Source: Sulfurovum sp.
GTDB lineage: Bacteria > Campylobacterota > Campylobacteria > Campylobacterales > Sulfurovaceae
Length of the DNA stretch: 35,752 bases
Direction of reading: 5' to 3'
Assembly: GCA_026996325.1 (NCBI GenBank)
Contig: JALWLU010000171.1
Span: 1 to 35,752 of the forward strand
The notes below the pieces were generated by a model that worked only from the letters and a program-made list of their open reading frames with translations, did not search any database and was not told where the DNA came from. Below are positions 1-35,752 of the stretch, piece by piece (the first letter of the stretch is position 1; each line of letters opens with the position of its first letter). A program made the translations under genes and the position numbers.

Positions 1-341
1 TGATGATTGCCTATGGCTGCGGGGTTGTCGCACAGGCTCTGCTCTATTGGCAGCATCCGCTTGCCACATGGGCTGCTTTTGCATTCTTTGGGCTCTTTAC
101 GGTCGCATCGCTCAATGCCAACCGTGCCTACATCTCGCACGCAGCGGACAACCGTGGGTCGGTTTACGGTGTCTTTTATGCCGGCGTGGCACTCTTTGGC
201 GCCTTGGGTGCTTTTGTAAGCGGGCAGATATGGGAGCATTTCGACATGCCAGGCGCACTGCTCTTCTCACTTGCGGGAACAGCAGCTCTGGCACTATTGT
301 TTGCAGGAAGGGTGTTATTGCTGCAAAAGCGCTTAAATTGA
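1..341 (+). CDS. MFS-type permease, C-terminal fragment
   Basis: This is the 3' end of a gene that begins upstream of the window. The reading frame is open from the first base, with the first full codon at position 3. The visible 113 or so residues contain about three strongly hydrophobic helices, separated by a short basic/polar loop (NRAYISHAADNRGSVYG) of the kind found between late helices of major facilitator superfamily transporters. The pattern of glycine-rich helices (YAGVALFGALGAFVSGQIW) fits the last helices of an MFS drug- or metabolite-exporter. The substrate cannot be told from this piece. The family call rests on composition and loop character only, and another polytopic permease family is possible. 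Confidence 0.6.
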   Translation, partial: MIAYGCGVVAQALLYWQHPLATWAAFAFFGLFTVASLNANRAYISHAADNRGSVYGVFYAGVALFGALGAFVSGQIWEHFDMPGALLFSLAGTAALALLFAGRVLLLQKRLN

Positions 342-366
342 GGATATAGGAAATTGGAGCAATATG

Positions 367-375
367 TGCTATGAT
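367..375 (+). promoter_or_regulatory. Extended -10 promoter element upstream of the LtaS-like gene
   Basis: TGC followed by TATGAT (370-375) forms an extended -10 box. It lies about 27 bases before the ATG at 402 and just upstream of a good ribosome binding site AAAGGAG (387-393). No clear -35 is visible, which is common in this phylum. Confidence 0.4.
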
Positions 376-401
376 ACGATGCTAACAAAGGAGAGGATTG
401 T

Positions 402-2348
402 ATGAACAGGGGACGATTCAAATTTGCGGCAAACTTCATTGTGATTTTTCTGCTGGTAAGTTTCTTTACCCGCATGGTACTGCTGGCAGTGTCATTCGAT
501 CTGGCAGATACCTCACCCGTTGAGCTGCTCAAGGTCTTTGCAACAGGGATGTTTTACGACTTTGTGGCTGTGTCGTATTATCTGATCCCCTTTGTGATCT
601 ACCTGATTGTGGTACCGCGGAAGGTCTTCAACTCAAAGCTGCACAAGGTTATTGCCCTGCTGGTATACTTTGCGGTGATCTATTCGGTCATCTTCAACGG
701 TTTCAGTGAGTACTTCTTCTGGGAGGAGTTTGGCAAACGTTTCAACTTCATCGCTGTCGACTATCTTGTCTATACCCATGAAGTGATCCATAATATCCTT
801 GAGTCCTATCCGATTCCGCTGCTGCTGGCAATCATTCTGCTGATCACTGCGGCACTCTTCTATGCTAACCATAAAAAGAGCGGCCTGCATCATGAGGCAT
901 TCTCATGTGACATGCCTTTCGTGCAGCGTCTGAAGATAGGCGGTATCTACCTTGCACTGCCGCTACTCTTTTTCGTTATGCTCGACAAACAGACTCTGGC
1001 AGAGCGCATTCCCAACAAATTCGACCAGGAGCTGGCCAAGAACGGCCTCTATTCGCTCTTCAGTGCGTTCAGGCATAATGAACTCGACTATGAGGAGTTT
1101 TACAAGACACTTGATGACAAGAGTGTATTCGGACGTCTTCGCACACTGCTCAAACGTGACAATGCGCACTTTGTCTCCGATGAGCTGTACGATATTACCA
1201 GAGAGGTGCATTACGGGGGAAGCCCCCAGAAGCACAATGTCATTCTCATTATGGTCGAAAGTCTCAGTGCGGAGTATCTGGGGGCATTCGGTGACAAGCG
1301 CGGATTGACACCGCACCTGGATGCGTTGAGCAAAAAATCGCTCTTCTTTACCAATCTCTATGCCACTGGAACGCGGACAGTACGCGGAATGGAAGCTGTC
1401 ACCCTCTCGCTGCCGCCGACTCCCGGACGCAGTATCGTCAAACGTCCGGACTGTCAGGGGCTGGACTCAGCCGGTGTGGTGTTTGGCAAGCTGGGGTATG
1501 AGAACAAGTTCATCTATGCAGGACACGGCTACTTCGACAACATGAACTACTTCTTCTCCAGTAACGGTTTCAAGGTTATCGATCGTTTCGATTTTGCCGA
1601 TAATGAAGTGACTTTTGCCAATGTATGGGGGGTATGTGACGAAGATCTGCTGAACAAGGTTGCCAAAGAGGCGGACAGATCCTATAGCAACGGAAAGCCT
1701 TTTTTCAGTTTTGTCATGACCACCTCAAACCACCGCCCTTTTACCTATCCGGATGGCAGGATAGATATTCCCTCCCATACAGGACGTGACGGAGGCGTGA
1801 AATATACCGACTATGCAATCAACAAGTTCCTTGAAGAGGCAAAAAGCAAACCCTGGTTTGACAATACCATTTTCGTTATTGTTGCAGACCACAACGGCGG
1901 CAGTGCCGGAAAGACAGCGCTGCCGGTATGGCGCTACAGGATACCGCTGATCATCTATGCGCCCAAGCTGATTACGCCGAGAAAGATTGACAGGCTTGCT
2001 TCACAGATCGATGTGGTACCGACACTGCTTGGACTTTTGAACCAGAGTTACGAGGCGAAATTCTATGGTGACGATATCCTCAGAGATGACCATAAAGAGC
2101 GGGCTTTCATCGGGAACTATCAGAAGCTGGGACTGCTAAGAGAGGATGCCTTGACGGTACTTTCTCCTGATAAAACAGTACAACGCTACCGCATCGAAAA
2201 GCAGACACTCTACAGTGTGAAATATACGGAGGAGAAGCCAAAAGAGGCAGATGTCAACGATACTGTCAGCTACTATCAGAGTGCCAGCTGGCTCTACAAA
2301 CACCATTTGCTTGGTGATGAAAACCGCTCCAAGCAAACAGCTCAGTAG
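402..2348 (+). CDS. LtaS/phosphoglycerol-transferase-like membrane sulfatase-fold protein
   Basis: A 648-residue inner-membrane protein with about five hydrophobic segments in the first 200 residues and a large periplasmic alkaline-phosphatase-superfamily domain from about residue 275 to 575. The domain opens with NVILIMVESLSAEY (E near 285 expected as a metal ligand). It carries TGTRTVRG, where Thr326 aligns with the LtaS nucleophile, and ends with VADHNG at 494-499 (D496 and H497 expected metal ligands). This is the architecture of lipoteichoic acid synthase and of Gram-negative phosphoglycerol transferases that decorate periplasmic glucans or surface glycans. Since this is a Gram-negative lineage, phosphoglycerol or phosphoethanolamine transfer to an envelope glycan is more likely than lipoteichoic acid synthesis. 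It overlaps the convergent ruvX tail to tail by 7 bases. The start has a strong AAAGGAG ribosome binding site. Confidence 0.85.
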   Translation: MNRGRFKFAANFIVIFLLVSFFTRMVLLAVSFDLADTSPVELLKVFATGMFYDFVAVSYYLIPFVIYLIVVPRKVFNSKLHKVIALLVYFAVIYSVIFNGFSEYFFWEEFGKRFNFIAVDYLVYTHEVIHNILESYPIPLLLAIILLITAALFYANHKKSGLHHEAFSCDMPFVQRLKIGGIYLALPLLFFVMLDKQTLAERIPNKFDQELAKNGLYSLFSAFRHNELDYEEFYKTLDDKSVFGRLRTLLKRDNAHFVSDELYDITREVHYGGSPQKHNVILIMVESLSAEYLGAFGDKRGLTPHLDALSKKSLFFTNLYATGTRTVRGMEAVTLSLPPTPGRSIVKRPDCQGLDSAGVVFGKLGYENKFIYAGHGYFDNMNYFFSSNGFKVIDRFDFADNEVTFANVWGVCDEDLLNKVAKEADRSYSNGKPFFSFVMTTSNHRPFTYPDGRIDIPSHTGRDGGVKYTDYAINKFLEEAKSKPWFDNTIFVIVADHNGGSAGKTALPVWRYRIPLIIYAPKLITPRKIDRLASQIDVVPTLLGLLNQSYEAKFYGDDILRDDHKERAFIGNYQKLGLLREDALTVLSPDKTVQRYRIEKQTLYSVKYTEEKPKEADVNDTVSYYQSASWLYKHHLLGDENRSKQTAQ

Positions 2349-2731
2349 ATACCAAGGTAACGTTCGAGAATGATCTTGGCGGCGATGGAGTCGACCCTGC
2401 CGTCTTTTTTGTGCCGAAACTGTCCTGCGGTAAGCTCCTGCGCTTCGAAACTGCTTCCCTGTTCGTCCTGGTAGACCACCGGAATGTTAAGTTCAAGCAG
2501 TCCGACAAAGTGCCTGATGCGCCGTTCCATCTCCGCTTCGCTGGAACCACCTTTAGGCATCCCTACCACCAGTTTTTCAATCTCCCACTCCTTTAAAAAG
2601 GCTTTCACATCGCGTGCGGCCTGGTTGCGGTTCTTTCTGAGTATGGCATTCTGGGGCAGCACGATCTTTCCGTCCAGGCAGATGGCTGTGCCGATGCGTT
2701 TGAGTCCGACGTCGATACTTGCTGTTTTCAT
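2342..2731 (-). CDS. ruvX: RuvX/YqgF family pre-16S rRNA nuclease
   Basis: A 129-residue RNase H-fold protein of the YqgF/RuvX family, involved in 16S rRNA 5'-end maturation (also called a putative Holliday junction resolvase). The N-terminus MKTASIDVGLKRIGTA has the family signature DxGxKRIG. The middle contains VVGMPKGGSSEAE, and the C-terminal part has YQDEQGSS and the VDSIAAKIILERYL helix. The length agrees with the family norm of about 125-140. An upstream in-frame ATG would add 15 residues, but they have no counterpart in the family and would lie over the promoter-like TATACT, so the start at 2731 is preferred. No Shine-Dalgarno is visible before it. Confidence 0.9.
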   Translation of the reverse strand: MKTASIDVGLKRIGTAICLDGKIVLPQNAILRKNRNQAARDVKAFLKEWEIEKLVVGMPKGGSSEAEMERRIRHFVGLLELNIPVVYQDEQGSSFEAQELTAGQFRHKKDGRVDSIAAKIILERYLGIY

Positions 2732-2737
2732 AGTGAA

Positions 2738-2746
2738 AGTATAGCA
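2738..2746 (-). promoter_or_regulatory. Extended -10 element directly before ruvX
   Basis: On the minus strand TGC-TATACT (TATACT at 2743-2738) is a good extended -10 box. A transcript starting 6-8 bases downstream would begin almost on the ruvX ATG at 2731, which implies a leaderless or nearly leaderless message if the element is used. Confidence 0.35.
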
Positions 2747-2828
2747 AAATCCGTTACGTTGCCAGGTGTATGGCAAGGTGATAATATTTATTTATGTTTT
2801 TGGGGGAGTTTTTTTTATCTTGTTGGTG

Positions 2829-2834
2829 TAAAAT
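2829..2834 (+). promoter_or_regulatory. Possible -10 element for the hybrid kinase gene
   Basis: TAAAAT sits downstream of a T-rich tract (GAGTTTTTTTTATCTTG) and about 20 bases before the ATG at 2855. The gene has a TTGGAGG ribosome binding site at 2841-2847. The box is weak, so this is tentative. Confidence 0.3.
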
Positions 2835-2854
2835 AGCATTTTGGAGGTTGTACT

Positions 2855-5002
2855 ATGAAGAAACTGTTTATTGTCTATTGTAGCGGTGCGGCTACACTGC
2901 TGTTTGCCGGAACGGCTGTTACCTCTGTGGAGGATACATTTTGGGTCTGGGTGGCACTTTTTGCACTTGCCGTCATTGGTGTTCTGATCCTGTTCGTTTC
3001 GTCACGCCATACGAAAAAGATAGAGCAGATGCATCAGGATATGCTTGAAAGACAGAAAGAGATCGAACGCTCACAGACACTCTTTTTGGCAAATATCAGT
3101 GAGAATATCCATGAGATTATTGCAAAGAACTATCAGGATGCCGCATTTACTCCGGATACGGAAGAGGAGCCGCAGAGGGCACTTCCCAAAGCAAAACGCC
3201 GTAAACTGGTCGATGTAACCAATGACCTTATCGAGTTTCTGAGACTCAAGTCCAAAAAAGTCGAAATTACACATGAAAAGTTCAACCTTAACAATGTGCT
3301 CAATGAGGTCTCCGGTTCTGTCTGCTCGCAATTCAAAGGGAGTGAAGTAGAACTGGTTTTCGATATCGACTCCAACATCCCGCGTTATCTTATTGGCGAT
3401 GCACGTAATCTTGAAAAGACGCTCAATAACCTTCTGGAGTATGTACTCAGCGAGGTCGACAGCGGTGAGGTGACGCTCGAGATAGCGATGTTCGGCAACT
3501 ATGAAGAGCAGATAGAACTGCAGTTCAAGCTCAGTGACCGGGGGCAGGGGCTGAATGAAGCACAGCTGGAGTCCCTTTTTACTCCAACCTATGATGAGGA
3601 GAGCAAGACCTACACCGGTCTTGGGCTTTTCGTTGCCAAATCGCTGACAGAGATGATGCAGGGGGAGCTGGTGGTCGACAGTGTTCCGGGCAAGGGAACG
3701 ACCTTTACGCTGACCCTGCCATTTGAGATGCTCGATCCTGGCAACCGGCGTAACTACAGACTTCCTGATAAGGTCCTCACGGCCAAAAATGTTTTCATTG
3801 TCGACAGAAACTACAACTCCGCCCTGGCGATCAAAAAGATGTTCGCCTATTTTCGTCATGATGTCAAGGTCGTCACCAATGAGGAGTTCCTCGGCAAGAT
3901 GCACAACCTGACTCCTTATGATATTATTGTGCTTGACGAGTCTCTTTTCAAGCCGCGTCTGGTCGAATATCTTGAAAAGCTGAAAAAAGAGAAGGATCTC
4001 AAGGTTATTGCGCTTAATTCACTCCTGCAGAAAGATGAGCAGGAGGAACATTCCGAAGTCGTTGACAAGATTTTGAGTAAACCGGCGAACCAGGAGCGTG
4101 TCTTTGAGCTTATTATCAATCTTTTTACGCCGCAACGTATTCAAAAGAGCAGGGAGGAGGAGAAGAGTCAGGATACCTATGGGCTTACCTACCGTGGTGA
4201 AATCCAGGAGGCTCCGCATATTACGCAGGAGAGTTTCCGTGAATTCTCAGGGAAGCGTCTGCTGATAGTCGAAGATGATATCATTAACCAGAAAGTACTG
4301 ACAAACATACTCAAGGTATCGGGTATGAAGATAGAGATCGCCAACAACGGGCGAGAAGCGGTCAACAAAGTCAAGGAGAGCATCGATCCTTTCGATCTTG
4401 TTCTGATGGATATCAACATGCCGGTCATGGATGGGTATGTCGCAACACAGATGATACGGCTTGAGAGCGAATATGACAATCTGCCAATCGTCGCCTTTAC
4501 CGCACTCGCCCTTGAGAGTGAACGGGAGAAGATATTCAACAGCGGTATGAACGCCTTCCTGACAAAACCGCTCAATATCGGCAAGCTCTATACGGTATTC
4601 AAGATGTATATGCCGGGCAGTACGACACAGCAGCAGAGAGCACAGGAGCGTAAGGTGATTGACAGCAGTGTGCTCGATATCGCCAAAGGGGTCGGATATG
4701 CAAACGGCAACGAAGGGTTCTATATGGAGATTCTGCAGGAGTTCCTGGACGCCTACGGGAACAGTAGTGCACTCTTTGCCAAACTGGTCCGGGAGCACCG
4801 CTATGAGCAGCTGAAGATGCTCTGCCTGGATATGAAAGGGCTTACAGGCAGTATCGGTGCGATACAGATGTACCAGCTGATTGCCAAAGTGCATCAGAAG
4901 GTGATCTATCATCAGGAGGAGATGCTTACAGAGTATATCGAGGCCTATGAAAAGGAGCTTGGACGCTTGCGAAGTGAAATTGAACGCTATCTGGCGCTTT
5001 GA
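2855..5002 (+). CDS. Hybrid histidine kinase-like protein with degenerate phosphotransfer sites
   Basis: A 715-residue protein laid out as a hybrid sensor kinase. It has two transmembrane helices (about 5-22 and 31-50) with almost no periplasmic sensor, a coiled coil (55-76), a HisKA-like segment, a HATPase domain (about 145-290), receiver 1 (about 308-430), receiver 2 (about 470-590) and a C-terminal Hpt-like helical bundle (about 605-710). Receiver 2 is canonical (VEDD near the start, D519 in LVLMDINMP, K in LTKP). Receiver 1 keeps D361 and a KP motif but has VDRN instead of an acidic pair. In contrast, the H-box FLANISENIHE has Glu83 where the phospho-His should be, the N-box NNLLEYV has Tyr196 in place of the Mg-binding Asn, and the Hpt motif reads CLDMKG, with Leu658 at the expected His. 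The G-boxes DRGQGL and GLGL remain. It may be a pseudokinase scaffold or a receiver phosphorylated by another kinase. Confidence 0.85.
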   Translation: MKKLFIVYCSGAATLLFAGTAVTSVEDTFWVWVALFALAVIGVLILFVSSRHTKKIEQMHQDMLERQKEIERSQTLFLANISENIHEIIAKNYQDAAFTPDTEEEPQRALPKAKRRKLVDVTNDLIEFLRLKSKKVEITHEKFNLNNVLNEVSGSVCSQFKGSEVELVFDIDSNIPRYLIGDARNLEKTLNNLLEYVLSEVDSGEVTLEIAMFGNYEEQIELQFKLSDRGQGLNEAQLESLFTPTYDEESKTYTGLGLFVAKSLTEMMQGELVVDSVPGKGTTFTLTLPFEMLDPGNRRNYRLPDKVLTAKNVFIVDRNYNSALAIKKMFAYFRHDVKVVTNEEFLGKMHNLTPYDIIVLDESLFKPRLVEYLEKLKKEKDLKVIALNSLLQKDEQEEHSEVVDKILSKPANQERVFELIINLFTPQRIQKSREEEKSQDTYGLTYRGEIQEAPHITQESFREFSGKRLLIVEDDIINQKVLTNILKVSGMKIEIANNGREAVNKVKESIDPFDLVLMDINMPVMDGYVATQMIRLESEYDNLPIVAFTALALESEREKIFNSGMNAFLTKPLNIGKLYTVFKMYMPGSTTQQQRAQERKVIDSSVLDIAKGVGYANGNEGFYMEILQEFLDAYGNSSALFAKLVREHRYEQLKMLCLDMKGLTGSIGAIQMYQLIAKVHQKVIYHQEEMLTEYIEAYEKELGRLRSEIERYLAL

Positions 5003-5020
5003 CCGGATGTCAAACAGCCA

Positions 5021-5911
5021 CTATCGTATTTCAGCGATAAAGGCATCCTTCTGAATGCTTTGGCGTATCTTTTCCCGCACAGGGAGTGTTTCAGCCCTGG
5101 TGGCATACGGCCCGATCAGCAGTTTGTTGATCGTCTGCCCGTTACGCGGGAAGCTGATGATTTTGTAGTGCAGTCCCGCACGGTTAATCTTGTAGAGAAG
5201 ATCCGCCTTGGGACGTCCCACAAAGGAGCCGACCTGCACATAGTAGTGTCCTGTTTTGCCTTTGGGTTCGAGCTGGCGCATCGGTGCCTGAATGACGATG
5301 GCCTTTCCTTTGTCCCGGGAGGCGGTAGATGCAGTTTTTTTCTCAGAGGATGAGACTGTTTTTGTGCTTTGCCATGGCTTCTGTGCCTGTGCAACCCGGA
5401 ACTTCTCCTCAGGAAGGTATCTGCGGCAGACACGTAACCGCTTCTTATAGTAGGGAGAAGTGAAGAGGTTGGAGTAGACTACCTCTTTTTTTGTGGTGCT
5501 TGCATGGGTGAACCAGCCATCTCCCAGATACATTCCCACATGGGTGATCTTTCTGGGGTGTCGTCTGTCGGTGGCAAAGAAGATCAGGTCACCATACTGC
5601 AGTTCATTCACTTTTACCTTTTTGCCCACCTTCGCCTGCTCTCTTGCCACACGCGGGATCTCGATACCCATTGAGCCGTACATATAGTAGGTAAATCCAG
5701 AACAGTCGAAGCGGTCGGGCCCCTCTTCGGCCCATACATAGGGGCTTCCCTGCAGCTGTTTGACCATCTTTTCGAGGTTCTTTCTGTCCGGTGTATAGCG
5801 TACTTTTGGTTTGATCACTTCATAATGGGGGTTCTTGGGATAGGGGTCGGGCTTACAGCCTGTAATGAAAAAGAGAGAAAAGGTGGCTGCGGCAAGATAA
5901 AGAGGTTTCAT
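5021..5911 (-). CDS. NlpC/P60 family lipoprotein endopeptidase with C-terminal SPOR domain
   Basis: A 296-residue predicted outer-membrane or periplasmic lipoprotein. The signal peptide ends in the lipobox ITGC (Cys19), which fixes the start at 5911 rather than an ATG six codons upstream. An NlpC/P60 cysteine peptidase domain (about 45-165) carries the nucleophile in FDCSG (Cys70), His124 in THVG and His136 in THAS, so the full Cys-His-His triad is present. A basic linker follows, then a SPOR domain (about 224-296, starting HYYVQVGSF) that in this family binds denuded peptidoglycan at division sites. The likely role is cleavage of peptide crosslinks in peptidoglycan. It is the last gene of the minus-strand run and is paralogous to its upstream neighbour. 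The gap to the convergent kinase gene is 18 bases. Confidence 0.9.
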   Translation of the reverse strand: MKPLYLAAATFSLFFITGCKPDPYPKNPHYEVIKPKVRYTPDRKNLEKMVKQLQGSPYVWAEEGPDRFDCSGFTYYMYGSMGIEIPRVAREQAKVGKKVKVNELQYGDLIFFATDRRHPRKITHVGMYLGDGWFTHASTTKKEVVYSNLFTSPYYKKRLRVCRRYLPEEKFRVAQAQKPWQSTKTVSSSEKKTASTASRDKGKAIVIQAPMRQLEPKGKTGHYYVQVGSFVGRPKADLLYKINRAGLHYKIISFPRNGQTINKLLIGPYATRAETLPVREKIRQSIQKDAFIAEIR

Positions 5912-5953
5912 GGGGCAATTATAGAACACTCCTCTTTAAAGCAAGGCGCAACG

Positions 5954-6583
5954 CTAACCGTGTCTTGGTACGGCACGCTTTGGCAGTCCCTTGTCAGGTG
6001 TCCATGGGGTTGTATAGCGCATGCTCGTCTCCCCCATCTTCTGCAGCGGTGCATCGCAGTTCATGTATTTTTTGCGTTCATCCAGGCTGAGGTAGCGGCG
6101 GCATACTTTGATACGGCGCATATATTTGGGCTCTTCCCTGAAGTTTGTCAGGGTAACCCTGCGTTTTTTGCTGCTGGCTTCTGCAAACCAGCCGTTGCCA
6201 AGGTAGATGCCGACATGACTGATACGCCTGCTGCGTCTGTTGGTGCTGCCAAAGAAGATAAGGTCACCATATTCAAGCTCCTTGAAGCTCACCTTTTTTC
6301 CAACTTTCGCCTGCTCACTGGCAGTACGGGGGATCTCGATACCCATTTTGTTGTAGATGTTGTAGGTCAATCCCGAGCAGTCGAAGGCGTGCGGCCCCTC
6401 TTCGGCCCAGACGTAGGGTTTGCCAAGATAGGAGTCCAGCAGCGCCTGAATGTTCTTTCGGTTCGGTTTGCAGACGGGTTCTGGTTTGATGATATCGTAG
6501 TTGGGGTAGTGGTAGGGTTTTTTTTCGGCACAGCCCTGTAGCAGTAAAAGTGCAGCAAAGAGATAGAGGAGCAGTTTGGGCAT
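5954..6583 (-). CDS. NlpC/P60 family lipoprotein, paralogue with altered catalytic triad
   Basis: A 209-residue lipoprotein with signal peptide and lipobox LQGC (Cys18). The start at 6583 is set by this signal peptide and by an AAGGGGG ribosome binding site that overlaps the queA stop. The NlpC/P60 domain (about 45-160) is closely related to the next gene: both contain PYVWAEEGP and FDCSG and the MGIEIPR segment. Cys69 and His123 (SHVG) are present, but the third triad position, His in the paralogue (FTHAS), is Glu135 here (FAEAS). There is no SPOR domain. The gene begins 11 bases after queA and is followed by the SPOR-containing paralogue, so both are probably co-transcribed with tatBC-queA. 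The protein may be a divergent peptidase or have weak activity. Confidence 0.85.
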   Translation of the reverse strand: MPKLLLYLFAALLLLQGCAEKKPYHYPNYDIIKPEPVCKPNRKNIQALLDSYLGKPYVWAEEGPHAFDCSGLTYNIYNKMGIEIPRTASEQAKVGKKVSFKELEYGDLIFFGSTNRRSRRISHVGIYLGNGWFAEASSKKRRVTLTNFREEPKYMRRIKVCRRYLSLDERKKYMNCDAPLQKMGETSMRYTTPWTPDKGLPKRAVPRHG

Positions 6584-6594
6584 GAAGGACCCCC

Positions 6595-7614
6595 TTAAAG
6601 GATGAGCATTGCGTCTCCGTAGGAGAAGAACCGGTAACGGTGTGCAACTGCCTCTTTGTACAATTGTAACGTTTTTTCTCTTCCGATAAAAGCGCTCACG
6701 AGCATTATGAGCGTACTCTTTGGCAAATGGAAATTGGTGAGCAGATGGGTGACACGCTGCGGGGGATTGTGAGGGTTGAGAAAGAGGTCGCATTCCCCTT
6801 CGGTTTTTCCGGTGCGGACATAATATTCAATGGTGCGTGTTACGGTCGTGCCGATTGCCAGTACCGGCACACTTGTGTCCAATACGGCTGCCGCCTCCTT
6901 TGGGATATGAAAGTACTCTGAGTGCATTGGGTGGTCGAGAATGTTGTCAGCTTCGACAGGTTTGAAGGTGCCCGCACCCACATGGAGTGTCAGGGTGTGG
7001 GTAGGGTGTGCAGCTTTAAGTGCTGTAATGAGCTCCGGTGTAAAATGCAGTGATGCTGTGGGAGCTGCGACCGCACCGGCTTCTTTGGCGAAGAGCGTCT
7101 GGTAGTCACGCTCGTCGCTTTTTCTGTCTGAGCGCTGCATATAGGGCGGCAGGGGAAGGTGCCCGATTGCATCGAGCAGCTGTACCAGTCTCTCGAAGCG
7201 CACCGCCTCGCCGTTGCGGCTGAAGGTGACGACGCGTGAACCATCTTTGTTGAGTCTCTCGACTGTGGCGACAAGGTCTTCATCAAAAAAGAGCCGTGTG
7301 CCTTCATGCACCTTTCCGCGTATCATAACCAGGGAGCGGTAGGCATCGAGACTTTTGTTGAAAAGAAGCTCCACCTTCCCGCCGCTCTCTTTTTTGCCGA
7401 AGATGCGCGCTTTGATGACACGGGTGTCGTTCAAAAAGACATCACACTCGGGAAGAAAGTCGAGCAGATGTCGGAAGGTGGTATGGGTTACGGTGTCGCT
7501 TTTTCGGTCGTAGACAAGCAGCTTAGCCCTGTCTCTGGGGTAGACCGGCTCCGAGGCGATAAGCTCGCCTGGCAGGTCGTAGTCGTAACTTGCCGTCAGC
7601 AGTTCGGCGGACAT
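6595..7614 (-). CDS. queA: S-adenosylmethionine:tRNA ribosyltransferase-isomerase
   Basis: A 339-residue enzyme that transfers and isomerises the ribosyl moiety of SAM onto preQ1-modified tRNA to give epoxyqueuosine. The N-terminus contains YDLPGELIASEPVYPRDRAK and the family sequence VFLNDTRVIKAR. The middle has LPLPPYM and AVAAPTASLHF, and the C-terminal third has LHVGAGTFKPV, MHSEYF and TNFHLPKSTLIMLVSAF, all QueA hallmarks. The ATG at 7614 directly abuts the tatC stop codon, with no base between them, so the two are translationally coupled. Campylobacter has the same tatC-queA order. The enzyme is cytoplasmic. Confidence 0.97.
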   Translation of the reverse strand: MSAELLTASYDYDLPGELIASEPVYPRDRAKLLVYDRKSDTVTHTTFRHLLDFLPECDVFLNDTRVIKARIFGKKESGGKVELLFNKSLDAYRSLVMIRGKVHEGTRLFFDEDLVATVERLNKDGSRVVTFSRNGEAVRFERLVQLLDAIGHLPLPPYMQRSDRKSDERDYQTLFAKEAGAVAAPTASLHFTPELITALKAAHPTHTLTLHVGAGTFKPVEADNILDHPMHSEYFHIPKEAAAVLDTSVPVLAIGTTVTRTIEYYVRTGKTEGECDLFLNPHNPPQRVTHLLTNFHLPKSTLIMLVSAFIGREKTLQLYKEAVAHRYRFFSYGDAMLIL

Positions 7615-8631
7615 CTATGCCTTCTGTGAGGATGCTTCGTCGGATTCATCCTCTTCCTCGTCTTCATCGGGCTTTTCGGGATTGACCGCTGCAACGATGA
7701 GAATGGAGACACCGTAGAGAATGACCAGCGGTGCAGCCATAAGCAGCTGTGTCAGAATATCCGGTGGTGTCAGCAGTGCCGCAATGAGGAAGATGATGAC
7801 GATGGCGTACTTGAAGAAATCCTTGAGGGTACGGTCTGTCACCAGCCCCAGCAGTGCGAGGAAATAGGCGAATACCGGCAGTTCGAACGCCAGCCCGAAG
7901 CCCAGCATGATTTTGGTGAAGAACCCGACATAATCCTCGATGTTGATCAGCGGGGTATAGAGGAAGGCCCCGAAGGTGATGAGGAATTGAAAACCAAACG
8001 GTGTGACGATGTAGTAAGCAAACATGACACCGACAAGGAACATGACAGACCCGCCGATGACAAAGGGGAGCACCATCTTCTTCTCATGGCTATAGAGCCC
8101 GGGCGCGACAAAGAGCCAGAGCTGGTAGAGAATATAGGGCATCGCCAGCAGCAGTGCTGCAAAGAAGGAGACTTTCAGGGCAACGAAGAAGGCACCGCCG
8201 ACCTGGTGGGTGGTGATCTGTCCGTTGAAGGTGTTGTGCGGCGAGAGGCCGTTGGAGCTGTTGTTCTCCATGTCCGAGAGCAGTTGTGTCAGCTCTTTGG
8301 CAGAGGCGGCAGCCTTTTGCAGCAGCTGTGCCAGCTTGCCGTTGGTCTCTTTGGAAGCTGCATCGAGATTTTTGCTCAACTCCGCAGCTGTTTTGGAAGG
8401 GAGTGAAACGGTGAGGTTCTGCTCCTCCTGCTTCATTTTCCAGGTCGCTTTGTCCTGCGATTCGATAATACGTCCGACCTGTACCAGCGCATCGTTGAGC
8501 GGCTGGGTGATCCATGTCAGTATCTGGTTGTGAAAGGTAAAGGTGACAATGAAGGCGATGAATACCGAAAGTACGGAGAGGCCAAGCCGCTTTCGCAGCT
8601 CTGCCAGGTGTGGACGAAGCTCTTCAAACAT
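7615..8631 (-). CDS. tatC: Sec-independent protein translocase TatC with enlarged first periplasmic loop
   Basis: A 338-residue inner-membrane receptor of the twin-arginine export pathway, binding RR signal peptides together with TatB. It has the conserved N-terminus HLAELRKRL, the LYSHEKKMVLPF segment with the Glu equivalent to E. coli Glu103, six predicted helices, the LLTPPDILTQ motif and an acidic C-terminal tail. The protein is about 80 residues longer than E. coli TatC (about 258). The excess lies between helix 1 (about 18-34) and helix 2 (about 145-165), where residues about 56-135 form a polar, Lys/Glu/Gln-rich and helical-looking stretch in the periplasm. The start overlaps the tatB stop by one base (TGATG), indicating coupling. 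Confidence 0.95.
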   Translation of the reverse strand: MFEELRPHLAELRKRLGLSVLSVFIAFIVTFTFHNQILTWITQPLNDALVQVGRIIESQDKATWKMKQEEQNLTVSLPSKTAAELSKNLDAASKETNGKLAQLLQKAAASAKELTQLLSDMENNSSNGLSPHNTFNGQITTHQVGGAFFVALKVSFFAALLLAMPYILYQLWLFVAPGLYSHEKKMVLPFVIGGSVMFLVGVMFAYYIVTPFGFQFLITFGAFLYTPLINIEDYVGFFTKIMLGFGLAFELPVFAYFLALLGLVTDRTLKDFFKYAIVIIFLIAALLTPPDILTQLLMAAPLVILYGVSILIVAAVNPEKPDEDEEEDESDEASSQKA

Positions 8632-9098
8632 CAGCTATCCCTCTTTTCATCTTCTGTTTGCATCGTTACTTCACTCGCATCTGTCGTTTTGAAGGTGCGC
8701 TCCTTTTTCTTCAGTGGAACACTCTCCATTTTGGGTTCGACCTGAACGGTAGGACGGTTTTCGTCTGCGTAGGGGCTGTTGTTCTTGGCAGGTACGGATG
8801 CGGGTTTCTCCTCGATAACGACAGGCTCGTCAAGAATATCGTCCATGGAGATGTTCTTGAAGCCCTGCAGCTCCTCGGTGGCACTGTCAAGCTGACGCTT
8901 GTAGCTCATCGCCTCCTCTTTGAGGTCTGCGATGCGCATCTCCTCTTCAAGTGAGCTTTTGGCTTCGTTGACGGTCTTCTTGACACTTTTGAACAATTTG
9001 GCAATCTGTACCATCGCTTCGGGAAGCTTGTCGGGCCCCAGAAAGAGAATGGCAATGACTGCAATGAGAAGTAATTCGGTAAATCCGATGCCAAACAT
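8631..9098 (-). CDS. tatB: Sec-independent protein translocase TatB
   Basis: A 155-residue single-span membrane protein. The N-terminus MFGIGFTELLLIAVIAILFL followed by GPDKLPEA is the classic TatA/B hinge. An amphipathic helix (about 22-45) and a long charged coiled segment (45-80) follow, ending in a disordered acidic/Pro tail. The length and the Glu in GFTELL point to TatB rather than TatA. Gene order hemW-tatB-tatC-queA supports the assignment. It starts 38 bases after hemW ends and overlaps tatC by one base. No tatA gene lies in the window. Confidence 0.93.
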   Translation of the reverse strand: MFGIGFTELLLIAVIAILFLGPDKLPEAMVQIAKLFKSVKKTVNEAKSSLEEEMRIADLKEEAMSYKRQLDSATEELQGFKNISMDDILDEPVVIEEKPASVPAKNNSPYADENRPTVQVEPKMESVPLKKKERTFKTTDASEVTMQTEDEKRDS

Positions 9099-9136
9099 AC
9101 GCTGCCTTCGTAATAGAGTGGGGGTATTTTAACAAA

Positions 9137-10192
9137 TTATCCTAAAAGGTAGAGCGCAAGAGCATCAGCGATGAAGAATTCGGGGTTGTAAAAACGCCCT
9201 GCGTTTTGGGTCAGTTTCCTCTCTGCAACGAGCGTATGGGCACGTTCATGGTAGGCTTTGGGCAGGATTGTTGCATCTATACCCACACGGCTGCGCAGTC
9301 CAAGAAAGATCGCTTCGGTAAGCAGGTCATTTTGACTGAGGTGCTCCTCTTCTGTTTTCAACGGGTTAGCGATGTAGGCTTCGATACCGCTTTGGGGGTA
9401 GAAGCGGGTGTTTTTCAGAAAACCGACTGCACCGGCACCGGCACCGATGTAGTCTCTAAGTTCCCAGTAGCCAAGGTTGTGACGGCTTTGCCAGGTGCCG
9501 AAGTTGGAGATTTCGTAGTGGTCAAAGCCGTGCGCTTTGATCTGCTCGGCAACGAAGAAGGCGAGGGTGTCGTCCTCCTGGCGTACCTGCGGGGTAGCGG
9601 CGAACTTCGTACCGCTTTCGATGGTCAGTTCGTAAGCGGAGAGGTGATCGATGGGGAGTGAAAAGGCGGTTTCTATGTCTCTTTCAAGCAGTGCCTGCGT
9701 ATCGCCGCTGTAGTTGTAGATGAGGTCGAGTGAGAGATGCCCAAAACCCAATGCATGGGCATTCAGCAGAGCCTCTTTGGCCTGTTCCGGAGAATGGGCA
9801 CGGTTGAGGGCTTTCAGTTTGTCCGCATCGAAGCTCTGCACACCGAAACTGACGCGGTTGACACCAAGCTGCTTCATTCCAGAAAGCCAGCTCTCTGTCG
9901 CTGAGTTGGGGTTGGCTTCAGTGGTGATCTCGGCATCTTCAGCCAGGTAGGGGGAGAGTAGTTCGAAGAGGGGTGCATAGAGCTCAGGCGCGACGGTGGA
10001 GGGGGTACCGCCGCCGATGAAGAGGGTTTCGATGCTGCCCTTTTGGGCATCAAAGCGTTCGAGTTCGAAGCAGAGCTGCTTTTTCAGAGCCTGCATATAT
10101 GCCCGGCGGGTATCGAACTTGTCGACATAGGAGTTGAAGCTGCAGTAGTGGCATTTGGAGTCACAGTAGGGGATGTGCAGATAGGCTAACAA
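9137..10192 (-). CDS. hemW: HemW-like radical SAM protein (putative heme chaperone)
   Basis: A 351-residue radical SAM protein of the HemN-like/HemW family. The N-terminus LHIPYCDSKCHYCSFNSY contains the CX3CX2C iron-sulfur motif (Cys10, Cys14, Cys17) followed by CSF, typical of HemW instead of the true HemN. Further family motifs are LFIGGGTPS, ITTEANPNS, VNRVSFGVQSF and DHYEISNF. HemW binds heme and is thought to insert it into respiratory proteins; older annotations call it oxygen-independent coproporphyrinogen III oxidase. The start is TTG at 10192, chosen because LAYLHIPYC is the conserved N-terminus. It is the first gene of the minus-strand run leading into tatBC, and is divergent from rppH. 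Confidence 0.92.
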   Translation of the reverse strand: MLAYLHIPYCDSKCHYCSFNSYVDKFDTRRAYMQALKKQLCFELERFDAQKGSIETLFIGGGTPSTVAPELYAPLFELLSPYLAEDAEITTEANPNSATESWLSGMKQLGVNRVSFGVQSFDADKLKALNRAHSPEQAKEALLNAHALGFGHLSLDLIYNYSGDTQALLERDIETAFSLPIDHLSAYELTIESGTKFAATPQVRQEDDTLAFFVAEQIKAHGFDHYEISNFGTWQSRHNLGYWELRDYIGAGAGAVGFLKNTRFYPQSGIEAYIANPLKTEEEHLSQNDLLTEAIFLGLRSRVGIDATILPKAYHERAHTLVAERKLTQNAGRFYNPEFFIADALALYLLG

Positions 10193-10230
10193 AATGGCTC
10201 GCTTTCATTCGTCTGTAATCGTATTTTAGA

Positions 10231-10236
10231 TAGAAT
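10231..10236 (+). promoter_or_regulatory. Possible -10 element for the rppH-lysC-hobA-holB run
   Basis: TAGAAT preceded by ATTTTAGA sits in the 112-base divergent gap between hemW and rppH, about 70 bases before the rppH ATG. The same T-rich GATAGAAT pattern recurs before tlyA (17589-17596). Confidence 0.35.
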
Positions 10237-10304
10237 CATATCAGAAATTTCAGAGCAAGTCTCTAAATATTAGTGTCAAAATTTACCGAAGATGAGTGTG
10301 AAGT

Positions 10305-10778
10305 ATGCAAAAGAAAAAGCGTTATCGCCCAAACGTTGCAGCGGTCATACTCTCTCCAAAATATCCGGAAAAGTGCGAGTTTTTCATCGCCCACCGCAGT
10401 GATATCAAGAATGCCTGGCAGTTTCCCCAAGGGGGGATAGACGAAGGGGAGACGCCGCAGGAGGCGTTACGCAGGGAGCTGCTTGAAGAGATAGGATGTA
10501 ATGACATCGAAATACTCGGAGAGTTCCCGGAGTGGATCACCTACGACTTCCCCAAAGTGGCCAGAGGCAAGTGCTACCCTTTTGACGGACAGACGCAGAA
10601 GTACTTTCTCGTCCGCCTCAAGGAGGATGCCAAGATCGACCTCAAAGCGTTTGAGATACCGGAATTTGAAGAGTATGAGTTCGTTGAATACGAAGAGTTG
10701 TTCAAGCGTGTGACCTACTTTAAACGCAAAGTTTATCGGAAGGTGATCGATTATTTTATGCAGCAAGGATTGATATAG
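10305..10778 (+). CDS. rppH: RNA pyrophosphohydrolase (Nudix hydrolase)
   Basis: A 157-residue Nudix protein that removes pyrophosphate from 5'-triphosphorylated or NpnN-capped RNA and dinucleoside polyphosphates. It starts [18 protein letters not shown], as in RppH/NudH of this group. The complete Nudix box begins at Gly43 ([17 protein letters not shown], then LEEIG). WQFPQGG directly precedes the box, as in RppH. The C-terminal [14 protein letters not shown] helix is also family-like. The stop is separated from the lysC start by a single base, so lysC is translationally coupled. The Campylobacter homologue (around Cj0581) occupies the same place next to lysC. Confidence 0.93.
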
Positions 10779-10779
10779 A

Positions 10780-11985
10780 ATGTTAGTGGTACAGAAATAT
10801 GGCGGAACGAGTGTCGGTGACCTCGACCGCATCGAAAATGTCGCCAACCGTGTCGCCAAGGCGCGTGACGAGGGCAAGGACCTTGTCGTGGTCGTCTCGG
10901 CGATGAGCGGTGAGACCAACAAGCTCATCTCCTACGCCGAGCACTTTACGAAGCAGCCGGCAAAAAAAGAGATGGACATGCTGCTTAGCTCCGGAGAGCG
11001 CGTCACAGCGGCACTGCTCTCCATTGCGTTGCAGGCAAAGGGCTACGATGCCGTTGCGATGACGGGACGCCAGGCGGGTATCGTCACTGATGACCTGCAC
11101 ACCTATGCACGTATCGAGAAGATCGACCCAAGCGCGATGCAAAAGGCCATTAGTGAAGGCAAGATCGTTATCGTCGCCGGTTTCCAGGGGGTTAACAAAG
11201 ACGGTTCTGTCACGACACTCGGACGCGGCGGTTCGGACCTTTCGGCTGTGGCGCTGGCAGGTGCATTGCAGGCAGACCAGTGTGAGATCTACTCCGATGT
11301 CGACGGTATCTACACGACAGATCCGCGCATCGAGCCCAAAGCGAAGAAACTTGACACTATCAGCTACGACGAGATGCTTGAACTCTCGAGCCTTGGAGCG
11401 AAAGTACTGCAGAACCGTTCGGTGGAGCTTGCCAAAAAGCTGGGAGTTAAGCTCTATGCCAAGAGCAGCTTTACGGAGAATGAAGGAACATTAATTACAG
11501 AGGAGACGGAAAATATGGAAGAGGTACTGGTAAGCGGTGTGGTGCTTGACAAGAATCAGGCGAGAGTGACCCTCAGAGGGGTTTCGGACAGACCTGGCAT
11601 TGCAGCAGAAATCTTCACCAAACTGGCAGAAGAGAATATCAATGTCGATATGATCATCCAGAATGTCGGTACAGACGGCAAGACGAATCTCGGCTTTACC
11701 GTTCCCCAGAGTGAGTTGGAGAATGCAAAGCGTGTGGTTGCATCGTTTGACCACGATATCGAGGGTGCCGACTATGACGAGAATGTCTGCAAGGTATCCG
11801 TCGTCGGTGTGGGGATGAAATCCCACTCGGGCGTGGCGGCAAAGGCATTCAACGCACTTGCCGAGAACAATATCAACATCCAGATGATCTCCACTTCGGA
11901 GATCAAGGTTTCGATGATTATCGACGAAAAGTACGGCGAACTGGCTATTCGCACGCTTCACGAAGCCTACGAACTGGACAAGTAA
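10780..11985 (+). CDS. lysC: Aspartate kinase
   Basis: A 401-residue aspartokinase, the first enzyme of the aspartate family (lysine, diaminopimelate, threonine, methionine). The N-terminal kinase domain (about 1-240) has KYGGTSVGD, the VVVVSAMSGETN segment, and TLGRGGSDLSAVALA for nucleotide and aspartate binding. Two ACT regulatory domains follow (about 260-330 and 340-401). These contain VTLRGVSDRPGIAAEIF, VDMIIQNVG and NIQMISTSEIKVS, so allosteric control by lysine or threonine is expected. An in-frame ATG at 11515 (Met246) is preceded by GAGGAG at 11500-11505 with 9 bases spacing. This could start a separate 156-residue ACT subunit, as in Bacillus and Corynebacterium. The gap to hobA is 6 bases. 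Confidence 0.97.
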   Translation: MLVVQKYGGTSVGDLDRIENVANRVAKARDEGKDLVVVVSAMSGETNKLISYAEHFTKQPAKKEMDMLLSSGERVTAALLSIALQAKGYDAVAMTGRQAGIVTDDLHTYARIEKIDPSAMQKAISEGKIVIVAGFQGVNKDGSVTTLGRGGSDLSAVALAGALQADQCEIYSDVDGIYTTDPRIEPKAKKLDTISYDEMLELSSLGAKVLQNRSVELAKKLGVKLYAKSSFTENEGTLITEETENMEEVLVSGVVLDKNQARVTLRGVSDRPGIAAEIFTKLAEENINVDMIIQNVGTDGKTNLGFTVPQSELENAKRVVASFDHDIEGADYDENVCKVSVVGVGMKSHSGVAAKAFNALAENNINIQMISTSEIKVSMIIDEKYGELAIRTLHEAYELDK

Positions 11986-11991
11986 AAGACC

Positions 11992-12537
11992 GTGCAGCAG
12001 CTTCTGAAGTGGACACTGGAGACGATCCGTGAGGAGGACTGCTTCTCGTGGATGGAGGAGCACCGCTACGAGTGGGCGCCGCTTGTCAAAAGTGCCATCG
12101 ACCAAATCCTTGAAGGCAAAACGGTACTGCTGCTGACAGATGTTCCGCGCAAGTGGTTCGGGAAGTATGTGCTCGAGCATATCAACGATACAACCAAGAA
12201 CCGTCCGCTGCTTCCGGTCTTCCCTATGGCGAAGATGTATCCCGCTTTAGGGACGCTAACCTCTAATCAGGAGCTTGAACTCTTCGAAGATATGCTCGAA
12301 CTCGCCTACCCCAACGGCTACTTCATCTGGTACATCGGCAAAGGTGACCACCCTTTTACAAAACTTGCCTTCCGCTGTAACGACAGCTTTCTGTGGCTGA
12401 TGGACGAAGAGGTGGAGAACAGTTTTCTGCTTCGAAGCAGTGACGAAATGCTCGACATCAAACTGCTGCAGCTATACAAACTCTTCGACCGGACACTCTC
12501 GGAGTCACTCTTTGGAGAGCTTGACCTTGAATCCTGA
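11992..12537 (+). CDS. hobA: HobA, DnaA-binding initiation regulator
   Basis: A 181-residue protein matching HobA of Helicobacter and Campylobacter, the SIS-fold tetramer that binds DnaA domain I/II and promotes its assembly at oriC (functional homologue of DiaA). Recognisable features are the W-rich N-terminus, the segment ILEGKTVLLLTDVPRKWFGKY, NRPLLPVF and the C-terminal SFLWLMDEE followed by KLLQLYKLFDRTL. The length equals that of H. pylori HobA (about 180). The start is GTG at 11992, six bases after lysC. The 3' end overlaps the start of the delta-prime gene. Its position between lysC and holB is the same as in Campylobacter. Confidence 0.9.
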   Translation: MQQLLKWTLETIREEDCFSWMEEHRYEWAPLVKSAIDQILEGKTVLLLTDVPRKWFGKYVLEHINDTTKNRPLLPVFPMAKMYPALGTLTSNQELELFEDMLELAYPNGYFIWYIGKGDHPFTKLAFRCNDSFLWLMDEEVENSFLLRSSDEMLDIKLLQLYKLFDRTLSESLFGELDLES

Positions 12538-13165
12538 CCTTACGCTTCGCAGCCAGGTACTCATCAGCAGCGACATCGAGAGTACTGTCGAGCAGTTGCG
12601 AAAGTTCAAAAGGAACGAACGTATTGTCGAGATATGTAAGCTCGACCCAAAGGATGATACATTCAAGGTCGAGGATGCCAAACTCGCCATCGAAAAAGCC
12701 TACCTTGCCAGCGAAGAGATCACCGTCATCATTCTGGCAGCAAAGAGTTTCTCTCCAATAGTACAGAACAAACTCCTCAAGGTGATCGAGGAACCGCCAA
12801 AGAACAAGGAGTTCATCCTTGTAACTGCGAGCAAGGCGACCATTCTTCCTACGATCCGTTCACGTCTGCCTATCAAGGTGCTTTCGCAAACGGTAGAGGA
12901 GGATGTGCTTGGGATCGATGTGGCACAGCTTAGCCTTGCAGGGGTCTATGACTTTGTACAGACGCACAAACGTACCGATGCCAAGCGTATGAAGCGTCTA
13001 GTGGAGCGCATCGTAAAAACGGCCATAGCTTCCGAAAGGTTCGATCTGGACGAAAAGACGCTCAAACTCTTCTCCGATGCCTATGTCGCGCTCGATGTCG
13101 GCTCCCCGCCACAATTTGTGCTTAATACACTGCTTCTGAAACTGCTTGCCAAAAAGCGAAAGTAG
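12527..13165 (+). CDS. holB: DNA polymerase III subunit delta-prime (short epsilonproteobacterial form)
   Basis: A clamp-loader subunit of about 212 residues. It contains NKLLKVIEEPPKNKEFILV and TILPTIRSRLP, the conserved sensor and SRC-like region of clamp-loader ATPases. There is no Walker A motif, as expected for delta-prime. Members in this phylum are short (about 200 residues) compared with E. coli HolB (334). No ATG exists near the likely start. TTG at 12527 is chosen because GGAG (12513-12516) lies 10 bases upstream, giving an 11-base overlap with hobA; TTG at 12521 is an alternative. It is cytoplasmic and part of the replisome clamp loader. Confidence 0.85.
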   Translation: MNPDLTLRSQVLISSDIESTVEQLRKFKRNERIVEICKLDPKDDTFKVEDAKLAIEKAYLASEEITVIILAAKSFSPIVQNKLLKVIEEPPKNKEFILVTASKATILPTIRSRLPIKVLSQTVEEDVLGIDVAQLSLAGVYDFVQTHKRTDAKRMKRLVERIVKTAIASERFDLDEKTLKLFSDAYVALDVGSPPQFVLNTLLLKLLAKKRK

Positions 13166-13196
13166 TGCTGTTTAGTATGATCGTTAATATTTATAC

Positions 13197-13202
13197 TATA
13201 AT
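13197..13202 (+). promoter_or_regulatory. TATAAT -10 element upstream of the structured element
   Basis: A perfect TATAAT, preceded by the AT-rich stretch TTAATATTTATAC, lies 28 bases before the long inverted repeat at 13231. A transcript from it would start near 13209 and include the whole hairpin. A second, weaker box (GATAAT, 13333-13338) lies after the hairpin and closer to the DUF805 gene. Confidence 0.45.
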
Positions 13203-13230
13203 ATCCCAACTGATATCCATGAGAAGTATC

Positions 13231-13314
13231 GGTTTCACTCGATAGCTCTGGCAGATGCAAATGGCAAAGCCACCCTACGGGCTGAGTGCATCTTTGTCGC
13301 CATCGAGTGAAACC
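13231..13314 (+). ncRNA. Unassigned structured element (possible leader RNA or small RNA)
   Basis: An 84-base element framed by a perfect 13-bp inverted repeat: GGTTTCACTCGAT (13231-13243) and ATCGAGTGAAACC (13302-13314). Inside is a second perfect 7-bp pair AGATGCA (13253-13259) with TGCATCT (13287-13293), enclosing the short stems TGGC-AAA-GCCA (13262-13272) and CCC-TAC-GGG (13273-13281). It is not followed by a T-tract, so it is not an ordinary terminator. It lies between a TATAAT box and the DUF805 gene. Similarity to known riboswitches was considered (c-di-GMP-I, TPP, cobalamin), but their core motifs are incomplete. A mobile palindromic repeat is the main alternative. Confidence 0.5.
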
Positions 13315-13360
13315 TGCGTAGTATATTGTTTGGATAATTTTATGTGCAAGGAGCATAACG

Positions 13361-13879
13361 ATGTTAAAAGTCTATTTTGGCCAGTGGCGTGACGGACGCT
13401 TGAAGCGCCTGCCCTATCTTGGGTACTATGTTTTGCTGATCTTCCTGATGATGCTGCTCATTGGTGGTGTGATTATGGCTGCGGGTGCTGCCGAGAGTAT
13501 GATGGGTATGGATGTCGCGGCGGTTCAGGCGATGCTCATAGCGAAGTTCGGTATGGTGATGATCTTTGCGGTCTCTCTTTTTATGATCGCTATGGGAGTA
13601 GCCAATGTCAACATCATGGCAAAGCGTATCCGTGATATGGGGCTTCCTGCCTGGTGGACGATTCTCGGGATCATCGTTGTCTCCATAGCGTTGAATCTGC
13701 TCTTCCCTGTCCAGGAAGTTTCGGTTGCCACTGCCGTGGTTGACAACGGCGGTATGCCTTCGGCCTCCTTTGCCGCACACGGTACGACAGCGGGATGGAT
13801 CACCCAGCTTTACGATACGCTTATATTCCTCGCTCTGGTGATGATTCCCAGCGACTTTTTCAAAAAAAGCGTGGTGTAG
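13361..13879 (+). CDS. DUF805 family membrane protein
   Basis: A 172-residue integral membrane protein with about four hydrophobic helices (about 20-45, 62-84, 98-117 and 147-166). It contains the DUF805 hallmark NIMAKRIRDMGLPAWW (about 87-102), equivalent to the ARRLHD-G-WW motif of the family. The cytoplasmic N-terminus YFGQWRDGRLKR resembles the F-GR-R start of other members. The function of the family is unknown; members are small inner-membrane proteins. A strong AAGGAG ribosome binding site sits 7 bases before the ATG. The stop codon is 9 bases before folP and overlaps the folP ribosome binding site, so the two are probably co-transcribed. I recall no counterpart at this position in Campylobacter. 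Confidence 0.75.
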   Translation: MLKVYFGQWRDGRLKRLPYLGYYVLLIFLMMLLIGGVIMAAGAAESMMGMDVAAVQAMLIAKFGMVMIFAVSLFMIAMGVANVNIMAKRIRDMGLPAWWTILGIIVVSIALNLLFPVQEVSVATAVVDNGGMPSASFAAHGTTAGWITQLYDTLIFLALVMIPSDFFKKSVV

Positions 13880-13888
13880 GAGATTTCA

Positions 13889-15028
13889 ATGCAGCTCTAC
13901 AGGCTGGGGGACCTCTCCGATACCAGAGCCCTGCTCAAAAAGCTTGGTGTAGAAAGCGGCGGCATTGCCATTATGTCCAAAAAGATGGAGCTGCTCTGCT
14001 TTTACGTTAAAGGTCTGCGTACACCTGCGGCGAATATTCTCAAGCAGGATGCGCTGAGTATCGGTGCCGAGCTTGCGGTGCCCGGCGGTGTGATCACCTG
14101 TGAAAAGGAGCACTTCGACTGCATTCTCATCGGGACACGCAAACACATGGAGATCCTCTCTCGCAAAGAGCTTGCACAGCCCTTTGGCCTCAAAACACTT
14201 GCCAAAGAACTCAAAGCGTTTCTACATCCTGTCACCTTCCCTGTACGTATTATGGGTGTCATCAACGCAAACGAGGACAGTTTCTATTCCGGGAGCCGTT
14301 TTCAGGCAAATGATGCCATAGCACGTATTGAGACGATGATCGAAGAGGGTGCGCAGATCATCGACATAGGTGCTGTCTCCTCCCGCCCGGGTGCCGCGCC
14401 GGTCGATGCCAAAACGGAGCTGGCACGCATCCGGCCGATCTGCGATGCCATCAAAGGTTCGAAGCTCTATGAGAAGGCTCTCTTCTCCGTTGACAGCTAC
14501 AGCCCCGAAGTGGTCGCCTATGCACTTCAGAGTGGTTTTGGACTTGTCAATGACATTACCGGCGCTTCCGACGAGAGGCTCGTGGCGCTGGCGGCAGAAT
14601 ATGGTGCCAAGTACTGCATGATGCACATGCAGGGTACGCCGCAGACGATGCAGAAAAACCCTGCCTACAAAGATGTGACAGCACAGGTGAGTGCCTTTTT
14701 CAAGGAGCGCATTGCCAAAGCGGAGTCGTTGGGGATGAAACGGGAGAATATCATTCTGGATGTGGGGATCGGTTTTGGCAAGACGCTCGAGCACAACCTC
14801 ACGCTCATCAAGAACCTGCGCCACTTTACCCACTTTGGGTGTGAAGTGCTCATCGGTGCCAGCCGCAAGTCGATGATAGACAAGATTGTTCCCACACCGG
14901 TAGAAGAGCGTCTGCCCGGAACCCTTGCACTGCACCTCAAAGCGGTAGAGAACGGTGCAAGTATCGTACGCTGTCATGATGTGGCAGAACACGCCCAGGC
15001 ACTTGAAGTGTGGCAGGCACTGCATTGA
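13889..15028 (+). CDS. folP: Dihydropteroate synthase with N-terminal extension
   Basis: A 379-residue enzyme condensing 6-hydroxymethyl-dihydropterin pyrophosphate with para-aminobenzoate to give dihydropteroate. The catalytic TIM barrel occupies about residues 112-379, with VRIMGVINANEDSFYSGSR (the pterin-pyrophosphate loop), IIDIGAVSSRPGA, LVNDITGASD, MMHMQGTP, DVGIGFGKT and IGASRKSMI. The first 110 residues are an additional domain absent from E. coli FolP (282 residues) but present in Helicobacter and Campylobacter FolP (about 380-390). The function of this domain is not known to me. A TAGGAG ribosome binding site overlaps the end of the DUF805 gene. ligA follows after 30 bases, as in Campylobacter. 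Confidence 0.95.
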   Translation: MQLYRLGDLSDTRALLKKLGVESGGIAIMSKKMELLCFYVKGLRTPAANILKQDALSIGAELAVPGGVITCEKEHFDCILIGTRKHMEILSRKELAQPFGLKTLAKELKAFLHPVTFPVRIMGVINANEDSFYSGSRFQANDAIARIETMIEEGAQIIDIGAVSSRPGAAPVDAKTELARIRPICDAIKGSKLYEKALFSVDSYSPEVVAYALQSGFGLVNDITGASDERLVALAAEYGAKYCMMHMQGTPQTMQKNPAYKDVTAQVSAFFKERIAKAESLGMKRENIILDVGIGFGKTLEHNLTLIKNLRHFTHFGCEVLIGASRKSMIDKIVPTPVEERLPGTLALHLKAVENGASIVRCHDVAEHAQALEVWQALH

Positions 15029-17026
<1,998 letters not shown>

Positions 17027-17485
17027 TTACGCTTCGTTGAAGATGTTTACGAGCTCCTCTTTGCCCGTTTTGAGATAATCTTTTTTGATCAGCTTTTTGA
17101 TCTTTGACTTTGTTGTACTGTCAAGCAGCGCTTCGACCTCTTTTTCGATAGGCTCCGGGATGGAGACAAAAAGCCTTCCTTTTGCATCCTGCGCAACGGC
17201 ATTGATATCTTTGGCAAGGTCTTCGATAACCCTTCGTTTGATCTCCAGCTCGAGGTTGTGCTCTTCAGCGATGCCGCCTTTGAAACGTCCCGCTTCATCG
17301 GTTACGATATCTTGCAGTTTTTTGTGTGCATCGATGTAGTCTTTTGCTGTCAGGAGGTCCAGCTTGACTTCAAACTCCTTCAGTCCCGCTTCGGCTTCAA
17401 GTGTTCTTGGTTTTGCCTCATAGACTTTCAACTCTCCAAGACTCGCAACTACGACAGTATCTCCGACTTTTATTTTTCCAGGCAT
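17027..17485 (-). CDS. Host-attachment/baeRF-like small protein
   Basis: A 152-residue soluble protein without signal peptide. It starts MPGKIKVGDTVVVASLGELK, then has a strand-rich half including DEAGRFKGG, a central helix and AVAQDAKGRLFVSIPEPIEKEV. The end is very lysine-rich: KSKIKKLIKKDYLKTGKEEL. This pattern (strand with VV-A--G-LKVYE, DEAGRF, LFVSIP near the middle of the second half, KKDY-KT at the end) resembles the Pfam host_attach/baeRF family of eRF1-like proteins. The assignment comes from memory and is moderate. An AAAGGAGG ribosome binding site and a TATAAT box lie upstream. It is transcribed towards ligA. Confidence 0.5.
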   Translation of the reverse strand: MPGKIKVGDTVVVASLGELKVYEAKPRTLEAEAGLKEFEVKLDLLTAKDYIDAHKKLQDIVTDEAGRFKGGIAEEHNLELEIKRRVIEDLAKDINAVAQDAKGRLFVSIPEPIEKEVEALLDSTTKSKIKKLIKKDYLKTGKEELVNIFNEA

Positions 17486-17521
17486 GCTTGCCTCCTTTTG
17501 GTAAGATATATTTCTACTGCT

Positions 17522-17527
17522 ATTATA
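17522..17527 (-). promoter_or_regulatory. TATAAT -10 element for the baeRF-like gene
   Basis: On the minus strand TATAAT (17527-17522) lies about 37 bases before the ATG at 17485 and precedes an AAAGGAGG ribosome binding site. A transcript would start near 17515. Confidence 0.5.
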
Positions 17528-17588
17528 GAATGTTTTGGCAGAGAAAAAGGCAAGTTTGGTTGCAAAATCTCTTAATGACCCCTTTTTT

Positions 17589-17596
17589 GATAGAAT
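17589..17596 (+). promoter_or_regulatory. -10 element for tlyA-ribF
   Basis: GATAGAAT after a CCCCTTTTTT tract lies about 43 bases before the tlyA ATG at 17639. The pattern of T-rich stretch plus TAGAAT is the same as before rppH. Confidence 0.4.
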
Positions 17597-17638
17597 ACGG
17601 GAACAAAACGCAGAGATGACGTAAAAAAAAGAGGTGCA

Positions 17639-18358
17639 ATGAGACTGGACAAATACCTTGTGGAAGAGGGCTACTTCGAGAGCCGAAACCGTGCGCTTGA
17701 AGCGATCAAGAGCGGGATGGTGACCGTAAACGGGAAAAAGGCCAAGCCTTCTGTCAAGATCGATGCCGACACGCTGGTGGAGGTTGCCGATGCGAAGTTC
17801 TATGTCAGCCGCGCCGCACGCAAACTGGAGGCCTTTTTGGAAGAGCACCCTGTCGACATAGAGGGGAAACGGGTACTGGACATCGGCTCTTCTACGGGAG
17901 GTTTTGCGCAGATCGTTCTGGAGCAGGGGGCCAAGAGCCTTGAGTGTGTGGATGTGGGCAGCGACCAGCTGCACAGAACCATACGCAACGATCCGCGTGT
18001 CAGTGTCCATGAGGGAACGGATATCAGAGCGTTTCAGAAGCAGGGCTCCTACGGGCTCATCACCTGTGATGTCTCCTTTATCTCCATTTTGCAGATCATC
18101 GACAGCATAGACGCGCTTGCCGACAGTGGTACGGAGATGATCATCCTCTACAAGCCGCAGTTTGAAGTGGGCAGAGAGGTCAGGCGCGACAGCCGCGGCG
18201 TGGTACTCGATGCCGATGCGATTGCACGGAAAAAAGAGATGTTCGAAGCGGAAGCCCAAAAGCGGGGATGGAAGCTTGTGGCAGAGGCACCCTCGCAACT
18301 GTCGGGCAAAGAGGGGAATCAGGAGTACCTGTACTATTTCGTTAAAATTAGAAATTAG
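17639..18358 (+). CDS. tlyA: TlyA family rRNA 2'-O-methyltransferase (hemolysin A family)
   Basis: A 239-residue protein with an S4 RNA-binding domain (1-60, MRLDKYLVEEGYFESRNRA and GMVTVNGKKAKPS) followed by an FtsJ-like Rossmann methyltransferase domain. The SAM motif is VLDIGSSTGGF (about 79-89). SRAARKL and ITCDVSFISI are typical of TlyA, as is the C-terminal QFEVGREVRRDSRGVV. In other bacteria TlyA methylates C1402 of 23S-type or C1409 of 16S rRNA and affects capreomycin sensitivity and ribosome function; older names call it hemolysin. A GAGGTG ribosome binding site precedes the ATG. ribF follows after 17 bases. Confidence 0.93.
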   Translation: MRLDKYLVEEGYFESRNRALEAIKSGMVTVNGKKAKPSVKIDADTLVEVADAKFYVSRAARKLEAFLEEHPVDIEGKRVLDIGSSTGGFAQIVLEQGAKSLECVDVGSDQLHRTIRNDPRVSVHEGTDIRAFQKQGSYGLITCDVSFISILQIIDSIDALADSGTEMIILYKPQFEVGREVRRDSRGVVLDADAIARKKEMFEAEAQKRGWKLVAEAPSQLSGKEGNQEYLYYFVKIRN

Positions 18359-18375
18359 AAGTTTGGAAGTGGAAA

Positions 18376-19188
18376 GTGAAAATTGACAACAGTATCAAAT
18401 CTATTGCCATAGGCTCCTTTGACGGTATGCATATCGCACACCAGGCGCTCATTGAGCGTGTCGAAACGGTAGTGGTCATAGAACGAAACGGCGGCTATCT
18501 GACTCCCGGATACAAGCGTGCCGAATTTACCCAAAAGCCCTGTGCTTTTTACCATTTCGAGAAGATACGTCATCTTTCACCCGAAGCCTTTGTCGGTAAA
18601 CTGAAGGAGGATTTTCCGAAGCTTGAAAAAATTGTCGTCGGGTACGATTTTGCATTTGGCAAGAACAAGCAGGGAAGTGCCGTACTCCTGGAAAAGCTCT
18701 TTGAAGGGAAGGTTGAGATTGTCGGAGAGATCTCTATAAATGGCATCTCCGTACATTCGCGGACGATCAAGGTACTTTTGCAAAAAGGGGAGATTGTACA
18801 GGCGAATCAACTGCTTGGCAGAAGTTACCATATCGAGGGAGAGGTTGTAACGGGACAGGGGCTTGGCCGTGAAAAGCTGGTGCCTACGATCAACCTGAGG
18901 GTACACCGATATCAGCTGCCAAGGGAAGGGGTTTACAAGACAGCGACAAAAGTAGATGGGAAATGGCTGCCGAGTGTAAGTTTCCTGGGACACCGTATCT
19001 CGACAGACGGCACGTATGCGGTAGAGAGTCATATCGTTGAGAGTAGCGTTGGGGTCGAGCCTGGAGATGAAGTTGCTGTACGGTTTGAGGCCTTTTTGCG
19101 AGAAAACAGAAAGTTCGAGAGTCTGGAGAGTCTCAAGGCGCAGATTGATACAGACATAGAGGCTGCGCGAAAGGGAGCAGAATTTTAA
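18376..19188 (+). CDS. ribF: Bifunctional riboflavin kinase/FAD synthetase
   Basis: A 270-residue enzyme making FMN and FAD from riboflavin. The N-terminal FAD synthetase half contains IAIGSFDGMHIAHQALI (nucleotidyltransferase HxGH-like region) and VVGYDFAFGKNKQGSA. The C-terminal kinase half starts near 150 with GRSYHIEGEVVTGQGLGR and includes VPTINL and PREGVYKT. Typical RibF has about 300 residues, so this is a slightly short epsilonproteobacterial form. The start is GTG at 18376, giving the conserved start just before IAIGSFDG. It directly follows tlyA, as in Campylobacter. Its end overlaps the convergent GGDEF gene by 4 bases. Confidence 0.93.
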   Translation: MKIDNSIKSIAIGSFDGMHIAHQALIERVETVVVIERNGGYLTPGYKRAEFTQKPCAFYHFEKIRHLSPEAFVGKLKEDFPKLEKIVVGYDFAFGKNKQGSAVLLEKLFEGKVEIVGEISINGISVHSRTIKVLLQKGEIVQANQLLGRSYHIEGEVVTGQGLGREKLVPTINLRVHRYQLPREGVYKTATKVDGKWLPSVSFLGHRISTDGTYAVESHIVESSVGVEPGDEVAVRFEAFLRENRKFESLESLKAQIDTDIEAARKGAEF

Positions 19189-20996
19189 ATGCTGTAGTTG
19201 GGATTGGTACAGTAGGTGGATGCGTCTATACGGTAGTAGGCAACCTGGTTCTTCCCGCCATGCTTGGCCCGATACATCGCTTCATCTGCACGTTCCAGCA
19301 GACTTTCCGGAGAGTCTGCATCGTTGGGATAGAGTGAAGCACCGATACTTATGCCCACCTGGAGCCTGATGCCGTCGACAATAAACACCCTTTCTGATAT
19401 GGCACGCAGTTTCTCAAGAATGGCCTGGAGGTATTCGAAGCTCTTGAGCTCTTCTATAAGGATGACAAACTCGTCACCTCCGAAACGGCATACCGTATCC
19501 TCCTTTCGCAAGATCTCTTTAAAGGCACCTGCTACCTCTTTGAGCACCTCATCTCCAATGGAGTGCCCATAGGTATCGTTGATGGGTTTGAAGTCGTCCA
19601 GGTCGCAGAAGATGACGGCAATGCATTTGTTGAAGCGGTTTGCATGGTTGATGGCGTGTTCGAGCCGATCATTGAGCAACAGACGGTTGGAGAGGCCAGT
19701 AAGCGGATCGTGTGTAGCTAGGTATGCCTGCTGCTGGGCATCTTTGCGCTGGTGGGTGACATCGGAGAAGATACCGATGTAGTTCTCCACTTCCCCTTTG
19801 TCGTTACGGATGGCATTGACACTGAGCCACTCTATGTATATCTCCCCGTTCTTCTTACGGTTTGTGATCTCTCCCTGCCAGTAACCGTTGTGCTTGATCT
19901 GTTTCCACATCTGGCTGTAGAAGTGTTTGTCGTGTTTTCCGGAGCGTAGAAGCTTCGGGTCTTTGCCTATAACCTCATGTGGCAAGTAGCCTGTTATCTG
20001 AACAAAGGAGTCATTTACATGGACAATACGGTTTTGTGCATTGGTAATGAGCACGCCGTCCATTGTATGCTCGAAGACTGCCGAGGACATCTTCAGCGAG
20101 GTGATGTTCTGTGCATTGTTGATGGCCGACCCGATAATGGATGAAGCGGTACTGAGCATCTCCACATCGGTCTCTGTCAGCTCCTGCCGGTTACTGTTTC
20201 CTATTCCGAGAAAACCCCACCACTTTTCGTTGACGAAGATAGGCAGGATCAGAAGCGAGTCAATGGCGAAGGCTTCAAGAAGGCGCTGCTTGGAACGGTC
20301 ATAATCCTTGATGCAGCCATTGACAAGCTCTCCCCTCTCAAGCTGCTTTTTCCAGCGCATGAGGTGGTGCCTTTTGTAGTGCAGCCGTTTTTTCCCGCGT
20401 ACTCTTGGAATGTCTGTAATTGCTATAAGCTGAGTGGCGGTCTGGTTCGCATTGTCATTTTGGTAGAGGAAGACCGCAGCGGTCTCTGATGCCTGTTTGA
20501 GGTGAAAGAGCTCCTGGTAGAGTGCTGCTTTCCAATCCGCCTGCTGCAGGAAACTGTGGGACATCTCGTTGATCGCATGCAGGATCTTCTGCTGGCGGTT
20601 GAGTTCGGCGCGAATACGTTTTTTCTCCAATGCATCGTCACACAGAGGCTGAATTACCTGCGCGAAGACCTTTGCTTCAAAGGGTTTTGAGAAGAACTGG
20701 TTAACACCGAACTTGATGGCCTGCAGCAGAATATCGCGGTTTTCGAAGTTGGTGAAGATGGCTATCTTGACATGCTCGTCGAGTTTTCGTATCTGCTCGA
20801 CCATCTCCAAGCCCCCCATTCTGGGCATGTTGATATCGGTCAATACAATCTCGGGACGGTGTTCCTTGAAGAGTGCAAGCCCCTCCTCACCATTGGATGC
20901 AACAATGATACTGCTTGCATACCTCTCCAGCATGTGGGTCAATATGGAAGTGGTAATTTTGTCGTCGTCTACGACGAGTACGGTAAGTTGATGCAC
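19185..20996 (-). CDS. Response-regulator diguanylate cyclase (REC-GAF-PAS-GGDEF)
   Basis: A 603-residue cytoplasmic signalling protein. It has a receiver domain (4-120) with the acidic cluster VVDDD and phospho-acceptor D54 in LTDINMP, then a GAF-like domain (about 150-295). A PAS domain follows (about 305-420: HTMDGVLITNAQNRIVHVND and GYWQGEITNRKKNGE), then a GGDEF domain (about 430-595). The active-site motif is intact (GGDEF at 506-510), and RKED, five residues before it, is a product-inhibition I-site (RxxD). No EAL or HD-GYP domain follows, so c-di-GMP synthesis controlled by phosphorylation is the likely activity. The start is GTG at 20996, with AGGAAA upstream. No partner kinase is adjacent. 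It interrupts the order tlyA-ribF-cmoA that I recall from Campylobacter. Confidence 0.93.
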   Translation of the reverse strand: MHQLTVLVVDDDKITTSILTHMLERYASSIIVASNGEEGLALFKEHRPEIVLTDINMPRMGGLEMVEQIRKLDEHVKIAIFTNFENRDILLQAIKFGVNQFFSKPFEAKVFAQVIQPLCDDALEKKRIRAELNRQQKILHAINEMSHSFLQQADWKAALYQELFHLKQASETAAVFLYQNDNANQTATQLIAITDIPRVRGKKRLHYKRHHLMRWKKQLERGELVNGCIKDYDRSKQRLLEAFAIDSLLILPIFVNEKWWGFLGIGNSNRQELTETDVEMLSTASSIIGSAINNAQNITSLKMSSAVFEHTMDGVLITNAQNRIVHVNDSFVQITGYLPHEVIGKDPKLLRSGKHDKHFYSQMWKQIKHNGYWQGEITNRKKNGEIYIEWLSVNAIRNDKGEVENYIGIFSDVTHQRKDAQQQAYLATHDPLTGLSNRLLLNDRLEHAINHANRFNKCIAVIFCDLDDFKPINDTYGHSIGDEVLKEVAGAFKEILRKEDTVCRFGGDEFVILIEELKSFEYLQAILEKLRAISERVFIVDGIRLQVGISIGASLYPNDADSPESLLERADEAMYRAKHGGKNQVAYYRIDASTYCTNPNYSI

Positions 20997-21039
20997 GTTT
21001 CCTGCCGATATTTGTTTTGTTTATCCATTGACTTTGTAT

Positions 21040-21045
21040 ATTATA
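21040..21045 (-). promoter_or_regulatory. TATAAT -10 element for the GGDEF gene
   Basis: On the minus strand TATAAT (21045-21040) lies about 45 bases before the GTG at 20996. The sequence is nearly palindromic, so a plus-strand TATAAT (21042-21047) overlaps it. Confidence 0.45.
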
Positions 21046-21189
21046 ATCTCTTTTTCTTTGCCTATCTTCTAAAAATAGAAAAAAAGGTCGTTTTCTCCAT
21101 AAATAGTAGCACAATAGGGAGATTTTCATCAATATAATAGATGAACTACAGAGAGGTATTGCATAAAACTGTTGATCTTGGGGAAGTTA

Positions 21190-21198
21190 TGCTACAAT
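21190..21198 (+). promoter_or_regulatory. Extended -10 promoter for cmoA
   Basis: TGC followed by TACAAT (21193-21198) is an extended -10 box, with a possible TTGATC 15 bases upstream (21172-21177). Transcription would begin near 21205, just before the AAGGAG ribosome binding site at 21220-21225. This position excludes the TTG at 21172 as the translation start. Confidence 0.5.
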
Positions 21199-21231
21199 CA
21201 TCACAAGTATATAGAGCAAAAGGAGTGTGTG

Positions 21232-21942
21232 TTGCAGAAAGATAAGGTCTTTGCCAGCCCTATAGAGAAGAAATTCGAATTTGACAGTGCAGTTGCGGCT
21301 GTTTTTGACGATATGCTCTCCCGATCTGTCCCTTTCTATGATGAGGTGCGCAGACTCATCATTTCGCTGATCCTATCCGATGCCCGAGATGGGCTGCGTG
21401 TGCTTGACCTTGGATCCTCCACAGCGAAATTTCTGATCGATCTTCACAGCAAGTCGCATGTGCCCCTGAAGCTTACCGGTATTGACAACTCACCGGCGAT
21501 GCTGGAGCGTGCCAAACAGAAGAGTCAGGCGTTCGGTGCGGATATTACTCTGAAACTGGCGGATATGCTCACCTACGATTTTGGGAAAAAGGATGTCATT
21601 GTCGCGAACTACACGCTGCAGTTCATCCGTCCGCTTCAGCGTACCCGGCTGGTAGAGCGTATCTCCGGTGCGTTGGAGGAGGGGGGTATGTTCATCTTCT
21701 CCGAAAAGGTGGTCTTTGAAGAGAAGAAACTTGACAAGCAGATGATCGACATTTACTACGAATATAAGCGTTCACAAGGCTACAGCGAATTTGAGATTGC
21801 ACAGAAGCGTGAAGCGTTGGAGAATGTCCTTGTTCCCTTTACGATCGAAGAGAATATCCATATGTGCAAAGAGGCGGGCTTTACCCATGTCGATACCATT
21901 TTTCAGTGGGCGAACTTCGTGACATTCGTGGCGAAAAAGTAA
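21232..21942 (+). CDS. cmoA: Carboxy-S-adenosyl-L-methionine synthase (CmoA-like)
   Basis: A 236-residue Rossmann-fold enzyme that converts SAM and prephenate to carboxy-SAM for wobble uridine (cmo5U) modification of tRNA. The diagnostic N-terminus is [20 protein letters not shown] followed by [12 protein letters not shown]. The SAM motif is [11 protein letters not shown], followed by [11 protein letters not shown] and [14 protein letters not shown]. Of the possible starts, TTG at 21232 is chosen because AAGGAG lies 6 bases upstream; GTG at 21229 is also possible. The length is close to E. coli CmoA (247). In Campylobacter the homologue directly follows ribF. No cmoB gene is visible in the window. 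Confidence 0.9.
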
Positions 21943-21968
21943 CACTTCTTTGCTCTTTGCCGTCCTTT

Positions 21969-22108
21969 CGGGCTTCATTATTTAATATGAGTTATTCACC
22001 ACTTATTCACCATGTGAAAAAGTCATGCGCTGAAAGTGACGTCCAGAGCGGGGTTTATTATTTAATATCACTTCTTCACACCTTTTTCACCGTGTGAAAT
22101 GTGAAAAT
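21969..22108. repeat. Tandem 51-bp repeat (period 80) with clustered TTCAC/GTGAA boxes
   Basis: Two direct copies, 21969-22019 and 22049-22099, match at about 42 of 51 positions and are spaced exactly 80 bases apart. Each copy has ATTATTTAATAT, then two direct TTCAC boxes 11 bases apart, the second forming the palindrome TTCAC-N3-GTGAA (22006-22018 and 22086-22098). The first copy holds two perfect TTATTCACC sites (21992-22000 and 22003-22011). A further GTGAA lies at 22101-22105, giving seven TTCAC/GTGAA cores in about 110 bases, followed by the AT-rich AAAATTTTTTAACATATTTT. TTATTCACN resembles epsilonproteobacterial DnaA boxes. A transcription-factor operator for the downstream aro gene is the alternative. 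Confidence 0.7.
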
Positions 22109-22167
22109 TTTTTAACATATTTTCAGGATTGTCTGCTAAAGCGTACTCTTTTTCATCGTTTTTCGGC

Positions 22168-22173
22168 TATAAT
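22168..22173 (+). promoter_or_regulatory. TATAAT -10 element for the DAHP synthase gene
   Basis: A perfect TATAAT after TTTTTCGGC lies 33 bases before the ATG at 22207. An AAGGAAG ribosome binding site is at 22194-22200. The repeat cluster ends about 60 bases upstream of this box. Confidence 0.55.
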
Positions 22174-22206
22174 CTTCGCAATTTATTTTATGCAAGGAAG
22201 CAACCT

Positions 22207-23556
22207 ATGAGCTGGACACCCCAAAGCTGGAGAGATTTTCCCATCAAACAGCAACCCACCTATCCCGACAAAGAGGCGCTTGAACGTGTGGAGCAGGAAC
22301 TCAAGCACTACCCGCCGCTGATCTTTGCAGGAGAGGCACGAAGACTCAAAGAGAAGCTTGCTGCCGCGGGACGCGGTGAAGCTTTTCTGCTTCAGGGCGG
22401 CGACTGTGCCGAGAGCTTTGCGGACTTCAACGCGCAGAACATCAAGAACCTCTTCAAGCTGATGCTGCAGATGAACATGGTGCTGATGTACTCTACCGGC
22501 AAGCCGGTGGTAAAGGTGGGACGTATCGCAGGGCAGTTCGCCAAGCCAAGATCGTCTGATTTCGAAGAGAAAAATGGTGTCAAATTGCCAAGCTACCGCG
22601 GTGACATCATCAACTCCATCGAGTTTACCGAAGAGGCACGCGTTCCGAAACCTGAGAATATGCTTCGTGCCTACAACCAGTCTGCAGCCACGCTCAACCT
22701 GTTGCGTGCCTTTTCACGCGGAGGTCTGGCAGACCTGAACAAGGTTCACCAGTGGAACCTCGACTTTATCAAGGACAACCCGCTGGGCAAGCGCTACGAT
22801 GAACTCAGCGACAAGATAGACCGTGCGATGAAGTTTATGGCTGCGTGTGGACTCACAAGCGACATCGTTCCACAGCTGCACCAGACAACACTCTATACGT
22901 CACACGAAGCACTGCTGCTCAATTACGAAGAGGCGCTTACGCGTAAAGACAGTGAAACGGGTGAGTGGTACGACTGCTCTGCGCATATGCTCTGGGTCGG
23001 TGACAGAACGCGCGATCTGAACGAAGCGCACATCGAATACTTCAGAGGCATCCAGAACCCGGTAGGGTGTAAAGTCGGACCGACGATGCAGCCGGATGAA
23101 CTGCTGCAGCTGATCGATGCGCTCAATCCTGAAAACGAAGAGGGAAGGCTCAACCTCATTGTCCGTATGGGAGCGGACAAGATTGCCGAACTCTATCCAC
23201 CGCTGCTTGAAGTCGTACGTGATGCAGGTAAAAACGTTGTCTGGACGATCGATCCGATGCACGGCAATGTGGAGAAGTCCTCTACAGGTTTCAAGACAAG
23301 AGACTTCGACAACATCCTCTCCGAAGTGAAGCAGTTTTTCCAGATACATCAGGAGATGGGAACGGTCGCAGCGGGCATCCATCTGGAGATGACAGGAAAC
23401 GATGTGACAGAGTGTACGGGAAGTACGTCGTGTGCCATTACCGCAGAAGGGCTTGCAAGCCGCTACCACACACAGTGTGATCCTCGTCTGAACGCGTCAC
23501 AGGCGCTTGAGCTTGCCTTCATGATCTCCGATACGATCTGCGACAACTGCAACTAA
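22207..23556 (+). CDS. aroG: Class II 3-deoxy-7-phosphoheptulonate synthase
   Basis: A 449-residue DAHP synthase of the plant-like class II type. It condenses phosphoenolpyruvate and erythrose 4-phosphate in the first step of the shikimate pathway. Features are the start [28 protein letters not shown] (Cys metal ligand), [56 protein letters not shown] and the C-terminal [15 protein letters not shown]. Length fits the class (about 450). The reading frame is open 26 codons further upstream, but that part contains the promoter, so the start at 22207 with its AAGGAAG ribosome binding site is used. The symbol is given for function only; class II enzymes are also called aroF or aroH. It is followed by a strong terminator. 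Confidence 0.96.
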
Positions 23557-23573
23557 ACAGTTTTCATGTTTCG

Positions 23574-23606
23574 GGGTGCGATCCGGTCGCACCCGTTTCT
23601 TTCCTT
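23574..23606 (+). terminator. Rho-independent terminator of the DAHP synthase gene
   Basis: A perfect 8-bp stem GGGTGCGA (23574-23581) and TCGCACCC (23587-23594) with loop TCCGG is followed by the T-rich tract GTTTCTTTCCTTT. It sits 17 bases after the stop codon, between convergent genes. Confidence 0.85.
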
Positions 23607-24802
23607 TACTTTACAGTAAAGATATTCTCCCCGTTTTCATATCTGTATGTGAGTGCCATATGGTGAATGTCAAGAATACTCTTGACAATGTAGAGGCCAA
23701 GCCCCAAACCGCCTTTTGAGGCGTGGAAGGGTTTGAAGTACTCTTCGAGTGGTTCGGGGAGTGCCTCGCCTCTGTTCTTGATATCGATGTGGTCTGTATC
23801 TATCGTGACCGTGACATGCTTGTCGGTCGAGTATTTGATGGCGTTGTCAAGCAGGTTCTTGACCACGAGCGTGAAAAGTTCAAAATCAACCTTGAGGATG
23901 TAGTCTTTTCTAATATCGACATCCACCAGCCTGTTGGGGTGTTCGACCATTAGCAGGTCTATACTGGCTTCGATCAGGTCGCTCATCTTATAGGGTTTGA
24001 GGGCGAGTTCGAAGTTCTTGGAGGTGATCTTCTCTATTTTGGCAAATTCGTCTATGAGAAGGTTGAGCCGTTCGAAGATGCCGTGCATTCTTTGTTTGCT
24101 CTTCTCATCTGGCAGCATTTCGCTCATCAAACGCCCTTTGGCAATGGGAGTTTTGAGCTCATGCATAATCGCGCGCAAAAAGAGCTGGCGTGACTGCAGA
24201 AGCTCGCGTATCATCGTGACGGCATGGTCGAACTCGTTGGCCACTTCGGCGATCTCGTCATGCCTGTCGCTGGCACAGTGGATGTCCAGATTTCCCTCCG
24301 AAAAGCGTTTGATTTTCTCTTTGAGCTCCGAGAGTGGTCTAAGTGAGCGGATAACCCAGAAGTAGAGTATGACAATGAGCAGGAAAACGATGGTAAAGAC
24401 GATGATCCGTTTGAGCGGATACTTGGGCTTGTTCTTGTTTTTCAAAAAGAGTTTGAAGCGGTCGTTATTGATAAGAATGACACGCTGCAGCCGGAAAGTG
24501 CCTACGGCATACTTTTTATACTCTCCTTTCTCTTTGAAGAAACGCTCGATTTGTACCACCTTGCTTTTGTCTTTAATAAGAGAGAAGTTCTGGGATTCAA
24601 GGTAGGCCTCGTCGATCTTGCCTGTTTTGAGATAGTAGTTGTAGAGGTAGTGTGCGATGGCACGCTCTCTGATGTCGTTGAGCTCTTCATATTTGGCATG
24701 GTCGTACTTGATGGAACCGATAAAGAGGGCTGAAAGCAGCAGGAGTGTAATGGAGAAGATCAGTTTGATCTTGCTCCTGAGCGAGGTGAAGTGTTTAAAC
24801 AA
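23606..24802 (-). CDS. ArsS/CprS-like sensor histidine kinase
   Basis: A 398-residue inner-membrane histidine kinase. It has helix 1 (about 12-31), a short basic periplasmic domain (about 32-130), helix 2 (about 131-150), a HAMP linker (LRPLSELKEKIKRFSEGN), a HisKA domain with the phospho-acceptor His214 in MHELKTP, and a HATPase domain with NLLDNAIKY and GLGLGLYIV. All catalytic boxes are intact. The arrangement and the MHELKTPI sequence resemble the acid-responsive ArsS of Helicobacter and the CprS kinase of Campylobacter. It overlaps the upstream response-regulator gene by 8 bases, so the two form a two-component operon. The signal is unknown; pH or envelope and respiratory stress are possible by analogy. 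Confidence 0.88.
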   Translation of the reverse strand: MFKHFTSLRSKIKLIFSITLLLLSALFIGSIKYDHAKYEELNDIRERAIAHYLYNYYLKTGKIDEAYLESQNFSLIKDKSKVVQIERFFKEKGEYKKYAVGTFRLQRVILINNDRFKLFLKNKNKPKYPLKRIIVFTIVFLLIVILYFWVIRSLRPLSELKEKIKRFSEGNLDIHCASDRHDEIAEVANEFDHAVTMIRELLQSRQLFLRAIMHELKTPIAKGRLMSEMLPDEKSKQRMHGIFERLNLLIDEFAKIEKITSKNFELALKPYKMSDLIEASIDLLMVEHPNRLVDVDIRKDYILKVDFELFTLVVKNLLDNAIKYSTDKHVTVTIDTDHIDIKNRGEALPEPLEEYFKPFHASKGGLGLGLYIVKSILDIHHMALTYRYENGENIFTVK

Positions 24803-25451
24803 GCTTGTACCCTACACCGCGGACTGCCTGAATGCGTTTGTGGTCGCCGATCTTGGAGCGTATCTTGGAGATGATGACATCGAGGCTCTTGCCCTGTGAA
24901 TCGATGCTCATCGTGGCAGAGGAGTTGATGATCTGCTCACGCGACTGTGTCATCCCCTGGTTTTTCACCAGCAATGAGAGTACTTCGAACTCCGCCGGGG
25001 TGAGGCTTAGGGGTTCGCCCTTGTAGTAGATGGTGTCACCCTTGATTTCGAAGTCGCTCTTTGGTGCTGCTTTATTTGTTTTGCCTTCCCCTTTTTGCAC
25101 TCGGTTGAGGATGGCCATTATACGCGCATACATCTCTTTTGGATCATAGGGCTTTGGAAGGTAGTCGTAGGCCCCCAGTTCGAAGCTCTGCACCTTGTCG
25201 TTGATATCCGAGCGTGCGGAGGAGATGATGACGGGGATGTCATATTTGCGTACCAGCTCTTCACACACTTCAAGCCCGTCCATGCCCGGAAGTGTCAGGT
25301 CGAGAATGACCAGGTCGAACTTCTTTACGCCGGCACTGAGCCCAAGGAAGGGGTCTTCATAGTTGGTCACTTTGATGTCGAATTGTGAAAGGTATTCGCT
25401 GAGGAGTTCTGCAAATTCCGGATCGTCTTCGATCATGAGTACGTTTATCAT
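24795..25451 (-). CDS. OmpR-family response regulator (ArsR/CprR-like)
   Basis: A 218-residue response regulator. The receiver domain (1-115) has IEDD, phospho-acceptor Asp51 in VILDLTLPGMDG, and Lys in LPKPYDP. The C-terminal winged helix (about 130-218) has LTPAEFEVLSLLVKNQG and the recognition segment SLDVIISKIRSKIGD, followed by IQAVRGVGYKL. All are typical of OmpR/PhoB regulators. It is the partner of the downstream kinase, whose start it overlaps by 8 bases. It lies just downstream of the octaheme cytochrome gene on the same strand but has its own TATAAT box, so it may be transcribed separately. Targets cannot be read from the sequence. Confidence 0.92.
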   Translation of the reverse strand: MINVLMIEDDPEFAELLSEYLSQFDIKVTNYEDPFLGLSAGVKKFDLVILDLTLPGMDGLEVCEELVRKYDIPVIISSARSDINDKVQSFELGAYDYLPKPYDPKEMYARIMAILNRVQKGEGKTNKAAPKSDFEIKGDTIYYKGEPLSLTPAEFEVLSLLVKNQGMTQSREQIINSSATMSIDSQGKSLDVIISKIRSKIGDHKRIQAVRGVGYKLV

Positions 25452-25477
25452 AGATTTCCTTCTGTCTGTTTACCTTT

Positions 25478-25483
25478 ATTATA
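25478..25483 (-). promoter_or_regulatory. TATAAT -10 element for the two-component operon
   Basis: On the minus strand TATAAT (25483-25478) lies 27 bases before the regulator ATG at 25451, in the short gap after the cytochrome stop codon. It suggests a separate transcription start inside the larger minus-strand run. Confidence 0.5.
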
Positions 25484-25512
25484 GAGCTTTAAGGTTAATT
25501 AAAGGCAAACCG

Positions 25513-26847
25513 CTACTTTTGCGGCAGCGGTGCCTCCATTTTGTCCCACTCGAGCATGCCCCACTTTTCAAGATCTTTCTGCAGGCTCTCAAGCGTTCTG
25601 TTTTTGTGGCAGGCGTAGCAGGCGTTGGTCTCAGGCGGCATACCAAAGCGTTTGGTTTCGGCAGGGTAGGTAAAGGCAAAGCGGTGGGAGCGTACCGTAA
25701 GCGGAGATTTGCCCGTATGTTTTCCCGTCTTTGGCATATGGCATTCGATACAGAGAGAACCCTTGGAGTCGGCCTTGTGGTGGGTGTGCGCCTCTATGCT
25801 CTCCTGGTGCGGTCCGATGAGTGAACCGAAACTGTGGCACTTCATACACGCCTGGTTTCCTTCGGGGTTCTTGGCGGTGTTGGTCAGCTTATGTGGATCG
25901 TGGCAGTTGATACAGGTAATGCCGTGCTTGTACATCGCATCGTGTACATATTCGTTGCCCTGTGTGCGGTTCTTCTTTGCCGCACCATTTGGCCAGAACT
26001 CTTTGGTAGCCTTGCCCGCAGTGAAAGGTGCGGGAAGTTTGTACTCAATCAGAGGCTTGCCTGGCTCATACCCTTTGGGGTAGTCTGTGGCGCTCATCCA
26101 GAGGTCTTTTGCCGTTGCACTTTCAGTCTGTATTCGCTTGTCGCGGTTTCGCATATGGCACTGCAGACAGACTTCATTGGTGCGGATAGGGTCGGCAAGG
26201 CTTGCTTTGAATATGGGGTTGTCGGGATCTTCTGTGTGCTTGCTTCCAGGCCCGTGGCAGCTTTCACAGGCGATGGCGGGCTCTACACGCTTGCCTGTAG
26301 CCATGAAGCCGGTAAAGTGGCAGCCGTCACAGGTGGTAGAGGTGGGGAACTGCTTGTTGTCGTGTGGATAGGAGTCGTGGTACCAGTACTTGTAGGGTTT
26401 GAAGTGCTGCCACTTGCCTGTCTGTGTGTTCCACTGGTAGTTGCCAAGTCTATAGTCGGCCTTGCCGTTGATGGTCGCAGGGATCATATAGCGCTGTTTG
26501 AACTTGCTGCCGATGGTGTAGACCGCCTCTTTGAGGGTAAAGTCGGCATCATCAGGCAGTTTGGAGAAGTCGGCGACGACGACGTCTGGGTTATTTCTGA
26601 TATCCTGGATCATCTTCGAATGCATTGAGGCTTTCCAGTCGTGGTACTTCTCTTTGTGGCACTCCTTGCACTTTTTGGAGCCTACAAAGGTGGCCTCTTT
26701 CTGCTCAAGTGGCTGCAGGTCGACATTGAGTCCGACACGGGGTTTGGTAAGCTGCTTGTAATAAGGAGCGATTTTTGGCATGTTGCCCCAGATGAAAGCG
26801 GCGAGAAGCAGCAGAGCAAGTGTTAGCCAGAAAAGTATTTTTTTCAT
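25513..26847 (-). CDS. Membrane-anchored octaheme cytochrome c
   Basis: A 444-residue periplasmic cytochrome with an N-terminal hydrophobic helix (about 4-21, KKILFWLTLALLLLAAFIW) that may remain as an anchor. Eight CXXCH heme motifs start at Cys60, 173, 194, 227, 312, 334, 366 and 410. The first heme region (SKKCKECHKEKYHDWKAS) resembles cytochrome c554 and related multiheme families, which shuttle electrons to nitrogen, sulfur or extracellular acceptors. No catalytic lysine-heme motif (CXXCK) is present, so an NrfA-type nitrite reductase is unlikely. Its ATG overlaps the aroE stop (ATGA), making the two genes translationally coupled. It lies next to a two-component system. Substrate is unknown. 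Confidence 0.85.
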   Translation of the reverse strand: MKKILFWLTLALLLLAAFIWGNMPKIAPYYKQLTKPRVGLNVDLQPLEQKEATFVGSKKCKECHKEKYHDWKASMHSKMIQDIRNNPDVVVADFSKLPDDADFTLKEAVYTIGSKFKQRYMIPATINGKADYRLGNYQWNTQTGKWQHFKPYKYWYHDSYPHDNKQFPTSTTCDGCHFTGFMATGKRVEPAIACESCHGPGSKHTEDPDNPIFKASLADPIRTNEVCLQCHMRNRDKRIQTESATAKDLWMSATDYPKGYEPGKPLIEYKLPAPFTAGKATKEFWPNGAAKKNRTQGNEYVHDAMYKHGITCINCHDPHKLTNTAKNPEGNQACMKCHSFGSLIGPHQESIEAHTHHKADSKGSLCIECHMPKTGKHTGKSPLTVRSHRFAFTYPAETKRFGMPPETNACYACHKNRTLESLQKDLEKWGMLEWDKMEAPLPQK

Positions 26848-27641
26848 AGTTCAAAGGCCTTTTGCATATGGTGCTTGATCTCATCGAAACCGTAGCGGTG
26901 GTCGGTAAAGTGTTCAAAGGCGATGATGCCCTGATAGAGCAGCATGTCACTGCCGTCTTTGGTGGGTTTTCCATGTACCTTGGCCAGCTTCAAGAAGGGT
27001 GTCTCTTTACCGTAGATGACATCGACACATGCCTTTGCTTCGGGAATGACGTCATCGAGAATACCCTGTGGTGCAGGAAGGCTCTCGTCCTCAAGGCCTG
27101 CGGAGGTCATATTGACGACAAGGTCGTACGCTTTGGGGGAGAAGTTCTCAAAGGTTGCCGTCTCAAAGCCCTCCTTGATGAACCTCTCAAGGCGTGGGGC
27201 ACTGCGGTTGAGGATGGTAACCTCGTATCCGGCCTCCTTGAGAATGACGGCAGTTGACTGTGCCGTACCGCCAGCCCCCAGAAAGAGCACGGTTTTGACA
27301 TCTCCAAACTCACCGATAGCTTTGAGAAAGCCTGGTGCATCGGTGTTGTAACCGTAGAGCTTTCCGTTTTTTTCGACAATGGTATTGACTGCACCCACCT
27401 TTTTGGCAAAGTCGTCAAGTGTGTCGCAGGCGTTGTAGGCGTGCTCCTTGTGCGGTACCGTGATGTTGATACCCTTGAGACCCAGGGTGAAAAAAGTTTC
27501 TCTTAGCATCTCTCCGTTTTCAAGCCGGTAGCGGTTGTAGCAGCCGTCAAATTCGAGTCCTTTGAAGGCAAGATTGTGCATCAGCGGTGATTTGGAGTGG
27601 GAAACGGGGTTGCCGAAGATGGCGAAAAGGTGTGCGGCCAT
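26844..27641 (-). CDS. aroE: Shikimate dehydrogenase
   Basis: A 265-residue NADPH-dependent enzyme reducing 3-dehydroshikimate to shikimate. It has FAIFGNPVSHSKSPLMHN (substrate-binding serines), the catalytic Lys in NITVPHKEHAY, GAVNTIV, GYNTDAPGF, the dinucleotide motif LGAGGTAQS and the C-terminal DMLLYQGIIAFEHFT. The reading frame extends upstream, but the conserved N-terminus and an AAGGAT ribosome binding site fix the start at 27641. An extended -10 box (TGG-TATAAT) lies about 30 bases upstream. The stop overlaps the start of the octaheme cytochrome. With the DAHP synthase and trpE genes, it is the third aromatic-pathway gene in this window. Confidence 0.95.
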   Translation of the reverse strand: MAAHLFAIFGNPVSHSKSPLMHNLAFKGLEFDGCYNRYRLENGEMLRETFFTLGLKGINITVPHKEHAYNACDTLDDFAKKVGAVNTIVEKNGKLYGYNTDAPGFLKAIGEFGDVKTVLFLGAGGTAQSTAVILKEAGYEVTILNRSAPRLERFIKEGFETATFENFSPKAYDLVVNMTSAGLEDESLPAPQGILDDVIPEAKACVDVIYGKETPFLKLAKVHGKPTKDGSDMLLYQGIIAFEHFTDHRYGFDEIKHHMQKAFEL

Positions 27642-27672
27642 AGGGTGAGATCCTTGCTGAGAGTGTGATGAT

Positions 27673-27681
27673 ATTATACCA
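27673..27681 (-). promoter_or_regulatory. Extended -10 promoter for the aroE-cytochrome operon
   Basis: On the minus strand TGG-TATAAT (TATAAT at 27678-27673) lies 32 bases before the aroE ATG. Transcription would start near 27666. Confidence 0.55.
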
Positions 27682-27799
27682 CCGTAAACTTTTCTGTTTT
27701 TGGCAGGTAGACATTCAAAGCAAAAAAAAGTTTCCGATATGCCATTCTCAAATGTGTGAAAAGCGCTTATACTTCCGAATATAGAACGACTTTTTAAAA

Positions 27800-28078
27800 A
27801 TGGAAGAGTCTCAGACCAGACAAAGGGCAATGATGTCAAAGCTAAAAAAATTACGCCGCAAACAGATGAAGTGCTACAGTGAATATAGAGAGGGAAAGAT
27901 GAGTAGCGAAACATATCTGGCGCAGATGAGGCCTATCGATGAGCGCATCGATGTAATGGAGATGGCTACTCTTCGGGGCACTCTCGGTGTGAAAGAAGCA
28001 TGCGCACCATATATTCGGAAGCAAGAAACTCCGGAAGAGTCTGTCGGTAGGTCTGCAGTTCTCTCTCTTCCTCAATGA
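27800..28078 (+). CDS. Small basic hypothetical protein
   Basis: A possible 92-residue protein, not recognised. It is very basic at the start (SKLKKLRRKQMKCYSEYREG) and has a helical, charged middle (MRPIDERIDVMEMATLRG), vaguely like the coiled region of serine recombinases. A TATACT box at 27768-27773 fits a start near 27780, but there is no Shine-Dalgarno before the ATG. Its last 113 bases overlap the 3' end of the convergent HTH gene, which weakens the case. It may be a real accessory gene, the remnant of one, or a chance reading frame. Confidence 0.3.
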   Translation: MEESQTRQRAMMSKLKKLRRKQMKCYSEYREGKMSSETYLAQMRPIDERIDVMEMATLRGTLGVKEACAPYIRKQETPEESVGRSAVLSLPQ

Positions 28079-28895
28079 TTATACTCTTGTAGTGTTTGAA
28101 GCTCATGTTCCGTGTCAGCTTGATGGCATCCTCTATCATTGTTGCGAAGCCAACCTCGATAGTGACATCCTGATTGGCAATGAGGTGAGCGAAGTAGCGG
28201 ATAAAAAGAAGTGAGGCACTCTTTTCGTTCAGTGCGAAAAATGAGATGATATAGCTGCATCCGGGTTCATCGAACGTAGCGAAGTCATCGAAGCTGATAT
28301 CTTTCTCCTTTATCTCGAGCGACATCACCTTTTCAAATATCTCCGGCTTCAGTCGCAGTGCAAAGAGCAGGCCGAAGAAGTGGCCTTTATAGGTCGAGAC
28401 AAAAAAGGTGTTACTTGGATGTAGCGCCCACGCTTTGAAATCTTCGTTGTCAAGGCCGGTGAACCTCTGGTTGAACCCCTGGTCCAGGTCGACATTGAAC
28501 TGGGCAACCTCATCCAGTATTTCAGTGTTGCGTAGCTGCTTGACGACAAGATCTCCGGCAGCGGTCATCTTTTCCGGGAAACGCATCACCAGTTCTTTGC
28601 TTTTGCTGCCGAGCATATTCTTCATACCCGTTTCACAGATCTGTGCTTCTGCTTCATCGGCAGTGAGATGCTCCCAGCAGGGCAAGGCTTTGCCGGTATG
28701 CTGCTGAAAGTAGCGCAGCACACTTGTCTGTTTGGCGGTACTCGGTTTGGTGATACCCCTCTCCCACTTGCTGAACGTGCTGGTATCGAGCCCCTGGAAG
28801 TATTTTGTATCGAAGCTGTAGAGCGCATGCACCAGTTGCTCTTGTGTTAACCCGTTTCTCTCCCGGCATGATTTTAGGTAGTTGCTGAAGTACAT
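27966..28895 (-). CDS. XRE-type HTH regulator with a long C-terminal domain
   Basis: A 309-residue protein. The N-terminus (about 3-65) is an XRE/Cro-type helix-turn-helix: YLKSCRERNGLTQEQLVHAL then DTSTFSKWERGITKPS. The remaining 240 residues are not firmly recognised. The strand-helix pattern around 170-290 (FVSTYKGHFFGLLFALRL, then SYIISFFALNEKSASLLFIRYF) could be a GNAT-like acetyltransferase or ligand-sensing fold; this is a weak inference. The start at 28895 is preferred over the ATG at 28913, because a TATACT box (28928-28923) would put the transcript start almost on the latter, and AAAGAG precedes the former. It lies between aroE and the nuclease gene, probably in an inserted segment. 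Confidence 0.7.
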   Translation of the reverse strand: MYFSNYLKSCRERNGLTQEQLVHALYSFDTKYFQGLDTSTFSKWERGITKPSTAKQTSVLRYFQQHTGKALPCWEHLTADEAEAQICETGMKNMLGSKSKELVMRFPEKMTAAGDLVVKQLRNTEILDEVAQFNVDLDQGFNQRFTGLDNEDFKAWALHPSNTFFVSTYKGHFFGLLFALRLKPEIFEKVMSLEIKEKDISFDDFATFDEPGCSYIISFFALNEKSASLLFIRYFAHLIANQDVTIEVGFATMIEDAIKLTRNMSFKHYKSIIIEEERELQTYRQTLPEFLASEYMVRMLLSHRECPEE

Positions 28896-29041
28896 AAATA
28901 CTCTTTTCCTCATATTTTCATCAGTATATCAGAGGCGTGATTAGAAAAAAGTAGGCATTTAGAAAAGAATTTTTTTTTGAAAATGACCTTCTGTAGATTT
29001 TTTGAAAAGAATATACTTAAAAAAATAGGAGGTAGAGCGTT

Positions 29042-29680
29042 ATGGAGCTAATTATTGGTTTATTTCTATTCGGATTGATTGGACTAAAACTGTTACGTAA
29101 GACAAAAAAATATGTACGTATGAGCGATGGTCGAAAAAAAAGAGATCAGCATGTTGAATCTTCAAAACTGGTAAGAGGAGTAGAACATGATCACAGCATT
29201 AAGATAGTGTCCACCCAACATCACAAAGAGATAGAAAAACTTCCATCGGTTGTTGTAAAAAATATTATTGACGGGGATACAGTTGATATTGTGTGCAATG
29301 AGGTGCGAGAACGGATTAGGTTGGATGCGATTGACTGTCCAGAAGATGGTCAGGAGTGGGGGGATATTGCAACGATGGGGTTAATCAAGCTGATTGGTGG
29401 ACGAAAAAAGGTAAAACTCGAAAGGCATGGAACGGATATATACGGAAGAACGATTGGTACTTTGTTTGTATATAATTCAGAAAAAAAGTGCTGGTTGAAT
29501 GTCAGTGAGCGGATGGTAACATTGGGACATGCATGGGTGATGCCCGGTTTTTGCAACCATTTGCCGTGGCAGAGAAAAAGAAGGCTTATGGAGCTTGGCA
29601 GTTGGGCAAGATCTAAAAAGGTTGGGTTATGGAAAAGAGAAGATCCCATTCCACCATGCAATGGCGCAAAGAGTGTATAA
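29042..29680 (+). CDS. Membrane-anchored staphylococcal-nuclease-like (thermonuclease) protein
   Basis: A 212-residue protein with an N-terminal membrane helix (about 2-18), a basic linker and an SNase domain (about 68-200). The catalytic pattern of micrococcal nuclease is intact: IIDGDTVDI (Asp of the calcium site), RIRLDAIDCPE (Arg, Asp, and Glu of the active site) and YGRTIGTL (second active-site Arg). It therefore probably cleaves DNA or RNA outside the cytoplasmic membrane or at its surface. The ribosome binding site is AGGAGG (29027-29032). The coding sequence is visibly more AT-rich than the neighbours, with long A-runs, suggesting recent acquisition. It is convergent with trpE, with 22 bases between the stops. 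Confidence 0.85.
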   Translation: MELIIGLFLFGLIGLKLLRKTKKYVRMSDGRKKRDQHVESSKLVRGVEHDHSIKIVSTQHHKEIEKLPSVVVKNIIDGDTVDIVCNEVRERIRLDAIDCPEDGQEWGDIATMGLIKLIGGRKKVKLERHGTDIYGRTIGTLFVYNSEKKCWLNVSERMVTLGHAWVMPGFCNHLPWQRKRRLMELGSWARSKKVGLWKREDPIPPCNGAKSV

Positions 29681-29702
29681 ATAATACGAAAGAGATAGCG
29701 CC

Positions 29703-31109
29703 TTAAAGTGACTCCATCTCCTTGAGGGTTGCCAGAAGCGCCCCCAGTTTGTTTTTCACTTCGAGGTACTCCAGTTCGGGAACGGAGTCGGCAACAACGC
29801 CTGCACCTGCCTGCAGTACAATCTTCTCTTTGTCTATCAGCGAGGTACGGATGGCGATGGCGGAGTCCATGTTGCCGTTGAAGGCGAAATAGCCAACCGA
29901 ACCGGAGTAGAAGCCGCGCTTGAGCCCTTCGAACTTCGCAATGAGCTCCATTGCCTTGATCTTTGGTGCGCCGGTCATTGTTCCGGCAGTGAAGGTTGCT
30001 GCAAAGAGGTCGAACATATCTTTGTCGTCTCTAAGCAGGGCTTCGACATCGGAGACCATGTGCATGACGTGGCTGTAGCGCTCCACACGCATCATATCGG
30101 TCACCTCTACCGTACCTGTCTTCGCCACACGTCCCACATCGTTTCGCCCGAGGTCGATGAGCATCAGATGCTCGGCGCACTCTTTGGGGTCGTTGAGCAT
30201 CTCCTCTTCGAGCTCTTTGTCGCGTTTGGCATCTTTTCCTCGCTTACGTGTTCCTGCAATAGGGCGAAGCAGGATTTCACCATCAGTCAAGCGCACCATC
30301 ACTTCCGGACTCGAGCCGCAGATGGAGAACTCCTCGTAATCGAGCAGAAAGAGGTAGGGGGAGGGGTTCTTCGAACGCAGTACCCGGTAGAAGCTGAGCG
30401 GATCGATCTTCCCTCTTTGTGTGTAGCGGTTGGAGAGCAGTATCTGGAAGATGTCACCTGATCTGATGTGCTCTTTTGATTCGATAACGAGCTGTTTGAA
30501 TCGCTCCTCGTCGATGCTGAACTCTCCCTCGCCATCGAGTTCTACGGGTTTGAGCGGTATGGGAGAGAATGGCTCGTTGACGAGGTTCTCGATCTCCTCA
30601 AGCGCCCCTGCCATAGAGTCGTCGTTGAGAATGAAGGTCAGCTTGGCACTCTTGTGGGAGTAGGCGATGATGATCTTGGGGCGTACCATGTCAAAATCCG
30701 GTGTGTTAAGGGTGTCAAGCAGTGGATCCATACTCTCTTCAAGTACCGGCTCGAAAACCTTGACCATATCGTAGGCGATGAAACCGATGAAGCCGTCGAC
30801 AAAGGAGAAGCCGACCTCTTCGGCCTTTTTTTTGTAGATGGCCTGATTGATATTGGCGTAGTAGTCTTTAAGGAAGGTAAAGGGGTCCTCTTCAAGGACG
30901 CGTACGTGTCCTTCGCTGTCGGTGTGTGTCGTGATTTTGTTCTTGTATACCACGCGCTCTTTTGCACCGATGGTGATGAATGAGAAGTTGCCGTCACTGG
31001 TATTGACAACACTCTCGAAAAGCATCGTGATCTCATGGGGGAAACGCTCTTTTATCTCTCCGTAAAGTGCAACGGGCGTGAGTTGGTCAAAGAGTACGGT
31101 CTTGTGCAT
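29703..31109 (-). CDS. trpE: Anthranilate synthase component I
   Basis: A 468-residue chorismate-utilising enzyme making anthranilate with the glutamine amidotransferase TrpG. The N-terminal domain has MLFESVVNTSDGNFSFITIG, comparable to the ES...SFIG tryptophan-binding region of TrpE. The catalytic domain has SGDIFQILLSNRYTQ, SPYLFLLDYEEFSICGSSPE, LRPIAGTRKRG, LIDLGRNDVGRV, FTAGTMTGAPKIKAME and RGFYSGSVGYF. PIAGTRKRG favours TrpE over PabB. No trpG gene is in the window. The gene starts 8 bases after the SPOR gene ends, so the two form an operon. The feedback inhibitor is probably tryptophan. Confidence 0.9.
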   Translation of the reverse strand: MHKTVLFDQLTPVALYGEIKERFPHEITMLFESVVNTSDGNFSFITIGAKERVVYKNKITTHTDSEGHVRVLEEDPFTFLKDYYANINQAIYKKKAEEVGFSFVDGFIGFIAYDMVKVFEPVLEESMDPLLDTLNTPDFDMVRPKIIIAYSHKSAKLTFILNDDSMAGALEEIENLVNEPFSPIPLKPVELDGEGEFSIDEERFKQLVIESKEHIRSGDIFQILLSNRYTQRGKIDPLSFYRVLRSKNPSPYLFLLDYEEFSICGSSPEVMVRLTDGEILLRPIAGTRKRGKDAKRDKELEEEMLNDPKECAEHLMLIDLGRNDVGRVAKTGTVEVTDMMRVERYSHVMHMVSDVEALLRDDKDMFDLFAATFTAGTMTGAPKIKAMELIAKFEGLKRGFYSGSVGYFAFNGNMDSAIAIRTSLIDKEKIVLQAGAGVVADSVPELEYLEVKNKLGALLATLKEMESL

Positions 31110-31117
31110 TCTGGCTC

Positions 31118-31864
31118 CTACTTCTTGACCACGAAGGCACTTTTGTTGATCAGGTCTCTGACACGGACGATTGCACGGTCGGCTGCTTCCCTGCTCTTAT
31201 ATGGCCCGATGCGCACCTTGTGCATACCGTTTTCATCCATGATCCTGTAGGTGTAGTGGTACTTGTGAAGGGTCTTGATTAGTCTTGAGTCTTTGCTTGG
31301 CATATTGCTGTAGGAGGCCACCTGGATGTAGAATCCGCCCGTTACAGTTGCAGGTGCCGGTTTCTTCTTCGGCTTTGCAGGCTCTGCCTTCTTGGGTGCG
31401 CTGTAGGTGTCTTTTGGAAGTGCAACCACCTCTGCTTTCTTGGGAGCTTCGACTTTTTTTGCTGCAAGAGGTTCGGCTTTTGGTACAGGCTCCGCTTTGA
31501 CAGACTTGGGAGCGACGTCAGGTGTTTTGGGAGTCTCATCAATGGTGACAGTCTCCTCTTTTACCTTCTTGTCTTTGGGGGCATTTATCTCACTCTCTAT
31601 CATTTTTGAGAGTTCAGCCTCATCATCTTCTGATGCTTTCTCTTCAGTGTCATTCTCGAGTGTCAGTTCGGGATCGATCATCGCCGCAGTATCGTCATTG
31701 AGTACGGCATTGTCGGCATCGGGATCTTTGAGAATGATTTTTGTCAGTATGATCGCAACGATCAGTACGACAATGAGCAGGGCGATAATGGTCAGAACAC
31801 CCTTTGCTTTGCTCTCTTTGGTTGGGGTATCTATAATGAGGTCATCCAGGTTGTGATCTTGCAT
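31118..31864 (-). CDS. SPOR-domain membrane protein
   Basis: A 248-residue bitopic protein with a short cytoplasmic N-terminus, one membrane helix (about 23-45, VLTIIALLIVVLIVAIILTK) and an acidic then Lys/Pro/Ala-rich periplasmic linker (about 50-175, many KAE, PKK repeats). It ends in a SPOR domain (about 177-248: GGFYIQVASYSNMPS and VRIGPYKSREAADRAI). SPOR domains bind glycan strands lacking stem peptides, so this is likely a cell-division or envelope protein of the FtsN/DamX style. It heads the operon with trpE. In Campylobacter a similar SPOR gene (Cj0404, from memory) lies next to aroE, supporting the idea that SPOR-trpE-aroE were once contiguous. Confidence 0.88.
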   Translation of the reverse strand: MQDHNLDDLIIDTPTKESKAKGVLTIIALLIVVLIVAIILTKIILKDPDADNAVLNDDTAAMIDPELTLENDTEEKASEDDEAELSKMIESEINAPKDKKVKEETVTIDETPKTPDVAPKSVKAEPVPKAEPLAAKKVEAPKKAEVVALPKDTYSAPKKAEPAKPKKKPAPATVTGGFYIQVASYSNMPSKDSRLIKTLHKYHYTYRIMDENGMHKVRIGPYKSREAADRAIVRVRDLINKSAFVVKK

Positions 31865-31898
31865 AGTAGGGGAGTTCTCCGCGTATAATTTTGGACTT

Positions 31899-31904
31899 AT
31901 TATA
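31899..31904 (-). promoter_or_regulatory. TATAAT -10 element for the SPOR-trpE operon
   Basis: On the minus strand TATAAT (31904-31899), preceded by TAGGG, lies 35 bases before the ATG at 31864, giving a short leader. No trp attenuator peptide or leader hairpin fits in this space. Confidence 0.5.
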
Positions 31905-31930
31905 CCCTAAGAGATGTTATAGAAACGTTT

Positions 31931-31972
31931 TTGGAAAAAGAGAAGGTGAACACCCCGAAAAGCGGAGTGTTC
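31931..31972 (-). terminator. Rho-independent terminator of the seven-heme cytochrome gene
   Basis: On the minus strand the stem GAACAC (31972-31967) pairs with GTGTTC (31953-31948). An inner CCG/CGG pair and an A/C mismatch follow, then the T-rich tract ACCTTCTCTTTTTCC. It starts 18 bases after the cytochrome stop codon. Confidence 0.75.
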
Positions 31973-31990
31973 GGAGGTGATGGCGGAAGA

Positions 31991-34357
31991 TTACTTCCAG
32001 CCGTCTTTGACGATTTTCGCCGATTTTTTGTAAGGGTATTTCTTGACAAGCTGCTTGACTGAAAGTTTCTGGTCTCCCTCTCTCATAAAGTGAGCGAGTG
32101 TAACCGATGCCCAGTAGTCATTTGCATACTTGGTACCCTCAAGCTGTACCGGAACACCGTTTTTGTTGACAGTGTGACATGCCGCACAGGTAACCGGTCC
32201 TGCATACTTGCCGTCCGGTGAGTACTGCAGTGCCTGCTCGTGTGTCGTTACGTCAACCGTTCTCTCTTTGCCGTCGAATCTTGTGGAGTAGAGTCCGTGT
32301 GCCGATTCGTGACAGGTTTGACATGCGATGCTGCCGTGTGCCTTGGAGTATCTGAAGAGTGAATACTTGTTAGGCTGGTCGATAGGGAAGTATTTCCCGC
32401 CTGTATTCTGCTCGACAAACGGTGCAAGGTGACAGTCCGCACAGTGAGGTTCGGATGCTGCAAGCCACCAGTCGTTACCGCCGGATGCCGCTTTGTACGG
32501 TACATCTCCGCCTTTTGGATGGTTCCAAGGCTTGAGATCGAGTTTGCCGTCTTTACCGACATTTTTCACCAGTGTCGCAGACTCATGCTTGGTGTAGTAG
32601 TTGACCACTTCGTTGTCTGCACCGATCGCTTTTGGATCTGCAAGTGCGGCAAACTTCTTCATATCTCCGCCTGCAACAGCTTTGACGATCTCTTTGAGAG
32701 ATTTGTTTCTGATCGTTTTGCCCTCCTGCTTGGAGTCATGTGTGATGTTGTCATATTTGTACATTGCCTGTGCCACCTTCGTATGACAGTTTGTACAGTA
32801 GAGACCTCTCATCTGCTTGACAGGTTTGCCGTGTTCGTCTTTCATAGAGACATTTTTCAGCTGCCATTTACCATATGCATTCAGGAAGAACGGAGGTTTG
32901 GCGTTAGGGTTGGAGTGCGCGTCACGTCTTACGTAACATCCGCCGCCAGATTTTCTGATGTCGCTCTTGGCAAAACGCCCTTCACCATATCTATCCGTTA
33001 CGCGGAACGGATTGGTGTCGTCGTTCATGTTCGGGTTCTGGAAGTGGGTAGGGTGACAGCTTTGGCATGACTGTGTTCTTCCCGCTGCATCAGGCATTGG
33101 TACCATTGCAAGGTGGAAACCGTGAATCGCTTCGGTAAGCGGCTTGGCCTTGACTGCCTTATAGCCTGTCGCAACCGGTCTTGGCTCCTGCAGGTTTCCT
33201 GAAACGTTGTCTCCGTGACAGTCTGCACAGTTGACTTCACCGACTTTTCCAAGTCTGTTACCCGGTGCATCATGCTTGTAGTCGCTGAGGAACTTCGTAC
33301 CGTGGTGCGCATCGTGCAGTGAGAGGATATTGATGGAAGCTTCGGAAAGTCTTGCCATATACTCACTCTCATCCGGATAACTTTTCCAGTATGCATATTC
33401 TTGATCGGATTGCTTGAGCCCTTCGTCTCTTGCCATCTGTGCCGCTTTACCGTTTCTTGAGTGACAAGCATAACAGTTAGGAATGTCGACCGGGTTGGTA
33501 CCGAAATATTTGTATGGTTTACCGTTTTTGTCTGTGATAGCCTCGCCGGTATTGTCGTGCAGTTCAACCTGCGAATACTGAAAGGGCTGGAAGTCCTTCT
33601 GTGTGATAGAACGGATGGTTCCTCTTCTGGTAGAGTCATTAAACGCCGTAAGCGGCAGACCGAGCGCATCCCAGAGGTGAGAAGCGGTCAGAATCAGCTT
33701 GACGTTCTTAACCGGAGGAACGAGAGTATCGGTCATAACGACATTGCCGCCGTCTTTCCCGGCATACTCGAGGTATCCGCCCGACATCGGCTTTCCGGAT
33801 GGTCCTGCGTCGATCTTGACTTTGATCTGGTGCCCGATGCGGAGTCTGTCCTTGTCGGTCGCTCCCTGTGGAATCGTACCTTCAAGGTCTTTGTAGATGA
33901 AGAGGTGTCCCCAGACGTAGTTGGCAACGTTGTCACCCGGGCTGTCGAAGTGGCCGTCCCCGTCGACATCTTTGGGAACGGACCAGTACTTCATTTTGTT
34001 CCCTTCGGAGTATGAGTTGTCTCTGGTGTTATAGTAGAGTTTTACTTTGTCCTCGGGGGAAAGCAGTCTTGGCATCTTGCCGTTCTTCCCTGACTCGATA
34101 GCCTGGGCCTGAATGGAGTTGTAGGGCGGAATGACACAGCAGTAGCTCATCTCGAACCCGACACAGTGCATCCCCAGTTCGTAGTTGATGAAGATGTTGT
34201 AGTCGTTTTTTGGCTGATAGGCAGTCTTGCCCTTGACTTTTACCTTTTTCAGCTTGTCGAGCGAGAACGGCGGTTTCTTGTCGTAGCCCGAAGAGGCAAA
34301 AGTGACCGTTGCAAGCAGTGAAGCAGCGACGGTACTTTTTAAGATTGTCGAAATCAT
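31991..34357 (-). CDS. Large exported multiheme cytochrome c (seven CXXCH)
   Basis: A 788-residue periplasmic or surface protein. The start at 34357 gives a typical signal peptide (MISTILKSTVAASLLATVTF, then AS) with an AAAAGGAG ribosome binding site; an ATG 14 codons upstream is less likely. CXXCH motifs start at Cys295, 377, 431, 521, 639, 679 and 724. Residues 1-290 lack heme motifs but contain ELGMHCVGFEMSYCCVIPPY with Cys65, 73 and 74. A similar LGMHC...PP(Y/F)N segment occurs, from memory, in multiheme cytochromes of Geobacter-like bacteria. One extra cysteine in GGGCYVRRDAH (Cys474, His481) could be a variant heme site or a structural cysteine. The specific function is unknown. It is monocistronic, with its own terminator. 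Confidence 0.85.
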   Translation of the reverse strand: MISTILKSTVAASLLATVTFASSGYDKKPPFSLDKLKKVKVKGKTAYQPKNDYNIFINYELGMHCVGFEMSYCCVIPPYNSIQAQAIESGKNGKMPRLLSPEDKVKLYYNTRDNSYSEGNKMKYWSVPKDVDGDGHFDSPGDNVANYVWGHLFIYKDLEGTIPQGATDKDRLRIGHQIKVKIDAGPSGKPMSGGYLEYAGKDGGNVVMTDTLVPPVKNVKLILTASHLWDALGLPLTAFNDSTRRGTIRSITQKDFQPFQYSQVELHDNTGEAITDKNGKPYKYFGTNPVDIPNCYACHSRNGKAAQMARDEGLKQSDQEYAYWKSYPDESEYMARLSEASINILSLHDAHHGTKFLSDYKHDAPGNRLGKVGEVNCADCHGDNVSGNLQEPRPVATGYKAVKAKPLTEAIHGFHLAMVPMPDAAGRTQSCQSCHPTHFQNPNMNDDTNPFRVTDRYGEGRFAKSDIRKSGGGCYVRRDAHSNPNAKPPFFLNAYGKWQLKNVSMKDEHGKPVKQMRGLYCTNCHTKVAQAMYKYDNITHDSKQEGKTIRNKSLKEIVKAVAGGDMKKFAALADPKAIGADNEVVNYYTKHESATLVKNVGKDGKLDLKPWNHPKGGDVPYKAASGGNDWWLAASEPHCADCHLAPFVEQNTGGKYFPIDQPNKYSLFRYSKAHGSIACQTCHESAHGLYSTRFDGKERTVDVTTHEQALQYSPDGKYAGPVTCAACHTVNKNGVPVQLEGTKYANDYWASVTLAHFMREGDQKLSVKQLVKKYPYKKSAKIVKDGWK

Positions 34358-34399
34358 TTTTAGTCTCCTTTTAAATTTGATTACGCTCAATTTTTGCAT

Positions 34400-34571
34400 C
34401 TAAAAGATTAAGAACACTTTAAAAACAGACAAAAACAAGAGATTTTTTTATTGGTGTGTATAAGAATAAGTGATTTATATTGTGGAGTAATAGGCACGAT
34501 AAGGTTAAGATATAAAAGTCAAAATTTGCCTAAAATGCCCATAAAGCCTATTGGTTTTATAGACTTTAAAG
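34400..34571. other. AT-rich intergenic region upstream of the large cytochrome
   Basis: About 170 bases between the cytochrome gene and the MORN-repeat gene, both on the minus strand. It is strongly AT-rich, with tracts such as GATTTTTTTATT and AAAAACAGACAAAAACAAG, and must hold the cytochrome promoter. No box was convincing enough to call, and no open reading frame with coding character was seen. Confidence 0.5.
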
Positions 34572-34588
34572 CCCCGGTTTCATCGGGG
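34572..34588 (-). terminator. Hairpin overlapping the stop codon of the MORN-repeat gene
   Basis: CCCCG and CGGGG (34572-34576 and 34584-34588) form a 5-bp GC stem that includes the last codons and the TGA of the MORN gene. The following minus-strand tract CTTTAAAG is only partly T-rich, so this is a weak or bidirectional terminator at best. Confidence 0.45.
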
Positions 34589-35254
34589 TTTGTGATGGTT
34601 TGGGTTGAAATCGAGTCCCTGAAGCAGCTGTTGTGTCGCATCGGGTTTTTTGGCCTGAATCTCTTTCATGACCTCAATGGGTCTGTCCATTTTGAACGTA
34701 TCTGTTTTGATGATTTTGCCCTCTTTGTCATACCAGATCTGTTTGCCCTCTTTATAGCCGTTGATATAGTTCACCTTCGAGGCGAGTTTGCCGTTTGTGT
34801 GGTACTCTTTTTGCAGCCCCTCTTTTTTACCCTTTGTGTAGTTGACCTCAAGTGCGAGCTCCCCGGTGCTGAAATACTCTTTGTATGGCCCCTCTTTTTT
34901 GTCATCGATGTAGTTCACCTCTGCACGCTTCTTGCCGTTGCTGTAGTAGAGAACGTTGGGGCCGTGACGCATCCCGTGTCTGTATGTAATGGTCTCAAGC
35001 AGGTTGCCCTTCTGGTCGTACCACTTCATCACGCCTTCACGCGTGCCTTCGACATAGCGTACCTCGTAGGCGAGTGCACCTGTGTCGTAGTAGACTCTCT
35101 CCAAGCCATGTTTGATACCCTCTTTTGTTTTGGTACGCGTGCCGTCCTTGTATTCGATGCGTGACTTGACGACACCGTTCTTGAAGTGGTCAGTGAAGAG
35201 CTCTGCATGCAGCAGTGTGCATGCAAGCGCTCCCAGGATAAGTAATCTTTTCAT
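34580..35254 (-). CDS. Exported MORN-repeat (YwqK-like) protein
   Basis: A 224-residue protein with a cleavable signal peptide (MKRLLILGALACTLLHA). Six MORN_2-type repeats of about 23 residues follow, with the recurring pattern (K/R)(E/H)G...YY..G.L..E..Y, for example KEGPYKEYFSTGEL and KEGLQKEYHTNGKL. The tail (about 190-224) is polar and has no repeat. Proteins of this kind are annotated as YwqK-family antitoxins, but that name is doubtful for an exported protein; the repeats form an extended beta meander, often for protein or lipid contact. No toxin gene is adjacent. It may be a periplasmic partner of the neighbouring cytochrome, but proximity is the only support. Confidence 0.8.
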   Translation of the reverse strand: MKRLLILGALACTLLHAELFTDHFKNGVVKSRIEYKDGTRTKTKEGIKHGLERVYYDTGALAYEVRYVEGTREGVMKWYDQKGNLLETITYRHGMRHGPNVLYYSNGKKRAEVNYIDDKKEGPYKEYFSTGELALEVNYTKGKKEGLQKEYHTNGKLASKVNYINGYKEGKQIWYDKEGKIIKTDTFKMDRPIEVMKEIQAKKPDATQQLLQGLDFNPNHHKPR

Positions 35255-35356
35255 TGTAATGCTCCCGATAGTATATTGTGTGGGTAATCTTACAGCCTAA
35301 ACGGTAATACATAACTTATTGTACTCTATAAAAAAGAATTATTAATTGTGCTGGGA

Positions 35357-35362
35357 TATAAT
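35357..35362 (+). promoter_or_regulatory. TATAAT -10 element for the NrfJ-like gene
   Basis: A perfect TATAAT after TGCTGGGA lies 29 bases before the ATG at 35392. An AAGGAAG ribosome binding site is at 35379-35385. The transcript would start near 35369. Confidence 0.55.
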
Positions 35363-35391
35363 AACCGGACTACACTATAAGGAAGAGACAT

Positions 35392-35752
35392 ATGTTTAAA
35401 TGCGTTATTCTGGCAACAACGGTATCGGTTTCACTTCTGCTGGCAGCAGGTGCAAGTGATGATCTGGCAGTGAAAAAAGGGATTCATTACGGCAAAGTGC
35501 TGGAGAAAAAGGAGGTGACGGGTTACACCTACCTTAAGGTCGATGAGAACGGTACGAAGCGATGGGTGGCCATTGCCAAAGCACCTGTGAGTGTCGGAGA
35601 CAGGATAGGGTATGATACCCGTACGGTGATACGGCACTTCAAGAGCAAGAGTCTGGGAAGAGAGTTTGACGAGGTGGTCTTCGCCAATGATGTCTATCTG
35701 CCTGCAAAGCGGCAGGCTCCCTCAAGCATGAAGGCAGCCATAGCCAAAGATA
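35392..35752 (+). CDS. NrfJ-like periplasmic OB-fold protein, truncated by the window end
   Basis: The first 120 residues of a protein that runs off the end of the window; no stop codon is reached. A signal peptide (about 1-19, ILATTVSVSLLLAAG) is followed by a beta-rich region: GKVLEKKEVTGYTYLKVDE, then RWVAIAKAPVSVGDRIGY and HFKSKSLGREFDEVVFAND. The pattern Y-YL-V...W-A.....V--GD--.......F-SK-L-R-FD---F is that of small periplasmic proteins annotated NrfJ or DNA-binding-like, often found with multiheme cytochromes. The function is not established. It is divergent from the MORN gene and has a good ribosome binding site (AAGGAAG, spacing 6). Confidence 0.65.
   Translation, partial: MFKCVILATTVSVSLLLAAGASDDLAVKKGIHYGKVLEKKEVTGYTYLKVDENGTKRWVAIAKAPVSVGDRIGYDTRTVIRHFKSKSLGREFDEVVFANDVYLPAKRQAPSSMKAAIAKD

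Follow-up and report, generated by a model that had tools for sequence, protein, structure and literature searches.

The locus lies in a Sulfurovum-type MAG (G000; 1.84 Mb in 223 contigs, 84.6% complete), within a window of 35,752 nucleotides, the whole stretch of DNA that was analyzed. A directly repeated array of putative DnaA boxes is located in the intergenic region between cmoA and an aroG-type gene, both of its units falling within positions 21969-22105. Each unit follows the plan TTATTCAC-N3-TTATTCAC-N3-GTGAA, in which two boxes in the same direction are followed by an inverted one (> > <). The features are as follows.

21232-21942, + strand: cmoA, carboxy-SAM synthase (NCBIfam TIGR00740 equivalog, 229 bits against a cut-off of 193; start codon uncertain)
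21969-22019, + strand: unit 1, an AT-rich element followed by a three-box module; direct repeat copy 1
21969-21990, + strand: conserved element preceding the boxes, CGGGCTTCATTATTTAATATGA; genus consensus GGGTTNCATTWTTTAATATGAG, from an alignment of 41 units
21992-22000, + strand: putative DnaA box 1, TTATTCACC; a perfect box
22003-22011, + strand: putative DnaA box 2, TTATTCACC; a perfect box, 11 bp after box 1
22014-22021, - strand: putative DnaA box 3, inverted, GTGAAAAA; its core faces box 2 across 3 bp and is invariant in an alignment of 10
22049-22099, + strand: unit 2, with the layout of unit 1, 80 bp downstream; direct repeat copy 2
22072-22079, + strand: putative DnaA box 4, TTCTTCAC, degenerate; the corresponding place is TTATTCAC in L004 and L005
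22083-22090, + strand: putative DnaA box 5, TTTTTCAC; TTCAC core
22094-22101, - strand: putative DnaA box 6, inverted, core GTGAA; half of TTCAC-N3-GTGAA
22101-22108, - strand: box 7, an additional inverted core GTGAA 7 bp after box 6, conserved in some close relatives but not in all
22170-22175, + strand: probable aroG -10 element TATAAT, 32 bases before the ATG; in 50 triad-bearing relatives TATAAT precedes the ATG by 32-65 bases, a count that includes regions partly chosen by pattern (L114-L143)
22207-23556, + strand: aroG-type gene, class II DAHP synthase (TIGR01358 and PF01474)

The frequencies quoted below are taken instead from the genus search and the exact-triad search. A promoter and terminator scan of the cmoA-aroG intergenic region returned nothing.

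The repeat is as first described: two 51-bp copies (21969-22019 and 22049-22099, 82% identical) at a spacing of exactly 80 bp, seven TTCAC cores (+ strand at 21995, 22006, 22075, and 22086; - strand at 22014-22018, 22094-22098, and 22101-22105), the palindromes, and an AT-rich tract directly after the array at approximately 22104-22125. The only perfect TTATTCAC boxes in the window are the two at 21992 and 22003, and as 8-mers alone these are unremarkable (2 observed against 0.95 expected in 35 kb). The palindrome TTCAC-N3-GTGAA occurs twice in the window against an expectation of 0.04, both times within the array. Conservation was assessed by searching 78 genomes of the genus for TTATTCACNNNTTATTCACNNNGTGAA with up to 3 mismatches, with the reversed pattern as control. 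Matches were obtained in 59 of the 78, and the control yielded 5 matches in all. It is therefore the arrangement of the boxes and its conservation, rather than the two perfect 8-mers, that exceed chance, and the view of the preliminary description that the array is no accident is borne out.

Where the loci were fetched, 29 of 30 lie at aroG and nearly all adjoin cmoA too, while several genomes giving no match carry a close variant, GTTATTCACCCCTCTTTCACCCCTGTGAATAAC, with a 4-bp gap. The exact three-box triad, TTCAC-N6/7-TTCAC-N3-GTGAA, is also present between cmoA and aroG in four further genera of Sulfurovaceae (g18, g82, g83, and g84; 20 loci examined). In ten aligned two-unit arrays all box cores are invariant and the sequence between units drifts; likewise, in the alignment of 41 units the box columns are fixed and the spacers variable. 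Two exact units at aroG are separated by 80, 91, or 92 bp (83 in g18), so that the common pair spacings, 80 and 91, differ by approximately one helical turn. The GGGTTNCATTWTTTAATATGAG element precedes each aroG unit in the genus (in the window at 21969-21990 and 22049-22070) and is conserved like the boxes. It occurs only twice in the complete genome of the relative G015, both times at aroG, and has no copy in the compact variant with the 4-bp gap. The element could serve as an additional promoter or as a site of DNA bending, or it may be recognized by a partner protein. A second AT element with a triad, as if copied, was observed in one Sulfurovum genome at G011:C28:112096 (L275 4097), just 5' of a small antitoxin-like ORF; the single loci L275 and L276 and the coding-sequence matches L368 and L369 were left out of the argument.

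Footprinted DnaA boxes of Campylobacterota have the common core TTCAC and the best form TTATTCACN, and the origins oriC1 and oriC2 flank dnaA (PMC5043019). The proposal that the sites resemble DnaA boxes fits this published core, and within a given genome the box architecture of the array recurs in oriC1, beside dnaA. In the ruvC-dnaA region of Sulfurovum, TCATTCACACCTTTGTTCACATAGTGAATAA displays the > > < plan with N7 and N3 spacers, and the MAG carries a triad at C99:6137, adjoining dnaA. Among 299 Campylobacterales genomes searched, 158 gave the exact triad; matches to the reversed pattern were few. The copies that could be placed mapped almost all at ruvC-dnaA. In several families two triads are located at oriC1, 76-79, 88, or 100-101 bp apart. 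In family f13 a relaxed search revealed a variant with N5 at dnaA, and in families f8 and f16 it gave nothing convincing at that gene. Judged by sequence, the triad is a module of oriC1 that recurs, doubled, at another site as the aroG array, since placeable matches lie almost all at ruvC-dnaA and the module is doubled there in several families. The array thus has in common with oriC1 of Campylobacterota the box core and the > > < triad with its N6/7 and N3 spacers, a triad that at oriC1 is also doubled at about 78 or 101 bp in some families (PMC5043019). It differs in lying between cmoA and aroG, at 0.18-0.39 of the chromosome from dnaA, in having a conserved AT element of its own, and, in G015, in its better boxes. 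When G015 was scanned for near-perfect boxes, the aroG array ranked first, with 5 perfect boxes within 150 bp, followed by oriC1 with 2. Other box-dense places in this genome are mostly tandem CTATTCA heptamers. Short arrays of this kind, which mimic DnaA boxes in a naive scan, were observed on G015:C1 at approximately 314.5, 315.05, 402.6, 490.06, and 2039.1 kb. Species with footprinted DnaA belong to groups in which the exact triad is rare, and the link to DnaA therefore rests on box sequence and oriC1 location, which strongly argue that DnaA would bind at the aroG array.

It was also suggested at first that the array might be an accessory origin region, and the complete genome of G015 (2,209,694 bp) was read whole for GC skew and box scans. 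The cumulative GC skew of this genome reaches a single minimum, at dnaA, and peaks once, at 1.13 Mb; the aroG array is at 1.760 of 2.210 Mb. Within the window the skew is positive throughout, with no sign change. A DnaA-trio resembling CTACTACTAC, with up to 2 mismatches, is absent in or beside the array, whereas oriC2 of the relatives has the trio CTACTACTACGTACTA after a box. Because the skew turns at dnaA, keeps its sign in the window, and no DnaA-trio or DUE of the oriC2 kind is present, the array is not regarded as an origin. That it serves as an accessory or second origin is very improbable, even though it is the densest DnaA-box cluster of G015 and is followed by an AT-rich tract.

Taken from this observed arrangement, its conservation, its identity of plan with oriC1, and its non-origin position, the main reading is that of an extra-origin DnaA-binding array of two oriC1-type modules acting on DnaA itself, to which a probability of about 0.5 is assigned. 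DnaA probably docks at the array to tune its own activity, aroG, or both, as the array shares its three-box plan with the site beside dnaA. DnaA would occupy a pair of direct boxes separated by one helical turn, together with one inverted box facing them. The spacing of the modules, 80 bp here and one helical turn more, 91 bp, in other species, would bring two DnaA assemblies together. Positioned away from the origin, the array would most likely be a sink for DnaA, or a place at which its nucleotide state changes, in the manner of datA or DARS, with any influence on the nearby aroG promoter coming as a further output. The binding of DnaA and both outputs, on DnaA and on aroG, are thus predicted from the observed features. 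The best reading of the role is datA/DARS-like, the array presumably buffering or resetting DnaA, while by the features compared it is a member of neither, and membership in the DARS or datA family is not claimed.

The comparison with the known loci is as follows. The DARS core consists of three boxes, with box I opposed to boxes II and III (PMC5742627); in E. coli MG1655, DARS1 is TTATCCACT-ATTCC-TGTGGATAA-CCA-TGTGTATTA, with the plan > < <. Like the cores of DARS1 and DARS2 (PMC5742627), the triad has three boxes with one opposed at a non-origin locus, and when reversed it also reads > < <. The spacing of DARS1/2 is not found in the array: in DARS1 the two opposed boxes start 14 bp from each other, whereas in the triad the figure is about 10, 4 bp closer, and no Fis/IHF region was seen at the array. 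Since the triad is common to oriC1, it is not specific to reactivation. With datA of E. coli and the analogous clusters of Bacillus and Streptomyces, the array has in common a non-origin position, direct boxes, and a location away from the terminus (PMC5742627). In datA an IHF site lies among the boxes and the essential boxes all point in one direction (PMC5742627), whereas one of the three boxes is inverted in the array. An IHF site matching the E. coli consensus with up to 1 mismatch is absent within 21900-22230, a consensus that may not match Sulfurovum IHF. The absence of an IHF-type site near the array counts against the main reading, as does an oriC distance that differs between genomes: 0.18-0.20 of the chromosome from dnaA in G015, G023, G041, and G062, approximately 0.26 in G102, and 0.39 in G057. 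In E. coli, datA and DARS each keep a conserved relative distance from oriC (PMC5010248). Set beside those loci, this measure is suggestive, not decisive.

The alternative that survives best is that of a DnaA-controlled promoter, in which the array would switch aroG according to DnaA level or replication state and any effects on DnaA supply would be incidental. It is considered possible, although doubtful as the primary role. In Sulfurovum and the four further genera the array is always located just 5' of aroG in constant orientation. G088 is the one genome in which these two genes are separated and a triad survives; there it has remained beside aroG, and cmoA, located elsewhere, adjoins no triad. 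This observation also weighs against the main reading. In G005 and G087, where the two genes are likewise separated, the triad is absent at both. The triad also lies 5' of the dnaA promoter, where autoregulation would be expected, and its orientation to the downstream gene is equal at oriC1 and aroG, which fits a promoter role equally well. Against control of aroG as the primary role, the distance from array to aroG -10 spans 32-197 bp across relatives, and g19, a sister genus within Sulfurovaceae, lacks an exact triad at aroG and has an extra one at fabD-mtnN (L336, L337, L339, L342, and L366). Moreover, no reason is known for a tie between DAHP synthase and DnaA, and a literature search found no link. 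Campylobacter-like genera of f10 also carry a non-dnaA triad, at dnaB/maf or rpsO/rsm loci. The extra triads elsewhere in g19 and f10 and the variable distance to the -10 element argue for a role untied to aroG, and the absence of the triad from all other aromatic genes of the MAG and G015 likewise favors a control locus. It should be noted that the extra-origin control locus and a DnaA operator are compatible and not mutually exclusive, the former being judged the more probable.

In Campylobacter-like genera (L286-L288 and L300-L304), a conserved stretch like AAAATACCTTAAAATAGCACTTTAAGCTT comes after the non-dnaA triad, at loci that differ by genus (dnaB/maf, rpsO/rsm, or ferritin). The identification of this element as difH was rejected on comparison with published difH sequences.

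It is improbable that the array serves as an operator for a transcription factor dedicated to aromatic metabolism that recognizes TTATTCAC-like half sites by chance. TTCAC-N3-GTGAA is indeed palindromic and located 5' of a biosynthetic gene, but a coincidence would be needed for box sequence, spacing, and pair distance to be common to oriC1 across many families. A search for the triad at other aromatic genes of the MAG and G015, in line with a check raised in the preliminary description, placed the exact triad only at aroG and beside dnaA at oriC1, which favors DnaA. That aroG has a structured RNA leader or an attenuator here is most unlikely: the palindromes account for a folding energy of 21945-22206 that lies 3.4 sd below that of shuffled sequences, a double change is seen in only 1 of the 17 consensus pairs, box pairs never vary, there is no Rfam match, and the probable -10 element lies downstream of the array.

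In the literature on Campylobacterota replication that was searched, the DnaA boxes reported are those at dnaA and others that are scattered and have no known role, with no defined extra-origin control locus, and neither datA nor DARS is described in the phylum. It may tentatively be proposed that Campylobacterota control replication through dispersed copies of the oriC1 module, one extra per lineage (in aroG, fabD-mtnN, dnaB, or rpsO neighborhoods), which would reset or titrate DnaA and link it to the expression of biosynthetic genes. The conserved, precisely built non-origin array is a concrete locus for deletion, relocation, and footprinting, and the three-box module common to oriC1 and extra-origin sites provides a way to find such loci across the phylum.
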